Source of the DNA: a virus
Strand: one strand, 5' to 3'
IMG/VR virus record: IMGVR_UViG_3300009503_000022
Span: 46,356 to 110,355 of that record
Length of the DNA: 64,000 nucleotides
Translations under genes and position numbers: made by a program
The notes under the pieces: generated by a model
The model's input: only the letters and a program-made list of their open reading frames with translations
What the model was told of the DNA's origin: nothing
The model's database searches: none
Shown here: positions 1 to 64,000 of the stretch, piece after piece
Layout of the letters: every line of letters starts with the position of its first letter
Numbering within the stretch: the stretch's first letter is position 1

Positions 1-195
1 TTCTCCGATTTTACAATTTTTCCACCACATCTAATTACATTACCATCTTTATCAACAACTAATTTTTTAATTCTAAAATTTATTCTATTTTTCGTAACAT
101 ATAATTTCAAATCTTGAATAAAATTAACAAGCTCTTCATCACAATAAACTTGTATTTTCAGGATTACCATCTATTTCTATTTTCCAAATACTCAT
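1..195 (-). CDS. Partial small protein of unknown function, apparently frameshifted
   Basis: The gene runs off the left edge, so only the N-terminal part is visible. The best start is the ATG at 195, preceded by a strong AAGGAG site, but that frame meets TGA TGA after 18 codons (begins MSIWKIEIDGNPEN). From about position 158 the reading stays open to the edge in the +1 frame (KIQVYCDEELVNFIQD, later DKDGNVIRCGGK). An ATG at 170 lies in that second frame but has no good ribosome site. The two halves read like one protein. An assembly indel, a true frameshift or a start at 170 all fit. I do not recognise the family. Confidence 0.45.
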
Positions 196-211
196 ATTTA
201 CTCCTTTTAAT

Positions 212-251
212 AACAAAAAAAAGTAGAAAATTAATGGTCGCATCAATTTTC
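212..251 (-). terminator. Probable rho-independent terminator
   Basis: On the minus strand a hairpin (7-bp GAAAATT/AATTTTC stem, one mismatch, 3 more pairs, GCGA-type loop; 226-251) is followed by TAC and an eight-T run (215-222). It lies below the structural gene cluster and just above the next gene start at 195. It probably ends the late transcript or attenuates the next gene. A T-rich stretch on the other side also allows plus-strand termination. Confidence 0.55.
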
Positions 252-454
252 GGCTCTTTTTTCTCTTTCTGCTCTTTTAAATAGTTATCTTCTCTCTACT
301 CTTTTTAATAATAATTATTTTTTCTCTATTCTTTTAATAATTATCTTCTCTCTCTACTAAATTATCTATTAGATCATGTACTTATCTTATTAGTATAATA
401 TAAATATATATATAATATATATAACGGAAGAGACGAAATCTGCGTTTTTAGCGC
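252..454. other. Non-coding, low-complexity spacer
   Basis: No convincing gene on either strand. The plus strand is a pyrimidine-rich run of ctctt/tctct and taataatt blocks up to about 360, so a minus-strand transcript would be GA-rich. The rest (361-430) is an AT-rich tata-type stretch. It could carry a promoter, but I cannot place boxes with confidence. Confidence 0.5.
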
Positions 455-840
455 AACGTATTTTTTTTAAATATTCAATAACTGCATAAAAGAACTTGAA
501 TAATACGAAAAGTGAGATCTTCATTTCTCAAATTTAAGATCTGCGTTTCTAATATAACGTATTTTTTTTAAATATTCAATAACTGCATAAAAGAACTTGA
601 ATAATACGAAAAGTGAGATCTTCATTTCTCAAATTTAAGATCTGCGTTTTTTGTTACTCGCGTTGCTTCTAAAAGTTAACTGCTGTATAAAGAATTTTTA
701 TAATTTAAAAGATGTGATTTTCATTTTTCGAAGACGAGACTTGTATTTTTATTGATCAACACTACGTTTAAATGTTAATAACTGTATAAATAATTCACAT
801 AATTAAAAAAATGTAATTTTTACTTTTTAAAAGATAAAAT
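455..840. repeat. Tandem ~101-bp direct repeats, two identical and two degenerate copies
   Basis: Positions 455-548 and 556-649 are identical over 94 bases with a period of 101. Two weaker copies follow, around 650-750 and 751-840, keeping the AACTG(C/T)(A/T)TAAA core and the T-rich blocks. A piece of a further copy (aaatctgcgttttt) precedes the first, near 436. Each good copy has an internal GAGA/TCTC inverted repeat and two AGATCT palindromes. No gene is present. The array sits between the lysis genes and a new gene. Possible roles are a replication origin, a regulatory array or a recombination site. Confidence 0.8.
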
Positions 841-846
841 TCACTT

Positions 847-1524
847 TTATTCATTTGTACTACCTTTAATATCGACTATTGTATAAAGAAATTTAGATTC
901 ATATATAACTTTAGGCGTAACCCTATCACTATCTACATTAATTGCGAATTTTCTACCAACAACAGATACACATTGATCTACAAGAGAAGAACAATTCAAA
1001 GCATTTTCTTTACCTCTATAAACTTTAAATCTATCTGCTATTTGCAATCCTTTATTTCTACCAAAAATTAAACATAACAAATACATTATTGCTAATCCAA
1101 TAAATTGCTTATAATCATATTTTTGTCCAACTAATTTATAAGCTGCTTTTTGAATTTTCATTTTTTCAGAAGAACTTAATGGAACTTTAAATCTACGAAT
1201 TACAATTCTATTCTCTTCATCAAAATATTTTCTTATATCTTGTTTTTTAATACCATCAGCTAAAGCTTCTACTATTTCTCCTTCTTTACTAGTAACTATA
1301 AAACAATGAGCAACTTTACTTTTATCTCCTACCATACTTTCAAAAAATTCTATTCCATCTGAAAACAAACCTGTACCATCAATTAAACCAACGTCACCAA
1401 TATCTAAATCTTTAAAAATAATATTCCAATTAGTTCTTTTTTTAAATAACCATTTTAATAAAAATATATATTTAATTTTACTCCATAATTTATCTAACAA
1501 ATCAAAAAATTTTTCTATTATCAT
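847..1524 (-). CDS. Permuted NlpC/P60-type (YiiX-like) cysteine hydrolase, probable lysis enzyme
   Basis: This 225-residue protein has the circularly permuted papain-like order. A GDVGLIDG strand comes first, then SKVAHCFIV with the catalytic-type His and EGEIVEALADGI. The nucleophile region NCSSLVDQC is near the C-terminus. Such enzymes cleave amide or ester bonds, often in peptidoglycan or lipids. A hydrophobic stretch lies near residues 15-30 and another between the His and Cys boxes, so it may associate with the membrane. The start is the ATG at 1524, preceded by AGGAGGT; an upstream in-frame ATG at 1596 lacks a site. It directly follows a holin-like pair, which suggests a role in lysis. 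Peptidoglycan as the substrate is inferred. Confidence 0.7.
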   Translation of the reverse strand: MIIEKFFDLLDKLWSKIKYIFLLKWLFKKRTNWNIIFKDLDIGDVGLIDGTGLFSDGIEFFESMVGDKSKVAHCFIVTSKEGEIVEALADGIKKQDIRKYFDEENRIVIRRFKVPLSSSEKMKIQKAAYKLVGQKYDYKQFIGLAIMYLLCLIFGRNKGLQIADRFKVYRGKENALNCSSLVDQCVSVVGRKFAINVDSDRVTPKVIYESKFLYTIVDIKGSTNE

Positions 1525-1525
1525 T

Positions 1526-1741
1526 TTACCTCCTACGAGTCTTCTTTTTATAATTATGATTATTTTCTCTCTTATAATTATTTTCATTAAAACCATTATT
1601 TTTAACTATAACAAGTAACGAATCTGCTTGTCTTTTAAATTCATATAAAACATTATTGTTTTTATGTCTAAAACGATCTTCTAAAAACAATACTAATAAA
1701 AGTATTATTGTTAAAATCAAAATTCCTATAATAGATATCAT
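1526..1741 (-). CDS. Small N-terminally anchored membrane protein, lysis accessory candidate
   Basis: A 71-residue protein with one strong transmembrane helix (about residues 2-20, ISIIGILILTIILLLVLF) followed by a charged, Asn/Lys-rich tail ending KKKTRRR. Its ATG overlaps the stop of the holin-like gene upstream (ATGA at 1738-1741), so translation is probably coupled. It ends just before the hydrolase gene. Position and topology fit an antiholin- or inner-spanin-like accessory, but no family is recognisable. Confidence 0.6.
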   Translation of the reverse strand: MISIIGILILTIILLLVLFLEDRFRHKNNNVLYEFKRQADSLLVIVKNNGFNENNYKRENNHNYKKKTRRR

Positions 1742-1914
1742 TTTTTACCCCTACCATTTCTTTCTAATATAATTTTAATAGTTGTTAAAGTAGTATTAAC
1801 TTCACTTAAAACATTTGTCATTTCTTTTAAACGTCTTTCATATCTCCATAATAAAAAAATAGCTACTGCTATTGGAAAACCTACTTGCTGTATTAAAGTA
1901 GTTAAATCTGACAT
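1738..1914 (-). CDS. YvrJ-family small holin-like membrane protein
   Basis: A 58-residue ORF: MSDLTTLIQQVGFPIAVAIF, then LLWRYERRLKEM and a short amphipathic tail. This is the pattern of the YvrJ family: short N-terminus, VGFPIAVA helix, then a charged coiled tail. These are small holin-like proteins, often phage encoded. The single transmembrane helix (about residues 10-24) precedes a basic patch. The start has a GAGAGG site, and its stop overlaps the next gene. It heads a three-gene cassette with a membrane protein and a hydrolase, so it is the best candidate for the pore-forming step of lysis. The pore activity itself is inferred. Confidence 0.7.
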   Translation of the reverse strand: MSDLTTLIQQVGFPIAVAIFLLWRYERRLKEMTNVLSEVNTTLTTIKIILERNGRGKK

Positions 1915-1944
1915 ATTATTTACGCCTCTCTTTCAAATAAATTT

Positions 1945-2541
1945 TTACAATATAAACTCAGCTATTACAATAAATTTTCTAGCGCTTCCTGCTGCTTTAT
2001 AATACGTACATTTAACTTTACAACCAACGGGTATTTTCCCTGCTCCTGTTCCTTCAAACCATTGTATTGGAAGCGATCCATAAAGAGAAATTGTTTCGCC
2101 ATATTTTGTTAACATCGCACTATCATCTGCAAGCCAAATTTCGAATTCAACATAATCGCCCCATTGCGCATCAATACATATAGGTAAAACTTTATTTATA
2201 TAAACATCAACATCAAAAACCCATTCACAACTTTTTTGTGTTTCTTCAGAAGTCATTTCAATTGTTCTACCAATAAATTTTGATTGACCTACTGTATTAG
2301 TATAAATAAGTGGTTGATTAGCAATTGGTTTGTAATTTGTTTCAAAATCATCTTTATTAGCTTGTTCTACTTCAGGATCTGATGCTAAATTAACATCTTT
2401 ATAAATAGAAGTATTATACTTTACTGTATTATCAATTGCAAAAATATTATATTGTTTTGCATTTTCTGTATATTGCCATAACAATTTTTTACTATTAACT
2501 ACATCTTTAAAATATGTATAATTCAAATCTATTTCAAACAT
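1945..2541 (-). CDS. Putative virion protein of unknown function
   Basis: A 198-residue soluble protein without signal peptide or membrane segments, rich in aromatic and beta-favouring residues. The C-terminal half (WGDYVEFEIWLADDS, then GAGKIPVGCKVKCTYYKAA) looks like a beta sandwich. It ends the fibre/adhesin gene series and directly precedes the lysis cassette. Its last residues (KFIVIAEFIL) are hydrophobic, as often seen in beta-rich fibre-tip proteins. Role in the tail or adhesin complex is inferred from position only. Confidence 0.55.
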   Translation of the reverse strand: MFEIDLNYTYFKDVVNSKKLLWQYTENAKQYNIFAIDNTVKYNTSIYKDVNLASDPEVEQANKDDFETNYKPIANQPLIYTNTVGQSKFIGRTIEMTSEETQKSCEWVFDVDVYINKVLPICIDAQWGDYVEFEIWLADDSAMLTKYGETISLYGSLPIQWFEGTGAGKIPVGCKVKCTYYKAAGSARKFIVIAEFIL

Positions 2542-2542
2542 T

Positions 2543-3565
2543 TTAAATAGTTACCTCCCTACCATTTAAACCAACTTCATAATTTTTATCTCCTGTATCT
2601 AAATTAGTTACATAAAAATTAATGAGACTATTAGCATTAACAGGTACGCTCGTAGGAAATAAATGTTGATGAGGAAAATAAGCATCACTATAAAAAAAAT
2701 CTATTATCGAACTCGTACCTGCAACAATACCTTGCAAATTATCAATTTTAATATCAACATTTTTCTTTAAATCAACATTTTCTAATATTTTAATTTCTAT
2801 CTTAGAAATTGCTGTTCTATCAAAAGTTGTTATTTCATTCAAATTAAAAATTAATGTTGTCCAAGATGACGGATTAATATTAACATCTGTAAATTGATAA
2901 GAATTTGCGCCTTGAGTAAGTTTAATAGCAATAGATACATTAGGATTTAACGGATCACCTTTTGCGTCTATTTTAAGTAAATCATAGCTAGACCAATCTA
3001 CTGTTGGAGAATAAATTTTTGTTATTACAGCATCTGTCTGAATACCTTTATCTTGAAACTTACAAGTTAATTTAAACGAATAAGAACCTTGAGTATGATC
3101 TGTATCTAAATTCCAAGACGTAATTCTAGCAGATTTAGACCATCCTGTTAAACTTTCAAAATCTTCTAATAATGTCTGAACTTCTTCAGAATCATTATAA
3201 GTTTCTAATTCATAAAATCCTTTACCTGTACCTGAACCATCCCAAGCTGTCAAATACCATTTTTTACCAGCAGGAACTCTAATTTGATAAACTAACGCTC
3301 TTGTTCCTGCTGTTACTATTGTATTCTTTTTTGGTTTACTTTCAGTTACATCAGAAATATCACTAAATTGCACTGGATTAGCAATTGTAATCTGTCCACC
3401 TAACGTAGTTAAAATATCTTCTAAAATTAGTTTATTTTTAATATCGTGAGTTAATAATTCTTTATCACTAGATACATCTGCACTATAATATTCTCCAGTT
3501 TGTGGATCTATAGTTTTTCCTTTAAGTCTTACATCTATGTCACCTTTTTCTTCTATATCTGCCAT
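2543..3565 (-). CDS. Putative tail-associated protein with a carbohydrate-binding-type beta sandwich
   Basis: A 340-residue protein. Residues about 125-285 (begins EDFESLTGWSKSA; includes TQGSYSFKLTCKF, VDWSSYDLLKIDAKG and KIDNLQGI near the end) have the layout of CBM11-like jelly-roll modules found in glycanases and fibres. The N-terminus (MADIEEKGDIDVRLKG) resembles the MAD-starts of several neighbouring virion genes. It follows a GAGGAAG site. A glycan-binding role at the cell surface is inferred from the fold pattern; no catalytic motif is visible. Confidence 0.6.
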   Translation of the reverse strand: MADIEEKGDIDVRLKGKTIDPQTGEYYSADVSSDKELLTHDIKNKLILEDILTTLGGQITIANPVQFSDISDVTESKPKKNTIVTAGTRALVYQIRVPAGKKWYLTAWDGSGTGKGFYELETYNDSEEVQTLLEDFESLTGWSKSARITSWNLDTDHTQGSYSFKLTCKFQDKGIQTDAVITKIYSPTVDWSSYDLLKIDAKGDPLNPNVSIAIKLTQGANSYQFTDVNINPSSWTTLIFNLNEITTFDRTAISKIEIKILENVDLKKNVDIKIDNLQGIVAGTSSIIDFFYSDAYFPHQHLFPTSVPVNANSLINFYVTNLDTGDKNYEVGLNGREVTI

Positions 3566-3566
3566 T

Positions 3567-3788
3567 TCACTTCCTCGCTTTTAATAATTCTTTAATTGCT
3601 TTTAATTCATTTAATATCTGCAACGATATGTTACGATGATTTTCCATAAGTTTAATCATTACTAACTCTATATTACCTCTTATTACTTCTACTCTATTTT
3701 CATCTTTATTTTCTGTTTGCTTAACAGATTGCGTTTGTTCATTTTCAGAAACAATTTTTCCTTTCTTATTTTTTATCAAATCAGTCAT
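3567..3788 (-). CDS. Small coiled-coil protein, unknown
   Basis: A 73-residue, highly charged protein. The N-terminal half is rich in Lys/Glu/Gln and the C-terminal half is predicted helical (MIKLMENHRNISLQILNELK). It starts after GGAGGATAAATATG and is separated by one base from the next gene. It is in the fibre region, so it may be a trimerising or assembly helper. No family recognised. Confidence 0.55.
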   Translation of the reverse strand: MTDLIKNKKGKIVSENEQTQSVKQTENKDENRVEVIRGNIELVMIKLMENHRNISLQILNELKAIKELLKARK

Positions 3789-3832
3789 ATTTATCCTCCA
3801 TTTTTAAATTCTCTTAAATTTAATAATTTTTA

Positions 3833-4768
3833 TTATACTTCACTACCCATAATAGTAGAATAAACATCTTGCGATTGACCTTCTCTATTTTTTCTTATAA
3901 TTCTAATTTGTTCTGACCCACCTGCTTCAGTAATTTCTATAGGAGGATCGAATTCAAATATACAATTTGGATTTGCCATAGTTGTAAATTGAACTGCTTT
4001 AGTTACAAGACTTGACTCAGGTCCAACTTGAACTTCCCATTTACCAGCACCAGAAGCTGAACATATAATTCTAGTTAACAAAAATGTTTTACCTGATGTT
4101 ACAAGACGAATATGATTACTTGTAGATCCCCCTGGAACATTAACAGCAGTATTATAATCACTTACTTCTGTTCCAGATACGTGTTTAACTACATATACAT
4201 AAATAGGATTTGTTTCACTATTAGGATTAGAATCTTTAGAAATTTTAATTGCCGATAAACTTTGCTCTGCAATATCTACTTTTGCAGATCCACTACTAGT
4301 TATTTCTAATCTATTAGCATCATTTGAACCCGTCATTCTAACAAGTATTTTTCTATCAAGCGTCATTCTAGGAATACCAATATCGCCTTCATTAACACTA
4401 TCAGGAGTAGTTTCATCGGCTAAAAATCCTATCGCATTTAATGTATCTGTTTCAATAGTAAATGCACTATCGTCTTTATAAGATTTTAAAGAAATTTGTA
4501 ATCTACCATTTTCGTCTGTCAATAATGGAGTTGCATCTCCATCCGAATATGTTGTTGGATTTGCTTCATATTTACCTGCAATAGCCAATGCAGTTGGAGT
4601 TGCTCCATAAGCACTATTTATTACTACAAAATCTAATGCATTAGTTTCATCTGTTATTTCAACATATATCGGATTATTTAAAGCATTTGCATTTAAATCT
4701 TTTGAAATCTTTACAGAATTCCCTTCGGATATACTATGTATTGGTAACGAAGCATTTTGATCTGCCAT
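3833..4768 (-). CDS. Putative fibre/adhesin subunit
   Basis: A 311-residue beta-rich protein. It begins MADQNASLPIHSISEGNSVK and contains repeated short pieces of the type KISKDLNANALNNPIYVEI / KISKDSNPNSETNPIYVYV (about residues 20-34 and 175-192). The C-terminal domain ends QSQDVYSTIMGSEV, matching the end of the 5000-5899 gene product (NRSFYATILGSR). The two therefore share a C-terminal domain. That domain looks like the small beta sandwich found at the tips of phage structural proteins. Confidence 0.6.
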   Translation of the reverse strand: MADQNASLPIHSISEGNSVKISKDLNANALNNPIYVEITDETNALDFVVINSAYGATPTALAIAGKYEANPTTYSDGDATPLLTDENGRLQISLKSYKDDSAFTIETDTLNAIGFLADETTPDSVNEGDIGIPRMTLDRKILVRMTGSNDANRLEITSSGSAKVDIAEQSLSAIKISKDSNPNSETNPIYVYVVKHVSGTEVSDYNTAVNVPGGSTSNHIRLVTSGKTFLLTRIICSASGAGKWEVQVGPESSLVTKAVQFTTMANPNCIFEFDPPIEITEAGGSEQIRIIRKNREGQSQDVYSTIMGSEV

Positions 4769-4785
4769 ATTTTAACCCTCCCTTT

Positions 4786-4983
4786 TTAAGCCTTAAGTGA
4801 ATTTATCTCTTCTAAAGATTTCTTCAAACTTTCAATTTCATTATTGATTTTTATTTTTTCATCTTCTATTTCTAATATTCTTAACTCTAATTGTTGTATT
4901 CTTAACAATATTCTACTTTTTTCAACTTCTTTTCTTTTCTCTAATATTTTCATACTCGTCTCCTTATCTCCTATATCTGCCAT
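4786..4983 (-). CDS. Small coiled-coil protein
   Basis: A 65-residue protein, almost entirely predicted coiled coil (LRIQQLELRILEIEDEKIK, then NNEIESLKKSLEEI). It lies between two paralogous fibre genes and starts after GGAGGTAATT. It could trimerise or chaperone the neighbouring fibre proteins. No recognised family. Confidence 0.55.
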   Translation of the reverse strand: MADIGDKETSMKILEKRKEVEKSRILLRIQQLELRILEIEDEKIKINNEIESLKKSLEEINSLKA

Positions 4984-4999
4984 TTTTTAATTACCTCCT

Positions 5000-5899
5000 T
5001 TATCTGCTACCAAGAATAGTAGCATAAAAACTTCTATTTCCCGGAGCATAATGTTTAACTTTAACTTCTACTGTATCACCTGTATTTATTATCAATGGTT
5101 TATAAAAATTATGTTCTATATTCATATTTGCGGCCGTAGATCTTTTACCAATAACTATATTATTATTAATATAAAGAAAATATTCACAAGCAAAAGTTCC
5201 TGTTCCTACTATTGAATCTAAATAAAATAATGACCCTGTATTAATATAACTTACAACAGTCGTCAATGTATTAGGTGCTACAGATAATGCTTCATCATAT
5301 ACTATTACATTCTGACTTGGTCTATCTTTTACACTTATTGTTTTAGTATTTAGTAAATCATATATACTATCTAAAATACTTTGTGAAACAGTATCTGGAT
5401 AATCTCCAGGAAAATTACTTACTGCTATACTACTAATCCAATTCTGTATTGATACTTTTATACTATCATTTAATTTATTTAAAATCGCGTCTAAAGTTTC
5501 TTCAGTTGCTGGATTTATCTGAATTCCATTTCTGTTCTTTAATGCACATAAACAAAGTAAATGATATTTACTATTTATTTGTTGTAAATTTAATAATCTA
5601 TTTTTACCAGTTTCATCTACTCCTAAAATATAAATACCTGCAGGATAAGGTTCTACTAAATCAGAATCTAATACAATATCTAATTTAATATTCGAATCGT
5701 CGTTATCTTCTAACTTTACAGCACCAATATTTATTTGACCTGCTTCTACAGTTGCTGATATATCTAAAGACCAAGATCCATCTGAATTTTTCTTACATTT
5801 TAACGGAATTATTTCTTTCGTACCATCTTCTTTAAGTACGTATGTCGTCAAAACAACTGGATACTGATCTGGAAAATTTTGTATTTGAGCATCTGGCAT
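5000..5899 (-). CDS. Putative fibre/adhesin subunit, paralogue of the 3833-4768 product
   Basis: A 299-residue protein. The middle has the widespread phage fibre motif NWISSIAVSNFPGDYP (about residues 155-170). The last ~100 residues form a beta sandwich ending in YATILGSR, shared with the neighbour. The N-terminal half (QYPVVLTTYVLKEDGTKEII, WSLDISATVEAGQI) is beta-rich. It is likely part of the baseplate/fibre assembly. No enzymatic motif is seen. Confidence 0.6.
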   Translation of the reverse strand: MPDAQIQNFPDQYPVVLTTYVLKEDGTKEIIPLKCKKNSDGSWSLDISATVEAGQINIGAVKLEDNDDSNIKLDIVLDSDLVEPYPAGIYILGVDETGKNRLLNLQQINSKYHLLCLCALKNRNGIQINPATEETLDAILNKLNDSIKVSIQNWISSIAVSNFPGDYPDTVSQSILDSIYDLLNTKTISVKDRPSQNVIVYDEALSVAPNTLTTVVSYINTGSLFYLDSIVGTGTFACEYFLYINNNIVIGKRSTAANMNIEHNFYKPLIINTGDTVEVKVKHYAPGNRSFYATILGSR

Positions 5900-5911
5900 T
5901 TAAATTCTCCT

Positions 5912-6583
5912 TTAAAATAATTCATAAATCGAAATTCCTAAACTTAAACCTAATCTATTTATAAAAGTTTTATCGGATAATAAATTATACGAAACTCCTG
6001 TATCTATTGAAATATTTTCTATTAAATTTAATTTCAATCCTAATTCTATATCTTGTGCTACAAAACCTTCAAATGGTAATAAAGTTGTATAAATATATCC
6101 TCCAAATAATTTATGCCCTTTAATTGTTTTAATATCTTTTTCTTTAGTAATTGTTGTATCATCTTCTTTTTTTGTTTCATCTCTTTTATCAGTAATAATA
6201 GTAGTAGAAACTGATGTCGTATTGGTTTTTGTAGCAATATCAGTTTTTATAACTGTCTTATCGTCAGCAGTTTTCTTTATTTCTTCTTTTATTAGTTTAC
6301 CTGTTATTGCGTCGTATGTTTTAATAATATCTTCTTTTGTTGATATATTTTTAAGAACATCTTGTTGTTTAGCTATTTCTTTCTTTAACTCTATTTTTGT
6401 ATTTGTCAGTTCCGTTTTAATTTGACTTATTTTATCATAAAAAGATTTAACAATTTTAGTATCTAATGTTTTTATTTCTTTTACTTCAGGTTGTTTAAAT
6501 AAAGCAAAAATCATAACAATAGTAACTATTAATGCATAAATTATTCCATATTTTATCCAAAATTCTTTTAATTTTTCAATCAT
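5912..6583 (-). CDS. Membrane-anchored coiled-coil protein with beta-rich C-terminus
   Basis: A 223-residue protein: a single transmembrane helix near residues 13-29 (GIIYALIVTIVMIFALF), a long helical stalk (about 40-110), a Thr/Lys-rich low-complexity linker (110-150) and a C-terminal stretch of alternating hydrophobic strands (KLFGGYIYTTLLPFEGFV... LSLGISIYELF). It sits just below the endolysin gene and a 43-residue ORF whose end supplies its AGGAGG site. Topology and position suggest a lysis or envelope-spanning accessory such as a spanin-like protein. That is inference. Confidence 0.5.
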   Translation of the reverse strand: MIEKLKEFWIKYGIIYALIVTIVMIFALFKQPEVKEIKTLDTKIVKSFYDKISQIKTELTNTKIELKKEIAKQQDVLKNISTKEDIIKTYDAITGKLIKEEIKKTADDKTVIKTDIATKTNTTSVSTTIITDKRDETKKEDDTTITKEKDIKTIKGHKLFGGYIYTTLLPFEGFVAQDIELGLKLNLIENISIDTGVSYNLLSDKTFINRLGLSLGISIYELF

Positions 6584-6587
6584 AAAT

Positions 6588-6719
6588 TCATCCTCCTTTT
6601 TTTTGAATTCTTAAAATTTTACCATTAATCATTTTTAAACCTTCAAAAGGTCTAATTGTTAAATGAACTTCCTTTTGTTTTTTATTATTATCTTTTACTT
6701 CTTGTTTTTCTTTTATCAT
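6588..6719 (-). CDS. Very small basic protein
   Basis: A 43-residue ORF (MIKEKQEVKDNNKKQKEVHL, then TIRPFEGLKMINGKILRIQ) whose ATG overlaps the stop of the endolysin gene (ATGA at 6716-6719). Its own last codons and stop overlap the AGGAGG site of the next gene. The tight overlaps on both sides support that it is translated. Function unknown. Confidence 0.55.
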   Translation of the reverse strand: MIKEKQEVKDNNKKQKEVHLTIRPFEGLKMINGKILRIQKKGG

Positions 6720-7570
6720 ATCATTAATTCCTCTGGAAAAAATTGTTTAAAACAATTATAAAGAGCTTCTTGAGCTTTAATATGAGGCGTATAACGATAC
6801 GCTGCCCAAGTAATAGCATTCTCTGGAATTATTACTTCTCCTTCTAAAGTAGTAATTGAAGTACCTGATTTCCATTCATTAAATCTATTATTTAAAGTCT
6901 GACAACAACCTACTATTTGATTCCTAAGACCATTAAATTTCGGAATAATAGTACCATCGTCATAATAACCAACACCACAAGCGCCATCTAAAGGATATTT
7001 AACTCTAATAGATTTATAAAATTTAACTTCATCAACACTTTTTTTAGTTAATAAACTCTGTTCCTTTTGAAGTTTAACTAAAATTATTTTTTGATTAATA
7101 TTTAAAGATTTACAAGTTTCGTTTATAATATCAGATACAGTAAAAAAGAACGTTTCGAGACTTTTATAATAATCTTCTACATTCTGACCAACTGTTTTAC
7201 CATAAAGACTTGGCTTATCCCATAATTCTTTTAAAACATCATTTAAAGATTTACCAACAAAAGAATCACTCCAATATTGTTCTATAAATTCAGTAATACG
7301 ATAAGAATTAAATTTATAATCGTAAAGAAAACAACCTATCTGTTTTAAATAAGTTTTAACATCAAAATTATCTAAATAACCTCTTAAACAAGAATCTGGC
7401 AATATTTTGGTTTTAGAAAATTGAAACATTTTTAACTTTTCTCCTTCTATATCTTTATCATTTTTAATCTGATTATTTTCAGATAAAATTTGTATATTAT
7501 CTAATTGCTTTTCCGATGTTTTAAATAATATTTTAATTATTGTATTAATAAATTCAATTATAAATTTCAT
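6716..7570 (-). CDS. Lysozyme-like muralytic enzyme, probable endolysin
   Basis: A 284-residue protein. The C-terminal ~160 residues have a conserved lysozyme-like layout. A helix ending QKEQSLL carries the likely catalytic Glu. GACGVGYYDDGT, a GLRNQIVGCCQTL helix and finally NAITWAAYRYTPH follow. This matches a family of phage and Gram-positive muramidase/transglycosylase-type domains. The N-terminal ~60 residues begin with a hydrophobic MKFIIEFINTIIKILF segment that could be a signal-arrest anchor. The start is the ATG at 7570 with an AAGGAAT site; a longer frame to 7615 would overlap the upstream gene. It is embedded among fibre genes, so a virion-associated role is also possible. Confidence 0.6.
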   Translation of the reverse strand: MKFIIEFINTIIKILFKTSEKQLDNIQILSENNQIKNDKDIEGEKLKMFQFSKTKILPDSCLRGYLDNFDVKTYLKQIGCFLYDYKFNSYRITEFIEQYWSDSFVGKSLNDVLKELWDKPSLYGKTVGQNVEDYYKSLETFFFTVSDIINETCKSLNINQKIILVKLQKEQSLLTKKSVDEVKFYKSIRVKYPLDGACGVGYYDDGTIIPKFNGLRNQIVGCCQTLNNRFNEWKSGTSITTLEGEVIIPENAITWAAYRYTPHIKAQEALYNCFKQFFPEELMI

Positions 7571-7584
7571 TAAATTATTCCTTT

Positions 7585-8655
7585 TTATAATTCTGCATCT
7601 ACTGCATAATTCCAAGAACCATTATATGCTCCTGTATTAGTACCATCACAAGTTATCTCACCTGTTATCCCATATTCTGTTGAACTAACTATAGCCGTTA
7701 TAGATGTTCCCCAAGTTATTGGTCCTACACCAATCTTATTACCACCTGTATAAGATAAAAGAGATACAGTAGGATTTGAAAGTCTCTTCGGAATTTTATA
7801 ACTAAGCGTAAAAGGGGCAGTAGTTGCTGCTATTATTTTAGAAGAAGTTACTCCACAATATCCTCTTTCATAATATCTATAACACAAAGTCAATTCTTCT
7901 CCAAAACTTCTTGGAATAAATGTTGCTGCCGTATCTCCTGCATTTAATACAACTTGAGCTATCATAATATTATTACCAGTAGAACCTGGTCTATATGTTT
8001 CTACTACTGTATCTCCTACATAAGTTGCCCAAGTTGTATCCCACATATAATAAAATTTTAAACCTAAAAAATCATTATTATCTGTTCCAAAAGTTTTACC
8101 AACAAGAGTATTTGTAGTAAAAGTATGAGAATATCTTACCCAATTTGAAGTTAAAACAAAATACCTTCCATTAATTATTTCTGAAGGACTTGGAGAACCT
8201 CCAGTTCCATAATATTGTTCAAGACATATACCAAGTTTTTTGTTAGGTATATCTGATTTAGCATAAAAACTTACGGTTACTTTTTTATTTGTCCCGCATA
8301 GCATTCTTGTCCCAAATTCTATTCTTTGATCTAAACTACCTCTACCATCAGATCCAACTGTTCCAGGACCACTTGTATATAAATTAGTGTAATAAAAACT
8401 ATTTGGTATTTCTCCTGGAGACAATGATTGTCTACTACGCACTAAAATTGGTAAAGAACCTCCTGTTCCTGCATTATGATAATCAAACCATCTATCTGCA
8501 CAATATTGAAAAGTTGCATTTACTATATTTACAGATGTGCCTCTTTGCCAAATATCAAAATTACTATTTATTAAAAAATTTTGTTGCGGTAAATTAGATC
8601 CACCAACTGGATTTCCAACATTATCTTGAAATAAAAGATTTCCTGGAATTCTCAT
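7585..8655 (-). CDS. Tail fibre/receptor-binding-type protein with IWQRG domain
   Basis: A 356-residue protein. Residues about 25-190 carry the widespread fibre signature NFLINSNFDIWQRGTS followed by YCADRWFDY and a jelly-roll (galactose-binding-like) body with FYAKSDIPN and VRYSHTFTT. The C-terminal ~100 residues form a second beta domain beginning at CYRYYERGY. Similar modules occur at the tips of many phage fibres and bind surface glycans. The neighbouring 11390-12319 gene shares the same domain. Strong AGGAGGT start site. Confidence 0.7.
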   Translation of the reverse strand: MRIPGNLLFQDNVGNPVGGSNLPQQNFLINSNFDIWQRGTSVNIVNATFQYCADRWFDYHNAGTGGSLPILVRSRQSLSPGEIPNSFYYTNLYTSGPGTVGSDGRGSLDQRIEFGTRMLCGTNKKVTVSFYAKSDIPNKKLGICLEQYYGTGGSPSPSEIINGRYFVLTSNWVRYSHTFTTNTLVGKTFGTDNNDFLGLKFYYMWDTTWATYVGDTVVETYRPGSTGNNIMIAQVVLNAGDTAATFIPRSFGEELTLCYRYYERGYCGVTSSKIIAATTAPFTLSYKIPKRLSNPTVSLLSYTGGNKIGVGPITWGTSITAIVSSTEYGITGEITCDGTNTGAYNGSWNYAVDAEL

Positions 8656-8666
8656 TATTCTACCTC

Positions 8667-9068
8667 CTACAAATTATTGTATTCTTCTATTTTAGCATTT
8701 CTTAAAGCAATCAATTCATCTCTTTTAGCAATTATATCGGCTGTATTTATAGTTGTATAAGTTAATAAATCTGCACAGGCATTAATTTGTTTTTGTAATT
8801 CTATAATAAAATCTCTTAATTTTATTTTATTTATAGCATTTATTTCTGGTTGTAATTCTTCTTGAGTTCTTTCTGTTATTTGACCATTTGACCATTTATA
8901 TTTAAATACTCCAGGATACCCTGTAACATAAATTGGAATTGAATAATTATCTTCATCAGCTTCACCAACTTGTATATCGCCTTCAATCGGCTGTTCTGTA
9001 GCATCACTAAAAGAATAAACTATCCTATTTTGTGCATCTATTCTTATATATCTTTTATGTAAAGCCAT
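8667..9068 (-). CDS. Small fibre-associated protein, paralogue of the 10542-10940 product
   Basis: A 133-residue protein. The N-terminal half is beta-rich (HKRYIRIDAQNRIVYSFSDA, EQPIEGDIQVGE). The C-terminal half is helical with RTQEELQPEINA and a repeated AKRDELIALRNAKIEEYNNL tail. The 10542-10940 product aligns along the whole length, so the two arose by duplication around the LamG gene. The start is the ATG at 9068 with GGGAGGAAT; an earlier in-frame codon lacks a site. It resembles tail-fibre assembly proteins that cap fibre tips, but this is only suggestive. Confidence 0.55.
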   Translation of the reverse strand: MALHKRYIRIDAQNRIVYSFSDATEQPIEGDIQVGEADEDNYSIPIYVTGYPGVFKYKWSNGQITERTQEELQPEINAINKIKLRDFIIELQKQINACADLLTYTTINTADIIAKRDELIALRNAKIEEYNNL

Positions 9069-9081
9069 TTTTATTCCTCCC

Positions 9082-10521
9082 TTATAAATAAGCACAAATC
9101 GCTCTTATAACTAAAGTTACTTCTTGATTATAAATACTCATATAACCTATACCGCTATCTATTGCTTTTTCTATTAAATAATAAGTTGTTTTACTTGATA
9201 AATTTAAAAATTTCTTAACATATATTGCTTCTCTAATTAATGGATCATCTCCCGCTATTTCTGTTGTAAATTCTTTATCACTTTCAGAATTATTAGAAGT
9301 TGATAAACTTATTGCAGCCGATTTTGGATTTGTATAACTATTTATTTGCAATGCACATTTATAAGATACATCCCAAACTCCAATAGGTATAGTTATTGCA
9401 AGACTTGCTAAATTATACCAAGTTCCAGCAACAGGATTAGATTGTTCTCTAAAAATCGTATCTGTTATTTTCACTTCCCACTTTGACGGATCTAATGGAA
9501 ATCCGTATGGTGCTTTTTGAGTACTAAAATATGGATTAACTATACTTGAATTTAATAAATCATAATCTGTTCCCATATACAAAGTTAAAAGCGTATTTGG
9601 AGAAGAATAATTTACATCTGTTATAATCCCATATTGAATATAATTACTTAATAAAGTATATTGTAAATTTTCATCTGTAGTCTCTTTTGCTACTTGTAAT
9701 GCAGTATTTCCATCTAAAACTACTCCATTATACAAAGCAAAATCATCAATATAACCATCTAAAAAATTAGTATCTGTTCCTGTTAAATTTGCACAACCTA
9801 ATCTAACATAATTAGTAGATGCATAACCAGGTGCATAAGGCCAGTAAGCACTATTTTCTAAAATACCATCTACATATATACTAAGTAAATTCCCATCCCA
9901 ACAACATCTTATTGTATGCCATACACCATCGCAAATATTTTTTATTCCACTTATTGATTTATAATCTACATTTTCAATTGTTCCAGTATTCCTTCCTGAT
10001 AAAAACCATACTACACCTGTAGAAGTAGCAGCAGTAACTCTAATTCCAGATACATTAGGATTTTGAGAACCTGACCAAAATATCATACTATCTGCTGTAG
10101 GAATATTACTTCTTTTAAATCTAAATTCTATTGTAAATTTACCTGTTGGTTTCCAATCAGAATGATCAGTAAATGTTATTCTATCACTAGAACTTGAAAC
10201 AAAAAATAAACCTCTATCTATATAACCAACATTATTTAAAATTGCTGATCTGCTTGCTGTACCATCATGATTATTACCACTATTATCAACTAAAGTAGTT
10301 CCAGAAGTTTCGTTACATTTAAACCAAGCTTTTAAATAAGAACTTAAATCTTGATTAAACTTAACCTTCATTCCTTTAGAATATTTACTACGTAAATCAG
10401 CATTTGCAATTGAAATAACGTATGTAGGATCATCAGCACTAGAATAAACCCAAGTTTCTTTTGCGGGTATCCATGCAATATCTGCATTTATATTATTTCT
10501 ACCAACTAATGTTTCTGTCAT
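9082..10521 (-). CDS. Tail adhesin with concanavalin A-like (LamG) domain
   Basis: A 479-residue protein. Residues about 55-275 are a typical LamG/laminin-G-3 sandwich: KAWFKCNETSGTTLVDNSG, then FTIEFRFKRS, GVWHTIRCCWDGNLLSIYVD and GYIDDFALYNGVV. The N-terminus (MTETLVGRNNINADIAWIPA, TWVYSSADDPTYV) and the C-terminal ~200 residues are further beta-rich modules of the kind found in phage adhesins. LamG domains bind glycans or proteins, so this is probably a receptor-binding component. It is flanked by two copies of a small paralogous gene. Confidence 0.75.
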   Translation of the reverse strand: MTETLVGRNNINADIAWIPAKETWVYSSADDPTYVISIANADLRSKYSKGMKVKFNQDLSSYLKAWFKCNETSGTTLVDNSGNNHDGTASRSAILNNVGYIDRGLFFVSSSSDRITFTDHSDWKPTGKFTIEFRFKRSNIPTADSMIFWSGSQNPNVSGIRVTAATSTGVVWFLSGRNTGTIENVDYKSISGIKNICDGVWHTIRCCWDGNLLSIYVDGILENSAYWPYAPGYASTNYVRLGCANLTGTDTNFLDGYIDDFALYNGVVLDGNTALQVAKETTDENLQYTLLSNYIQYGIITDVNYSSPNTLLTLYMGTDYDLLNSSIVNPYFSTQKAPYGFPLDPSKWEVKITDTIFREQSNPVAGTWYNLASLAITIPIGVWDVSYKCALQINSYTNPKSAAISLSTSNNSESDKEFTTEIAGDDPLIREAIYVKKFLNLSSKTTYYLIEKAIDSGIGYMSIYNQEVTLVIRAICAYL

Positions 10522-10541
10522 AACTTATCTCCTATTAAATT

Positions 10542-10940
10542 TTATAAATTATTAAATTCCGCTATCTTACTATCTCTTTCGGCTATTAAAGCGTCTCTTT
10601 CTGCTATTATACTTGTTGTATTAACTGTTGTGTAAACTAAAAGATTTGCACAGGCATCTATTCTTCTTTGTAAATCTATTATTTCTTGCTTTAAACCTTC
10701 TTTTCTTTTAGCATTTATTTCAGGTTGTTTTTCCTCTTGAGTTCTTTCAACAATTCCTGTTCCTTCAACCCATTTATATTTTAAAACCATATTTTCATCA
10801 TAAAGTTGTAAATTATAATGCCTATTGTCACTTTCTTCTACTAATTTATCTCCTTCTATTGGTTGCTCAAAAGCATCTGAAAAAGATTTTATCACTTTAT
10901 TGTTTTCATCTATTCTTACATAGTGTTTGTAATTTGCCAT
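10542..10940 (-). CDS. Small fibre-associated protein, paralogue of the 8667-9068 product
   Basis: A 132-residue protein. It shares HYVRIDENNKVIKSFSDAF, EQPIEGDKLVEE, RTQEEKQPEINA and the YTTVNTTSIIAERDALIAER tail with its paralogue. It precedes the LamG adhesin gene in transcription order. A fibre-tip chaperone or structural role is inferred from position and duplication. No known catalytic motif. Confidence 0.55.
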   Translation of the reverse strand: MANYKHYVRIDENNKVIKSFSDAFEQPIEGDKLVEESDNRHYNLQLYDENMVLKYKWVEGTGIVERTQEEKQPEINAKRKEGLKQEIIDLQRRIDACANLLVYTTVNTTSIIAERDALIAERDSKIAEFNNL

Positions 10941-10994
10941 TTTAAGTACCCCCTTATCTACATCTCTCTATCTACAATAAAAAACTTTTATTTA

Positions 10995-11381
10995 TTAAAA
11001 ATCATTTATCAAATAAAGACATTGATTTTTATTACATTCATCTTGTATTATTTCTTTAGCTAATTGATCTTTAGTTTTACCCTCAATACTAATATTTCTT
11101 GCTATAGCATCTGTTTGAACTTCTTCTAATGTGTGAGCTAATAAATGTAAATAATGTAATTTTTGAGCATTTTCATCTCCTGACATAGGATAAAAGCTTA
11201 TCAATTGTCCATTTGTAACTTTAACTTTTAGTGTATTTTTAATATCATTATTTTGTAAATCTTTAGCATGTTCTAAATTTAAAACAGAAACATTGCTTTC
11301 CGATAATGGATTTGATATATCTATTTCGGCTAAATCTACAGTTAAATTTTGTTTATCAAAATTCGTAATAGAAACTAACAT
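10995..11381 (-). CDS. Hypothetical protein in the fibre cluster
   Basis: A 128-residue soluble protein. The N-terminal half is beta-rich (MLVSITNFDKQNLTVDLAEI) and the C-terminal half is helical (KLHYLHLLAHTLEEVQTDAI), ending with two Cys in DECNKNQCLYLIND. It begins after AGGAGGTAATATG and ends 54 bases before the next gene. I do not recognise the family. It may serve fibre assembly. Confidence 0.5.
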   Translation of the reverse strand: MLVSITNFDKQNLTVDLAEIDISNPLSESNVSVLNLEHAKDLQNNDIKNTLKVKVTNGQLISFYPMSGDENAQKLHYLHLLAHTLEEVQTDAIARNISIEGKTKDQLAKEIIQDECNKNQCLYLINDF

Positions 11382-11389
11382 ATTACCTC

Positions 11390-12319
11390 CTATAATTTAT
11401 ATTCTGCAGACCATTCATACATTCCAATTAACCCTAAAGTTCCTGATCCATTTATAAGAAATCTTCCATTAAAATATTCTTTATTAACATTACCAAAAGA
11501 ATCAAAATAACTACCAGTTCCCGCACTATTAAAATTATATACTGTCATCGTCGGCGTTCCTGCTTTCGTAACTTTAAAATTATATCTTTGTTCTATATAA
11601 GCATAAGATCCAATACTTGGACCATAAACATAACCTAAACCTCCACCTCCATATTCATAATACCTTTGGCAATCTGTTAAATCTTGACTCTGTAATTTAG
11701 GAATATAATTTGCAGGTTGAGAACCTATTACTAACATTGCTTCGTCTACATAAAAAGTCATTGTTACATTTGTATTGTATTCTATACCTGCCATAACTGT
11801 TGTAATACCACTATTAGGAATAGTTCTTATCACAATAAGATTTTGAAATGTGTTATCTCCAGTATGATAATTAGAATAAGATACTCCGCTTCCATCATAT
11901 ATATAAGCTCTAACTTTATTAGAAACACTACATTTTACTTTAATAGAAAAAGATAAAGTTTTACCTTTATATTCTTCGAATTTTTCTAATGGTTGATAAA
12001 AATTACCAACTGCCGTTCCTGTAGTTGGAATTACAATCTTAGCACTATATTTACCTGAAACAAAATTACCAGAACTACTTTCTTGTGAAATATTAGGTGC
12101 TGTTGCTCCTGGTTCATTATGAGTTTTCCACATATCAACTGTATAATTTCCATCTGCTACATTATTAAAAATAGTTCCTCTCTGCCATATCTCAAATCCA
12201 CCATTAATTAGTATATTAGAAGGTTGAGCAAGAGGTATTTGAGAAGATGCAATATAATCACTACTTCCTATTTCTCTTATTATTCCATCACTACTATAAA
12301 CTGTTTTTCTTTCTACCAT
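11390..12319 (-). CDS. Tail fibre protein with IWQRG domain
   Basis: A 309-residue protein. NILINGGFEIWQRGTIFNNV (about residues 35-54) and YTVDMWKTHNE open a carbohydrate-binding-like beta sandwich that includes FYQPLEKFEEYKGKTLSFSI. A second short domain follows CQRYYEYGGGG. It has the same architecture as the 7585-8655 product (IWQRG domain, CxRYYE linker, C-terminal beta domain ending in WSAEYKL / WNYAVDAEL). The two are alternative or complementary receptor-binding proteins. Confidence 0.7.
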   Translation of the reverse strand: MVERKTVYSSDGIIREIGSSDYIASSQIPLAQPSNILINGGFEIWQRGTIFNNVADGNYTVDMWKTHNEPGATAPNISQESSSGNFVSGKYSAKIVIPTTGTAVGNFYQPLEKFEEYKGKTLSFSIKVKCSVSNKVRAYIYDGSGVSYSNYHTGDNTFQNLIVIRTIPNSGITTVMAGIEYNTNVTMTFYVDEAMLVIGSQPANYIPKLQSQDLTDCQRYYEYGGGGLGYVYGPSIGSYAYIEQRYNFKVTKAGTPTMTVYNFNSAGTGSYFDSFGNVNKEYFNGRFLINGSGTLGLIGMYEWSAEYKL

Positions 12320-12334
12320 ATTAAACTCCTTTTA

Positions 12335-15300
12335 TTATGCTAAAACTGTATATATATTATTAAAGTTAAAAACTACAGTAGTTGTATTTTTAGCATATCC
12401 TACAATTTGAACTACTTTACCAGAACCGCTTGGGGGAGTCTGCGTTAAACTTCCTGATGCTGACACATAAATTTTTCCACCTACTGTCCAATTCCAACTT
12501 GGATTACTTACTTCTCCAATAATTAAAGCATCACCAGTATTACCTACTGCTAAATTTGTTAACATTATTCCACAAGCAGGCATTGTAGATTCTGAATTTG
12601 AATCGGCTTTACCATATTCGTCAGAATTAGTAGTTTTATAAATTACATCATAAGTACTTAATCCACCTGTAGCAGCTTTAACCTTAATCGTAACATCACT
12701 TCTACCAGAACTACCTGTAATACAAATTACAGTTCCTGATTCTGGACTTGCAAATGTTATAGTTAACTGATTAGTTGAATTATGTACTATTGAATTAGGT
12801 ATTATAACAGCATTATTATTATCTATAACTTGAACTTGTGGATAAGCATTTAAATTATGATTAACTACTACAGTCGTTTGATTTGTAAATGATGTTTCTA
12901 CTCTATTAGTCGAAGTTCCTACCATTACTCTAAATGTAACTTTTTCTCCAGCAATTCTACCAGTATTAAATGTTACTCTTGTTGAACTAGTTTCTACATA
13001 ATCATCATTTACTCTTTTCAAAATACCATCACAAAATACTTGTAAACTATTATCACCTTGTTGATAACTAAATGGTAAATCGAATACAGTTTGTCCTTCT
13101 GTTGCTATAAATGCTGCATATCTTGGTAAAACTCCTACTGTCCCTCCTGCTCCTCCACCACCAAGATTTAAAAACATACGAACATCTTTAATGTCATTTT
13201 CGTCTATTACTACTGTTCCCGTCTCTGTAATTGTAATTTCTGCTAATACTTGTTTATTTGTAGGATAATTTTCTGGTAATGGTGAAGAATTTTCTGTTCC
13301 TGCTATCCTACTTAATACTCCTGCATCGTCAATACATAATAAATCAATTCTTGGATTTGTTGTAACAGGAGGAAATATAGGCGAATCTCCACCTGTAAAT
13401 GTAACAGAACCAGTACCATCTGATTTAACAAATGTTCCCGGTCTAACTGTAACTTTATTATCAGGAGTAGTTCTTGGAACTACTTTTAATTCATCAGTAT
13501 TTCGTATATTAAGTCTTTTTAAATTAGACGAATCTGCACTACTTATTAAACCATTAATATTTAAATTTCCTCCAACTATCAAATTATCGTCTGTTTTTAA
13601 TGTATTTGCACTATCTCTATATAAATTAGTATCATTTTGCCAAATAATTTTATTATTTCCTACAAACAAAAGATCTAAATCTACAAAATCTACTTCTCCA
13701 ACTCCATTCTTTTTTCTAAAATAAGAATAACCATAAATATTTGCATTACCATCATTTACTACTAATCCATTTTGAGCTATAATTTGACCATTTGCGATTA
13801 TGTCATATTGAACTTCAAAATTATCATCTGTTTTTAATGTATCTGCAGCAGAACGATATAATTTAACATCAGCAGAAGAACCATAATAAATAGCTCCTTC
13901 TTCAAGATAAATATTAGCTCCATGCGTTGCAATTCCACTATCAGCATTAATTATTCCTCCCATATAAAGAGAATTTAAATACATTCTTCCTGTCGATAAA
14001 CCAGGAACACCATCTATTATATCTCTATATAAATTAACATCACTACCAAATCTTAAAGGATATGTTACACTACTATCTTGTAACGTAACTAATCCTCTTA
14101 TTGTAGTTGTATTTGTATTACCACTTCCTAATATACTATTACCATTAACAGTTAATGTTAATCCAACTATTAAATTATCATCTGTCTTTAATGTATCGCT
14201 TCCATTACGATAAAGAATAATATCATCTGTTGAGCCAAAATATATCGCAGCATTATCATTTTTTAAACGAATTATCCCAGTAGGGTTAACTATAACTTCT
14301 CCTGAAGAATATAAATTTCCATTAACATTTAAAGTATCATCTATTTTTAATACATTTGCACTTTCACGATATAAATCTACATCTGCTCCAAGTTTTAAAG
14401 TATGTGTTCCATCACTATCTATTAAAACAAGTGATCCTTTTATAGTTGTAGTATTTGAAATTGCATTCCCTAAAATTATAGTACCTGTAGCACTAAATAT
14501 TGTATCATTTATAACTACATTTCCCCCTATAGATAATATATTTAAACCATCTAACCAAATTTTAACACCAGGATTTCCTGAATAAAATAATTGAATTTCT
14601 CCATTATTTGTTAAATATAACTTAGTTGAACCCGCTACATCAAAATACATATAATTATTAGTATGATTTATCCCTATTCTACCAATTGTAGCATTATCCG
14701 TATCTCCAAAATATAAATTAGAAAATCCTGAATTTCCTGCAATTATACTAATAGAAGCTGATTTTCCAGAAGTTTCTGAATTATTTACTATAAAATCATC
14801 ATCGGTTTTTAATATATTTTCTGCAAAACGATATAAATTAACATCGCTGTCAGTACCAAAATAAATAATACTATTATTTGATGCTAAATATAAATTATTT
14901 CCTATAACAAAAGAATCGTCTGTTTTTAAAACATTAACATTATTTCTATACAGATTAACATCATATAAATTCGAACCATCATACCACTCTATCTTACCAT
15001 CATTTGTTATTCTCAATTTTATAGAATTTTCTGTTCCATTCCAAGTTCTAAAATAAGTATATCCTGTCGAACCAAATGTTATATAATTATCGTGATTACT
15101 ACCATAATCAAATAAAATATCTCCATACGATCCAATATGCAAACTAGCAATCGGATTTACTTTTATACCAAGTTTACCATCTTTATCAAATACTAAAAAT
15201 AAATTACTATTTTCGTCAATTATATTGATAATATTTCCAGTTTGATTAGTAATTCTCTTTAAATTAAGCGTATTATCACCAATAATTTCAGATAAAATAG

Positions 15301-15475
15301 TGCTTTTAATAGATAATGTATTTGAAACATTACTTCCTAAAACTAAATTTCTCGCTAATTTAGAACTTACAACTGCATTATCTTGTATTTCAGAAGTCCC
15401 TACAGAATTAGATGCAAGATCAACATCTAATATTACATCTAACCCAATATCAGAACTTTGTATTTGAGTTAACAT
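12335..15475 (-). CDS. Long tail fibre with LYRxxxxxLKTDD repeats
   Basis: A 1046-residue fibre. The N-terminus (MLTQIQSSDIGLDVILDVDL) shares the IQSxDI motif with the 15501-15887 product. This is probably the joint by which they attach. Residues about 170-640 hold some seven irregular copies of a unit such as DVNLYRNNVNVLKTDDSF or DTNLYRDSANTLKTDDNL, spaced 40-100 residues apart; this is typical of trimeric beta-prism fibre shafts. A beta-rich C-terminal part follows (VTVRPGTFVKSDGTG, ENDIKDVRMFLN, a Gly-rich linker, then SYQQGDNSLQVFCDG). Likely a main host-range fibre. Confidence 0.75.
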   Translation of the reverse strand: MLTQIQSSDIGLDVILDVDLASNSVGTSEIQDNAVVSSKLARNLVLGSNVSNTLSIKSTILSEIIGDNTLNLKRITNQTGNIINIIDENSNLFLVFDKDGKLGIKVNPIASLHIGSYGDILFDYGSNHDNYITFGSTGYTYFRTWNGTENSIKLRITNDGKIEWYDGSNLYDVNLYRNNVNVLKTDDSFVIGNNLYLASNNSIIYFGTDSDVNLYRFAENILKTDDDFIVNNSETSGKSASISIIAGNSGFSNLYFGDTDNATIGRIGINHTNNYMYFDVAGSTKLYLTNNGEIQLFYSGNPGVKIWLDGLNILSIGGNVVINDTIFSATGTIILGNAISNTTTIKGSLVLIDSDGTHTLKLGADVDLYRESANVLKIDDTLNVNGNLYSSGEVIVNPTGIIRLKNDNAAIYFGSTDDIILYRNGSDTLKTDDNLIVGLTLTVNGNSILGSGNTNTTTIRGLVTLQDSSVTYPLRFGSDVNLYRDIIDGVPGLSTGRMYLNSLYMGGIINADSGIATHGANIYLEEGAIYYGSSADVKLYRSAADTLKTDDNFEVQYDIIANGQIIAQNGLVVNDGNANIYGYSYFRKKNGVGEVDFVDLDLLFVGNNKIIWQNDTNLYRDSANTLKTDDNLIVGGNLNINGLISSADSSNLKRLNIRNTDELKVVPRTTPDNKVTVRPGTFVKSDGTGSVTFTGGDSPIFPPVTTNPRIDLLCIDDAGVLSRIAGTENSSPLPENYPTNKQVLAEITITETGTVVIDENDIKDVRMFLNLGGGGAGGTVGVLPRYAAFIATEGQTVFDLPFSYQQGDNSLQVFCDGILKRVNDDYVETSSTRVTFNTGRIAGEKVTFRVMVGTSTNRVETSFTNQTTVVVNHNLNAYPQVQVIDNNNAVIIPNSIVHNSTNQLTITFASPESGTVICITGSSGRSDVTIKVKAATGGLSTYDVIYKTTNSDEYGKADSNSESTMPACGIMLTNLAVGNTGDALIIGEVSNPSWNWTVGGKIYVSASGSLTQTPPSGSGKVVQIVGYAKNTTTVVFNFNNIYTVLA

Positions 15476-15500
15476 AAATTATTCCTCCAATTAATTTTTT

Positions 15501-15887
15501 TTATGCTCCATTATGTCTATATATTACAAAAAAAGACGTCGTATTCGTATTCGGTATATAATTCATCGTTAATACTTTTCCTGAAAGAGTATAATCATTA
15601 TCGCTTCCTATTCTTCTAACTATACCATTATGAATTACCCATATAGGTCCAATAGGAGTATAACTTAAATTAAAAATATTAGTCGTTCCATTTACTAAAG
15701 AAGTTAAATCATCATAACCCCAAAATAATCCAATATTAGACATTATAGCATCTAAAATTGTCTGAGTACTATCGTGCTTTAACCTTAAATTTTCACCAGT
15801 AATAGAATCAGTAACATGCGTTGAATCAATTGTATGAAATTTTAAAGAATTCTCTTTTATATCCTCTGACTGTATTTTTCTTGCCAT
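15501..15887 (-). CDS. Small fibre-type protein
   Basis: A 128-residue protein. It begins MARKIQSEDIKENSLKFHTI, like the start of the long fibre (IQSSDI, SEIQDNAVVSSKL). It then has a compact beta domain (TTNIFNLSYTPIGPIWVIHN, DNDYTLSGKVLTMNYIP) like the phage fibre module seen in 18300-18608. It is probably a fibre adaptor or short fibre. No enzyme motif. Confidence 0.55.
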   Translation of the reverse strand: MARKIQSEDIKENSLKFHTIDSTHVTDSITGENLRLKHDSTQTILDAIMSNIGLFWGYDDLTSLVNGTTNIFNLSYTPIGPIWVIHNGIVRRIGSDNDYTLSGKVLTMNYIPNTNTTSFFVIYRHNGA

Positions 15888-15899
15888 ATATATTACTCC

Positions 15900-16112
15900 T
15901 TATTCTTTATTTTGTGCTATAATACTTAACAATCTTGCAATATCACCTAAAAAAATATTGTGTGCTTTTTGAACACACATTCCTTCTGATATAGTTTCAC
16001 CTTTTTCATTTTTAGAATACAATACTACCCATAATGCACATTTTTCTTGAATACATTTTTTTCTAAATCCTAAAAAAGTTTTATCACATTTCAAATTCAA
16101 TTTCTTTTCCAT
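15900..16112 (-). CDS. Small cysteine-containing hypothetical protein
   Basis: A 70-residue protein with Cys at about 9, 20, 25 and 46 (LKCDKTFLGFRKKCIQEKCALW, GMCVQKA). This spacing could bind a metal ion. The C-terminal 20 residues form an amphipathic helix (DIARLLSIIAQN). It lies in the middle of the fibre cluster with a good start site. Unknown family. Confidence 0.5.
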   Translation of the reverse strand: MEKKLNLKCDKTFLGFRKKCIQEKCALWVVLYSKNEKGETISEGMCVQKAHNIFLGDIARLLSIIAQNKE

Positions 16113-16123
16113 ATTTCCTCCCC

Positions 16124-16315
16124 TTACTGATTTAATAACTGTCCAGATATAATAATACTTCCATTAAATTTCTTACCAATAGGAACATTTTTATCATATA
16201 ATATTGTTCCCGAAGGAATAGTATCTGGATTTACTATTATCAAAATTTTTGATCCAGATGATATATTTTCTAATATTAAACTTTCACTTGTAATTGTTGC
16301 TTCTATATCTGCCAT
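16124..16315 (-). CDS. Small beta-rich hypothetical virion protein
   Basis: A 63-residue protein, MADIEATITSESLILENISS onward, fully beta-favouring. It shares the MADI start with several short virion genes here. It lies directly downstream of the collar fibre gene with a GGAGGAT site. Function unknown; a small structural or fibre-linked protein is likely. Confidence 0.5.
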   Translation of the reverse strand: MADIEATITSESLILENISSGSKILIIVNPDTIPSGTILYDKNVPIGKKFNGSIIISGQLLNQ

Positions 16316-16330
16316 AATTTATCCTCCTTT

Positions 16331-18286
16331 TTAATATTTAATACAAACATATAACGTTAAAAATGGCGGAATATTAGATTCTGTACTTACTGTATGATTA
16401 TGTGTTAAATTCTCACTATTAATTCCATGCTGGTGATTTACTGTACCTGATATCGCTCCACTCGTTGTTCCAGAAAATGAATGAGTATGATGTTCTATCG
16501 CAAGATGAATATCTGTTCCTGTAGAATACCATCCTGAACGATTATTAACATCACTAGTTTCTCCACTATAATAATGTGTATGATTTACATCGAAGAAATT
16601 AGTAGCACCACCATGCGAATGAGATCCTAATGCATTACCTGTTGTATGCGAATGCGTTGCGCTTCCTCCTGTTAATCCTGGAGTATACGTAACTCCATCT
16701 TGCCCTATTATAAATCTTCCTTTTGCATTAGGTAAATATGCATTTGTATTTCCTGGTCCAATAAAAGGAGTTCCTAAACTTCTTAAATAAACTATTAAAT
16801 CGTAATATTCTGGATTTGTAGTATAATCAATTAAACTCCCATCACATTCTAACCATCCTGATTTAATAGATAAAAATAATCCTATTTGTCCTACTACTCC
16901 ACCAAAACTATCTCCTTCATAATATCTACCAAGTTGTAAATTATTTATCCCAATACTACCAAACTTTCTAAAATCTAATACTCCTTGAACTATAGGATCT
17001 GAATTAGGTATCTTAAATAAATATGACGGTGAACCTACCCATTCAGATGATCCTATTAAAAGAAAATTATTAGCTATAATAGTACTTAGAGATGTTGTAT
17101 AATTTAAAACTCCACTAGAATCTAAATAAAAATAATAAATACCCGGAGTACTTCCAGATGTAAATATAAATTCTTGATAATCATCATTTGGCATTACATT
17201 TGCCGATATTATATTACTTCTTGTTATTCTATTACCTTTAACGTATGCATATTCATCAGTAGCTAAATTATATATTCTTACTGTTTGAGCTCCAGAAAGC
17301 GTAATATATAATAAACTTAAAGTTGAATTTTTTCCAGCTGTTCCTGCTATAATATGATTTGAATGTTGTTCATTCCTATGACCAATCAAATCTTGTCCAG
17401 TATATCCTAAATCATAAATTGAAAGTCCATGTGGATTTTTATTCGTTATTAAATCAGGATTCCCGACTGCTTTTATATGATCTTCTAAACTATAACTTTT
17501 ATTTTTAGAATACTCAACTGTAACATCAGTTAAATCAGTAGGATTTTTTACTTTTACTGCTAATGGAGAATGTTGATAATATTTTCTTATATGATTTACA
17601 TCCTCATAAATAATATCATTTGATAATATAGGATTACCAATTCCATTAGCTGTAACTTTTCCTAAATATATTGCTTTAGTATATAAATTATGTCTTGGAG
17701 TTCCATCTATAACTGTTATATCTGCAAGTAATGCAACTATTATTTTATAACCATTTTTTTTATAAGGATATTTTATTCTATTTGTTTCTTGATCTATTAC
17801 ATATTTAGAATTTGGAGCATTCCAATTACCATAAGGATAATAAGGATCGCTCGGATCAATTTCTACAGTTTCTACATAGTCTATAAATATAAAATTCGGA
17901 ACATCTAATCCATAATCTTTTAAAGGAATCGCAATATTGCCACTAGAATATGGCATAGACTCAGGAGGAATTTGAGTATCTTGCTTATTAACTGAATTAG
18001 ACCAATTTAAACTAGTATCATAATTTACCGATTCGTTACTAAATATTTCTAATCTATCTCCATCTAAATTATATGCGATACCATATCCTATATCGATTTT
18101 AGTTGCATCGCTAGAATTAACCGTTATTTTAAACTCACCAGTTTTATCAATAGATTTTAAATATAATATCCCTGGCTGATAAATATCTATAGTTCTATTT
18201 TTAATTTCTTTCTCTTTCTTTGATTGCATCAAATTTAAATCATTAGATAATATTTCTTGATTTCCAAAAATATTTATTTTTTCCAT
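16331..18286 (-). CDS. Tail fibre with phage tail-collar domain and His-rich tip
   Basis: A 651-residue fibre. The N-terminal ~130 residues (MEKINIFGNQEILSNDLNLM, INIGYGIAYNLDGDRLEIF) resemble fibre attachment domains. Near residue 480 the tail-collar domain begins (KSGWLECDGSLIDYTTN, YLPNAKGRFIIGQDGV). It leads into a tip with many HxH pairs: THSHTTGNALGSHSHGG, VNHTHYYSG, HHTHSFSG, NHQHGI, THNHTV. In T4 gp12-type fibres such HxH motifs bind metal and lock the trimer. The protein ends PPFLTLYVCIKY, the usual end of collar proteins. Probably a receptor-binding short fibre. Confidence 0.8.
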   Translation of the reverse strand: MEKINIFGNQEILSNDLNLMQSKKEKEIKNRTIDIYQPGILYLKSIDKTGEFKITVNSSDATKIDIGYGIAYNLDGDRLEIFSNESVNYDTSLNWSNSVNKQDTQIPPESMPYSSGNIAIPLKDYGLDVPNFIFIDYVETVEIDPSDPYYPYGNWNAPNSKYVIDQETNRIKYPYKKNGYKIIVALLADITVIDGTPRHNLYTKAIYLGKVTANGIGNPILSNDIIYEDVNHIRKYYQHSPLAVKVKNPTDLTDVTVEYSKNKSYSLEDHIKAVGNPDLITNKNPHGLSIYDLGYTGQDLIGHRNEQHSNHIIAGTAGKNSTLSLLYITLSGAQTVRIYNLATDEYAYVKGNRITRSNIISANVMPNDDYQEFIFTSGSTPGIYYFYLDSSGVLNYTTSLSTIIANNFLLIGSSEWVGSPSYLFKIPNSDPIVQGVLDFRKFGSIGINNLQLGRYYEGDSFGGVVGQIGLFLSIKSGWLECDGSLIDYTTNPEYYDLIVYLRSLGTPFIGPGNTNAYLPNAKGRFIIGQDGVTYTPGLTGGSATHSHTTGNALGSHSHGGATNFFDVNHTHYYSGETSDVNNRSGWYSTGTDIHLAIEHHTHSFSGTTSGAISGTVNHQHGINSENLTHNHTVSTESNIPPFLTLYVCIKY

Positions 18287-18299
18287 ATCTTAACTCCTT

Positions 18300-18608
18300 T
18301 TAAATATCTTTTCTAATATAATCACAAACTAAATCTTGTCCTATTATTGGTATAACAGTTAATTGAAATTGATTATCTGATAATTCCGAATAATCAATAG
18401 TTCTTCTTAATCTTATACCATCTAAATATACCTTTAAAGTATTAGGCATATATAAATTAGAAACTGTAAATATACTTCTTACACCATCTATTTGAGATGT
18501 CAAATCTTCACCTATTTTAAATAAACCAGATTGTATAATAGTAAAATTTTCGTTCTGTTCTACAGATTTTATAAGTTTTTTTGATTGAAAATTTTTCTTA
18601 TATACCAT
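18300..18608 (-). CDS. Small fibre/baseplate accessory protein
   Basis: A 102-residue protein. Its second half (QIDGVRSIFTVSNLYMPNTL, KVYLDGIRLRRTIDYSEL, then PIIGQDLVCDYI) is a common phage structural module with a typical VYLDG turn. The same kind of module is present in the 15501-15887 and 12335-15475 products. It probably connects fibre parts. No catalytic features. Confidence 0.55.
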   Translation of the reverse strand: MVYKKNFQSKKLIKSVEQNENFTIIQSGLFKIGEDLTSQIDGVRSIFTVSNLYMPNTLKVYLDGIRLRRTIDYSELSDNQFQLTVIPIIGQDLVCDYIRKDI

Positions 18609-18623
18609 ATTTTATTCTCCTTT

Positions 18624-19037
18624 TTACGAATATATACACCCATCCCAAACAGATATATCCCATCTACCAGCTATAGTTTCTGCTTTTTCAGGTTTATTAT
18701 CTTGTAAATCTCCAAAATATATACCAGCCTCTTCTTGCGTTGCTTCGCTTTCTTCATCAAATATATTTACACAACTAACTTTATAAAAATAAATTTCATT
18801 TTCTTCTATATCAATATCAATAAATATCGTATCGACTTTATTCTCGAAATCAGTAGTAGTAACTTCACCTAAAACAATAAAATCATTACTATTAGTTTTT
18901 TGAGTTCTATATACAATATATTTTTTTACAGTTACATCTTCATCATTAATATCTTTAGTAACTCTATCCCATTTTAAAATAGCATAATTATTTCTTTTAA
19001 TTACATAAAAATTCTCTGGTTTTTTAGGTTTAGCCAT
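18624..19037 (-). CDS. Fibronectin type III-like virion protein
   Basis: A 137-residue protein forming one FN3-like beta sandwich: KPENFYVIKRNNYAILKWDR, KKYIVYRTQ, IDIDIEENEIYFYKVSCVN, EESEATQE. FN3 domains are frequent in phage tail and fibre proteins and mediate weak surface contacts. The gene directly follows the gpI-like gene. The C-terminal 25 residues (AETIAGRWDISVWDGCIYS) lie outside the sandwich. Confidence 0.6.
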   Translation of the reverse strand: MAKPKKPENFYVIKRNNYAILKWDRVTKDINDEDVTVKKYIVYRTQKTNSNDFIVLGEVTTTDFENKVDTIFIDIDIEENEIYFYKVSCVNIFDEESEATQEEAGIYFGDLQDNKPEKAETIAGRWDISVWDGCIYS

Positions 19038-19048
19038 ATTTATTTCTC

Positions 19049-20161
19049 CTAAACATATAAATATATAATTTTAGTATATGCTGGTTTTAAATTTTCACAA
19101 ACTTGTTCTACTATTTTCTTAACTATATATTGATAACTTACTAAATATGTAGAGTTTTTATTTGGTTGAGGTTGTCCAACGATCCAATTTATTTTTCCAT
19201 TAATTCTATCTACAGTAAACTCAACTCCTTCTGTATATATATTTGCACCTTGATTTATTGCCACTAATGTTGAAGTTAAATATTGATTATTCAAACTATC
19301 TGATCCTCCATTTTCTTCTGTCTTAACAACTTCTTCATTAACAACATTTCTAGTAGAATCATAAACTTTTAATTTAATCCAATTAATATGCTGTTCTTTA
19401 GAATATATCTTAATACCTGGTTTTGCTCTTGTATTTAATAAATTTCCTTCTACATAATAATGATTTCTATTAGAATCAGTATCTTCCCAATTAGTTCCAT
19501 TCCACACCCATTTTGGATTATTATATACTTTCCAACCTTCTATAGCTTCGTATGGAATAATATCTGGTTCTGTACCTGTAATACTTTTAACTGCAAGTTT
19601 AATTCCTTTATAAGTTGAACCATTTAAAAATGCTGTCCTTAAATCTAAAATTATATTTCTATATTCTTCAAATGTAAAATCTGAAGGCTTTCTTAAATCA
19701 AATAAATATCCAAAATTACTATATAATTGAGCATCTCTTACTTCATCTAAAAATATATCATTTTTAATCCTTAAAAGTTCAATTAACCTATCTAATCTTA
19801 TATCTCCCAATAATTCATAATATAAATAAGTATTTAATGCTATAAATTCATAATCTGCTAATCTATTATCTGCAATATCAGTTAATCTAATTTTAGTAAT
19901 ACCATAATCAACTTTTTTTGTAAAATAAATAGTTCCAATTTCATCTACAATCTTACAAGTAGTAAAATAATCTCCATTAATATAAACTTTTATAAATGTA
20001 TCTGTCCCTTCTACATACAATTCTGGCCAAAAATCTACAAACAAAAATTCCTTTTCTGGCATATAAGGAATAACATTCCAATCTTTATTATAAATATATC
20101 TATTAAGTTTATCTATTAATTGCCAATATAAAGTATTTTTCCCTCTTGTATATAATTGCAT
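19049..20161 (-). CDS. Baseplate wedge protein, gpI-like (tail protein I)
   Basis: A 370-residue protein. Residues about 120-215 (RLDRLIELLRIKNDIFLDEV, FGYLFDLRKPSDFTFEEY, GSTYKGIKLAVKSITGTEPD) match the gpI-like tail proteins of contractile phages. The C-terminus (VCENLKPAYTKIIYLYV) is typical of that group. It follows baseplate J, the usual order J then I. It should form part of the baseplate wedge that carries the fibres. The 76-base gap above holds a hairpin. Confidence 0.65.
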   Translation of the reverse strand: MQLYTRGKNTLYWQLIDKLNRYIYNKDWNVIPYMPEKEFLFVDFWPELYVEGTDTFIKVYINGDYFTTCKIVDEIGTIYFTKKVDYGITKIRLTDIADNRLADYEFIALNTYLYYELLGDIRLDRLIELLRIKNDIFLDEVRDAQLYSNFGYLFDLRKPSDFTFEEYRNIILDLRTAFLNGSTYKGIKLAVKSITGTEPDIIPYEAIEGWKVYNNPKWVWNGTNWEDTDSNRNHYYVEGNLLNTRAKPGIKIYSKEQHINWIKLKVYDSTRNVVNEEVVKTEENGGSDSLNNQYLTSTLVAINQGANIYTEGVEFTVDRINGKINWIVGQPQPNKNSTYLVSYQYIVKKIVEQVCENLKPAYTKIIYLYV

Positions 20162-20186
20162 AAAACCTCTTTTTTATCGTTTGCAG

Positions 20187-20213
20187 AACGAAGCAGTTTA
20201 TTACTGCTACGTT
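20187..20213. other. Intergenic hairpin between the baseplate J and gpI-like genes
   Basis: aacg / cgtt and agcagt / actgct pair around a ttatt loop with one A-A mismatch. Five T follow on the plus strand; there is no T-run on the minus strand. It could protect or process the minus-strand mRNA, or stop plus-strand antisense transcription. It is the main feature of the 76-base gap 20162-20237. Confidence 0.5.
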
Positions 20214-20237
20214 TTTCATTAAATCGTCAATATATTT

Positions 20238-21698
20238 TTATGTAATCACTAAATTATTTAATCTAATATATTCTCTACCTTCTACCTCTATTGTATCTAC
20301 AACATTACTAAGATTACTTCTATTAAATTTATTCATAGGTAAAATAATACTATCTACGCCTTCTATAGTATAAACTAAATCTATAATATCACTTTGTTGT
20401 AAAGATTCCCCTAATTTTAATTTACTTATCTCAGCAGTTAATAAATTAGTTATATCTTGAATTATTGAAGATTTAGAATAACCAGATAAAATACGCAATG
20501 AAAATGAAATATCAATAGGTACTTTTATAGATTGTTTTACCAATACCATCGGATCTGAACCTGCTAATATTTTATATTCATCTTTATCTAACAAATTTTG
20601 AATAATCTCTACATTAGAATTATAATTATATTTTATAGTATAAGGAACTGTCGGCGGATTTGATGCAAAATCAGTCCAATGTATTCTAGCATTAGCCTTA
20701 ATACTTCCTTCGTAAAATTCTATTGAATTAGCTTCAAATAAATATGGAGCTCCACCATGCCCTGTTATAGAAATCAAAGAATCTACAGGTTGCTTTTTCA
20801 ATACATAATATTCAGTAGCTGTATCTACTATCTCAGTTTGTTGAACTATATTCGTTTCAAGAATATATAAATCAATTTTTCCACCATATCCCTCATCTCG
20901 TTTCATAAATTTATCGCCTGCATACGATACATATACATCACTTATATTTGAATTTGCTAAAACTATTTTTTTATAACCATCTTTTGTTCCTATATTATTC
21001 CCTAAATAAACTAATTTAATCCTTTCAATCAAAGTTTCGTCTGTTTCTTCATCGGTAGCATTACTTATTTCATCTTTATTAATTACATAATCGAAACCTT
21101 CTACTGCAGTTTCCATTTTAGTAATTGTCCTTGCAGGTGCATTTGCTTGAATCCCTACATTTACAGATTTAATAGGAACAGGAATACTATATGCATTCAA
21201 ATCAGGATCAAAATAATTCGGTCCTTGAGCTGCAAACATTGTAACATCTGATTGAACCTCATATCTTTGCCCATTCGTTGATGATACTATTGACCCTCTT
21301 AAAATAGTCTTATCACCATCAGAAATTGTCAACACATTATTTCTAACATAATAAATTATTCCTGTAGCTGAAGTAGCCCCTTTTCTTGTTAAATTAAAAT
21401 TTGAAGCATGTTTTTCTAATATAACTTTAATATCATTTCTTACATCATCTACAGAAATTCCATAAGCAAAAGCTACTAAAGATAAATATTCGCTATCTAA
21501 TAACATCTCTGATATTAAATCTAATGATTGACATCGTAATATATAATCAGCAATTACTATTTCTCTTACTAATTCGACACTTTGAGGAGTTATAAAAATA
21601 TCATTTACAGTACTATTAGGATGTAAACTAATATTTTTATTTCTTTCTAATATCTTATTTTTAATATCATTATATATTTGAGAAAAACTCTTTAACAT
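20238..21698 (-). CDS. Baseplate J-like protein
   Basis: A 486-residue protein with the baseplate J pattern. The N-terminal helical part (DIKNKILERNKNISLHPNST, EMLLDSEYLSLVAFAYGISV) is followed by RKGATSATGIIYYVRN and RGSIVSSTNGQRYEVQSDV. Then come AVEGFDYVINKDEISNATDE (usual NxxxxxxGxDxEs region), a VDIYI-like IDLYILE strand, and a C-terminal alpha/beta part ending in ILPMNKF. It forms the wedge ring around the hub, as T4 gp6/Mu gp47 do. It lies between gp25-like and gpI-like genes as in other myoviruses. Confidence 0.8.
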   Translation of the reverse strand: MLKSFSQIYNDIKNKILERNKNISLHPNSTVNDIFITPQSVELVREIVIADYILRCQSLDLISEMLLDSEYLSLVAFAYGISVDDVRNDIKVILEKHASNFNLTRKGATSATGIIYYVRNNVLTISDGDKTILRGSIVSSTNGQRYEVQSDVTMFAAQGPNYFDPDLNAYSIPVPIKSVNVGIQANAPARTITKMETAVEGFDYVINKDEISNATDEETDETLIERIKLVYLGNNIGTKDGYKKIVLANSNISDVYVSYAGDKFMKRDEGYGGKIDLYILETNIVQQTEIVDTATEYYVLKKQPVDSLISITGHGGAPYLFEANSIEFYEGSIKANARIHWTDFASNPPTVPYTIKYNYNSNVEIIQNLLDKDEYKILAGSDPMVLVKQSIKVPIDISFSLRILSGYSKSSIIQDITNLLTAEISKLKLGESLQQSDIIDLVYTIEGVDSIILPMNKFNRSNLSNVVDTIEVEGREYIRLNNLVIT

Positions 21699-21701
21699 AT
21701 T

Positions 21702-22127
21702 TTATCCTCCAAGTGTTATAATCAATGTTTCACCAACTTTATTTATAACTTCTATTCTTATAAATACTTTTCTCGGATCTACAGGATCTATATTTACATC
21801 TATACTTTTAATTTGATCTATTTTTTCATCTAAATCTGTAGTATCATCAATTTCATTTAAATAAGTAAATGCATATATTATACCATTAACAATATTTTTT
21901 CTTACACTAGTATTATCTATCTTTTGATTAATCAAACTTTGTAAATTACTACCATAACCAGGAAATACCTTATTTTCACCTTCCCTAGTAAGTAATATTT
22001 TAGCCATATTTTGCTTTAATTTGCTCGCTCCACTAAGCATTACAAAATCACCATTTTCATAAGTTATATCATTAAAAGTACCATAATATTTATTTTCTGC
22101 TGTACCTAATATCTTCAAATCTTTCAT
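21702..22127 (-). CDS. Baseplate wedge protein, gp25/gpW-like
   Basis: A 141-residue protein of gp25/gpW length. SKLKQNMAKILLTREGENKV (about 36-55) and FPGYGSNLQSLINQ are characteristic of this family: the LLT..GE..F.P.fGs.L box. The C-terminal strand KVFIRIEVINKVGETLIITL closes the fold. It initiates sheath assembly at the baseplate in T4. Its ATG overlaps the stop of the coiled-coil gene upstream (22124-22127). Confidence 0.8.
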   Translation of the reverse strand: MKDLKILGTAENKYYGTFNDITYENGDFVMLSGASKLKQNMAKILLTREGENKVFPGYGSNLQSLINQKIDNTSVRKNIVNGIIYAFTYLNEIDDTTDLDEKIDQIKSIDVNIDPVDPRKVFIRIEVINKVGETLIITLGG

Positions 22128-22657
22128 ACTATACTCTCTAATATAAATAAAATATTATCTATTCTTCTAAATAAATCGGTTAAAAACGAAGACTTTAATT
22201 CTAACTTCTTTTGCATATTAACTACTTGCTCATATCTATAATTTAACTCTGTCATTTCTGAAACAGTTTGCAAAGCTTCATTTGTCAAATAAGGTATCGT
22301 ATAATTTAATTCACTATCTTGAACTAAAATATCAGAAGTTAATATAGAATTAATTGTTTGAACATCAGACATTGTCGTATAACTTTGCAATTGTTCTGAT
22401 AATATCTTTTTAGTATCATCATTCGCAATCATCAATTCGTTAATTTCTTGCATTCGAGTTCTAATTTCATCTTTTAAATTTAATATTGCTTTTTTTAAAT
22501 TATCCCTATTTTCTTTACTGATTTTTTCTTTTAAAATATTATATGTATCACTTTTTTTTAATTCTGTTTTAATTTCTTCAGAAAAATCTAATTCATTATC
22601 TACATAATACGCACTATTCATCAAATTCCAAATTTCTTCTCTTCTTAATAATGCCAT
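22124..22657 (-). CDS. Helical baseplate-region protein of unknown function
   Basis: A 177-residue, almost completely helical protein with coiled-coil stretches (ENRDNLKKAILNLKDEIRTR, then LNYRYEQVVNMQKKLELKSS). It lies between the spike gene and the gp25-like gene and overlaps the latter by four bases. This place is often occupied by baseplate assembly or hub-associated proteins. No family recognised. Confidence 0.55.
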   Translation of the reverse strand: MALLRREEIWNLMNSAYYVDNELDFSEEIKTELKKSDTYNILKEKISKENRDNLKKAILNLKDEIRTRMQEINELMIANDDTKKILSEQLQSYTTMSDVQTINSILTSDILVQDSELNYTIPYLTNEALQTVSEMTELNYRYEQVVNMQKKLELKSSFLTDLFRRIDNILFILESIV

Positions 22658-22658
22658 T

Positions 22659-23339
22659 TTATGATGCTCCTTTTATAGTACTACTACCAGTTATAGGCTT
22701 ACCTGTAACTGGACAAATAGGAAAAGTACCATAAGGTCCTGAAGTCACTATATCTCCAAATAATTTTCGCTTATTTTCATCATTAGCATTTTTCCCTAAA
22801 TATATTGTTTGACTATCAATATACGTATTGCCATCTTTATCAATTACAATTTTTGCTTTTATTTCTTTTGTTCTTGGATCTTTTTTGGTAATTTCATATT
22901 CCCCTGATTTTGTATGTCTTATCTCTAATCCATTAAAAGTCTGAAATAATATCTCAGTTGCTTGAATAAGAATTTGAAACTTTTTCCTTATTATCTTAAA
23001 AATATTTCTCATACCACCATCAACAATAGAAACGTCCCCATTATTATTTAAATAAATATAACCGCCACCTTCTGATTGAATTTGTATTTCTCCAGGAAGT
23101 AATCTTCCAGAATTCTTTCTTAATAAATCTGGATTATTTTCCCATATTTTAATTATCTTAGTAACATTCATCCCATATCTAACAAATAACACTAAAGATC
23201 CTATCTTAGGCATTACTTGCAACGATAATGGATTATCTAATTCAACGGGTATATTACTCCCACTTTCAAATGAATTTACATAAACAACATTATTTTTATC
23301 ATCTACATTAATTATTCTACCTAATTGAAAATCTAACAT
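22659..23339 (-). CDS. Baseplate spike protein, gpV/gp5-like
   Basis: A 226-residue protein. The N-terminal OB-fold (MLDFQLGRIINVDDKNNVVY, VMPKIGSLVLFVRYGMNVTK; about 1-85) is followed by a short-period beta-helix-like part (LLPGEIQIQSEGGGYIYLNN, GDVSIVDG, KIVIDKDGNTYIDSQTIYLG). This is the layout of gpV-type membrane-piercing spikes. The C-terminus FPICPVTGKPITGSSTIKG contains a Cys and could bind a metal or a tip protein. It sits directly below the large hub gene. Confidence 0.75.
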   Translation of the reverse strand: MLDFQLGRIINVDDKNNVVYVNSFESGSNIPVELDNPLSLQVMPKIGSLVLFVRYGMNVTKIIKIWENNPDLLRKNSGRLLPGEIQIQSEGGGYIYLNNNGDVSIVDGGMRNIFKIIRKKFQILIQATEILFQTFNGLEIRHTKSGEYEITKKDPRTKEIKAKIVIDKDGNTYIDSQTIYLGKNANDENKRKLFGDIVTSGPYGTFPICPVTGKPITGSSTIKGAS

Positions 23340-23340
23340 T

Positions 23341-26300
23341 TTATTTTTTCTCCACTCCTTCTATATGATAATAATAATCGTATCTTGCCCAAGCAATATC
23401 GTCTCTAGTAAAAACATTATTTTTAGGAAATCTATCAAATATATATTTACCTAATAATCTCTCACCATTTAACATTGATAATAATTTAGTAAAATCTGTA
23501 AAAAATTTAGGCTTTAAATTAATATGTCCATTATCAATCATTCTAAAATTTAAAAATTGAATATCTACAGCATTACCTTTAAAATGAGCATCGGCAGAAT
23601 CTTTTGATGTCTCTTTTTTATTTGTATATATTATTTGACGATTTTCTTCTGGTGTTCTAAATCCCCAAACTATACTACCAATATCAAACAATTTTTCTAA
23701 ATCAAATATTAAACTATCTGTATAAAATCTTATCGTATCTTTAATTCTATTAAATGCTACTTCTACTCCATTTTTATCTTGCAAATATTTTGGTTTACCT
23801 TGTTCATCTTTAGTTAAAAAATATATTGAATTTTCTTTAATTTCAGCAAAATATTCCCCACCTTCTAATTCAAATATCTTCTTTTCTGCATACGGACCTC
23901 TAAGATAAATCCACCCTTTAGGAGCCCAAAATCTTCTAACTCTTCTTTCTTCTATTAACCATTCTTGTGAATCAATCTCGAACCACGAATTACTAAATAT
24001 CAAATTAGTATTATCAAAATTAAAATAAGTATAACTTTTATCAAGACGCCCTGTAACCTCTTCACCAAAACTTTCCATCCATTTTCTAATACGCCAATTA
24101 TAAAATTTAAAACTTAAATCTATTAAAGTTAACCCATTAATTAAACTTTGAGTAACAAAAGACGCATTTCCTGCTGCAGGTGAATCAAAAATACCAACCC
24201 TAAATTTAGTTTTAAGATAACTACTATCAGAAAATTCTTTAAAATCAGAAAATCCTAATTCTTTAATCTGATTATCGTCTATAACTATTGGTCTATAATC
24301 AAACATAATATCAAATATTTTTATTTTATGATTTGTATATCCTGACTTCTCAGTTGTTGGTCTAGGAAGACTAAAAGCATAATAATCATCTAATTCTTTT
24401 GCAATCTCTAATCTATCTTTATTAATAGCTATTTGTGACAATGTTTCACTGCTTAAAACAGGTTTAGACTCTTCTATTTCAGTTTGCTTTTTTCTAGAAT
24501 CAGATTCAACTTCATATATAACATCTAAAATAGTTGGTATTATAGAAAAATATATTACATCTTTATCAATATTTCTTTCTAAAAATTTTTTAGCTTCTGA
24601 AATTCTATCTTTTTTATTTTTTTCTTTATTTAATAATTCTAAACGATTTACATTACTTTGACTTAATATCTTCTCTTTATAAATTGAATATATCATATCA
24701 TAATCGTTATCTTTTGCTGTCTGAAGAAATTCTTTAACCGCTTTTCGCTCAACTCTTCTTACATATATAAATTTTAAAATATTTGTAGAAACTTTTCCAT
24801 AACCAAACGTTGTTTCTATCGAATTTAAATAACCAACAAATTTATCTTTCTCAGAATCGTCATTTAATTCAATATAATATAATCTTCCAATTTCGTATGT
24901 TCTAGTATTAGGAACTGATATATTTATTTGCCTTGTAAAAGCATTTTGCCTATATAATATCATTGCTGAATATATAGACGCTAACCATCTATTAATAACA
25001 TTTGGATTAGAAGTCGGTTCTCTCACTCTTAATCCATATTTAAATAATATATTAGCATCTGTATACCAACCTCCAATCATTCCAACTTCACCAAAAAATG
25101 GATACATAAATTTTGCATCACATCTAGTCGCTAAATCAATATCATTCCTATGATAAGCCTCATCAAGTATATCTTCTTTCTTTATAACAAAATCTCCTTC
25201 TGGAATATTACCATTTTCTGGTAAATCTATTTCTAATTCATTATATTTCTGAGGTCTACATATTATTTGACCTTTCCTGTTTTCAAAAATATCATAAAAA
25301 GCTACTTCTCTTACAGTTCTCAATATATCAATCGGTTTTGCCATTTGAGTATAAAAAGTCTCAAATCCTCTTGCTACCATTTCGTTGTAAGTTTTATGTT
25401 CTCCATGCTCAAGAATAGCTAAAGTTTTCTTTATTTCTTCATTAGCCTTAGAATCATCACTAAATTTAACATCATCTAATTGTCTTACTAGATAAAATGC
25501 ATAAAGTAATAAAAATGAGCTTCTAAAATCTTTAATACTTTTTAGCCTATCAACATTAAACTCAAAACGTATTTTTTCTAATTTAGTTCTTATTTCCTCT
25601 AACCTTTTATTATACTCAGTAGTCAAACCTTCTATTTTCTTTTCTTTACTCCCAGATATAGTTTCTTCTAATTCTCTTATTTTTGTTTTATATTCTTCAA
25701 TAACCCTTTCTTTTTTAGATAATTGTTCTTCTTCATCGAGAGTTAACGAAATTTTTGATTTTAAAGGTGCTATTTCTTTATTAATATCATCTAATTTTGT
25801 TCTTATCTTTCTCAACTCGTCATTATTTTCATCTAATTTCTTTTTTATTTCTTCTAATTTACTATCTACATTTACTGCCTTTAAACATAACACATCTTCC
25901 ATTATCGTACTAAATATCTGACCTGTATTCAAATTATTCCAATTATCTTGATATACAGGAACACCTGGTGTTGTTATTTCAATACCTTCATCAAACATTT
26001 TATTATATATTGCTTGCTTTTGCACAACATTTGACAACCCAAAAAACTTATTAATCCCATATACAGTAATATCTATATCAGGAACAGTTCCATAACTTTT
26101 AGAATAACTTATAGTTCCTATAAAACCTATATATTCAGTAATCCAATTTTCTGTAAACCCTCTATCAACTCTAACTTCTATTATTTGATTTTCACATAAA
26201 AAATCTTTTATTTTCTTTGTTGTAATAAGACCATTACTATATTCTCTATCAAACTCACTTGATTGACTAATTCTAAATCCAATAGAATTACTAAATTCTT

Positions 26301-26610
26301 CTAAACTATTTTCAAATCCTGTAATAATTTTAACATTCTTAGTAATATCTATTCCTTCTAATAACTTAATTCTTCCTTCTGATATCGCTTTAATTAAACT
26401 TTCTTTAAATTCCCTTATAGTTTTCGTCCAATTATCTTTATATTTTTCTACACTTTCTTGTAAAAATTTCCAATGAAGTTTACTATTAACATTAAAATAA
26501 TCAACAGGATCAGTATATCTAATATCAGTTCCTTCTACTAATTCCTTCGCATTAGTAAAATCTAAAGAATATAAAATTATTTTATAATTTACTTTAATAT
26601 CTACTGGCAT
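23341..26610 (-). CDS. Large baseplate hub-type protein with C-terminal M15-like zinc peptidase
   Basis: A 1089-residue protein between the spike and a small tail protein, the usual place of the gp27/gpD-like hub. The first ~240 residues look like a hub beta-barrel (YSLDFTNAKELVEG, GFIGTISYSKSYGTVPDIDI). A long coiled coil covers about 255-350. The C-terminal ~125 residues carry an M15 D,D-peptidase pattern: WGFRTPEENRQ, then SADAHFKGNAVDIQ (Zn-type His near 1009 and Asp near 1016) and YYYHIEG (His near 1082). It probably cuts cell-wall peptides during injection. Peptidase activity is inferred from the three conserved ligands. Confidence 0.7.
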   Translation of the reverse strand: MPVDIKVNYKIILYSLDFTNAKELVEGTDIRYTDPVDYFNVNSKLHWKFLQESVEKYKDNWTKTIREFKESLIKAISEGRIKLLEGIDITKNVKIITGFENSLEEFSNSIGFRISQSSEFDREYSNGLITTKKIKDFLCENQIIEVRVDRGFTENWITEYIGFIGTISYSKSYGTVPDIDITVYGINKFFGLSNVVQKQAIYNKMFDEGIEITTPGVPVYQDNWNNLNTGQIFSTIMEDVLCLKAVNVDSKLEEIKKKLDENNDELRKIRTKLDDINKEIAPLKSKISLTLDEEEQLSKKERVIEEYKTKIRELEETISGSKEKKIEGLTTEYNKRLEEIRTKLEKIRFEFNVDRLKSIKDFRSSFLLLYAFYLVRQLDDVKFSDDSKANEEIKKTLAILEHGEHKTYNEMVARGFETFYTQMAKPIDILRTVREVAFYDIFENRKGQIICRPQKYNELEIDLPENGNIPEGDFVIKKEDILDEAYHRNDIDLATRCDAKFMYPFFGEVGMIGGWYTDANILFKYGLRVREPTSNPNVINRWLASIYSAMILYRQNAFTRQINISVPNTRTYEIGRLYYIELNDDSEKDKFVGYLNSIETTFGYGKVSTNILKFIYVRRVERKAVKEFLQTAKDNDYDMIYSIYKEKILSQSNVNRLELLNKEKNKKDRISEAKKFLERNIDKDVIYFSIIPTILDVIYEVESDSRKKQTEIEESKPVLSSETLSQIAINKDRLEIAKELDDYYAFSLPRPTTEKSGYTNHKIKIFDIMFDYRPIVIDDNQIKELGFSDFKEFSDSSYLKTKFRVGIFDSPAAGNASFVTQSLINGLTLIDLSFKFYNWRIRKWMESFGEEVTGRLDKSYTYFNFDNTNLIFSNSWFEIDSQEWLIEERRVRRFWAPKGWIYLRGPYAEKKIFELEGGEYFAEIKENSIYFLTKDEQGKPKYLQDKNGVEVAFNRIKDTIRFYTDSLIFDLEKLFDIGSIVWGFRTPEENRQIIYTNKKETSKDSADAHFKGNAVDIQFLNFRMIDNGHINLKPKFFTDFTKLLSMLNGERLLGKYIFDRFPKNNVFTRDDIAWARYDYYYHIEGVEKK

Positions 26611-26611
26611 T

Positions 26612-27247
26612 TTATTTTACTCGTTTCTTATCTTGACTAGCACCTTCTTTACCTTCTTCATTAGAATGTTTCATATCAGATGCACCTATAAAAGTTAAAT
26701 CATAATCTAATATATACGGTTTTGATACATCTTCACCAAAATCTAATTTAGAAAAATAACCAAAAAACCTATCAGTATCATTAGGATTATTAACTATTTC
26801 TAATAATAATAATCTTCGATTACCTGTTATTTCCATTAAATTATTTTTAAATATTTTATATAATTCATCTATATCTGCATCAGCATTAGCGATATAAGGA
26901 TACGCTCCAATATAAGAACTACCAGTTATTGATATTTCGACTGGTTTAATATACCAAGGTTGAATAAAAGCAACTGAAATACCAAACTCAACTGTTATAT
27001 CAGCCGAATATGATAATTTAATACTTTTTACTTCTTTAAGTTCTAAAACTATTAAATCTTTTGTAAGCTCTCCAGGCAATGTTCTTAACGTAGAACTCGG
27101 AACTACAGGAAAAAATTTTTCAAACATTTCTCTTTTTTTAGTTTCTAATTGATAATTTTCTACAGATTTTTTAAAAGCTTCATCTTCTTTAGAAGCTTTA
27201 TTTACAATTATCCGCACTGTCCTATCTTTTAAACTTAATAATGACAT
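26612..27247 (-). CDS. Tail/baseplate protein next to tape measure
   Basis: A 211-residue protein. The middle is beta-rich (KSIKLSYSADITVEFGISVA, PVEISITGSSYIGAYPY) and the C-terminal part has VNNPNDTDRFFGYFSKLDFG and ILDYDLTFIGASDM. It lies between tape measure and hub, as the small distal-tail or hub-cap proteins do (gpL/gp53-type position). Sequence alone does not assign it to a family. Ends in a charged tail. Confidence 0.5.
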   Translation of the reverse strand: MSLLSLKDRTVRIIVNKASKEDEAFKKSVENYQLETKKREMFEKFFPVVPSSTLRTLPGELTKDLIVLELKEVKSIKLSYSADITVEFGISVAFIQPWYIKPVEISITGSSYIGAYPYIANADADIDELYKIFKNNLMEITGNRRLLLLEIVNNPNDTDRFFGYFSKLDFGEDVSKPYILDYDLTFIGASDMKHSNEEGKEGASQDKKRVK

Positions 27248-27257
27248 TTTTATCTCC

Positions 27258-29144
27258 CTATTTTACCCAAAGTCTTCTTAACTGCACACTAGCCATTGCT
27301 GAAGGATCCGATCCTGAAAGCATTCGTTGAAATGATTTCTGTTGCTCTCTTATTTCCGCACTTCCTCCTCTAAAAATACCCGTAATATCTAAAATTTTAG
27401 CAGCAAAAGTAAACCAAGATTTTAAAAATATTTGAACTAAATTTGTCAAAAATTGAATAGGATTTTCAAATCGTTGTAAATTCCCTCCAATTGTTTCTAA
27501 TTCTCTTCTTTGCGCTTCAGGTATTTTTGTAAGAAATGCTGTCCATTGCTGATCTGAAGGTAAATTTGCTATTTGCTCTCTATCTACTTCACTAATACGC
27601 ATCATAGCTTCTGCTAACCTATAACCTGCGGCTCCCATTTCTCTTAATTCTGGTATTAATAATGCTAATCTTCCTGCCATTGCTTCTGGTGAAGTAGCTC
27701 CTGAAACTTCTCTAAATAATCTATCTCTTGCGGCAATCATTTTTTGTATAGGTGTTGCACTCACTGCTTCAGCCCAAGCTTCTCCAATATCTTTTATTGG
27801 TTTATCTACATAAGCTAAATAAGCTTCAGGAGTAATTTTTGCAAATGTTTGCAAACCAACAGTCATCATTTGAGTAAAATTGGATTGAAATTTTTTAGTC
27901 CAAAATACACTAGATGACAATTCTTTATGTGTAATATATAATGTTTTAGCCCAAGAAATTGTATCGGCTGTTATTCCTTTAAATCTTACATCTGTATATC
28001 TTAAATCTTCACCTAATCCTTCTAATAATTTAGTTAAATCTTCAGCATGTATTCCCATCCTTTCTGCTGATCTTGCCATAATTTGAAATTGATCCCCTAA
28101 TTGTTCTATAGGAATAGCATACATTACACCTAATCTTGTCGCTGATTTAATTGCTGCCTCAGCACTCATTCCTAATCCTGATGCGACATACGTCAATTTT
28201 TCTACAGTACTTATTATAGTACGGGCTCTATCAGTTTCTGCTTCGATCCCTCCTCTAGATACATCTTCATAAGTTTTTCCTATTTGATATAAACCTGCAA
28301 TATATTCATCAACCGCTGTATTTACATATCTTTGCATTTCATCAAAAGAAACTCCAGCTTTTGCTGCTGCTATACTTAAATCACTTATTACTGCAAGATT
28401 AGATATATAATTATTAGTTAATAACCCTCCTGTTCTTATTAATAATCTTGCCCCTCTTGCACTTTCAGCAAAACTTCTAATAAGACCTTCCATTAACATA
28501 GCAACAAGTGCTACCCATCCACCATATTTTAACATAGTAGCACTTTGCACTCCAAAAGTTTTAGTAAAAAATGCATCAGCATCTGCTCTCATTTGTTCCC
28601 ATCTAATCCTTGCTAATTTTACTATTCCACCTTGACCTTCGACAATTGCTGCTTTTTCTTTTAATTGTGCTTTTAATAAATCATATTCTTTTCTTCTTTG
28701 ATATGCTTTAACAAGAAGATCTTCCTTTCTTAAATCAACTTCTTTTCCTTTTAATAACTCTTTACTTCTATATATTTCCTTTTCTATTCCCTTTAATTCA
28801 CTAGATGTCTTTAATCCCAATTTTTCTCTAATTAAATCTAATTGAACACTAGTACTTACACCCATCTCTATAAGTCTATCATACGCTGCAGTTAACATAC
28901 TAACATATCTCGCATCATCACGATGTTTTTCTTCTAATCTCTTATAAACATCAATTAATGTTCTATAATTCTTAATACTAGGCTCAACCTGATAAGTTAA
29001 TTCACGAAATCTATCTGCTAAACCAATTATATCTGTTCCTGTTTTCTCTACATTTTTAGAAAATATTTTTATTTTTGGTTCTAACTCATCGAATTCTTTA
29101 CCTGCTAATGCAAACAATGCAGCGATTTGCTCTGGGGTTGGCAT
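27258..29144 (-). CDS. Tape measure protein
   Basis: A 628-residue, mostly helical protein located between the tail-chaperone pair and the baseplate genes, the standard tape-measure place. Hydrophobic segments occur near residues 207-225 (KYGGWVALVAMLMEGLIRSF), as expected for channel formation. Residues 230-400 have ISDLSIAAAKAGVSFDEM and ASGLGMSAEAAIKSATRL blocks typical of TMP repeats. Its ATG overlaps the stop of the frameshifted chaperone frame (TAATG at 29142-29146). Its length would suit a tail of roughly 90-100 nm by the usual proportionality. Confidence 0.75.
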   Translation of the reverse strand: MPTPEQIAALFALAGKEFDELEPKIKIFSKNVEKTGTDIIGLADRFRELTYQVEPSIKNYRTLIDVYKRLEEKHRDDARYVSMLTAAYDRLIEMGVSTSVQLDLIREKLGLKTSSELKGIEKEIYRSKELLKGKEVDLRKEDLLVKAYQRRKEYDLLKAQLKEKAAIVEGQGGIVKLARIRWEQMRADADAFFTKTFGVQSATMLKYGGWVALVAMLMEGLIRSFAESARGARLLIRTGGLLTNNYISNLAVISDLSIAAAKAGVSFDEMQRYVNTAVDEYIAGLYQIGKTYEDVSRGGIEAETDRARTIISTVEKLTYVASGLGMSAEAAIKSATRLGVMYAIPIEQLGDQFQIMARSAERMGIHAEDLTKLLEGLGEDLRYTDVRFKGITADTISWAKTLYITHKELSSSVFWTKKFQSNFTQMMTVGLQTFAKITPEAYLAYVDKPIKDIGEAWAEAVSATPIQKMIAARDRLFREVSGATSPEAMAGRLALLIPELREMGAAGYRLAEAMMRISEVDREQIANLPSDQQWTAFLTKIPEAQRRELETIGGNLQRFENPIQFLTNLVQIFLKSWFTFAAKILDITGIFRGGSAEIREQQKSFQRMLSGSDPSAMASVQLRRLWVK

Positions 29145-29853
29145 TATTTCTTCCTCCTAAAATCTTCCTTTACTGCTTTTATAAAATCTTCATCATCACC
29201 TGGTGCTTCAAAAATTGTTTTACTTTCTTTACCTGCGTTATCTAAATTCTTAAAATCTTCATACAAATTATAGTAATACCAAAATGCTTGAATAGGTTCT
29301 AATTCTTGAAAATCTTTATTAGATGGAAGTATATTAGCATGTTTAATTATAGTCCAATAAAATTTACTTATTGGATTATCTATTATTTTTTTTTTAATTC
29401 TTCATTTTCTAGTAATTCATATTGTTCTGATATTAATTTATTATATTCTAACCATAATCTATCGACAATAGTTTCTTGAGCTTTATCTAAATATTCTGCT
29501 AATCTCTTTTTATCTTCATCACTATTAAAAACAACATCATTAATCTTAACTATAGATGCACTTAAAATAGGTATTTTTATTGCTTCAATATATTCCGTCA
29601 TAGAAATACTAGGATCAAACTTAACAGAACTAGTTGCTTTATTTCTTTCTTTATTTGTTAAAGTTTTCATAGTTATTGTAAAATCTTTTCCAATTTTAAT
29701 TTCTTTTTGTATAGAAGCAAATTTTATAAACTTTTCAATATTAACTATCACATCTCCACTATCACTTTTAACTCTAAATTCGGATATATTATCATCATCT
29801 TTCTTTATTTTAAATTCTGCTATATTTTCGTTTTTCTTTCCTTCTTCATTCAT
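29144..29853 (-). CDS. Tail assembly chaperone, probable -1 frameshift fusion (gpGT-like)
   Basis: At the end of the chaperone gene the sequence on the minus strand is TTA AAA AAA AAA TAA. The A10 run covers 29386-29395. Slipping back one base avoids the TAA and opens an 80-codon extension (IIDNPISKFYWTIIKHANIL onward, ending VKEDFRRKK) with its stop at 29144-29146. This would give a 236-residue product. The extension has no good start of its own and ends exactly at the tape-measure start. Lambda G/GT and many other tailed phages use the same arrangement between tube and tape-measure genes, so programmed frameshifting is likely. The efficiency is unknown. Confidence 0.7.
29383..29853 (-). CDS. 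Tail assembly chaperone, unshifted product (gpG-like)
   Basis: A 156-residue acidic/lysine-rich protein. The N-terminal ~45 residues are charged and probably disordered. The rest (KFIKFASIQKEIKIGKDFTI, KTLTNKERNKATSSVKFDP, then SILSASIVKINDVVF) resembles tail-chaperone/T-domain proteins that bind the tape measure before tube polymerisation. It ends NEELKKK at the slippery A10 run. Placed between tube and tape-measure genes. Confidence 0.65.
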   Translation of the reverse strand: MNEEGKKNENIAEFKIKKDDDNISEFRVKSDSGDVIVNIEKFIKFASIQKEIKIGKDFTITMKTLTNKERNKATSSVKFDPSISMTEYIEAIKIPILSASIVKINDVVFNSDEDKKRLAEYLDKAQETIVDRLWLEYNKLISEQYELLENEELKKK

Positions 29854-29871
29854 ATTTTCCTCCTTTTAAAT

Positions 29872-30510
29872 TCAATAAATTTTTAAATCTTTAAGTAAAT
29901 TTACACCTTTCGTACCATATATTTCACCTGCAATAGATAAAGTTTCACTTGCAAGAGCAGCAGCACCATGAATAGTAGAATCAAATACTGTTATACTCCC
30001 GCAAGATATTTCTCTATCTTGTATAATCCATTGATCTTCTGCATCTATATCATATTCTATAGGATTTGAAGTAAACCAACAATCATTATAAAATATCACT
30101 GCAGTTTCAAGAATATCCCCTGTTGGTGAATTTTTGTTCTCAACTATAACAAAAGGCATCTGCTGCATTAACAATGATTCACCCCAAAATCCAAATACTG
30201 TTTTAAGCATATCATTTTTATATAAAATTGCTCTAACTATAGTTAAATTAGTAGTAACCTTTAAAGGAACTACCTGAAAAGGTTCGTGTGAATACTTACC
30301 TATAGAATATCTTCTATATACTTCTCTTGTTTGATCTCTACTAAAACTCTTTATTTCACCAAGCGGATCATATTTTAAAGAAATTGCATATAATCCATAT
30401 AAAGATGTCTTACCTGCTCCTAAATTATCTAATACTCGAGGATCAGGTATTGCTCTTATTGTTATGCTACTTCTTAAACGTACTTGTGTTTTCGGTAAAT
30501 TTAAGCCCAT
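29872..30510 (-). CDS. Tail tube-type protein, paralogue 1
   Basis: A 212-residue protein. It shares a layout with the neighbouring 30501-31037 product: MGLNLPKTQVRLRSSITIRA at the start, VRAILYKNDMLKTVFGFWGE, then FYNDCWFTSNPIEYDIDAED near the end. Such two-sheet tube proteins (gp19-like) form the inner tube under the sheath. The extra C-terminal 45 residues (DSTIHGAAALASETLSIAGE) are absent in the paralogue. It overlaps the upstream gene by ten bases. It may form a specialised tube end. Confidence 0.55.
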   Translation of the reverse strand: MGLNLPKTQVRLRSSITIRAIPDPRVLDNLGAGKTSLYGLYAISLKYDPLGEIKSFSRDQTREVYRRYSIGKYSHEPFQVVPLKVTTNLTIVRAILYKNDMLKTVFGFWGESLLMQQMPFVIVENKNSPTGDILETAVIFYNDCWFTSNPIEYDIDAEDQWIIQDREISCGSITVFDSTIHGAAALASETLSIAGEIYGTKGVNLLKDLKIY

Positions 30511-31037
30511 ACTGTTGCTTGCCTCACTCCTCTAGCTTTTGCTGTTATACTCTGTACAATTTTTAAATCATCTGCATCTATATCAAACTCTAATGGATTA
30601 TTTACAAACCAAACACCATCAAAAAATAATGTTTTTGAACCTTCTTTCCCTTCAGAATTCGTTGGCATATACAAAGAAAAAGCAATCGATAAAGGTTGAT
30701 GTTGATATAAAATATCGTGACCTTCAAAACCAAAAGCTTCTAACATATTACTCTCATATAAAACAACTCTATCAAAAGTCAATTCATAAGTAGGTAATGC
30801 AGGATACGTTTCCTTAATAGCTTCTGGACTATCACCTCTATAATTATCGGTATTCAATTCTCTCCAAAAATGTATATCAGCTCTAGAATTATTTATACTT
30901 ATTTTTTTAACAGCAGCTATAAGCTTCATTCCCGAAATATCAAGACTTGGCAACCCTTGAGTCTGATCGTAAATCGTACCATATATCTTTATATATGGTT
31001 GTAATCTAGCTTTTGTTCTTGGTATTATTAATGACAT
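30501..31037 (-). CDS. Tail tube-type protein, paralogue 2
   Basis: A 178-residue protein directly after the sheath gene, the usual tube position. Core pieces: MSLIIPRTKARLQPYIKIYG, YELTFDRVVLYESNMLEAFG, FFDGVWFVNNPLEFDIDADD. The length fits gp19-like tubes. Having a second related gene immediately downstream suggests either two tube proteins or a tube plus a terminator/initiator. Confidence 0.6.
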   Translation of the reverse strand: MSLIIPRTKARLQPYIKIYGTIYDQTQGLPSLDISGMKLIAAVKKISINNSRADIHFWRELNTDNYRGDSPEAIKETYPALPTYELTFDRVVLYESNMLEAFGFEGHDILYQHQPLSIAFSLYMPTNSEGKEGSKTLFFDGVWFVNNPLEFDIDADDLKIVQSITAKARGVRQATVWA

Positions 31038-31053
31038 AATTCAAATCACCTCC

Positions 31054-32607
31054 TTAAAATGTTACACCAAATGTTATAAATATCCAATTAATATCTAATG
31101 TTGGTTTAATATAAAATTTAACATCTATTTGTCTCGGTTCTAAAGGATTTTGTGTAACCTCTAAATCTCTAAATTCTACAATATCGTTTCTTCTAACTAC
31201 TGCTCCCAATAAGAATTTTATAAACGCTGTTATATTAGCAATAGTTTCACTACCTAAATTTCTAGTATTTATAAACGCATTTGTTAAATTTCTTATTAAA
31301 TATTCAGCTAAACCATCTTTTATCCTTGTAACTTTCAATTCTTGAGTCGCTACACTTGTTGGATCAGTTGACAAAGCATGCCTAACACGAAAATCACCTG
31401 CTTCTTTCTTTTCTATTATGCATACTCCATTTGATGCCATATTATTCTTTTCTGCTCTTGTAAAAATATCTCTTATATCTTTAAACGATATAATAGATTT
31501 ACCTGAAATTGGCTCTGCCCAAGTATAATTAGGATTACAAATTATACCTGCTAAAGCAGCCGCCAAATATGAACCATCTACAGTATAGTCTGTATTATTA
31601 ATTGTATAAATCTGATCAGAAGGAGATAAATAAGCTACTCTATAATGTTTAATAGATGTAGCTGCAGTTATATAATCATTAACATCAGTTGAATTTATAG
31701 GAGCCCCTATAATTGAAATTCTAAATTTCCTTTCAAGTAAAGAAGACATTTGATCAACATGATTCTTTAAATACGAAATCAAACTATTTCCTGCTTCTAA
31801 TCCCTTCATCAAAACTATAACATAACATCTCTCATTTTTTAAAGAATCTATTGCTTCTTGCAAAGCAGTTACTGTATCATCTTTTGCTTGAACACATAAA
31901 ACATAAGAAGCACCTTGTTGTTGACATATCTTCGCTCCTATTGATAAAGTATTTGTTGATATATCATTTATCTCATACACTGATGTATTATCTGGAACTG
32001 TCGTCCAATTTGGTGCAACAGTTAACACTCCAGTAGTAGTATTACTAACGATCAACCTTTCTTGACCAACACCTACTCCTGAAGTAATTTTTACATATTT
32101 TCCTTTATATTCATTAAGCGTCATTGTTAATCCTGTTGTCAATGTATTACTAGTTCCTCCTGTTGCAGTACCTGTTAAAATCAAATTCGGAAATTCAGGT
32201 GAACCAAATAAAGAAAATATAGTATCTTGCCTAGTAGTTAAATAAGGTGCATAATCTGCATCCCCTTTAATATAAGTATAAGTTACATAATATACACTTC
32301 CTGTTATCGGTTCATCTCCTGCAGGACTCCAATCGACTTTATCATTTGTTAATACATAATCTGTATCTTTTACATAAGTCTTTCCAGCTTTATCTGTAAT
32401 AGATATTATTTCAAATACTGGAGTCTTTTTTAAATCATCTTGACTATTTGCTGCACCTTTTTTAACTTGCTCGACTATTGTTAAAGTCTTTTTACCTAAT
32501 CCAATAATCGCTGGTATAAAAGCCCCAGGCGGCGCAGCAGGCACTGTTACATCTGCAAATTGTACATATACACCTGGTTCAGTATATTGTGGTGTAAAAG
32601 TTGGCAT
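31054..32607 (-). CDS. Contractile tail sheath protein
   Basis: A 517-residue protein with the sheath N-terminus YTEPGVYVQFADVTVPAAPP. A beta domain follows (VTYTYIKGDADYAPY, ISTNTLSIGAKICQQQGASY). The conserved C-terminal polymerisation region contains NYTWAEPISGKSIISFKDIR, LIRNLTNAFINTRNLGS and PLEPRQIDVKFYIKPTLDIN. It defines the phage as a contractile-tailed (myovirus) type. Followed by the tube gene. Confidence 0.9.
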   Translation of the reverse strand: MPTFTPQYTEPGVYVQFADVTVPAAPPGAFIPAIIGLGKKTLTIVEQVKKGAANSQDDLKKTPVFEIISITDKAGKTYVKDTDYVLTNDKVDWSPAGDEPITGSVYYVTYTYIKGDADYAPYLTTRQDTIFSLFGSPEFPNLILTGTATGGTSNTLTTGLTMTLNEYKGKYVKITSGVGVGQERLIVSNTTTGVLTVAPNWTTVPDNTSVYEINDISTNTLSIGAKICQQQGASYVLCVQAKDDTVTALQEAIDSLKNERCYVIVLMKGLEAGNSLISYLKNHVDQMSSLLERKFRISIIGAPINSTDVNDYITAATSIKHYRVAYLSPSDQIYTINNTDYTVDGSYLAAALAGIICNPNYTWAEPISGKSIISFKDIRDIFTRAEKNNMASNGVCIIEKKEAGDFRVRHALSTDPTSVATQELKVTRIKDGLAEYLIRNLTNAFINTRNLGSETIANITAFIKFLLGAVVRRNDIVEFRDLEVTQNPLEPRQIDVKFYIKPTLDINWIFITFGVTF

Positions 32608-32647
32608 AATTTTACCCTCCTTTAATATAATTTTTTAAATTTTATTC

Positions 32648-32881
32648 TTATAAATCTATATTATTTCTATCCTTTTTTAATTTTTTTGGATCTTTATTAA
32701 TAACTTCTTTTTCGATATCTTTTTCTACTATTTCAACTGTTAAAATTTTATAACTTTTAAGTTTATTTATCTCTTCAGGCAAAATCTCAGTAGTTATATT
32801 AACAACTTCTCCTGGACTTAAAATTTTATTTAAACTTTTTAATTTTAAATTCCCATTAGTTACATTTTTTATCTTATACAT
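32648..32881 (-). CDS. Small tail-completion-region protein
   Basis: A 77-residue protein: MYKIKNVTNGNLKLKSLNKI, then LSPGEVVNITTEILPEEINK and a Lys/Asp-rich C-terminus. Small beta domains like this (LSPGE.v.i) are frequent next to sheath genes and in head-decoration loci. The 47190-47900 product starts with a similar domain (NTIILLYDNEKMYGSISPNG). No firm assignment. Confidence 0.5.
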   Translation of the reverse strand: MYKIKNVTNGNLKLKSLNKILSPGEVVNITTEILPEEINKLKSYKILTVEIVEKDIEKEVINKDPKKLKKDRNNIDL

Positions 32882-32897
32882 TTTACATTCCTCCCTT

Positions 32898-33488
32898 TTA
32901 TGGATTAGTTTCTAAATCTTGTATAAGTAATTCTAAATTTATATTCTGAATTGTAGTAAATAAACTCGAATCAATCTCTGCCTGAAATTCAGTATAATGA
33001 TTTACTGTAATAGTCCTAGTAAATACAGGTTCTCCTTCAACTTCTTCTTGTTCATCTGCACCTAATGTTATTTTTGTATGAGCAAATCCATATTCAGCAA
33101 ATTTATTTCTAAACAAATACCTTATATAAATTAATGTTAAATCCGAAATTCTATCTCTATCCGTTACAGTCCTCGCTTTTATCGTTAAATCTACAGGAAT
33201 AGTTAATCCACCAAAATACTGTACTTTTAATAAATTACCTTGATCATCCCTTATTTCCTTCAGTTCTTCTTCACCTAATTGAGATATTGAAGCATCTGAA
33301 GCACTTGCTTCTATTATTATACAAGGATATAATTCAATTCTTCTTGGAAATCCTCTATAAATTGCTATCTTATTTTGTTTAACATCTGGATTATATCTAT
33401 AAATCTCTGGTGTAGCATTATCTCCATAAGCTGTTCTTATTAATGCAACATAAGCATTTTTAATCCAATCTATATATTTTATAATCAT
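32898..33488 (-). CDS. Putative tail terminator/completion protein
   Basis: A 196-residue protein directly upstream (in transcription) of the sheath region. The fold pattern has an N-terminal helix, then RGFPRRIELYPCIIIEASAS, a long strand LTIPVDLTIKARTVTDRDRI and a helix DLTLIYIRYLFRNKFAEYGF. It resembles tail terminator proteins that end the tube and dock to the head. Its ATG overlaps the stop of a 50-residue gene (33485-33488). Confidence 0.5.
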   Translation of the reverse strand: MIIKYIDWIKNAYVALIRTAYGDNATPEIYRYNPDVKQNKIAIYRGFPRRIELYPCIIIEASASDASISQLGEEELKEIRDDQGNLLKVQYFGGLTIPVDLTIKARTVTDRDRISDLTLIYIRYLFRNKFAEYGFAHTKITLGADEQEEVEGEPVFTRTITVNHYTEFQAEIDSSLFTTIQNINLELLIQDLETNP

Positions 33489-33637
33489 CCTTCTTCCTCT
33501 TTTTCTTCGCCTAAAGCTATTTTATCTCTTTTTATCTGCTCTTTCAAATTTATTTTTTCTAATTCATTTATCCAACTAATAAATTCTAACATTTCTGATA
33601 TAGTTTCGAATTCTATTTTTAATTCAAATTTTGACAT
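33485..33637 (-). CDS. Very small helical protein
   Basis: A 50-residue ORF (MSKFELKIEFETISEMLEFI, then SWINELEKINLKEQIKRDKI) that ends in an acidic tail. The ATG at 33637 lies three bases after the neck gene's stop. Its TGA overlaps the next start as ATGA. Gene packing supports translation. Likely a small structural helper; function unknown. Confidence 0.5.
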   Translation of the reverse strand: MSKFELKIEFETISEMLEFISWINELEKINLKEQIKRDKIALGEEKEEEG

Positions 33638-33640
33638 ATT

Positions 33641-34606
33641 TTACATCCATACTTTAAAATAAGGATTAGGATCAGATTCTCCATTAGTTATTGCTTCCCA
33701 TATTTTATCATCATTTATTTGATAAATCGGATCAGTCTTTGGTTTACATATCGTTCTAAATTGTTGCCTAAATGGAGTTCCCCTCATTTCAGATTGTCCA
33801 ATTTCATCTACTAAAAATCTATCACCATCTAATATCCTATGAAGTACATCATATTTATGTAATTTAGGATGCCACAAAGTCCAACTGTCAAAATCATGAG
33901 TAAATTGAATTCCTTGATTAGTAAAATTTACCCCTCTTGTTGGAATATTTCCATATCTAATCCTTATTTTTATCTTTGGATAATATCCTCCATAAATACC
34001 TACACCAAAACAATCAGGACATCTAAATGAACCCTGATAATCAGGATCTTGAGCCATAGAATTATCTATAGCTGTTTTTCTATTAACCAAACCTGCATCT
34101 GTATCGTCTACAATTGCATTACCCATCTTAGTACATTTACAAGGTTTTCCTGACCATTTTCGTATATATAAATAAAAATCTTCACCATCATTTTCCAATA
34201 TAGATTGATGCCTTCTTCTTATCTCTTCAAAATAATATTTCATTCCAGTATTCGTTATTAAATTATAACTATTAGATTCTTGAGAAAATGGATCTTCTGC
34301 AAATCTATCAACATTAAAATAATATGAAGCTGGAAAATCATTTATAAATTTTTCTATATTTCCATAACCTATATAAGAAACCCAAAAATAATATACTACA
34401 TCTTCAGGAGTCCATATTGGTTCATTAAATATATAATAATTCTGATTATTAACAGTATCTAAATAATTTTTAGTCATCGGAGTAGGTGAACCATAAACTT
34501 TATAACTTGTTACGCCAGGAATAAAATCCCAACTTATTTTATATTGCCCAGCATTTTCATCTACTTGTATTACTTTAACTTCCGATACAACTATATTAGA
34601 ACTCAT
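33641..34606 (-). CDS. Neck/head-tail adaptor-type protein with FN3-like start and Cys motifs
   Basis: A 321-residue protein. Residues about 5-90 form an FN3-like sandwich (AGQYKISWDFIPGVTSYKVY, YYFWVSYIGYGNIEKF). The middle carries KPCKCTKMGNA and FRCPDCFGVGIYGGYYPKIK, a probable zinc-binding CxC...CxxC set. The rest (GIQFTHDFDSWTLWHPKLHK, YDVLHRILDGDRFLVDEIGQ) is typical of neck proteins of large phages. It overlaps the downstream membrane-protein gene by four bases. Exact neck role is inferred from position. Confidence 0.55.
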   Translation of the reverse strand: MSSNIVVSEVKVIQVDENAGQYKISWDFIPGVTSYKVYGSPTPMTKNYLDTVNNQNYYIFNEPIWTPEDVVYYFWVSYIGYGNIEKFINDFPASYYFNVDRFAEDPFSQESNSYNLITNTGMKYYFEEIRRRHQSILENDGEDFYLYIRKWSGKPCKCTKMGNAIVDDTDAGLVNRKTAIDNSMAQDPDYQGSFRCPDCFGVGIYGGYYPKIKIRIRYGNIPTRGVNFTNQGIQFTHDFDSWTLWHPKLHKYDVLHRILDGDRFLVDEIGQSEMRGTPFRQQFRTICKPKTDPIYQINDDKIWEAITNGESDPNPYFKVWM

Positions 34607-34899
34607 TGCTTATTCACCTCATTATTAATCGTAGATTCTGTTTTATTCTTACTATCTAATTCAAATTCCATAGGTCCTAACTTAAATCTAAAATTTTGTT
34701 TACCTAAAACATATATTAAAATCATTATAGTAAATAAAAATGTTATATGCCATAAAATATCCTTTAATTCATTTTTAGGAATATTTACTATAACATACGT
34801 CCATATAATTGCAATAAATATAACTAATTTAACTCTCAAAGATTTCAAATCTCTAATCTCGTTTTTAAATCCATCTGATTGAATAATTTTCTTTATCAT
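34603..34899 (-). CDS. Small protein with two membrane helices
   Basis: A 98-residue protein: an N-terminal charged helix, two hydrophobic helices (KLVIFIAIIWTYVIVNIP and WHITFLFTIMILIYVLG) and a polar C-terminus. The start is the ATG at 34899 because AAGGAG sits six bases before it; a GTG six bases earlier overlaps the site. A membrane protein inside a virion-assembly operon is unusual. It may act early after injection or in membrane-associated assembly. No known family. Confidence 0.5.
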   Translation of the reverse strand: MIKKIIQSDGFKNEIRDLKSLRVKLVIFIAIIWTYVIVNIPKNELKDILWHITFLFTIMILIYVLGKQNFRFKLGPMEFELDSKNKTESTINNEVNKQ

Positions 34900-34915
34900 T
34901 GTCACTCCTTCTATT

Positions 34916-35683
34916 TTATATAGCAGATAATTCTTGTCTCCAGTTTGTTGTTATCGTATTATCATCCCATTTAACTCTATAAAAATTATTATTATGATCT
35001 ATTCTTATTATAGTACCTATTCTATTTGTTCCTATTCTCCTCACTTTTTCCCCTAATTCAAAATTACTAACTTTATTATCTTGATATGTATATTGTCCAA
35101 TCCATTCATTCGGTTGAAACTCATCTTCAAATCTAATTTTAGCTTGCACTTCTTTAAGAATATCTTCAATTTTATTTCTCTCATCTATAGCATTTACTGC
35201 TGCCTTAATTAATTCCCTTTCATCTCTAAAACTATTATCATCTTCCTCTTCTTGTATAAATAAATTATTAGCAGTATCTCTAACTTTTACCAAAGTACTT
35301 ATATGAGTAATATAATTTTCAGATTGTCCTATATCTACCCAAACTTTATTTCCAACTATTTTACGAACTATTCCTGGTTCCATATCAGGCATTGAAGAAA
35401 ATACAACTTTATCTCCAACCTTTAATCTAGCACTTTTAAGCATAGGAACCCATTGTTTTGATTTCGGATCATATACCCATTCGCTTCCTTCAGGAGGAGG
35501 AGTCGTCGGTTTTGCAGGCACTTGCGATTCTATCTCTATACCTTTATCTCGTATAACTTTATTAACCAATTCAATAGCATCTTCTTCACCATATCCATAT
35601 TCATCTACAAGTTTTCTTTTTATAGCATTAACCCCTATCCCTCGATTATACCATTTTATTATATTAGATTCTAATCCTGGCAT
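34916..35683 (-). CDS. Protein with two SH3/KOW-like domains and an N-terminal helical bundle
   Basis: A 255-residue protein. Residues 1-50 form a short helical domain (NIIKWYNRGIGVNAIKRKLV). Then come a Pro-rich linker (PAKPTTPPPEGSEWVYDPKS) and an SH3-like barrel (LKVGDKVVFSSMPDMEPGIV, GNKVWVDIGQ). After a helical spacer comes another barrel (LGEKVRRIGTNRIGTIIRID, YRVKWDDN). Similar barrels with VKWD turns appear in the 1992-residue protein, in the 42057-44117 product and in the 62711-62905 product. It probably belongs to the same head-associated protein set. Confidence 0.5.
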   Translation of the reverse strand: MPGLESNIIKWYNRGIGVNAIKRKLVDEYGYGEEDAIELVNKVIRDKGIEIESQVPAKPTTPPPEGSEWVYDPKSKQWVPMLKSARLKVGDKVVFSSMPDMEPGIVRKIVGNKVWVDIGQSENYITHISTLVKVRDTANNLFIQEEEDDNSFRDERELIKAAVNAIDERNKIEDILKEVQAKIRFEDEFQPNEWIGQYTYQDNKVSNFELGEKVRRIGTNRIGTIIRIDHNNNFYRVKWDDNTITTNWRQELSAI

Positions 35684-35697
35684 AATTAAATCCTCCT

Positions 35698-38600
35698 TTA
35701 ATAATTTAATATTTTTCTTAAATAAGAAGCAGCTTCAAATATCTCTTTTAAATCTAATTCTTCTATAGTTTTATCCTTTTCCTCTAAATATGCATTTAAT
35801 TCCATTTCTATTATCTTCTTTGAATTATCATTTATTTTACTTGCTTTAACTTCATTAAAATATTCTTTTAATAAATTAAAAGCCGCCTTTAATTTAGGAT
35901 TTTTAATAAATAACCAAGAAAATGGAGCAATAAAATCTATAATCATCTTTAATGTCTCTTTAATTCCTGCTTCTTTCTCAATTCCATAATCTAATCTAGT
36001 CTTCAATTGAAATTTATCTTCTTCTTTACTTCTAATCATTAACCATTTTCTATCTTCCATCGGTATTAAAGTAAATTCTCCCTTTACTTTATCAGTATTT
36101 AATCTAAATTTTCTTTTCTTATCTGACCATTCTAATATCTCTGCATCTCCAATTGCATAAGTTTCAACTATTCCTGCTCCATATTCACCTTTAGGTATTT
36201 CACCTTCAAAATAAATATAATCTACTGGATGATCCTCTGTTTCTATAAATAAAACCTTTTGTCCAGGTTCTGGTATTTTCCTCGTAACCCCTGATTTTAA
36301 AACACCATCTTTAAATATTCTCCAATCAAAATGTTTACCTGCCTTTTTTGCATAATGCAATTGAATCCCTGACTTGCCTTCTTCTCTAATTTTAGGTTTT
36401 GGTTCAGGAGTAATATCAAAATCTCTTTTTTTCTTATATTCTTCCAATCTATCATCTTCTTGAGCTTTTTTTAAAAAATATTCGTCTTCAACTTCTTGTA
36501 AATATGTAAACTTATTAAATATCTTAACACTTGATTCCAATTTCCAAGAAGCAGTTTTCAAAAATTTAGTAGTCTTATTTTGAATATCTTTTATTATTGC
36601 AGTAACACGAGGAGGTGAAATACCTAAAATCTCTGCAATCTCAACTTGACTATATCCTGATACTAACAAATTAAATACCTTCTTACCTACATCTGTAAGA
36701 AGATTTAATATTTTATCAAATAAATCATTTACTATTACTTTTTCCTCAGGTGAATCATACTTAGATTCAATAATATTCTTTATTTTAATAGGAACATCTT
36801 TATCTTCATATATAACATCTTCTAAACTATATGCTATTGTATTTACTATTTCTTTTTGAAGATATAAATCTCTTATTTCATCTTTTACTCTACCATCTAA
36901 TTGGTTATATAACCACGTTGAAAATTTTCCTTTTTCTCTATCATAAGTATCTATTGAATGTAAAATAATTTCATCAATAATAGAAGAAGCATCATAAAAC
37001 CCTGCTTTTCCTAATTTATTTTCAAATGGATACGCTAACCTTTTTAATTCAGGATAAATTTCGTTAAATATTTTTTCATCTTTCGTTTCTTTATATCTAA
37101 TCACTTTTTCATCTAAATCTTCTATTGATGATTTTTTATACAACTTTTTAAGTACTTTATCTATTTTAGCATCTTCCTTCTCAAAATCAAATAATTTATC
37201 TTCATCTATTGGTAAACATACTAATCCTGTTTTTCCTGATAAACTATACGGAACTCTTAATCCACCTGCTCTATGTAACGTACTAGTATCTAGCCTACAA
37301 GTATTTTCCTTTTTCGTAACTCCAGTAGTCAATCTTTTATCATTTTTATTTTCTATATATTCTTCTAAAGCTAATTTAATTGCTGTTCTAGCTTCATCTA
37401 CATCTATTTCTTTTTTTAATATACCATAAACGTGAAATCCTTTTGAACCAGAAAATACTATCTTAGTATCAACTACATTATCCATTGTTTCTATTAAATC
37501 TTTAACCTCAAAAACTATATCCTTTAAATCATCCCAAGAAAATCCTTCTTTTGGATCTAAATCAACATATAAAAATGGAGTAGTATCCTTAAGAGAAAAA
37601 TGCCATTCAACATTTCTACCATTATTTAATTTATCAAAATCTTTAATATTTATCGGTTTTCCCTCTATCTTTCTTTGAACTATAGTATCATCAACTTTCT
37701 TAAATAAAGTCACATCAAGATCATACTTTAAATAAGTTTCTATAATATCATCTTTAACAGTATCATAATACAAAAAAATCTCACCTTCATTAAGTCCTTC
37801 TTTATAAAATTCATTTGGTTCTACTATTATAGTTTCTGGATGCTTTGGTTTATAAGCATAAATTAAACTACTTTCTATTTTCATTGATTTACCTTCGTGA
37901 TAACAAGCATTTTGTTCAAATTCATTAGTATAAATTGTCCATCTATTTCTACCTTTATTTTTGGATTCATAAAGTGCTTTATCTGCTTTAGTAAATGAAT
38001 CATCTATATTAGATTCTAACGGAGCAGCTCCTAAACTTATAGTCACTGGTATTTCAGTTTGTTTAGTTTCTTCTTCAACTGTATTTCTTATCAATTCCAA
38101 TAATTCTTTTAAATCCTCTTCATCATCTAATTCAATAAATATTACAAATTCTTCTCCGCCCCATCTAACTATATTTTCTATATCAAGACTTTTAATTAAA
38201 TCGGCAACTGTCTTTAATACCTCGTCGCCTTTATCGTGACCATATTCATCATTAATTTGCTTAAAATGATCTATATCAGTTAAAATTATATAATTATTTT
38301 CTTCTAATAATCTTTCTTCATTATCCTCTAACCAATGCCTTGAATACAACCCAGTTAAAGCATCTGTATATAATCTTTTTTTCAATTCCTCGACTTCTTT
38401 TTGTAAATCTTTATTTTCATCTATTTCTGATTCTATCTTTCTTATTTCAGTCGGATGAACTTCAGATATTATAGATCCATCTTCTAAAGGTTTATCCCAC
38501 TTGACTACATAATCAACATCATAAATTGTTCCTCCTCGCTCTTCAGGAGCTATATCTATTATTGTTCCTGTATTATCAAAATTAATTGCCTCTATTTTAG

Positions 38601-41600
38601 TTCCCTTTTCATAAACTCCTTTTCGCGATTGAAAAGCTTTCAAACGAATCACTTTTTCATTTTTATATATATTCTCATCAAATTTTTTCTTTCTTAAATT
38701 TTCATCTAATGTTTCTACTACATTATAATATTTATCTATAATCTTATATATTTTCTCTGGATTTCTTAAAAATACAAATTCATCTCTTATTTTTAATTGA
38801 TCAAAAGTAGTTATTTCCCCTTCTTCTATTCCATGTCTTTTAAATAAACTTGAATAACATTGTTTTCTAACTAAATTTACATATTCGCTTTCTTTCTTTA
38901 AAAATTCATCTAATTCAGGATATTGCTCTTTAACATCTTTAATTTTCTTTTCTAAAACATCTAAATATTCTATCATTTTATTCCAATAAGGTTCATAAGA
39001 ATCGTCCCATATAACTATCTTATTTTTTCCTGTATTCTTACCTAATACAAGAGATTTGTGAGCATCTGTAGGAATTTTTCCAATCCCTACAGTTGCTGTA
39101 TGTCCTGTATTTTTTAAATAAATATCTATAAATTGCTGTCCTAATTTTTTGGCTTCTTCTATCGTAATAGGAATACTTATAAATATATTATCTCCACCTT
39201 CAAATATTACCTCTCCATTATACTTAGTAATTATTTCTATTATTTCTTTATTAGCATTTTTTATTTGATTAGATATATTTTTTGCTACTTCTGTATCTTT
39301 ATCATAAATGGCTTCTTCTACTCTATCTCCAATATCATCACCATCAATGGCTATATAAACAAGATTACCTTTTTCTGATCTCTGTTTACCAATTTGAGCT
39401 TCTTTATGAAAACACTCTTTTCCTTCTGAATACAATACTATTCTATCTGGTGAAATAGGTCCAACAACCACAGCAGTTCCTGCTATTCTTAAAGTATCTT
39501 CACCGGTTATATCTTTATAATAAACACCCCATTCCGGATCGTGTCTACTTTTTAGTCCTCTAGGAATTTGCTCATCATGTTTCCAATATAAAAATTTTCC
39601 TTCTACATCATCAACATAAGCACCTAAATCGACTAACATTGCATAATCTGGTAATAAATCTAAACCTGAAACATCTACTTTATAAATATATTTACCAGGA
39701 AACTTTCCTGGTTCTTTAGAAACAAAAACAGATTCTTCTGGTAACCAACCATAATCAAAAAATTGTTCCCCAGCTTCTGTTAATCCTTTTGTTTTTCTAC
39801 CCACTAAACCCTCTTTCAAAATTATTTCTGGAGGAACATTTGTACTATGATATAAATATTTAATAGCTTTCTTTTCTAATTCTTCAATCTTTTTCATTAC
39901 TCCTTTATGAATAAGTCTAGGTTTCATATCCTTTATTTTTTGTAAAACTTCTTTTTTTAACTCATATAACATCTTAATTTCATCACCAGATGGAGAATAT
40001 TTAATTGACCAATTTATTTCTCTTACGAGTTCCCATAAATTCCAAATTATTAAATCAATAGTTTCACCTGTTGCTTTCATATTTAAAATATCTTTAAAAT
40101 CTTCTTCTAATTCACTTATAGGTTTACCAATTTGAGCTTCTTTATGAAAATATTCTCCTAACTTCATTTGTTCTCTTAATTCCCATATTTTAAATAATTC
40201 TGATTCTTGAGCTAAACTTGGACTCCATTGCATTCTTAATCCATCAAAATGAATCCAATCAACTATTTTATCTATAACATAAAATTTTTCAAAACCTTCT
40301 TTTGAATAAGCTTCTTCACCTTGTTTAATCAATTCTTCTATTTTCTTTATGTTTCTTTTTATAGGTTCTACTTCAACTCTTGTTGTGCCTCCAGTTTTTA
40401 ATTTATTTAAATGATAAATTAATTCTTCTAAAATTTTATCTAATTTATCATCATCATAAATACCCTTAGATGCATCAATATAAACTTTTCTTAAATCAGT
40501 AAGAAATATTGCTTCTTTGTTTAAAAAAGCTCTTAATTGTTCTAACTTATTATTATTTCCATATTGAAAAATATTTGCAATTCTAGACATTAACCAACCC
40601 TTTTCCTCAAATCCAGGTATTTGCTCAAGCCTTAAATCTTCTGGAATTACTTTCTTATCCTCTCTATATCTTTCTATTCTTGGTTTTCTAATTATCCCTG
40701 TCATTTTATCTTCTATTTGTATCCATTTATTATCTTCAAACTTATATGCAGGTCCTTTTTTTATATTTACTTCTTCACCTTGTACTTCTACAATACAAGG
40801 TTCTTTAAAAGGATCAACCCAAATTCTACCATCTTCATCTTCAAATACTTTATTTCTTTCTGCCCATTCTATAAATTCTAATCGTTCCTTATCAGTAAAC
40901 CCTGTCCCAACCTTACCATTAAGCCTAAATATCCCTTCTTTATCTCTAAATGAAGTTAATATTGCGCCCATCTGTTCAGGATGCTTTTTACTTCTTTCTA
41001 CTGCAACTACAACTAAATCAATAGATAAAATCGGTTTTACCTTAACTATTTTATTATCATAATAAATTATAAGTCCTTCATAACCATATTTTTGAGGTTG
41101 TACAACCTTATCCCATAATTCGTCTACATCATTTAAATCAGCATTTTCAAAATATTCTGCTGGCTTTACATACTTTCCTTTGCTAAACAAATTTCTTAAT
41201 CCACTAATTCTATATGATAAATCTTTATCTTGCCAATCAATTCCATCTATACTTATAATATCAAATACTATTATCCTTATTCTTTCTTCATCTTCTTTAG
41301 TTTTCGGAGCCTTTAATAAACTCTGAGATTTTAAATAACTTAATGGAATACCATCTTCACTAACTCCATAAATTTCTCCAACTCCTATAAATTCTTTTAA
41401 CGGTTTATTTTTTAATAATTCTGTAATTTCATCCGTAACAGGTAAATCATAACGAATTGTACCTGCTCTAGTAACTGTTATTGTTCTACCATCTTTATAT
41501 TCTATTCCAACTATTTCTCCATCTAATTTTACCGATATTGTAAATTTCTTACCTTTTAATTTTTCTCTCAATTCATCTATAGTATAAAACTTCATCGACA

Positions 41601-41676
41601 TTCTTTCTTTATAATCACTTACTATAGATGAAATTGGATTTTCTTTATCTATTTCTTTTTTAAATGCTAATATCAT
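35698..41676 (-). CDS. Giant multi-enzyme (poly)protein: ligase, ART-like, GGDN palm, GGDEF, primase-polymerase, sigma factor, 3'-phosphoesterase
   Basis: A 1992-residue protein. Domains in order: ATP-dependent DNA ligase (30-340, nucleophile Lys50 in KLDGE), helical region (360-600), ADP-ribosyltransferase-like (606-750), GGDN palm (772-890), SH3-like (1010-1080), GGDEF (1103-1250, GGEEF at 1173), LigD-type polymerase (1275-1510), sigma factor (1520-1706), LigD-type phosphoesterase (1765-1885), helical tail. Short aromatic/Leu-x-K-x-A/S motifs lie between domains: FLNKEA 384, FHKEA 510 and 756, FLKKES 925, LYKKS 1512, FLKTA 1705, FLKKA 1734, IEKEA 1899. It sits between neck and connector genes and its ATG overlaps the upstream stop. 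Cleavage by the prohead protease and packaging in the head are inferred. Confidence 0.85.
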   Translation of the reverse strand: MILAFKKEIDKENPISSIVSDYKERMSMKFYTIDELREKLKGKKFTISVKLDGEIVGIEYKDGRTITVTRAGTIRYDLPVTDEITELLKNKPLKEFIGVGEIYGVSEDGIPLSYLKSQSLLKAPKTKEDEERIRIIVFDIISIDGIDWQDKDLSYRISGLRNLFSKGKYVKPAEYFENADLNDVDELWDKVVQPQKYGYEGLIIYYDNKIVKVKPILSIDLVVVAVERSKKHPEQMGAILTSFRDKEGIFRLNGKVGTGFTDKERLEFIEWAERNKVFEDEDGRIWVDPFKEPCIVEVQGEEVNIKKGPAYKFEDNKWIQIEDKMTGIIRKPRIERYREDKKVIPEDLRLEQIPGFEEKGWLMSRIANIFQYGNNNKLEQLRAFLNKEAIFLTDLRKVYIDASKGIYDDDKLDKILEELIYHLNKLKTGGTTRVEVEPIKRNIKKIEELIKQGEEAYSKEGFEKFYVIDKIVDWIHFDGLRMQWSPSLAQESELFKIWELREQMKLGEYFHKEAQIGKPISELEEDFKDILNMKATGETIDLIIWNLWELVREINWSIKYSPSGDEIKMLYELKKEVLQKIKDMKPRLIHKGVMKKIEELEKKAIKYLYHSTNVPPEIILKEGLVGRKTKGLTEAGEQFFDYGWLPEESVFVSKEPGKFPGKYIYKVDVSGLDLLPDYAMLVDLGAYVDDVEGKFLYWKHDEQIPRGLKSRHDPEWGVYYKDITGEDTLRIAGTAVVVGPISPDRIVLYSEGKECFHKEAQIGKQRSEKGNLVYIAIDGDDIGDRVEEAIYDKDTEVAKNISNQIKNANKEIIEIITKYNGEVIFEGGDNIFISIPITIEEAKKLGQQFIDIYLKNTGHTATVGIGKIPTDAHKSLVLGKNTGKNKIVIWDDSYEPYWNKMIEYLDVLEKKIKDVKEQYPELDEFLKKESEYVNLVRKQCYSSLFKRHGIEEGEITTFDQLKIRDEFVFLRNPEKIYKIIDKYYNVVETLDENLRKKKFDENIYKNEKVIRLKAFQSRKGVYEKGTKIEAINFDNTGTIIDIAPEERGGTIYDVDYVVKWDKPLEDGSIISEVHPTEIRKIESEIDENKDLQKEVEELKKRLYTDALTGLYSRHWLEDNEERLLEENNYIILTDIDHFKQINDEYGHDKGDEVLKTVADLIKSLDIENIVRWGGEEFVIFIELDDEEDLKELLELIRNTVEEETKQTEIPVTISLGAAPLESNIDDSFTKADKALYESKNKGRNRWTIYTNEFEQNACYHEGKSMKIESSLIYAYKPKHPETIIVEPNEFYKEGLNEGEIFLYYDTVKDDIIETYLKYDLDVTLFKKVDDTIVQRKIEGKPINIKDFDKLNNGRNVEWHFSLKDTTPFLYVDLDPKEGFSWDDLKDIVFEVKDLIETMDNVVDTKIVFSGSKGFHVYGILKKEIDVDEARTAIKLALEEYIENKNDKRLTTGVTKKENTCRLDTSTLHRAGGLRVPYSLSGKTGLVCLPIDEDKLFDFEKEDAKIDKVLKKLYKKSSIEDLDEKVIRYKETKDEKIFNEIYPELKRLAYPFENKLGKAGFYDASSIIDEIILHSIDTYDREKGKFSTWLYNQLDGRVKDEIRDLYLQKEIVNTIAYSLEDVIYEDKDVPIKIKNIIESKYDSPEEKVIVNDLFDKILNLLTDVGKKVFNLLVSGYSQVEIAEILGISPPRVTAIIKDIQNKTTKFLKTASWKLESSVKIFNKFTYLQEVEDEYFLKKAQEDDRLEEYKKKRDFDITPEPKPKIREEGKSGIQLHYAKKAGKHFDWRIFKDGVLKSGVTRKIPEPGQKVLFIETEDHPVDYIYFEGEIPKGEYGAGIVETYAIGDAEILEWSDKKRKFRLNTDKVKGEFTLIPMEDRKWLMIRSKEEDKFQLKTRLDYGIEKEAGIKETLKMIIDFIAPFSWLFIKNPKLKAAFNLLKEYFNEVKASKINDNSKKIIEMELNAYLEEKDKTIEELDLKEIFEAASYLRKILNY
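36022..36384 (-). other. Domain: LigD-type 3'-phosphoesterase (residues ~1765-1885)
   Basis: IQLHYAKKAGKHFDWRIFKD carries the catalytic His and Asp/Arg pattern of LigD PE. It continues GVLKSGVTRKIPEPGQKVLF, EDHPVDYIYFEGEIPKGEYG and WLMIR. It trims 3' ends before joining. All signature positions are present. Confidence 0.9.
36559..37119 (-). other. Domain: sigma-70-family sigma factor (residues ~1520-1706)
   Basis: Region 2-like helices (FNEIYPELKRLAYPFENKLG, then DTYDREKGKFSTWLYNQLDG) are followed by a region 4 helix-turn-helix (FNLLVSGYSQVEIAEILGIS, PPRVTAIIKDIQ). The size of ~190 residues suits an ECF-like or phage sigma factor that would redirect host RNA polymerase. Confidence 0.8.
37147..37854 (-). 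other. Domain: LigD POL/archaeo-eukaryotic primase-type polymerase (residues ~1275-1510)
   Basis: FLYVDLDPKEGFSWDDLKD has the catalytic DxD (1372/1374). IVFSGSKGFHVYGILKK is the SGxxGxH nucleotide-binding motif, and RLDTSTLHRAGGLRVPYSLS followed by GKTGLV is the third motif. This is the LigD POL/PriS pattern. A possible internal start (ATG at 37884 after GAAGGT) lies just before it. Confidence 0.85.
37927..38370 (-). other. Domain: GGDEF diguanylate cyclase (residues ~1103-1250)
   Basis: Complete and canonical: TDALTGLYSRHWLE, then ILTDIDHFKQINDEYGHDKG with the metal-binding Asp, IVRWGGEEFVIFI with the GGEEF active site, VTISLGAAP, and FTKADKALYESKNKGRNRW. The RxxD inhibitory site is missing before GGEEF, so product inhibition may be lost. 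A coiled coil (1083-1102) before it could dimerise the domain. Confidence 0.9.
39007..39363 (-). other. Domain: GGDN palm, mCpol/GTP cyclohydrolase III-like (residues ~772-890)
   Basis: LVYIAIDGDDIGDRVEEAI gives the first metal-binding loop. GEVIFEGGDNIFISIP gives the GGDN hairpin, and ATVGIGKIPTDAHKSLVLGK matches the last conserved strand and helix of this palm group. mCpol proteins make cyclic dinucleotides; GTP cyclohydrolase III opens GTP. Which chemistry applies is open. Confidence 0.65.
39384..39412. repeat. 29-bp direct repeat coding for a domain-linker motif, copy 1
   Basis: Identical to 40122-40150 over 29 bases. On the minus strand it codes for FHKEAQIGK, residues ~756-764, directly before the GGDN palm domain. 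Identity at the DNA level suggests duplication of the linker or recombination at it. Confidence 0.85.
39427..39861 (-). other. Domain: ADP-ribosyltransferase-like (residues ~606-750)
   Basis: KYLYHSTNVPPEIILKEGL is the usual first strand and helix of H-[ST]-type ART folds; the His would hold NAD. SVFVSKEPGKFPGKYIYKV and ISPDRIVLYSE complete the core. The catalytic Glu cannot be fixed by eye. Candidates are in GEDTLRIAG (Glu726) and near the end. Confidence 0.5.
40122..40150. repeat. 29-bp direct repeat coding for a domain-linker motif, copy 2
   Basis: Copy of 39384-39412. It codes for FHKEAQIGK at residues ~510-518, between a helical region and the ART-like unit of the giant protein. Confidence 0.85.
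40657..41589 (-). other. Domain: ATP-dependent DNA ligase (residues ~30-340 of the giant protein)
   Basis: Motif I SVKLDGEIVG with Lys50 as the adenylation site. RAGTIRYDLP follows, motif III RIIVFDIISI, motif IV GYEGLIIYYD and motif V IVKVKP. The OB domain has LNGKVGTGFTDKERLEF, characteristic of ATP-dependent ligases including the LigD LIG domain. All key residues are present, so activity is expected. Confidence 0.9.
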
Positions 41677-41834
41677 TTTGTCAATATTATTAACATTGGA
41701 GTAGTATCACTTGGTACAACTGCAGTTATTACCCAACCTGCATCCACAAGCGTTTTTAAATCACTAACTGATCCATCAACTGTATCTTTAGTATTACCTT
41801 GCCTATCTGATTCTACTATTTTTACATCAGCCAT
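41673..41834 (-). CDS. Small MADV-type protein coupled to the giant gene
   Basis: A 53-residue ORF: MADVKIVESDRQGNTKDTVD, then DLKTLVDAGWVITAVVPSDT. It has a strong GGAGGAGCG site, and its TGA overlaps the giant gene's ATG as ATGA. It probably drives translation of the giant gene, which lacks its own good site. Function unknown. Confidence 0.6.
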   Translation of the reverse strand: MADVKIVESDRQGNTKDTVDGSVSDLKTLVDAGWVITAVVPSDTTPMLIILTK

Positions 41835-41879
41835 TTCGCTCCTCCTACATCATAATTTAAATTAGTCAATATATTTATA

Positions 41880-42056
41880 TTATTCGAAATTTAAATTTTC
41901 TTTTCGTCTAAATTCCAATTTCCTCTTATATCTTCTTGCTTGAGAAATAGTAGGAAAACACTTCTTCATACCCTCGTCTGTAATTACACACCAACGTCTT
42001 CCTTCTTCGCCTTCTTCTTTCTTTATCCTTAATTTTTCTTGTCGTAACCAATACAT
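41880..42056 (-). CDS. Small basic protein with MYWL-type N-terminus
   Basis: A 58-residue ORF: MYWLRQEKLRIKKEEGEEGR, RWCVITDEGMKKCFPTISQA and a basic helix RRYKRKLEF. The N-terminus resembles MYWLKSSLRIKSQ and MNWLKSSLDKKS of other genes here. The body resembles the KDGEYCVYSEKGRSFGCYPS module of the 60783-61208 product. Good AGAGGAGAT site. Possibly a packaged internal head protein. Confidence 0.6.
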   Translation of the reverse strand: MYWLRQEKLRIKKEEGEEGRRWCVITDEGMKKCFPTISQARRYKRKLEFRRKENLNFE

Positions 42057-44117
42057 TTATATCTCCTCTTTAATCAATTCTTTAGCTGCATTAACAAATA
42101 AATTAAAATCATCAACTTTAACTTTTTTACTTATTCTAGAAAATATCTCATCCATATATCCTTCAATAATACTATCATAATTTATATCTATTTTTTTATT
42201 ATCTTCAGTCGCTATTTTCTTTAATAAATTAGCATCTTCAATAACAGCATTAACAATATCGTCTAATTGAATATTTGCTTTAATAAATTCTTTAATAGAC
42301 GATTCTTTTTCAATAGTATCTTTAATCTCTTTTTTTATTTTCTTTTGAGTTTTATCATCAAATTCTTTTTTATACTTATCCTTTGCTTTTAAAAATTTTT
42401 CTATTTCTTTATCTAACTCTTTTTTCTTTTCTTCAGTTACTTCTTCATCTACCTTAATTATTTCAGTTGGATGAACTTCAGTAATTGTTTCTCCTGCTAC
42501 TGGAGTATCCCATTTTATAATATAATCTATATCTCCAGGTTTTTCATCATTTTTATAAATTACATATCCCATAAGCCCATTCGTCTGTAATTGAACTCTA
42601 TCATATACTTCAAATTCGTCTTCTTCTATAGCTGATGTTAATAATAATCTATATTTCATTACATTTTCATCTTTATACTCGTTCATTTTAAATTTAAACT
42701 CAGTATTATCATCTAAAGATGCAGTCACTATTCCTAATCTTGGATCAAATCGTCTATAAGTATAAATATCAGGACTATTTTCAAATTGAAATTTATCACC
42801 TAATTTTAATTCACTAAACTTAACATATCCTTGTTTTTGATATATTTTATCGTAATCTTGAATAGATTCTTTTTTCTTCATCTTTTTATCTTTTTTTATT
42901 TCTTTATCATAAGATTTTTGTAATTTTTTTTCAGATTTAGATTTATCTATTTTCCTTTCCATATTCATATTAACACCCTCGGATAATTCTGGTAATTCTC
43001 TAAATTTAACAGTAGAATTATCAGAAACATTTAAAGTATCTATATTAATAGTTGTATCTGATTTTCTATTTAATGAAGATCTTAAACTTGCTATTTTCCT
43101 CAATCTATTAGGATATTTCTCTAATAAATCTTTAATATTGCCTCTTAAACCAGTTACATCCCCTTCTATATTTGTAACATTTCCTTCAATATAAGAAACA
43201 TCTCCTTTTATGTTAGATACATCTCCTTTTAAATAAGAAACATTTCCCCTTATATTAGATACATCTCCTACAATATTTGAAGCATCTCCATATATATTTG
43301 AAGCATCTCCATATATATTTGAAGCATCTCCATATATTTTAGATTTATCCCCTGTTACATTTTCATCATTAATCAATCTACTTTTTTGTGATTTTATTCT
43401 TAATGAAGACTTTTTCGTTCTTTTAAATTTTTCAAATAAATCTGGATTTTCACTAATAAACTTATTTACACCATCCATAAACCATACATGCCACCCAGAA
43501 CCTTCTGTTTCTAATTTCTTTTTTATACTTTCCCAACCTTCTTCAAAATAATATTCTGCTTCTTTTTGAGCTTTTTTATCACCTTTATAAGCAGGATCTA
43601 TAATTAAACTATCCATAAGATCAATTGCATATTCTTGTATTGGAGTTTCAAGTTTAATAACATCCGATTTTCTTAATTGCATATTTCCTCCTAAATTTGC
43701 AAAAGATTTCTCTAATACATCTTGAGGATTTTCTATAACCATTTTATCTCGAGGAACTTTTTGCTCTTCAGGAAATACAAAAAGATCATCTTTTAAAATA
43801 GTATCATTTTGAGATTTCCTTTCTAATAATCTTTTTACAAAATCTCTCCATTCTTCCTTATTTTCTTCTACCATTCCATCAAATATTTCTTTTGCTTTAT
43901 CTTCTGTAACATCATAAATATTCATAAAATACTTTACTATTTCTGAATCTATATCATCGGCAATTTTTTCTAAAGTAAATTCGCTTCCTGTATCTAATTC
44001 AGGATTAGATGATATATCAGGATTAGTTTTAAAATAATCCAACTCGTGAAATTTTCCTGAATCATGTGGATATTTAATCTCATCAAATCCACCTTGAGCT
44101 TTACGTCTCAAATTCAT
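42057..44117 (-). CDS. Multi-domain internal-head candidate with GDVSNI repeats and SH3-like domain
   Basis: A 686-residue protein. Its start MNLRRKAQGG has the motif seen at putative cleavage sites. Residues 55-230 are helical. Residues 238-258 (SSLRIKSQKSRLINDENVTG) match the N-terminus of the 63218-63835 product. Then come about ten 7-residue repeats such as IYGDASN / IKGDVSY (255-330). LNRKSD (349) separates a Lys-rich region, an SH3-like barrel (505-556, DIDYIIKWDTPVAGETITEV) and a helical C-terminus. The same barrel (VDYVVKWDKPLEDG) is in the giant protein. Probably a modular virion protein processed by the prohead protease. Confidence 0.55.
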   Translation of the reverse strand: MNLRRKAQGGFDEIKYPHDSGKFHELDYFKTNPDISSNPELDTGSEFTLEKIADDIDSEIVKYFMNIYDVTEDKAKEIFDGMVEENKEEWRDFVKRLLERKSQNDTILKDDLFVFPEEQKVPRDKMVIENPQDVLEKSFANLGGNMQLRKSDVIKLETPIQEYAIDLMDSLIIDPAYKGDKKAQKEAEYYFEEGWESIKKKLETEGSGWHVWFMDGVNKFISENPDLFEKFKRTKKSSLRIKSQKSRLINDENVTGDKSKIYGDASNIYGDASNIYGDASNIVGDVSNIRGNVSYLKGDVSNIKGDVSYIEGNVTNIEGDVTGLRGNIKDLLEKYPNRLRKIASLRSSLNRKSDTTINIDTLNVSDNSTVKFRELPELSEGVNMNMERKIDKSKSEKKLQKSYDKEIKKDKKMKKKESIQDYDKIYQKQGYVKFSELKLGDKFQFENSPDIYTYRRFDPRLGIVTASLDDNTEFKFKMNEYKDENVMKYRLLLTSAIEEDEFEVYDRVQLQTNGLMGYVIYKNDEKPGDIDYIIKWDTPVAGETITEVHPTEIIKVDEEVTEEKKKELDKEIEKFLKAKDKYKKEFDDKTQKKIKKEIKDTIEKESSIKEFIKANIQLDDIVNAVIEDANLLKKIATEDNKKIDINYDSIIEGYMDEIFSRISKKVKVDDFNLFVNAAKELIKEEI

Positions 44118-44372
44118 TTATACCTCCGTCAAATTACCCGGTATTGGCTGAGGATATGTCGTCACAGACGCATTATTAACCCTTAAATGAGAATTTATAT
44201 AATCAGCTAATCCTGAAGAAATAGCATCTATTAAACCATCTAACTCATCAGGTAATTTAGATTTATCTTCTATTAGATTACCATTACTATCATAACTTTT
44301 CTTATAATATCCTTTAGATAATAATGAATTTTTTATACTAAACTTTATCATTTGTGCAGTAACACCAGGCAT
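44118..44372 (-). CDS. Small virion protein, unknown
   Basis: An 84-residue protein: MPGVTAQMIKFSIKNSLLSK, then ELDGLIDAISSGLADYINSH and a Pro-rich end. Proteins of this size and layout (ending in a GLADYINxH helix plus flexible tail) are common beside portal/connector genes in large phages. No function can be assigned. It starts after GGGAGGATTTTT. Confidence 0.5.
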   Translation of the reverse strand: MPGVTAQMIKFSIKNSLLSKGYYKKSYDSNGNLIEDKSKLPDELDGLIDAISSGLADYINSHLRVNNASVTTYPQPIPGNLTEV

Positions 44373-44389
44373 TTTTAAAAATCCTCCCT

Positions 44390-44683
44390 TTAAATTATAC
44401 CACTATAATCCATCCAAACTGAATCGAGATTAAACCCTGTTACTTCTATCTTACAAGTACAACCAGGATGAGTCAATGTATAAATAGGTGCTTCATATTC
44501 AGCATCTGAAATAAAATCTTCTAATGGAATTTCTTCTTTATTATATTCCTTACAAATACGACAAGAATCTGGTTCTGCATGAAAAATAACAGTATCATAT
44601 CCTTCATCTAAAAGTCTTTCTAACTCTAATAAAGTTTCTTCTACTGGAGCTTTAGCATCTATTTTAATCCAATTATTTAACAT
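44390..44683 (-). CDS. Small protein with MuF-type C-terminal Cys motif
   Basis: A 97-residue protein. DSCRICKEYNKEEIPLEDFI followed by IYTLTHPGCTCKIEVTG is the conserved end of Mu gpF/SPP1 gp7-type minor head proteins (CxxC ... HPxCxC), here without the N-terminal helical domain. It probably binds zinc. MuF proteins sit near the portal and can be delivered with DNA. The ATG at 44683 is preferred; an in-frame GTG at 44689 is possible. Confidence 0.55.
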   Translation of the reverse strand: MLNNWIKIDAKAPVEETLLELERLLDEGYDTVIFHAEPDSCRICKEYNKEEIPLEDFISDAEYEAPIYTLTHPGCTCKIEVTGFNLDSVWMDYSGII

Positions 44684-44769
44684 TTTCACTTATTAATTAA
44701 TAACGTTACTTATCGTTATAGCAACGAATCCCTACGTATTCTTAAAAATATAAATATTTTTTATTTATA
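44684..44769. other. Intergenic gap with a short inverted repeat
   Basis: No gene seen. An inverted repeat ataacg...cgttat (44700-44719, 8-base loop) is AT-rich and not followed by a T-run on the minus strand. It may hold a promoter or processing site. I could not define boxes. Confidence 0.3.
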
Positions 44770-45216
44770 TTACTCTTCTCGAGGCCACTTTCCTGTAGCC
44801 GCCTCTTCTAAAGCAGCACAGAATCCTTCTGGAGATTCTGCCCAAGATTTTGCTTTTTCTACACATTTATCAAAATCTGCACCATAACTTTTCCAAGTAT
44901 TCTTAATTCTTTCTTCAGACCATCCTTTAAAATATTCTTTAGCATAAACCTCTTTTACTGCTCTATTTACTAAAGCTGATTTATGTATAGTAGGTTTTTC
45001 AATCTCTTGTCCTGTAGTTTCTACCTCTCTTAACTCCCTTTCAGTTTCTCTTGCTAAACTCTCCCATATTTCATTTGGATTAGTCACATATTTCTTTTGA
45101 ACAGGACCTTCATATCTAAATCTTCTACCAATATCACTTTTACTAATTCCTGGCTTTATTTCAGGAACTCCTTTTTCTGTTTGTTTCGTATCTGCTATTC
45201 TATATAAATTTTTCAT
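44770..45216 (-). CDS. Hypothetical phage protein with C-terminal AATGKWP motif
   Basis: A 148-residue protein. The N-terminal half is charged. The C-terminal half has GWSEERIKNTWKSYGADFDK and ends SPEGFCAALEEAATGKWPRE, a motif common to small phage proteins in head modules. The start is the ATG at 45216 with AAGGGGGT; an in-frame GTG at 45249 would overlap the gene upstream. Function unknown. Confidence 0.55.
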   Translation of the reverse strand: MKNLYRIADTKQTEKGVPEIKPGISKSDIGRRFRYEGPVQKKYVTNPNEIWESLARETERELREVETTGQEIEKPTIHKSALVNRAVKEVYAKEYFKGWSEERIKNTWKSYGADFDKCVEKAKSWAESPEGFCAALEEAATGKWPREE

Positions 45217-45229
45217 TTTACTTACCCCC

Positions 45230-45373
45230 TTATTTTTTATTTTCTTCACTTAATAAATAACTTTTAAAAATAATATTTTTATTACATTTTTTACAATAAT
45301 GACATTCTTTAACTTTACCATTATTTATTTCTTTTCTTATTTTTATATCTTTATTACCACAATCACATTTCAT
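45230..45373 (-). CDS. Small zinc-ribbon protein
   Basis: A 47-residue ORF: MKCDCGNKDIKIRKEI, then KVKECHYCKKCNKNIIFKSY. CxC and CxxCxxC pairs would bind one zinc. Its ATG overlaps the stop of the upstream gene (ATGA at 45370-45373), which supports translation. Function unknown. Confidence 0.55.
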   Translation of the reverse strand: MKCDCGNKDIKIRKEINNGKVKECHYCKKCNKNIIFKSYLLSEENKK

Positions 45374-45891
45374 TTTTGCATTTTACTGACCATTACAGCC
45401 TGAGCTTCTGCAATTCTTTCTTTTTCCTTATCTGATAAAATAAATACATTTGCTAAATCTGAAACTTTATTATCATTTAAAAATTCTTCCTTTTCCTCAG
45501 GCGTAAAATAACTTGCAATGGTATCAGCATTACCTCCTTTATGAGAAATATTACCTAAAGACTTTTTTATAAGTTCATCTGCACTTGTTATTACTTTAGA
45601 TTTATTTTTATCATTATTACGATCAAATACTACATCTGGTTCTAAACCTTTATTTTGCTCTTTTAATTGATTTTGATTAAAAACAAATACATCGTCAACA
45701 ATGTTTTTCTTATTATTGTTAATATTTCTTTTACCATCTATTTCGTTTATTAAATCTGTAACTATCTTAGCAATCATATTTACATTTTTCTCTAAATCAT
45801 CTATTCTTTTTTCTAATCTATTTATATTACTTACTTTTTCCATATCTTGCGCATATTGCTTAAAATCTATTTTCTTTTCATAAATTTTCAT
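45370..45891 (-). CDS. Helical hypothetical protein
   Basis: A 173-residue protein. A coiled coil lies near residues 20-55 (NRLEKRIDDLEKNVNMIAKI), followed by an Asn/Lys-rich linker and a C-terminal part with SYFTPEEKEEFLNDNKVSDL. The start is the ATG at 45891 with GGAGG; upstream in-frame ATGs at 45921 and 45906 lack sites. Virion or assembly role inferred from position only. Confidence 0.5.
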   Translation of the reverse strand: MKIYEKKIDFKQYAQDMEKVSNINRLEKRIDDLEKNVNMIAKIVTDLINEIDGKRNINNNKKNIVDDVFVFNQNQLKEQNKGLEPDVVFDRNNDKNKSKVITSADELIKKSLGNISHKGGNADTIASYFTPEEKEEFLNDNKVSDLANVFILSDKEKERIAEAQAVMVSKMQK

Positions 45892-45937
45892 ATTACAATC
45901 CTCCATCAATTTTAAATTCATTATATTATAAAATTAA

Positions 45938-46681
45938 TCAACGACCCATTGATTGGAAAATATCAAGAATATTTAAAAGACCTCTATTAAGATTAGCTCC
46001 TATTGATATTGGCAATTGTAACGTACCTAAACCTACTCCTTGATGCATAAAATTCATTTTAGAAACAGATAACAATTCATTATAAACATCCATTATATCT
46101 TTCATTGCATTTCTTATTTTTTCCCCTCTATCAATAGTCAAAGACAATCCCATGTCACTATAACTAAAATCTGTTATCCCTATCCCTAAATATTTATACA
46201 TACAAAATGTTATTTGTGCACTCATTATCAATACATTTTCATATCCTTGAGGAAAATTATCAATTGTATAATCAGTCTCAGGAGGATAAATATTAAAATT
46301 ATATAAAGCTAACTGCAATGCCATTCGATAAATATCATCTGTCGTATCTTTTCTTAATATCTCAGGAAGCCATCCTCTAAGCCAATTAGTTAATCTCATT
46401 TCTCTAGGAGTTAATGGAAAAAATGTCAAATAATATTGAGTCTCAACGTTATTTACACTATCAAAAAATTTAATTAAATACCATAAATTTGTTGATGCAC
46501 TTGGATCGGTATCAGTATATGTTGTAACCCATATACCATTCGAAGTTTTAGAATTTATAGTTGCAATTAATGAATAATCTTTCTGCTCAGTTACACTTCT
46601 ATAAATCCTTATCTTATCATAATTCGTAGTATTTACTATTTCTGCAGGAATTGTCCAATAAATATCTACAGACAAGTTCAC
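45938..46681 (-). CDS. Connector-type virion protein with FN3-like N-terminus
   Basis: A 247-residue protein. Residues 1-85 look like an FN3 sandwich (MNLSVDIYWTIPAEIVNTTN, NLWYLIKFFDSVNNVETQYY). The rest is helical (TPREMRLTNWLRGWLPEILR, ENVLIMSAQITFCMYKYLGI, RNAMKDIMDVYNELL). The combination is seen in head-tail connector proteins of large phages. It lies between capsid and neck genes. Assignment is tentative. Confidence 0.5.
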   Translation of the reverse strand: MNLSVDIYWTIPAEIVNTTNYDKIRIYRSVTEQKDYSLIATINSKTSNGIWVTTYTDTDPSASTNLWYLIKFFDSVNNVETQYYLTFFPLTPREMRLTNWLRGWLPEILRKDTTDDIYRMALQLALYNFNIYPPETDYTIDNFPQGYENVLIMSAQITFCMYKYLGIGITDFSYSDMGLSLTIDRGEKIRNAMKDIMDVYNELLSVSKMNFMHQGVGLGTLQLPISIGANLNRGLLNILDIFQSMGR

Positions 46682-46688
46682 TCTCTCC

Positions 46689-47177
46689 TTATTTTACAAT
46701 TTTTACAGGTAAAGCATATAAACCTTCTTCGGTTTTTATCAAAGGAACTTTTGCCCATCTTTTCTTACTTTTTACATATCCCATCAATTGAACATGTTGC
46801 TTTTTATTATCTCTTTCAAAATTAGGCAAAACACCATACGGAGAAATCCTTAAAAATTGTTCAATTTTATCTTTTACACCTAATACAAGCTTTATAAGAA
46901 TACTTTCATCTTTACTTATTTGATTTTCTTCATGATTAATTACCGCAATAGCAACTCCCTTCTTAGTCTTAAATTCTTTACTATCATCGGATAATTCGAA
47001 TTTAATCTCCTTTATTTCCTTATTAACTAAATTACCCGTATCGTCTTCTTTTTCTTTTTCTAAAAGAATTATTTTAACATTATTCTTTTGTTCTTCAGAA
47101 ATACCATCAGTATTCCATAAAATAATAATATTCTGATCGGTACGTCTGAATACTCGAAGATTTAAATTCGTTTCCAT
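46689..47177 (-). CDS. Hypothetical virion protein
   Basis: A 162-residue beta-rich protein (METNLNLRVFRRTDQNIIIL, KEIKFELSDDSKEFKTKKGV), ending GYVKSKKRWAKVPLIKTEEG and LYALPVKIV. The C-terminal piece is a small SH3-like turn common in phage connector proteins. Its place after the capsid genes suggests a head-completion role; the family is unknown. Confidence 0.45.
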   Translation of the reverse strand: METNLNLRVFRRTDQNIIILWNTDGISEEQKNNVKIILLEKEKEDDTGNLVNKEIKEIKFELSDDSKEFKTKKGVAIAVINHEENQISKDESILIKLVLGVKDKIEQFLRISPYGVLPNFERDNKKQHVQLMGYVKSKKRWAKVPLIKTEEGLYALPVKIVK

Positions 47178-47189
47178 CTACGCCCTCCT

Positions 47190-47900
47190 TTACTTTAATT
47201 CTTCTAGTCTTTGTTTAATTAATTTTTCTACACTTTTATCGTATGAAGCAATCTTCTTTAACCACTCTTTATCATTTGATTTCAATATTGCCCATTTTTT
47301 TGCTAAAAATCTTTGATTTAAAAATTTCTTAATGTCTTCTGGTGCTTTTGCAATTTTTTCTGCTTCTATCTTTTTAGCTTTTTTAATTTCTTCATTCTTA
47401 TTAAGTTCTTTACCAATATTATCTATAGTTTCTTGAGTTTTTTCCATTGTTTCTTTTATAATTTTAGTAACTTTTTCTTCCTTAGCACCAAAAAAATCAT
47501 TACTTTCTACAATTATACTACCCTGATCTTCTTCATCTATACCTGGAGTATAATCGACACTTTCAATATTTGGCTTAATAGTTTTACTTTGATTTTCTAC
47601 ATAAGGCTCATTAGATATATTTTTTGAAGAAACTCCTACTTCATCTACAAACCTTTCTATACTTGGATTATTAGAATCAACAGACTCTTTCACCACTTTT
47701 TGTGTATTATCTTCTGCTTTTGGAATTTTTCCAGTATATACCTTAATCAACCCTTTTTCTAAAAATTTTAAAATCGTAGGTGAACTCTTAGCAACATCAT
47801 CAGGAATATCTACTGATATTCCATTAGGAGATATACTCCCATACATTTTTTCATTATCATATAAAAGAATAATTGTATTTGTTAAATTTATAAATTTCAT
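47190..47900 (-). CDS. Hypothetical protein with small N-terminal beta domain and charged helical tail
   Basis: A 236-residue protein. Residues 1-55 (NTIILLYDNEKMYGSISPNG, SPTILKFLEKGLIKVYTGKI) form a small beta domain like that of the 32648-32881 product. Residues 60-150 are acidic and probably disordered. The rest is helical and Lys/Glu-rich. It could be a head-tail joining or internal protein. No catalytic motif. Confidence 0.45.
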   Translation of the reverse strand: MKFINLTNTIILLYDNEKMYGSISPNGISVDIPDDVAKSSPTILKFLEKGLIKVYTGKIPKAEDNTQKVVKESVDSNNPSIERFVDEVGVSSKNISNEPYVENQSKTIKPNIESVDYTPGIDEEDQGSIIVESNDFFGAKEEKVTKIIKETMEKTQETIDNIGKELNKNEEIKKAKKIEAEKIAKAPEDIKKFLNQRFLAKKWAILKSNDKEWLKKIASYDKSVEKLIKQRLEELK

Positions 47901-47925
47901 ACACTCCTCCTTTTAAATTCTTACT

Positions 47926-48204
47926 TTACTTTTTTAACCAATCTACTCGATTTTCATCTGATTCTTCAATTTTTTGCTCACTATCAGAAATTAATTTCTT
48001 TTTCTCGACTGATTTTACTAAATTTAATTGTTTTTCTGCATTTAATATATTCTCAGAACCTCCTAAATCAATATCTTTATACCTTGTAAAAAAATTAAAC
48101 ATATAACTTACATCTTTAATTTTATTACAAAACTTTATATCTAAAGCATAAGTCAATGTTTCTTCACTAAATAACTTCGATAAAATCCAACCTAAAATTC
48201 TCAT
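47926..48204 (-). CDS. Small hypothetical protein downstream of the major capsid gene
   Basis: A 92-residue protein: MRILGWILSKLFSEETLTYA, KFCNKIKDVSYMFNFFTRYK and a polar C-terminus. The hydrophobic N-terminal helix is short for a membrane anchor. It follows the major capsid gene by 70 bases that hold a 10-bp hairpin. Unknown family. Confidence 0.45.
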   Translation of the reverse strand: MRILGWILSKLFSEETLTYALDIKFCNKIKDVSYMFNFFTRYKDIDLGGSENILNAEKQLNLVKSVEKKKLISDSEQKIEESDENRVDWLKK

Positions 48205-48230
48205 TTTAAAATCCTCCTTTTTTTAAATTT

Positions 48231-48258
48231 AGGAGAGGAGAAACTAATCTCCTCTCCT
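48231..48258. promoter_or_regulatory. 10-bp perfect hairpin after the major capsid gene
   Basis: AGGAGAGGAG and CTCCTCTCCT pair perfectly around an 8-base loop (48241-48248), 16 bases after the capsid stop. On the minus strand no T-run follows, so it looks more like an mRNA 3' stabiliser/processing element that keeps capsid mRNA abundant than a full terminator. It also contains GGAGAGG, which could mimic a ribosome site. Confidence 0.6.
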
Positions 48259-48274
48259 TTAATTTTAAAATCAA

Positions 48275-49255
48275 TTACACAATTGTAAACTTGGTAATAC
48301 CAGCGGTATTGTGAATACCAATACCAATCTGTTCCCAACCTACTATATCATACTGATTTTTTGGAATATTATCAAATATCTTAACTTCAACTGCTTTCCT
48401 TTCTGGAATTCTTCCTAATTTATCAGGTGTCGTAAATACATATACTGTTTTTGCAGGACATCTTGTAGTTACAAGCATCCTTGCTCCATATATAGAACCA
48501 AACAACCCAGTTTCAACTATTGTATTCAACGAAACCTGATCTAAATCTGTAGAATTCCACTTTAAAATATCTGCATATTGCTCTGGATTCATCATCACTC
48601 CACCAACAATTAACTGATTTGCTAAGATCTGCTTATATGCATCTGCAAGAGCATATCTAGTTACTGAAGAAGCAGTAAATGGAGTATTAGGTCCATTTAC
48701 GACTGCTGCCTCCATAACTTTAACTATCTCATCATCTTCCGCAATTGCCATAGCAATAGCAACCCTCTCTTTACCTCTATCAAATGCAGGATATCTCCTG
48801 ATTTGAATTTCTTCCCATTTTAATTCATGATCAATTGAAATTGGAAATGTAGGGAATTGCACCCTCTTTATATTTGCTTGAAATCTAGGAGCCTCTCCTC
48901 TTGCTGCAACTACTACTGCTCCAAATTCTGGAATATCCAAATCATAAATTGGAAATTCCCCTTGAGGTATTTCATCTACCAGTAATACCCTATTTCTTCC
49001 AACTGCTACATAATCTAATCTACTCTTTAGAGGAACCTGCATAGCAAATGCAACCCTCTTTAAACCATTAGGTCCAGTAAATATAGCATTAAAAGCTTTC
49101 TCAGCTTTTTCAATCATCGCAGATGTAGGAACTACTGGCGATGAAGCTGTCCTTGAAAATCCATCTTCTCCAAGAACTGATTCAGAAATTTTTAATAAAT
49201 TTTTAATAAACTCGTCTTTCTGTCTAGAAGATAAATTACTTAATTTCCCTATCAT
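48275..49255 (-). CDS. Major capsid protein, HK97 fold
   Basis: A 326-residue protein in the normal place after protease and decoration genes. The E-loop/P-domain layout is visible: NRVLLVDEIPQGEFPIYDLD, GAVVVAARGEAPRFQANIKR, FPTFPISIDHELKWEEIQIR, then VVNGPNTPFTASSVTRYALA and GSIYGARMLVTTRCPAKTVY. The first ~38 residues are helical and charged, followed by GFSRTASSPVVPTS. This is a likely maturation site where the prohead protease removes the delta region. Strong start site and moderate codon enrichment suit a highly expressed gene. Confidence 0.8.
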   Translation of the reverse strand: MIGKLSNLSSRQKDEFIKNLLKISESVLGEDGFSRTASSPVVPTSAMIEKAEKAFNAIFTGPNGLKRVAFAMQVPLKSRLDYVAVGRNRVLLVDEIPQGEFPIYDLDIPEFGAVVVAARGEAPRFQANIKRVQFPTFPISIDHELKWEEIQIRRYPAFDRGKERVAIAMAIAEDDEIVKVMEAAVVNGPNTPFTASSVTRYALADAYKQILANQLIVGGVMMNPEQYADILKWNSTDLDQVSLNTIVETGLFGSIYGARMLVTTRCPAKTVYVFTTPDKLGRIPERKAVEVKIFDNIPKNQYDIVGWEQIGIGIHNTAGITKFTIV

Positions 49256-49286
49256 AATTTTACACCTCCTTTATATTCAAATTTTA

Positions 49287-49784
49287 TTAGCAATCTAATA
49301 CAAATTGCATTACTTTAGATGTTGATGTCGGTGGCACCAATACATATCCTAATTTAGTATTAGAAAGTGTATTAACGTTTGTAATCAACCCCGAACTATC
49401 AACATATAATTCTTGCATCGGTACATAAGTTTTAGAATCATCAAATGTTTTTACTGTCACTAATGCTCCTGATGAATCAATAAAATAATTAAATCTGACA
49501 GTAACAATACCTTTTACAACTACTGTTAATCTGCCAGATCCATAAGCTCCAAAAGAACCGTATGTTTCATCAACATACGCATTCTTATTAGACTTAGACA
49601 ATCCAAAACACTTTACATCAGAAGTGACAGCAACTATTTTATTTGAAGTCGGATCAATTGTCACAGGACTACCTGCATTGATCGTTGCATTAGGATCAAC
49701 AGGTAAATCGCTAAATTCAAGTATTGATTTATCGACGTTTATCCCATGAATAAATAAATCTTGTTTTGAACTTACTGGTATCAT
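49287..49784 (-). CDS. Head decoration/stabilisation-type protein
   Basis: A 165-residue beta-rich protein: DPNATINAGSPVTIDPTSNK, GLSKSNKNAYVDETYGSFGA, YGSGRLTVVVKGIVTVRFNY, then KLGYVLVPPTSTSKVMQFVL. Position directly before the capsid gene and this beta pattern are those of decoration proteins (DUF2190-like or gpD-like). It should bind the outside of the capsid at threefold points. Family assignment by pattern only. Confidence 0.6.
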   Translation of the reverse strand: MIPVSSKQDLFIHGINVDKSILEFSDLPVDPNATINAGSPVTIDPTSNKIVAVTSDVKCFGLSKSNKNAYVDETYGSFGAYGSGRLTVVVKGIVTVRFNYFIDSSGALVTVKTFDDSKTYVPMQELYVDSSGLITNVNTLSNTKLGYVLVPPTSTSKVMQFVLDC

Positions 49785-49813
49785 AATTTTTCCCCTCCTT
49801 TTTTATTTAAAAT

Positions 49814-50689
49814 TTATTGCTCATTTCTTATATTTTGAGCTTGTGTATGCATATTCCATACATCCATTAAATTCTGCAACGGACTTGATTCGGTTCCTTT
49901 CTCATCTACTTGAATTTCAGGTATATTATCTTTACTAGAAATTATCTCTGTACCTTCGGGTTTCTTTTCAGTTCTTATATTCAATATTTCGGCAACTACT
50001 GCTAATCCTTCTTCATTCAAATTCGATAACTTTTCAATCAATTTCTTTTTAAATTCTTCATCTAATGGTTTAACTGTTTCGATATTAGCAATTAATTTAA
50101 CAATATCTTCACTCTTTGCTTTCCTTTCAATCGATTCATTCCTATCTTCTAAAAACTTTATTCTAGCATTTTTCATTTTAATCATATCTTCTAATCTAGA
50201 AATCTTTTCAAAAGCATCATCCAATTTACTTTTTAAATTCAATGCAATTTCGGGTTCAGCAACTGTTCTAGAAGGAAATCTACTATAATAATCTTTTATC
50301 TTTGTTCCATCTGTCCTTGTAGGAATTTTGAGCTTTTTAATTTCATCTTCTCTTATAGATCTTGTTATTTTATCAGGTTTTGCAGGCTCAGTTGCAACTT
50401 CCTCCTGCTTTATTGCAAAAAAGTCATAGGCTTTCCTTCTAAGTGAAGCATTTCTTGGCAACCACTTTAAAAATCCTTCGTATGTTCTACCACATTCTCT
50501 TATAATTTGATCTATAGCTTCATCAACCGAAATTACTTTTTTATCTCCACTAGCTATTCTCTTCTGAATACCAAAAGGTATTATCAAAGATGCTCTTACT
50601 ACTTTTGTTTTTCCGTCGGAACTTTTTGCTACAAAATAAGACTTATCAAAAGTTTCACCCGGAATATATTGTATTGTTAAATCTTTCAT
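49814..50689 (-). CDS. Nested scaffold-type protein from an internal start in the protease gene
   Basis: ATG at 50689 (Met463 of the fusion, MKDLTIQYIPGETFDKSYFV) is preceded by AAAGGAGGGGAG at a suitable distance, stronger than most sites inside genes. Translation would give 291 residues holding the C-terminal coiled coil and the SLRRKA motif. Nested protease/scaffold pairs are known in lambda-like and other phages. A further site, GAGGAGG before Met258 (51304), is too far away to be convincing. Confidence 0.5.
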   Translation of the reverse strand: MKDLTIQYIPGETFDKSYFVAKSSDGKTKVVRASLIIPFGIQKRIASGDKKVISVDEAIDQIIRECGRTYEGFLKWLPRNASLRRKAYDFFAIKQEEVATEPAKPDKITRSIREDEIKKLKIPTRTDGTKIKDYYSRFPSRTVAEPEIALNLKSKLDDAFEKISRLEDMIKMKNARIKFLEDRNESIERKAKSEDIVKLIANIETVKPLDEEFKKKLIEKLSNLNEEGLAVVAEILNIRTEKKPEGTEIISSKDNIPEIQVDEKGTESSPLQNLMDVWNMHTQAQNIRNEQ

Positions 50690-52075
50690 AATCTTACTCC
50701 CCTCCTTTATTTGAGTTTCCTCAGTAACCTGAGGTTTCTCTAATTTTAATATTTGTCTATATCTATTTACTTTCTCTATTTCTGATAATTCCTCAGAAAT
50801 CTTTTCAACCAACAATTGTGTTGGATTACCTCTATCAAATAACCTCAACATTTCCTTTTCTTTTACAATCTCAGGTTTTAATTCATAACCATCACCCAAA
50901 ACTATTATCTCTTGCTCTAATTGAGATCGTACAGATTTTGATTCCTTTATTTGCTCAATCTCAACTTCTTCAGATTTTTTCTTTGGTTTTTCTTCTAATT
51001 TCTCATCCTCTTTTTTTGTTCTAAATTTTTCCTCTTCCTTTTCGGTTTTAGGTTTTTCCTCTTCTTTTTCAGTTTTAGGTTTTTCTTTTTCTTTTTTAAC
51101 ATCTTCAGTTTCTTCTAAATTTTTTAACTTATCTGCAAGTTCTTTACTAACTTCTTCTTTAACCAAATTTTTAACAATACTATCCATCTTAGATTCTAAT
51201 AAACTATCAACTATTTCTTCAATCTTATCTTCAAAATCCTCTTCTCTATTATCAATAAGTGCTTTTTTCAAAAATTTATAATCTTTAAACGATATTTTAT
51301 TCATAACAGTTCTTTTCGCCTCCTCTTTTTTATTAGCAATTATAGTATTTGCATAAATATTAGCCGAAGGATCAGCTGGTTGTTTAACACCACTCAATTC
51401 ATTAAATACTATTTTTTTATTAATTTCATAAGCAATCTTTTTTCCATTAAATTCCTTTATGTTTGGATGATCATAAATCTTACCTTTTACAAATTCTGGA
51501 TTAGGCATCGTATGAGCTTCATCTAAATACGGCTTCATGTGTTTACATAATTCATCTTCATTATGTGCAACATTATTACAAATTGGACAAATTGCCTCAG
51601 CACATAAGCATCCCATTGAAACACTTTTAATTTTTCCATTTTTTATTTCTTCACAAATATCTGGACAATCTTTCTTTGACACTGCAACAATACATTCAAC
51701 ATATTCTTTATCGTCAAGAGCATCTGCTTTTACAATTATACCTTTTGCCTTCTCAGGATCATCACTATCATGCTCTATATAAAACCCTTTGCTTATAAAT
51801 GTATTAACTGCAGCTTTTATCTCTTTCCAAGGAAAAAAATCCCCATTTCCATTAGGTCCATATCTTTCACTACCAGAAATTGCTCTACATTTAAAATATA
51901 AAAAATTATCTGTATCAAATTCATTTTGTAAAGTAATATATGATTTAGCATAAGACTCTCGAACAATCTGTTTCCAATTTTGAGCTAAATTAGCAATCTT
52001 CTCAAAACCTAAAACCTTTAATTCACTCTCATCTAATAATTCTATATCGACAAGGCTTCCAATCCTTTTAAACAT
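49814..52075 (-). CDS. Prohead protease fused to a scaffold-like coiled-coil region
   Basis: A 753-residue protein. The N-terminal ~240 residues have the prohead protease layout of large phages: GPNGNGDFFPWKEI, FISKGFYIEHDSDD with His102, KGIIVKADALDD, then IKSVSMGCLC with Ser153. A zinc-like CPICNNVAHNEDELCKH follows. Residues 310-380 are extremely Lys/Glu-rich. Residues 460-753 look like scaffold/core, with RIASG (507), NASLRRKAY (542) and a coiled coil (615-660). An in-frame ATG at 50689 has a strong GGAGGGGAG site and could yield a separate 291-residue scaffold, as in lambda C/Nu3. It should process the capsid and internal proteins. Confidence 0.75.
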   Translation of the reverse strand: MFKRIGSLVDIELLDESELKVLGFEKIANLAQNWKQIVRESYAKSYITLQNEFDTDNFLYFKCRAISGSERYGPNGNGDFFPWKEIKAAVNTFISKGFYIEHDSDDPEKAKGIIVKADALDDKEYVECIVAVSKKDCPDICEEIKNGKIKSVSMGCLCAEAICPICNNVAHNEDELCKHMKPYLDEAHTMPNPEFVKGKIYDHPNIKEFNGKKIAYEINKKIVFNELSGVKQPADPSANIYANTIIANKKEEAKRTVMNKISFKDYKFLKKALIDNREEDFEDKIEEIVDSLLESKMDSIVKNLVKEEVSKELADKLKNLEETEDVKKEKEKPKTEKEEEKPKTEKEEEKFRTKKEDEKLEEKPKKKSEEVEIEQIKESKSVRSQLEQEIIVLGDGYELKPEIVKEKEMLRLFDRGNPTQLLVEKISEELSEIEKVNRYRQILKLEKPQVTEETQIKEGSKIMKDLTIQYIPGETFDKSYFVAKSSDGKTKVVRASLIIPFGIQKRIASGDKKVISVDEAIDQIIRECGRTYEGFLKWLPRNASLRRKAYDFFAIKQEEVATEPAKPDKITRSIREDEIKKLKIPTRTDGTKIKDYYSRFPSRTVAEPEIALNLKSKLDDAFEKISRLEDMIKMKNARIKFLEDRNESIERKAKSEDIVKLIANIETVKPLDEEFKKKLIEKLSNLNEEGLAVVAEILNIRTEKKPEGTEIISSKDNIPEIQVDEKGTESSPLQNLMDVWNMHTQAQNIRNEQ

Positions 52076-52085
52076 AAATGCCTCC

Positions 52086-52376
52086 TTATTTTTCTTTCTT
52101 ATCCTCGTCTTCGTCTTCGTTTTCTAATTCTTCAGTATCTTCAATATATCCTTCTATTCTATCAACAATCGAATCCGTACCTTCAGTTAAATAACTAAGT
52201 ACATAAGCATCCATATTCCCAGTAATATCATAATCATAAGGTAAATCTTTCATTTCAGATTTAGCAGATTCTAAACTTTCGACTGCTTCATAAATAGAAT
52301 CTATTGCTTCTTGTAACATATTAATAATATTTTCTTTTATATCTTCTATATCTTCTTTTGCATTTATCCATTTCAT
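52086..52376 (-). CDS. Small acidic helical protein
   Basis: A 96-residue protein, MKWINAKEDIEDIKENIINM onward, helical with a strongly acidic C-terminus (ENEDEDEDKKE). The MKW start is the same as that of the broken gene upstream (52378-52545). It lies directly before the protease gene. Possibly a core or assembly factor; no family known. Confidence 0.5.
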   Translation of the reverse strand: MKWINAKEDIEDIKENIINMLQEAIDSIYEAVESLESAKSEMKDLPYDYDITGNMDAYVLSYLTEGTDSIVDRIEGYIEDTEELENEDEDEDKKEK

Positions 52377-52377
52377 A

Positions 52378-52545
52378 TTATTCCTCCTTTCTTTCGTATT
52401 TTAAATCTTCTAAATTATCGATTTTATTTTGTCTTTCTTTTATTTCGTCTTCTAAATCACTAATTTTATCTTCATATTCTTTAATTTGATCTTTTATTTT
52501 ATCTATCTTTTCTAACTTTCTATTATTTAATCTTATTCATTTCAT
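52378..52545 (-). pseudogene. Small coiled-coil ORF with an in-frame TGA at codon 3
   Basis: Reading from the ATG at 52545 (overlapping the upstream stop as ATGA) gives M-K-stop-I-R-L-N-N-R-K-L and then 47 more open codons of clean coiled coil (DKIKDQIKEYEDKISDLEDE) to a TAA at 52378. Neighbouring genes start MKWI or MNWL, so codon 3 was probably TGG (Trp). Either a point nonsense mutation, readthrough/recoding or a base error explains it. The end carries the ribosome site of the next gene. Confidence 0.6.
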
Positions 52546-52748
52546 AACTTTATCTCCTTTTTACATTTAGGACATTTCATTATAACACGTCCTATTATCA
52601 TTTTTGAACCCTGTCTCAAAATTCCATTTGATGACTGTATAGATAAACCAGCATTACAATAAGGACATTTAACTTCAGTTTCCTTTGATTTATCATATTG
52701 TAAATCAACTTCTATTATTTCTTCTGGACTACCTTTTCTCTTAAACAT
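52542..52748 (-). CDS. Small zinc-ribbon protein
   Basis: A 68-residue protein with CPYC (about 28-31) and CPKC (about 59-62), a classic two-pair zinc ribbon: VKCPYCNAGLSIQSSNG, then RVIMKCPKCKKEIKL. The N-terminus MFKRKGSPEEIIEV resembles the protease start MFKRIGS. Function unknown; the head region is rich in such ribbons. Confidence 0.6.
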   Translation of the reverse strand: MFKRKGSPEEIIEVDLQYDKSKETEVKCPYCNAGLSIQSSNGILRQGSKMIIGRVIMKCPKCKKEIKL

Positions 52749-52763
52749 CTTAAATTCCTCCTT

Positions 52764-53522
52764 TTAATAATCTTCAACTACCCTTGTATAAGGTTGTCTA
52801 TCCCATTGTATATCAGGATTTGGAGTATTCAAAAATAAATTTCCAGGAAAAGAACTTCTATCTCCAATCTCTACATCCTTATCTGGATTATAATACGAAG
52901 TTGAATCTATTACAATAGCTTTATCATTATCGTACCTAAATGAACAACCACAATCTAAACATTTATAAATTCCACTAACTTGATCTATATTCTTACTTTT
53001 ACATTCAGGACATATTAAATTACTAATACATGGTTCACTATAATTACACCATATACACCAATATTTATTTTTATCTTTAACCATTTCCATATTACATTTT
53101 ATACATAACCTACCATACGATTGATAAAACCTATCTGGCGCTAAACTAATTGTTGAATCATAATCTTTATAAACTTGTCTAAACTCAGAAGGTGAAACTC
53201 TTTTTTCTATACTTACAGGTGATTCTTCCCTATATCTATATGTTTTATTTTTAACTATTTTCATTCTTTTCTTTTGCTCTTCTTTATATCTTTTAGCAAA
53301 TTCTTCATCAACCATACCTTCTTCTTTTGCCTCTTCTTCCATTTTCTCTAATCTAGTATAATAATCAGGAATTTCACATAAATGATCCTTAGCTATTTTT
53401 TCTGCAATCTTTATATCATCTGTATGTTCTAACTCTACTTCTATACCTTTTGATAATTCACTTTCGTCATATTCTACATCTTCTTTATAAGCAGACATCC
53501 CTTGTTGCATAAAATCTTCCAT
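52764..53522 (-). CDS. Zinc-ribbon protein of the head module
   Basis: A 252-residue protein. The N-terminal 110 residues are helical and acidic. Residues about 140-205 carry three Cys pairs: GRLCIKCNMEMVKDKNKYWC, CIWCNYSEP, LICPECKSKNIDQVSGIYKC and LDCGCSFRYD. These form one or two zinc ribbons. The C-terminus is extended. It lies between portal and protease genes. A scaffolding or portal-associated role is possible; nothing specific is recognised. Confidence 0.55.
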   Translation of the reverse strand: MEDFMQQGMSAYKEDVEYDESELSKGIEVELEHTDDIKIAEKIAKDHLCEIPDYYTRLEKMEEEAKEEGMVDEEFAKRYKEEQKKRMKIVKNKTYRYREESPVSIEKRVSPSEFRQVYKDYDSTISLAPDRFYQSYGRLCIKCNMEMVKDKNKYWCIWCNYSEPCISNLICPECKSKNIDQVSGIYKCLDCGCSFRYDNDKAIVIDSTSYYNPDKDVEIGDRSSFPGNLFLNTPNPDIQWDRQPYTRVVEDY

Positions 53523-53717
53523 TCATTCCTCCATACTCTCTATTTCCTCTTGAAGTTTATATAAATACGTATTTAAATTACGTTCTGCTATATTCAATTC
53601 GTTTTCTGATATATCAAAATCCTTTCCTAATGATTTTATATATTCAATATCATTTTTTATTCTAAAAACAACAGAACAAATATTATCAAATATATCTTGA
53701 GCTTCTATTCTCTTCAT
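53523..53717 (-). CDS. Small helical protein
   Basis: A 64-residue coiled-coil-like protein: MKRIEAQDIFDNICSVVFRI, KNDIEYIKSLGKDFDISENE, then a helix with an acidic end. Its start overlaps the stop of the gene upstream and it abuts the next. Function unknown. Confidence 0.5.
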   Translation of the reverse strand: MKRIEAQDIFDNICSVVFRIKNDIEYIKSLGKDFDISENELNIAERNLNTYLYKLQEEIESMEE

Positions 53718-54052
53718 TTTTGCCTAATAGACGGATTAAAATATGGAACTATCCCGTCTTCGTGAAATTGTCCTTGTTTTTCTTCATAAAACTCCAATTT
53801 TAAACTTTTTAACTTTTTTATTGCTTCATCAATCTCATCTTGAGATTCATCTAAAACTCCTAACTCTGTTATAAATTCATAACCCCAAACATCAAAAGGA
53901 TCTCCTAAAGAATCTTTTAATTTATTATGCTCCTTCATTAAATCTTGTAATTGAATAATCTTATTTTTTAAATTAAATAACGAATTAATAACTTTTTCTC
54001 TACTTTCTTCAAAATTTCTTATATCTATAGCTTTTCTTTTTAACCAATCCAT
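53714..54052 (-). CDS. Helical protein with MDWLKRKA N-terminus
   Basis: A 112-residue coiled-coil protein. The start is the ATG at 54052 after GGAGAAGGT; an upstream ATG at 54085 has no site. MDWLKRKAIDIRNFEE resembles the N-termini MNWLKSSLDKKS and MSWSKSLLNRKA of other genes here, ending in the putative protease motif LKRKA. It may be a core protein whose first eight residues are a targeting peptide. Located after the portal gene. Confidence 0.55.
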   Translation of the reverse strand: MDWLKRKAIDIRNFEESREKVINSLFNLKNKIIQLQDLMKEHNKLKDSLGDPFDVWGYEFITELGVLDESQDEIDEAIKKLKSLKLEFYEEKQGQFHEDGIVPYFNPSIRQK

Positions 54053-54065
54053 ACCTTCTCCTTTT

Positions 54066-55847
54066 CTAAATTGCTGGCGTCTCACCTTCTCCCTTTGCAG
54101 GAGGAGGCACTGGTTCTTTCTCCTCTTTTGGTACTTCTGGTTTTGGCGGCAACGGTGATAACGGCTGATGAATCATCTTCTTTTCAGGTTCAAAAATAAC
54201 AGGTTTTTCTACTATACTTTCGCCTTTTTCTTTAATTGTCCACTTTTCTACTTTAGTACCATCTAATATTTGATTTGCTATTTTTTCGTCTCCTGCTTTA
54301 GAATCTCTTACCTTTCTCCATAATGGATCTAATTCTGTAGATTGCTCTTCTTTAAACGCTTGTTTAATTGCATCTAAATCCCAATCAAATAACTCTGCTA
54401 TATATTTAAACGGAATTTCTCCATTTTCTCTTAATCTACCTACAAATTCCATCAATTCTCTATTATTCATCAAATTCATCCTATGCCAAAATATCTTAGG
54501 TATATCATAACCACTTCTTGTTGTTCTAACCCTATGATCAATATCTGCTTGCTTTGGAAGTTTAAAATCTCTAGCTATACAAAGTAAAAATAATACTTTC
54601 TCTGTAAGCTTATTTGCTAACGACTCTCTAAACGTCATATACTTATTCATCAAAACTCTAACACTAATCGCTTGACTTGCATACGGTCCTAATTCACCAT
54701 GAACTACAGCATCATTAACAAATAAACCCACCATATACCTTTTTGCAACAAATTCAAAATGAGGAATCAAATCCATTATTTTATCTCTCCCAACAACATA
54801 ATCAACTTCTACAAAAGGATGTGTTATAATATTATAATCTGGGTCGTTACTAGCTTGTATTAAATGTTGCTCAAATTCTTTATATTTAGAAGGAGGAGGA
54901 ATCCATCCTTTCTCCTTTGATCCTATTTTAAATATCTTAATAGGAAATGCGTGTCTATTTACAAATGTAGTTAATAACATTCTTAACTGATCTTCATACA
55001 ATAAATCTTTTATTACACTTAATACTGGACTTATCCCTCTCGGAGTATATTTATTAGGCCTCCTTGCTAAATGAATCAATCTCTTATTATCAAACATATA
55101 ATTTTTACCAGATTTCATTTTTTCTACAAATTCTGGCATTTCCTGTTCCATTAATTCAATTATTTTTTTATCTATCGGATCACTAGACCTCAACTGCTTT
55201 TTTATATTTTCGTTTGGTTTTATAAAATACACAAAACTTGAAACATACGTAGGTCTAACTTCAACATCTTCTGGAGGATATTGATTAAATGATTCAAATT
55301 CTTTATCATAATCATTCCAATTACCATATAAAAATCCTTCCCCTAATAACCAATGATCTTTTGATATCATAACTAATGTTTCTAACAATTCTTTCCTTTC
55401 CTTAAATTCATTAAAATATTTTGTAATTGCTGGATCAACACATTTAAAATCAAAATCAGATAAAGGAAACTCTGAATGAAGATCTATAATATTTCTAATA
55501 TAAGGATTATATTGATAATAATGTCTTAATCTTCTATTCAATTCACGAATATTATCTTTCGGAAATAACATCAAAACTGGATCAAATAAAGGATCCATAT
55601 ACAACAAAGGAACTCTATCAACCGAAGGAGCAATCGTAAAACTCATATCGGCTGCTTCTCTAGTAAATCCTTCCTTCATTGCTGATTGAATATATTTTTC
55701 TTTTTCAGTTTCTAATTTTGCTTTAGATAATTCAACCTTATCTTTATACGCCTCTCCATCAAAAGAATGCAATGTTGCCTTTCTTCCAATAGTCTTAAGT
55801 TGATCCAATCTCTTTACCATTTCCTTATCTAATTTATCTTTAGACAT
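54066..55847 (-). CDS. Portal protein
   Basis: A 593-residue protein. The portal core is visible in order: LNRRLRHYYQYNPYIRNIID, LGEGFLYGNWNDYDKEFESF, DVEVRPTYVSSFVYFIKPNE, RLIHLARRPNKYTPRGISPV, LEDQLRMLLTTFVNRHAFP-type stem helices, and PKIFWHRMNLMNNRELMEFV with GEIPFKYIAELFDWDLD near the C-terminus. The C-terminal 60 residues are Pro/Lys/Glu-rich. It forms the dodecameric DNA channel. The start is supported by GAGGTAAACGATG. The terminase was not found; it is probably beyond the right edge. Confidence 0.75.
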   Translation of the reverse strand: MSKDKLDKEMVKRLDQLKTIGRKATLHSFDGEAYKDKVELSKAKLETEKEKYIQSAMKEGFTREAADMSFTIAPSVDRVPLLYMDPLFDPVLMLFPKDNIRELNRRLRHYYQYNPYIRNIIDLHSEFPLSDFDFKCVDPAITKYFNEFKERKELLETLVMISKDHWLLGEGFLYGNWNDYDKEFESFNQYPPEDVEVRPTYVSSFVYFIKPNENIKKQLRSSDPIDKKIIELMEQEMPEFVEKMKSGKNYMFDNKRLIHLARRPNKYTPRGISPVLSVIKDLLYEDQLRMLLTTFVNRHAFPIKIFKIGSKEKGWIPPPSKYKEFEQHLIQASNDPDYNIITHPFVEVDYVVGRDKIMDLIPHFEFVAKRYMVGLFVNDAVVHGELGPYASQAISVRVLMNKYMTFRESLANKLTEKVLFLLCIARDFKLPKQADIDHRVRTTRSGYDIPKIFWHRMNLMNNRELMEFVGRLRENGEIPFKYIAELFDWDLDAIKQAFKEEQSTELDPLWRKVRDSKAGDEKIANQILDGTKVEKWTIKEKGESIVEKPVIFEPEKKMIHQPLSPLPPKPEVPKEEKEPVPPPAKGEGETPAI

Positions 55848-55874
55848 CGTTTACCTCTTTATTCAAATTCTTTT

Positions 55875-57257
55875 TTATATCTCTTTACCATACTGATATC
55901 TTTCTTTATAAAAATATTTAGATAAACCTTCCTCTGTTAATCCATAAAGATTATTATCTTCACCTTTTATTGAATCAGGAGTTACAATTTCATTCCCTAT
56001 AATAGAAAATATAAGAAGTCCTAATTTTTCATTTAATTTCTCAGGTAATGTATTATCCTTAATTTTTAACAATACTGATACTAATGCATTTGCATCAAAA
56101 AATCTTTCTCTTGTTTGTTCATCTACATCAATAGTTTTTTCTATTTCTTTAATAACTTCAATAGAAGTATATTTAAAACTTTGAACACTTAATTCAAAAC
56201 TTTGTAAAGAATCATTTTTCTCTCTTATATATCCTAAAATTTTATCTACTATATCAGCGGGTATTGTTTCTTTTCTCATTTCTTTTACATTTTTCTCAAA
56301 ATATTCACTTGGTGTAACTTCTTTAATTTCTTCTTCAAATGGCTTTTTTATTTCTTTTTCTTCTTCTTTCTCGACTTTTTCTTGCATTATTCTCTCAATA
56401 TCTTCTTCTCCTTCTGGCGTCATCTTTTCAACATCAGGACCTGCTTTTATTTCAATATAAGCTTTAACTAATTCATTATATTCTTTATCATTTATATCAC
56501 CATTTAACTTAGCCTGTAATATTAAATTTTCTATCTGTTCTCCATTTAAATCTTCATAATGATTATAAATATAATTATCTAAATTTATAAATTTTTCATT
56601 ATCACTTGCAGTCAAATGAATTTCGTGCTTTGGTTCACTCAAATTTTGTTTTGGAAATTCTTTTAACTTATCTATTGTCACTGGCCTATCCCAATAATTT
56701 GCTCCTGTAGTTATTTTATCTAACTTTTCTCTTGCTTCTTCTAATTTATTAAAATAAAAACATTCCTCTCTATTTATATCACCTTTCTGTCCAAATATAG
56801 AATATCCTAAATTATACGGCATTATAAAATAATAATCAAATTCCTTATCTTTTGAAACTCCCCAACCATAATTAATCCCAGGAATAGTTGCAGGAACATC
56901 TAATACCTTATCTACATTCATCCAATCTTCAACAGAAACTCCTGTCAACCTTTTAAAAACCTCTCTAATAGAAACTAAAGGATAACCTAAAGATAAAAGC
57001 CAATCTTCAATGTATTTATAACCATATTTCCCTTCTTCAATAAGTTGACGCATATTTTCTTCTAATTCAATAGTCTCATTTTTTAATCCTGATCCACTAT
57101 ATTCTATATGATTTAAAGTCCTTGAAATATCCTTAACTCCTTGAATTGCGGACTTCCTTTTTATTTTTTGTATTTCTGGATCAGCATCTTCTACTTCATT
57201 TTCTCCAGCATCAATAAAAAGATCACTAAATTGGTTATCTTTCATTTCAAATTTCAT
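55875..57257 (-). CDS. Hypothetical portal-adjacent protein
   Basis: A 460-residue protein. Residues 60-110 contain a helical domain (LIEEGKYGYKYIEDWLLSLG). Residues 130-205 are a beta-rich module with an NxGxSxF-like turn (YYFIMPYNLGYSIFGQKGDI, CFYFNKLEEAREKLDKI). The rest is helical with a Glu/Lys-rich linker (270-320). IKRKSAIQG near residue 33 matches the putative protease motif. Probably an internal or core protein. Family unknown. Confidence 0.5.
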   Translation of the reverse strand: MKFEMKDNQFSDLFIDAGENEVEDADPEIQKIKRKSAIQGVKDISRTLNHIEYSGSGLKNETIELEENMRQLIEEGKYGYKYIEDWLLSLGYPLVSIREVFKRLTGVSVEDWMNVDKVLDVPATIPGINYGWGVSKDKEFDYYFIMPYNLGYSIFGQKGDINREECFYFNKLEEAREKLDKITTGANYWDRPVTIDKLKEFPKQNLSEPKHEIHLTASDNEKFINLDNYIYNHYEDLNGEQIENLILQAKLNGDINDKEYNELVKAYIEIKAGPDVEKMTPEGEEDIERIMQEKVEKEEEKEIKKPFEEEIKEVTPSEYFEKNVKEMRKETIPADIVDKILGYIREKNDSLQSFELSVQSFKYTSIEVIKEIEKTIDVDEQTRERFFDANALVSVLLKIKDNTLPEKLNEKLGLLIFSIIGNEIVTPDSIKGEDNNLYGLTEEGLSKYFYKERYQYGKEI

Positions 57258-57274
57258 TTTATCCCTCTCCTTTT

Positions 57275-57517
57275 TTATTTTTTATCTTTTTTAATCAAAC
57301 CAAAAGTATGTGAAATACTAAATATTTCTCCTGATTCATCTAAATCTCTTATTATTCTAGTATCAAAATCTATAAACTTATCATTAAGTTCTTTCATATC
57401 AATTCCCATTTTTTTTGCAATCTTTTCCTTAAAATTCTTACTATCTATATCCATAATTTTATTTATTATATATCTCGTAAAAGTTTTTTTATCTTCTATT
57501 TCTTTTTTATCTACCAT
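57275..57517 (-). CDS. Small helical protein
   Basis: An 80-residue protein: MVDKKEIEDKKTFTRYIINK, IMDIDSKNFKEKIAKKMGID, later IIRDLDESGEIFSISHTFGL. The start is the ATG at 57517 after AAGGTGA; the GTG nine bases earlier overlaps that site. Unknown function. Confidence 0.5.
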   Translation of the reverse strand: MVDKKEIEDKKTFTRYIINKIMDIDSKNFKEKIAKKMGIDMKELNDKFIDFDTRIIRDLDESGEIFSISHTFGLIKKDKK

Positions 57518-57522
57518 TTTTA

Positions 57523-57777
57523 TCACCTTGATATTAATTTTATTGTACCATCTTCAAATAAATTCGGAACACCAATCAATTTAGATAAAGAATCATAAGA
57601 ACCAACTAAATAATTAATCCTACTTTCTGCTTGTTTTCTTTCTGCTGTTATTGCTTCTATTCTTTGAACTAATTCAATTATTTCTTTTTTAATGTCTTCT
57701 AATTGCTTTTGTATCTTAACCTTTTGTTCCTCAGATGTAATTAAAATTTCTTTTTTTTCAAATTCTTTTTCTTTCAT
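57523..57777 (-). CDS. Small coiled-coil protein
   Basis: An 84-residue protein. Residues 15-65 are one long coiled coil (EEQKVKIQKQLEDIKKEIIE, RIEAITAERKQAESRINYLV), followed by GSYDSLSKLIGVPNLFEDGT. It resembles small phage head-region coiled-coil proteins that assist assembly. AGGAGGAATAAG start site. Confidence 0.5.
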   Translation of the reverse strand: MKEKEFEKKEILITSEEQKVKIQKQLEDIKKEIIELVQRIEAITAERKQAESRINYLVGSYDSLSKLIGVPNLFEDGTIKLISR

Positions 57778-57796
57778 TTCTTATTCCTCCTTTTTT

Positions 57797-60145
57797 CTAC
57801 TTAAATAAATTTAATTCATTATCTATATTCATCAATTCATCTTTAGATACAATATATTTACGATTAAATCTTGAATCTCTTACTAAATAATTTCCATCTT
57901 CTTTTTTCTCTAAAATCTTTACTTTAAGATTACCTTGATCTGTAATTAACATAGCTTCAGAATTAATTTTTAAATCTTGCGTAATATCAATCCCAACAGA
58001 TTCAGGCTTAGTAGTTGGATAAGGTCCAAATACTTGAGATGGAACCATATCCCTATTTTCAAATAATACAGAAACATCATCTGGTTTATTATATGGTTTA
58101 TCTGACTCGTACATAGTTCCATATACCTCTTTCATAATATCATCTACAATCTTTTCATCTAATTCTGGCCTTTCTTTTTTCAAATCCTCTCTTTTCCAAC
58201 CTTTTTCTTTTACTATTTTTATTAATTCTTTACGTTCGTTTGGTCCAATATATTCTTCTTGTCTTTTCAAAGACAAATCTCTAAATCTTCCAGTTCCTCT
58301 TGGAGGTAAATCTTCTACTGTTTCAACTTTATCTTCTGGAAATCTCATTTTATGCCTAATTAACCTTTCCTCATCTGACAAAGGTCTTCCACCTCTACCA
58401 GGCCATATTCCTCTTCCGATACCTCTGCCTTTTCCCCAAGGCCCTGTCCCATCAGGAATTCCTGGTATTATACCTGATTCTTTATTTAATGAAGCTTCTT
58501 TAATTATAGAATCTGGATCTCTTCTTATTTTCTCCCAATCTATCATATCAATTGGTACATATTCACCTGCATCTATATCCCATATCGCTAATTCATGAGA
58601 ATAATATTCTGGCCAATACATTGCTTCTTTACCATTTTTTAAAGTAACTATATCAACACCATCTAATTCTAACGTTTCTATATCAAAAACCTTAGTCCCT
58701 GCTTCTTCACTAGTTTTTTCCCAATCAATCTCATCTAGATCTACAATTCTATTTGTTCCTATTTCTGTAAAAATATGACGACCTACAAAGATATCATATT
58801 TAGCTCCTTTTTCATATAATCCATAATTTCCATTTTTTAAAGGGACTTTCCAACCTGTTTGTAGATCTTCAATTGATTCTATTTTTTGAGATTGTTTTTG
58901 TAATGAAGCTATAGTTCTAAAATCTAAATCCCAATTTCCTTTACCATACTTTTCATCCATATATTTTCTAATTAAATCTAAATATTCTTCTTGAATTTCA
59001 TAATATATATTATGAGACAATAAAATCATAACTTTACCATCTTTTTTTGTAACACTAATAACTTTAACATCAGGTTCGAATCTATCAATAAATTCTTGTA
59101 TTATTGCTTTATCTTTTATTAATTCTTCTTCTCGTGATTCTTTTTGTAATGAAGATTTCTTTTTAGCTTTCTCAATTGCTTCATCAGCATACTCTTCCAT
59201 AAGCTCATCATCTAATTTGTATAAAAATTCTTCCCACATTTCATTAGTAAATTCTGGATATTTTTTAAATACATATTCCTTTATAATAGGAACTGTTTCA
59301 TAAATAACATCTAGATAAAACGCACCTTCAGGATCAATTGTATCTACAGGATCAACTTTAGTTATTTTCTTAAAATTAATAACCACATCACTAACAGCTT
59401 CATCTATCATTACCCATTCATCTCTACTCAATTGAGATTTTTTGTTTAACGAAGATTCCCTTTCTGTTTCAAAAAGTTGAGAATAATAATTCTTCCACCA
59501 ATCTAAAGATTCCAAATCAGATTCATATCGTGTAAGCATATTAATTACTTCATTACGAATTTCTTTTAAATCGTGTCTAATTTTTTCTACATATCTAACT
59601 ATTTTATTAGCCATTCTTCTAGCTTCATCTAAATCTCTTATATTCTTTTTAAGATCTTCAATAAATCTTCGTTTTTCCTCATCATCAACTTCACTATCCT
59701 TAATTTCATCAGCATATTCTAAAAATTCTTCTACTTCATATAAAAATCCTTGTATAGAATCTAAATCACCAATTATATATCCAAAATCTGGTTTTATTAC
59801 AAACCAACCACCCATTCTTCCTTCTTGATACCAATCTTCTATCCAATCATATTTTATAAGTAAATACTCACCCAAACTTTCAACTCTTCTTGAAGCTTCA
59901 TATATTACTGGATCTTCATCATAATATTCTATTTTATTTAAAATTTCTTCAGGAATTTCAAGACCATATACTTTTATATCAAATTCAAAAGAATTTTCTA
60001 CATGAGCACCAATTCTATCTGCAATACCATCTCCTATATAATAAATTAATTCGTCTTCGCTTATATCTTTTAAATCTCCTAATATACTTTCTATCTCTTT
60101 TTTTCCTTTTTCTAACTTTTCTATTAAAAATTTTAAATCATCCAT
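57797..60145 (-). CDS. Multi-unit internal-head candidate with repeated cleavage-type linkers
   Basis: A 782-residue protein divided by four near-identical linkers: SSLNKKSQ (232-238), SSLQKESR (332-338), ASLQKQSQ (414-420) and ASLNKESG (552-558). The units are: helical acidic 1-231; 238-331; a small alpha/beta unit 338-410 (FEPDVKVISVTKKDGKVMIL); two SH3-like turns in 420-545 (WKVPLKNGNYGLYEKGAKYD, VDIVTLKNGKEAMYWPEYYS); and a Gly/Arg-rich part from 558 (PDGTGPWGKGRGIGRGIWPG). An SH3-like tail ends the protein. The Gly-rich piece is common in phage head proteins. Probably a polyprotein matured by the prohead protease. Confidence 0.55.
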   Translation of the reverse strand: MDDLKFLIEKLEKGKKEIESILGDLKDISEDELIYYIGDGIADRIGAHVENSFEFDIKVYGLEIPEEILNKIEYYDEDPVIYEASRRVESLGEYLLIKYDWIEDWYQEGRMGGWFVIKPDFGYIIGDLDSIQGFLYEVEEFLEYADEIKDSEVDDEEKRRFIEDLKKNIRDLDEARRMANKIVRYVEKIRHDLKEIRNEVINMLTRYESDLESLDWWKNYYSQLFETERESSLNKKSQLSRDEWVMIDEAVSDVVINFKKITKVDPVDTIDPEGAFYLDVIYETVPIIKEYVFKKYPEFTNEMWEEFLYKLDDELMEEYADEAIEKAKKKSSLQKESREEELIKDKAIIQEFIDRFEPDVKVISVTKKDGKVMILLSHNIYYEIQEEYLDLIRKYMDEKYGKGNWDLDFRTIASLQKQSQKIESIEDLQTGWKVPLKNGNYGLYEKGAKYDIFVGRHIFTEIGTNRIVDLDEIDWEKTSEEAGTKVFDIETLELDGVDIVTLKNGKEAMYWPEYYSHELAIWDIDAGEYVPIDMIDWEKIRRDPDSIIKEASLNKESGIIPGIPDGTGPWGKGRGIGRGIWPGRGGRPLSDEERLIRHKMRFPEDKVETVEDLPPRGTGRFRDLSLKRQEEYIGPNERKELIKIVKEKGWKREDLKKERPELDEKIVDDIMKEVYGTMYESDKPYNKPDDVSVLFENRDMVPSQVFGPYPTTKPESVGIDITQDLKINSEAMLITDQGNLKVKILEKKEDGNYLVRDSRFNRKYIVSKDELMNIDNELNLFK

Positions 60146-60216
60146 ATCTACTCCTTTTTCTAATAATTTTCTATTTATCTTTTGTTAAAATTATGTTTTT
60201 TCTTCATCATCTTATC

Positions 60217-60244
60217 TTCTATTTAATGAAGATTTTTTATCTAA
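60217..60244 (-). other. Remnant of a KKSSLNR linker sequence outside any gene
   Basis: Between two genes the minus strand reads GAT AAA AAA TCT TCA TTA AAT AGA AGA TAA (D K K S S L N R R stop) in a frame not used by either gene. It resembles the DNA coding for linker motifs in neighbouring genes. Probably a leftover of module loss or recombination. Confidence 0.5.
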
Positions 60245-60767
60245 TAGGCATAATTTGAAATGGAGCATCTCCTATAATATCACCAATTGTATCTTTTGGA
60301 GAAACATCAATCTCTTGCTCTTCATCTATTCCTAAATAATCAGCATCTTTCTTACTAATATGTAAATAAATTTTATTAACATTACCTCTATAATCAGTTA
60401 TTATATCCTCTACAACTGCTTCAACAGATTCTTCACCATGCCAATATAATACTTTGCTTCCTATAACAATACCTCTATCAAATAAATCATCTTCTGTTAT
60501 TCCAGCTTTCTTATGCAAAAATGATTGTTTTTGTGAAGATTTTCTACTTCCTTTCCATTCATAATAATATTCTCTTATTAAATCAGAACCATCAGATGCT
60601 AATTCACTATCTTCTAACCATTCTTTAAATTCTTCAAATTCTTTTTTACTTATTTCCTCGCCTACAACTTCTGATAAAGATCTTTGATCAAACCAGTTTA
60701 TCACAATTGTATTATCAGTATTTATCATAACTGCTTTTCTATTTAATAAAGATTTTGACCAAGACAT
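60237..60767 (-). CDS. Internal-head candidate with two cleavage-type motifs
   Basis: A 176-residue protein. MSWSKSLLNRKAVMINTD begins with the recurring N-terminal signature. After a ~70-residue unit (NTIVINWFDQRSLSEVVGEE, LIREYYYEWKG) a second motif SFLHKKAGITEDD appears at about 84-92. An SH3-like unit with VIGSKVLYWHGEESVEAVVE and KIYLHISKKDADYLGIDEEQ follows. It looks like two small domains joined and to be separated by proteolysis. Function of each unknown. Confidence 0.55.
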   Translation of the reverse strand: MSWSKSLLNRKAVMINTDNTIVINWFDQRSLSEVVGEEISKKEFEEFKEWLEDSELASDGSDLIREYYYEWKGSRKSSQKQSFLHKKAGITEDDLFDRGIVIGSKVLYWHGEESVEAVVEDIITDYRGNVNKIYLHISKKDADYLGIDEEQEIDVSPKDTIGDIIGDAPFQIMPIR

Positions 60768-60782
60768 ATTTTACCTCCAGTT

Positions 60783-61208
60783 TTAAATTTCTTCCCAATC
60801 TACTTCTTCATACGCTTCTTTTATTAACTTATCTAATATATTTTTTGGAAAATCTTTTTCGTCAACTATTTCATCATCTATATAATATTCCAATACCTCA
60901 ACATCTTCTACAGAAAACTCAGCAGGATCTACCCAACTAGCAGGAATATCATATCCTGATCCTTTGGCAACTATTTTATATATCTTCCCTGTTTTCGGAT
61001 CTTCATAATCAAATTCTTTTATTCCTACCCATCCTTTTAATGCTGATTTCATGTGTTTAAACATTTCGATTTGACGCAATCTTTCCTCTGCCTTTTTTCT
61101 CGATGGATAACAACCAAAACTTCTACCTTTTTCTGAATAAACACAATATTCTCCATCTTTTTTCCTAATATATGATTTTTTATCTAATGAAGATTTTAGC
61201 CAATTCAT
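60783..61208 (-). CDS. Internal-head candidate with YCVYSEKG-type module
   Basis: A 141-residue protein. MNWLKSSLDKKSYIRKKDGE carries the N-terminal signature and putative cut after KKS. KDGEYCVYSEKGRSFGCYPS plus RKKAEERLRQIEMFKH is a small module common in phage proteins. It also appears, shortened, in the 41880-42056 product. The C-terminal half is alpha/beta and acidic. The start has AAGGAAG and overlaps the upstream stop as ATGA. Confidence 0.6.
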   Translation of the reverse strand: MNWLKSSLDKKSYIRKKDGEYCVYSEKGRSFGCYPSRKKAEERLRQIEMFKHMKSALKGWVGIKEFDYEDPKTGKIYKIVAKGSGYDIPASWVDPAEFSVEDVEVLEYYIDDEIVDEKDFPKNILDKLIKEAYEEVDWEEI

Positions 61209-61396
61209 TTTTCTTCCTTTAGAATACCTTCTATATATTCTCTAAACATTTTATATTCCTTTTCACTATACGATCTTAAATGAGGAAAAAGACTTAATAA
61301 AGTTTTATCCAAATCTTTTCCCTGATTTAAATATTCCTCTTTTATACTATCTAATAAAGATTTATGATTATTATTGTTTGATTGTCGTTTTTTCAT
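61205..61396 (-). CDS. Small helical protein
   Basis: A 63-residue protein: MKKRQSNNNNHKSLLDSIKE, EYLNQGKDLDKTLLSLFPHL, then a helix with EKEYKMFREYIEGILK. It overlaps both neighbouring genes by four bases. Function unknown; belongs to the internal-protein gene run. Confidence 0.5.
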   Translation of the reverse strand: MKKRQSNNNNHKSLLDSIKEEYLNQGKDLDKTLLSLFPHLRSYSEKEYKMFREYIEGILKEEK

Positions 61397-62706
61397 TTGA
61401 TCCTTATTTTTGTTCTATAATCTATATCGGATTTCTTTAATATTTTTATATCCTCTTCTGATACTTGAACTACTCTACCATTTTCCAATTCAACAACTAT
61501 TTTACCCAAATCGTCGGTAATATCTTTAATAATTCCTCTATCTCCATTTTTATAAATAATATTATTATGCACTATTTTATCTTTCAACATTCTAACCTCA
61601 GCACCAAGATATTCTCTCCTCTTTTTCGCAGACGTTATTCCATTATTTAATTCCTTTTTTGCTATTTTTTTATTAATTAAAGATGATTTCTGATATATAT
61701 CATAAAAATCACTTGGTAAATCAGATTCATCACAATATATATCTACTTCATCATCTTCTTTTGTAACTTCATCTGCTACTTTTTCTAAAAACATATCATC
61801 ATTTAAATGTGCTTCTTTTAATTTAAACCATTTTTCATCTTCTTCAGGATCTTGTTCTGACCAACCAGAAAATATCTGATCTATATTCTCATTCCATTGT
61901 CCAGTAAGAGGTTGTCTATAATATATATCAACATCTGTCCATTCTTCATCATAAACTATAATCTTAGTTTCAATTTTCCTATCAAAACCTATTAAATTAG
62001 CATAATATGTTTGAGGAAATTCTTGACCTTCAGGATATTCTATAGCCTTTTTTTGCAAAAATGAATTTTTAATTCCTAAATTTTTTAAATTTCCATAAAC
62101 TTTAATTTCTACAAATTCAGCTCCTGGATATTTTTCTAATAATTTTGGTTTTAAATCAAAAACTCTATCAGATATTTTATCTAATTCTCTTTGCGTCAAT
62201 GCTTTAGTTGCTGATTCTATTCCAACATAAACTACATTATCAATTAATCTAACAAAAGCATTATCCAACAAAGGTTCATTTAATCCTAACACTTCATTTA
62301 CAGTAGGATTTCTTTTACTTACTTTATTAAATAAATTTATCAATTCTTTACCAAAAACCTCAATTGCCTTTTCTTTTCCTATTCTCTCTATTAAATTACT
62401 AAATTCATCTTTCGTATATAATAATGCCGATATATTCTTTGCTTCCATATTTCTTTCACACGCTTTACATAACTTACCTATCTTTTCTCTAGCTATTCTT
62501 ATAGTACCTTGTTTTATAAACCTATCTAACTCTTTTAATTGATCAATAATCAATTCGATTTCTTTATCTGTTAACCCCAATTCCTCTCCTTTTTCTCTTA
62601 CTTTATCATAATCAAAATCATAATAACTCTTTTGAGTTTTAGGATCAACTTTTACAAATTCATCACAAGCCCATTCAAAAAGATTTGCATATTTATCTTT
62701 TTTCAT
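61393..62706 (-). CDS. Multi-unit internal-head candidate with SFLQKKA linker
   Basis: A 437-residue protein. Residues 1-205 are mostly helical with one Cys pair (KIGKLCKACERNMEAKNISA) and a central alpha/beta part (NPTVNEVLGLNEPLLDNAFV). NSFLQKKAIEYPEG (about residue 220) is a cleavage-type linker. The next ~100 residues are alpha/beta (FPQTYYANLIGFDRKIETKI). SSLINKKIAKKEL (near 350) is another candidate, followed by an SH3/KOW-like unit (GAEVRMLKDKIVHNNIIYKN, GDRGIIKDI). The start is the ATG at 62706 with AAGGAG; the longer frame to 62745 overlaps the gene upstream. Confidence 0.55.
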   Translation of the reverse strand: MKKDKYANLFEWACDEFVKVDPKTQKSYYDFDYDKVREKGEELGLTDKEIELIIDQLKELDRFIKQGTIRIAREKIGKLCKACERNMEAKNISALLYTKDEFSNLIERIGKEKAIEVFGKELINLFNKVSKRNPTVNEVLGLNEPLLDNAFVRLIDNVVYVGIESATKALTQRELDKISDRVFDLKPKLLEKYPGAEFVEIKVYGNLKNLGIKNSFLQKKAIEYPEGQEFPQTYYANLIGFDRKIETKIIVYDEEWTDVDIYYRQPLTGQWNENIDQIFSGWSEQDPEEDEKWFKLKEAHLNDDMFLEKVADEVTKEDDEVDIYCDESDLPSDFYDIYQKSSLINKKIAKKELNNGITSAKKRREYLGAEVRMLKDKIVHNNIIYKNGDRGIIKDITDDLGKIVVELENGRVVQVSEEDIKILKKSDIDYRTKIRIK

Positions 62707-62710
62707 AAAC

Positions 62711-62905
62711 TTACTCTCCTTTTTTAAACGTCCTTCCTTCATCATATTCTGAAATTAAATATTTATCCCCATTATCCCACTTAACTAAATAATTCATCTT
62801 CCCAAATACACATAAATATTTATCAATTATAGTTCCGTGATTTGCTAATTCTTCTTTTTCTCTATATGGCTCAATCTTTTCTATACGATCACCAATATTT
62901 AGCAT
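62711..62905 (-). CDS. Small SH3/KOW-like protein
   Basis: A 64-residue single barrel: MLNIGDRIEKIEPYREKEEL, then GTIIDKYLCVFGKMNYLVKW and DNGDKYLISEYDEG. This is the stand-alone version of the VKWD barrel found in the giant protein and others here. It follows a long hairpin. AAGGA start site. Confidence 0.55.
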   Translation of the reverse strand: MLNIGDRIEKIEPYREKEELANHGTIIDKYLCVFGKMNYLVKWDNGDKYLISEYDEGRTFKKGE

Positions 62906-62965
62906 AAATAAACTATCCTTACCTAAAGAAAAAGATTTATACCCATAAAATATAATTAATAATAA

Positions 62966-63046
62966 GAGTAGCTATTTCAAGAATTTATAATAATATCCTA
63001 TGAAAGGAGGTGACCTTAAATGGCCCAAACTCTTGAATAGCTACTC
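62966..63046. promoter_or_regulatory. Long stem-loop whose loop carries a perfect SD (plus) / anti-SD (minus) sequence
   Basis: Arms gagtagctatttcaaga (62966-62982) and tcttgaatagctactc (63031-63046) pair over 16 bp with one bulged T around a 48-base loop. On the plus strand the loop holds AAAGGAGGTGA (63003-63013), six bases before ATG (63020) of a 6-codon ORF (MAQTLE, stop 63038-63040). On the minus strand the same bases read TCACCTCCTTTC, like the 3' end of bacterial 16S rRNA. One arm includes the TAG of the 63041-63214 gene. Could be a terminator-like, antisense or ribosome-binding element. Confidence 0.65.
63020..63040 (+). CDS. Possible 6-codon leader peptide
   Basis: ATG GCC CAA ACT CTT GAA TAG, with an ideal AAAGGAGGTGA site six bases upstream. 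It is the only plus-strand start in the window with such a site, but nothing credible follows it on that strand. Kept as a weak candidate inside the stem-loop; chance or a different role for the sequence is quite possible. Confidence 0.25.
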   Translation: MAQTLE

Positions 63047-63214
63047 ATTAATTGAAACTTTATCTTTTGTTTCCCTAGCAATTTGTATATTACCACATTC
63101 GTTACATTTATATATCTTCAAAATATAAGCAGTTTCTTTTATTACATCTACAGAAGTATTATGTGAAATCAATTTCAAATTATTACTTTCACATTCTTCA
63201 CAATATATTTGCAT
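63041..63214 (-). CDS. Small zinc-ribbon protein
   Basis: A 57-residue ORF: MQIYCEECESNNLKLISHNT, then AYILKIYKCNECGNIQIARE. The CxxC pairs (5/8 and 37/40) form a clear zinc ribbon. It starts after AAGGAGATTTTG and its TAG lies in the right arm of the stem-loop. It is similar in kind to the 45230-45373 product. Function unknown. Confidence 0.6.
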   Translation of the reverse strand: MQIYCEECESNNLKLISHNTSVDVIKETAYILKIYKCNECGNIQIARETKDKVSINE

Positions 63215-63217
63215 TTT

Positions 63218-63835
63218 TCAAAATCTCCTTTCTAACCTATCAGGATATTTTTTTAATAAATCTTCGATATCACCTCTTAAACCAGTCACATCACCTTCTA
63301 CACCTGTAACATCACCTCGTATACCAGAAACCTCTCCAACTATATTAGATACATCTCCTTTTAAATGAGATACATCACCAAACGTATCAGTTACATCACC
63401 TTTTATGTTAGATACATCACCTTCTATACTAGATACATCTCCTTCTATATTAGATACATCACCTCTTATATTAGATACATCGCCCCTTATATTAGATACA
63501 TATCCTTCTATATCTGATGCATCTCCCTTTATATTTGAAGCATCTCCATATATATTTGATACATCACCTCTTAAATTAGATACATCACCTTCTATATATA
63601 GATCAAACGGAGAACCTTCTATATAAGCTACTTCTCCTCTTATATTAGATACATCACCTTCTAAATAAGAAACATCTCCCCTTATTTTAGATACATCTCC
63701 ACTTATATTTGATGCATCTCCTTTTATATTCGAAGCATCTCCCCATATATTAGACTTATCTCCTGTTACATTTTCATCATTAATCAATCTCCTTCTTTGC
63801 GATTTTATTCTTAATGAAGATTTTAACCAATACAT
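63218..63835 (-). CDS. GDVSNI repeat protein
   Basis: A 205-residue protein. The N-terminus MYWLKSSLRIKSQRRRLIND carries the recurring signature and SLRIKSQ motif. ENVTGDKSNIWGDASNI then leads into about 22 tandem 7-residue repeats (xGDVSNI, with variants GDASNI, GDVSYL, GDVTGV) to residue ~193, ending DIEDLLKKYPDRLERRF. Such short-period repeats are expected to form a beta-helix. The 42057-44117 product (residues 238-340) contains the same order of elements, and the gene at the right edge is another copy. Confidence 0.7.
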   Translation of the reverse strand: MYWLKSSLRIKSQRRRLINDENVTGDKSNIWGDASNIKGDASNISGDVSKIRGDVSYLEGDVSNIRGEVAYIEGSPFDLYIEGDVSNLRGDVSNIYGDASNIKGDASDIEGYVSNIRGDVSNIRGDVSNIEGDVSSIEGDVSNIKGDVTDTFGDVSHLKGDVSNIVGEVSGIRGDVTGVEGDVTGLRGDIEDLLKKYPDRLERRF

Positions 63836-63870
63836 ATTTTTATACCTCCTTTTTTAAATTTATACCTATT

Positions 63871-64000
63871 TTAAATCCTTTTTAACCTATCAGGATATTT
63901 TTTTAATAAATCTTCAATATCACCTTCTAAACCAGTTACATCTCCTTCTACACCTGTAACATCGCCTCGTATATTTGAAACATCTCCTCTTAAACGAGAA
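63871..64000 (-). CDS. GDVSNI repeat protein, C-terminal part (start beyond the window)
   Basis: The last ~42 codons of a third copy of the repeat family: SRLRGDVSNIRGDVTGVEGD, VTGLEGDIEDLLKKYPDRLK, stop at 63871. It is close to the end of the 63218-63835 product, showing recent tandem duplication. The N-terminus is outside the window. Confidence 0.7.
   Translation of the reverse strand, partial: SRLRGDVSNIRGDVTGVEGDVTGLEGDIEDLLKKYPDRLKRI

Follow-up and report, generated by a model that had tools for sequence, protein, structure and literature searches.

Phage polyvalent proteins, in which 2 to 15 unrelated domains are combined, were described by Iyer et al. in 2017, and one of them carries a GGDEF domain together with an ART domain (PMC5512222). 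In the main text of that study, these proteins are large, have unrelated enzymes in one chain, are encoded near late genes, and are predicted to be packaged and injected. One-chain delivery is proposed there for the N4 virion RNA polymerase, which, like the primase-polymerase, shows a "jump-start" theme, and PrimPol domains are reported only in conjugative elements (PMC5512222). Phage P1 carries DarB, a protein of 250 kDa, in its capsid (PMC9024508). In the giant phage SPN3US, which is phiKZ-like, ejected head proteins are trimmed at a short motif by the prohead protease during maturation, with mainly N-terminal propeptides being removed at S/A-x-E (PMC5694885). Bacterial LigD carries ligase, Prim-Pol, and 3'-phosphoesterase modules in one chain. 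In Panoptes defense, the product of an mCpol (minimal CRISPR polymerase), OptS, keeps an effector inactive, and phage sponges trigger this effector (PMC12657218, PMC12657230). D6 and D57 of KpOptS have been shown to be catalytic (PMC12657218), and ATP selectivity is attributed to two residues, N34 among them (PMC12657218, PMC12657230).

The window analyzed here, a 64-kb stretch forming the final part of an incomplete virus record of 110,355 bases, contains an ORF of 1992 codons that starts with ATG and has zero internal stops, in agreement with the single uninterrupted frame claimed in a first-pass annotation. In support of the start codon, it overlaps, as ATGA, the stop of a 53-aa ORF lying upstream, and the first residues line up with the beginning of the orthologous ligase ORF in G001, the nearest relative, with 81% identity in the capsid protein. 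Pfam and NCBIfam searches place six domains in the order ligase, mCpol, GGDEF, LigD Prim-Pol, sigma-70-like, and LigD 3'-phosphoesterase (Table 1). Judged by its several unrelated activities in one chain and by the position of its gene beside late and virion genes, the 1992-aa protein is, as a kind, a phage polyvalent protein. We think it rather likely that this protein is a polyprotein carried as virion cargo, which would be packed, processed by the head-maturation protease, and ejected alongside the DNA.

TABLE 1 Features of the 1992-aa ORF and of its head-region neighbors in the window (a slash marks the candidate cut)
Feature	Coordinates	Strand	Evidence
Multi-enzyme ORF, proposed virion polyprotein	35698..41676	-	Open frame + profile matches
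ATP-dependent DNA ligase, nucleotidyltransferase + OB fold, aa 1-345	40642..41676	-	PF01068 1.5e-11, PF04679 8.8e-6
Candidate site MSRIA/N, aa 367	40576..40590	-	Motif scan
Candidate site LNKEA/I, aa 389	40510..40524	-	Motif scan
Segment without known domain, aa 390-514, between two candidate cleavage sites	40135..40509	-	No credible Pfam match
Candidate site FHKEA/QIGK, aa 514	40135..40149	-	Motif scan + exact repeat
Segment aa 515-760, flanked by two identical candidate cleavage sites	39397..40134	-	29-nt exact direct repeat at each end
Candidate site FHKEA/QIGK, aa 760, just before mCpol	39397..39411	-	Motif scan + exact repeat
mCpol (minimal CRISPR polymerase), aa 771-912	38941..39366	-	PF18182 1.1e-18; IDGDD + GGDN motifs
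Domain aa 931-1103, SH3-like by eye, common to conserved head-region neighbor	38368..38886	-	phmmer 1.4e-12 to ORF 42057-44117
GGDEF diguanylate cyclase (GGEEF), aa 1098-1250	37927..38385	-	PF00990 1e-30
LigD-type primase-polymerase, aa 1285-1517	37126..37824	-	PF21686 4e-13; DLD, SGSKGFH
Sigma-70-like module, regions 2 + 4, aa 1535-1705	36562..37074	-	TIGR02937 6.3e-12
Candidate site FLKTA/S, aa 1709, after sigma module	36550..36564	-	Motif scan
Candidate site FLKKA/Q, aa 1738, just before phosphoesterase	36463..36477	-	Motif scan
LigD-type 3'-phosphoesterase, aa 1741-1890	36007..36456	-	TIGR02777 7.6e-30; PF13298 1.8e-16
Candidate site IEKEA/G, aa 1903, after phosphoesterase	35968..35982	-	Motif scan
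C-terminal tail, aa 1904-1992	35698..35967	-	Weak likeness to C-terminus of separate G001 mCpol protein
Conserved head-region protein with aa 931-1103 domain, four motif sites	42057..44117	-	phrog_19577 minor head 2.7e-6
Major capsid protein, phage G gp27-related; candidate site FSRTA/SS at aa 37	48275..49255	-	phrog_2522 2.7e-31
Head maturation protease, long C-terminal extension, proposed processing enzyme	49814..52075	-	phrog_18299 5.8e-14

With gp27 of phage G, the capsid protein shares 32% identity (7e-37), which is consistent with a phage G-like giant phage. The gene order is portal, protease, capsid protein, small genes, the conserved head-region protein, the 1992-aa ORF, further genes, and sheath. 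Also in keeping with such a phage, the same record encodes ThyX, another sigma-70 protein, and a UDG-PHP-PolIII polymerase that contains an intein-like sequence. The polymerase (L108:9050-13267 of G000, outside the analyzed 64 kb) is a 1406-aa uracil-DNA glycosylase/PHP/PolIII alpha fusion with an intein splicing sequence, and the second sigma-70 region 2 protein (L108:16776-17783) gives the phage at least two sigma-like proteins. Giant-phage group 3.2 has a PolIII-type polymerase, and no sigma factors are reported in group 3 (PMC7824862). Bacillus phage G (Donellivirus) shares the homologous capsid protein and a PolIII-type DNA polymerase, but the cargo protein was not found there, the tblastn matches listed among phages being to GGDEF or ligase only. 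No Ku gene was found in the incomplete 110-kb record. Tandem hexapeptide-type repeats (GDASNIYG/GDVSNIKG) occur in the ORFs at 42057-44117 and 63218-63835, with 49-65% identity between the two.

The motifs named in the first-pass annotation, KLDGE, GGDN, GGEEF, DLD (DxD), and SGSKGFH, are all present, the catalytic motifs, as read from the sequence, are apparently intact, and per-domain profile searches bear out its ligase, GGDEF, LigD-type polymerase, and LigD-type phosphoesterase assignments and point to a sigma-70-like module. The ligase nucleotidyltransferase spans aa 31-204 (PF01068, 1.5e-11), with the KLDGE lysine in place, and is followed by the OB region (aa 235-341); the ligase part is 52% identical to the G001 ligase. 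The GGDEF profile matches aa 1103-1245 (PF00990, 1e-30), with the GG[DE]EF signature in the form GGEEF, and the domain, as read from the sequence, is without an RxxD inhibition site at the usual place. The Prim-Pol profile matches aa 1362-1515 (PF21686, 4e-13), and this segment is 35% identical to the Prim-Pol part of the G001 ORF. The sigma module (aa 1535-1701) scores 45.4 with TIGR02937 against a cut-off of 42.9, and the separate Pfam region 2 and region 4 matches fall below theirs. The phosphoesterase match (TIGR02777, 7.6e-30) falls below the equivalog cut-off; its His/His/Asp/Arg pattern can be read from the sequence, and, of the five records tested, no other carries the domain. The protein is not filed as a true LigD because TIGR02776 gives 63 bits against a cut-off of 373. 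Its order also differs from that of LigD, since mCpol, GGDEF, and sigma are interspersed among the three LigD-type modules (ligase first, phosphoesterase last), and candidate cleavage sites set the ligase and phosphoesterase apart from the rest. The C-terminal tail resembles the last residues of the G001 mCpol protein (pairwise BLAST, 1.6e-5; phmmer, 0.009).

The ART-like segment proposed earlier (aa 515-760) is unconfirmed: it has no Pfam match up to E=10 and no PDB match, two single-sequence AlphaFold models have low mean pLDDT values of 47 and 35, and among phages, plasmids, PDB, Pfam, and viral contigs its sole match is an identical contig. The aa 931-1103 domain, common to the conserved head-region neighbor, also matches the counterparts of that neighbor in G001 and G003-G005 (phmmer, 1e-6 to 2e-3), and a scan with it as a probe for further cargo gave known relatives only.

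The domain first described as a "GGDN palm" proves to be an mCpol, a family to which Panoptes OptS also belongs, with a profile match at aa 774-889 (PF18182, 1.1e-18; NF033576 above its cut-off) and a match of 4e-9 to the OptS structures PDB 9nwn/9mnr. The Asp pair matching KpOptS D6 and D57 is kept, the S30 position is also conserved, and the equivalent of N34 is Lys; the phage mCpol may therefore make a cyclic dinucleotide. Unlike OptS, it is phage-borne and embedded in a polyprotein. No 2TM-beta (OptE) effector gene was seen beside the ORF, whose flanking genes are head and tail genes, so the locus was rejected as a Panoptes system. As a speculation, an mCpol supplied by the phage could keep the Panoptes effector quiet and thereby counter the defense. 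Methanogen mCpol genes (L104, L105, and L106) stand alone, with no obvious effector beside them; by eye, they adjoin cobyric-acid-synthase-like genes and, in two cases, tryptophan genes.

The sequence FHKEAQIGK occurs twice in the 1992-aa ORF, just before mCpol and 246 residues upstream, and the copies are encoded by a 29-nt exact direct repeat (35 nt at 94%) with an in-frame spacing of 738 nt. The motif, noticed by eye in this ORF, was generalized to [LIFYMV]-x-[KR]-x-A and afterwards tested elsewhere, so that the fair test is given by the other head-region proteins. These contain 21 copies against 9.8 expected (p ~0.0005, with block shuffles too), and the whole head region contains 32 against 13.6 (z 5.3, with 15 other spacings below z 1.7), while tail proteins show no enrichment. 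Four related genomes of the 58% capsid identity group contain 105 copies against 53 expected (z 8.2; three other spacings reach 3.2-3.8), although, being related to one another, they are not independent, and the pair of G001 and L004 shows weak enrichment (z 1.8). A looser motif was dropped, as S at P1 gives z 2.1 in the other head proteins and G none. The most telling fact is the conservation of the motif near the N-terminus of the capsid protein in all 10 distinct near relatives, including this virus, with varying flanking residues (FSRTA/SS, FKREA/GV, MTKSA/SA, FARTA/GN, FARSA/GN, FARSA/GS, FTRSA/GT, FTKKA/SV, and FVKKA/AS, the last in two). Protease/scaffold proteins also bear motif sites, with those in the head maturation protease at aa 28, 272, 543, 549, and 653. 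The genome has a head protease together with a motif that is common to capsid protein and scaffold and enriched in head proteins, and we infer that the head-maturation protease recognizes hydrophobic-x-[KR]-x-A. The 1992-aa ORF itself has 11 copies against ~3.8 expected (p 0.001), of which 7 fall in inter-domain linkers (binomial p 0.009, with linkers making up 26% of the length by hand-drawn boundaries). Some of the copies lie inside domains (aa 173, 1548, and 1779) and would need protection by folding.

At the G001 locus, which has the same neighbors, ligase and PrimPol form one ORF, whose ligase carries an intein in its KxDG region; a 410-aa ORF without assigned function and a separate mCpol ORF are also there, and the modules thus need not be joined. 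G001 (L005/L020) is rich in insertions, with intein-like inserts in the portal and protease frames and a capsid gene split by an ORF-bearing insert. G003-G005, in which capsid identity is 58%, have neither the 1992-aa gene nor the G001-type set at the syntenic place, and no ligase or phosphoesterase elsewhere in their analyzed records, indicating that the virion as such can do without the gene. A tblastn search of 50,697 phage records found no matching mCpol, Prim-Pol, or phosphoesterase. The split in G001, the empty loci of G003-G005, and the collection without matches indicate a rare set whose gene structure changes between close relatives. In distant relatives, large ORFs (~1850 aa) adjoining the capsid gene were rejected as similar polyproteins, since Pfam detected no such enzyme set in the six tested. 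ORFs of 1800-2200 aa lie upstream of the capsid gene in L046, L048, L051, L052, L054, L066, L078-L080, L087, L093, and L094; those of L046 and L087, which were searched, have no enzyme domains like the 1992-aa set, and the L087 ORF has an intein. Proteins of ~820 aa in the head-tail region (L021:15477-17933, L022:15892-18345, and L023:15789-18248) resemble, by eye, two glycosyltransferase-2 domains with TPR repeats.

Several observations argue for a virion polyprotein: the position of the ORF between the capsid and sheath genes, downstream of portal and protease; the domain common to the conserved head-region neighbor; the motif, enriched in head proteins and present in linkers, with repeats bounding one segment; and the separate ORFs that carry the modules in G001. 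The trimmed head proteins that SPN3US and its relatives eject, and P1 DarB, serve as precedents. Packaging, cleavage, ejection, and every activity of the protein are drawn by inference from the sequence of one virus and one split relative. The polyprotein would be made with the late head proteins, co-assembled with the scaffold, and packed in the prohead, where the protease would cut it at the candidate sites. The predicted masses are ~43 kDa for the ligase, 28 kDa for one further segment, 110 kDa for a piece comprising mCpol, GGDEF, PrimPol, and sigma, and 19.5 kDa for the phosphoesterase; another, small segment and the tail would also be released. Because no clear candidate site separates mCpol, GGDEF, PrimPol, and sigma, the largest predicted piece would still be multifunctional. 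After ejection into the next cell, the ends of the phage DNA would be repaired or joined by the ligase, polymerase, and 3'-phosphoesterase. Signaling nucleotides made by the cyclases would fill the cell, with the GGDEF product possibly disturbing host c-di-GMP signaling, while early phage genes would be transcribed by host RNA polymerase under the direction of the sigma module. The delivered package proposed in the first-pass annotation fits the head-module context, the shared domain, and the head-protease-like sites, with delivery itself still a predicted step. Its description of a single protein joining these activities stands for the frame and the six domains, but such joining may not hold in the virion, given the candidate maturation-protease sites in the linkers; the 1992-aa protein is probably a precursor that is cut into several proteins.

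Alternatively, though we consider this unlikely, a polyvalent protein of 230 kDa could be packaged and ejected whole with its domains tethered, the motifs being incidental or a packaging signal. Full-length delivery is described for N4 vRNAP, ArdC, and TraC1 in the main text of PMC5512222, P1 has the 250-kDa DarB in its capsid, and the piece at aa 761-1709 holds four enzymes without clear internal sites; the enrichment of the motif at its exact spacing in independent head proteins, its siting in linkers, and the separate genes in G001 argue instead for cutting. It is more improbable that the protein is expressed late or early in the infected cell without ever entering the virion, and that the gene lies in the head module by accident: G003-G005 are without the gene despite otherwise conserved head modules, but the gene lies between the capsid and sheath genes, and its product shares a domain with a conserved head-region protein and bears head-type motifs. 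An assembly chimera or fusion artefact of several genes is very improbable. G001 does have separate ORFs, and the sole identical contig (100% over 20 kb) ends within the ORF at residue 849, so that it is no independent check on the 3' half. Across this break, however, the similarity to the G001 mCpol continues; the two ends of the ORF and the genes on either side correspond in order to those of the G001 locus; and 1992 codons run without a stop at 27% GC.

Compared with the known systems, the cargo polyprotein that we favor differs from the SPN3US head proteins in having its candidate sites between whole enzymes and in its motif, and from polyvalent proteins in that no zincin peptidase domain was detected, processing being proposed via a separately encoded head protease. 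The main text of PMC5512222 names no mCpol, LigD, or sigma domain. As far as checked against that text, an mCpol in a phage virion-region protein and the LigD trio with sigma in one chain are new, as is, as far as checked, the placing of candidate sites between enzymes for a head protease encoded elsewhere in the genome. The earlier statement that no protein with this combination had been described agrees with our searches, in which the combination was found in none of the sequence collections covered and not in the literature on phage polyvalent proteins as represented by that main text, but the kind of protein had been described. A doubtful extension of the polyprotein reading would have interchangeable enzyme cassettes joined at repeats coding for protease sites, giving an animal-virus-like head polyprotein whose injected mCpol replenishes the cyclic dinucleotide that guards the Panoptes effector, leaving phage sponges unable to set it off.

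If the polyprotein reading is true, giant phages carry ready-made takeover enzymes in fixed proportion by means of a precursor cut inside the head, and the short motif would predict other hidden cargo in phage G-like viruses. With the LigD trio, a large phage would enter the cell already equipped to repair DNA ends, and the mCpol, if carried in a virion protein, would turn a defense enzyme to the attacker's use in the Panoptes arms race.
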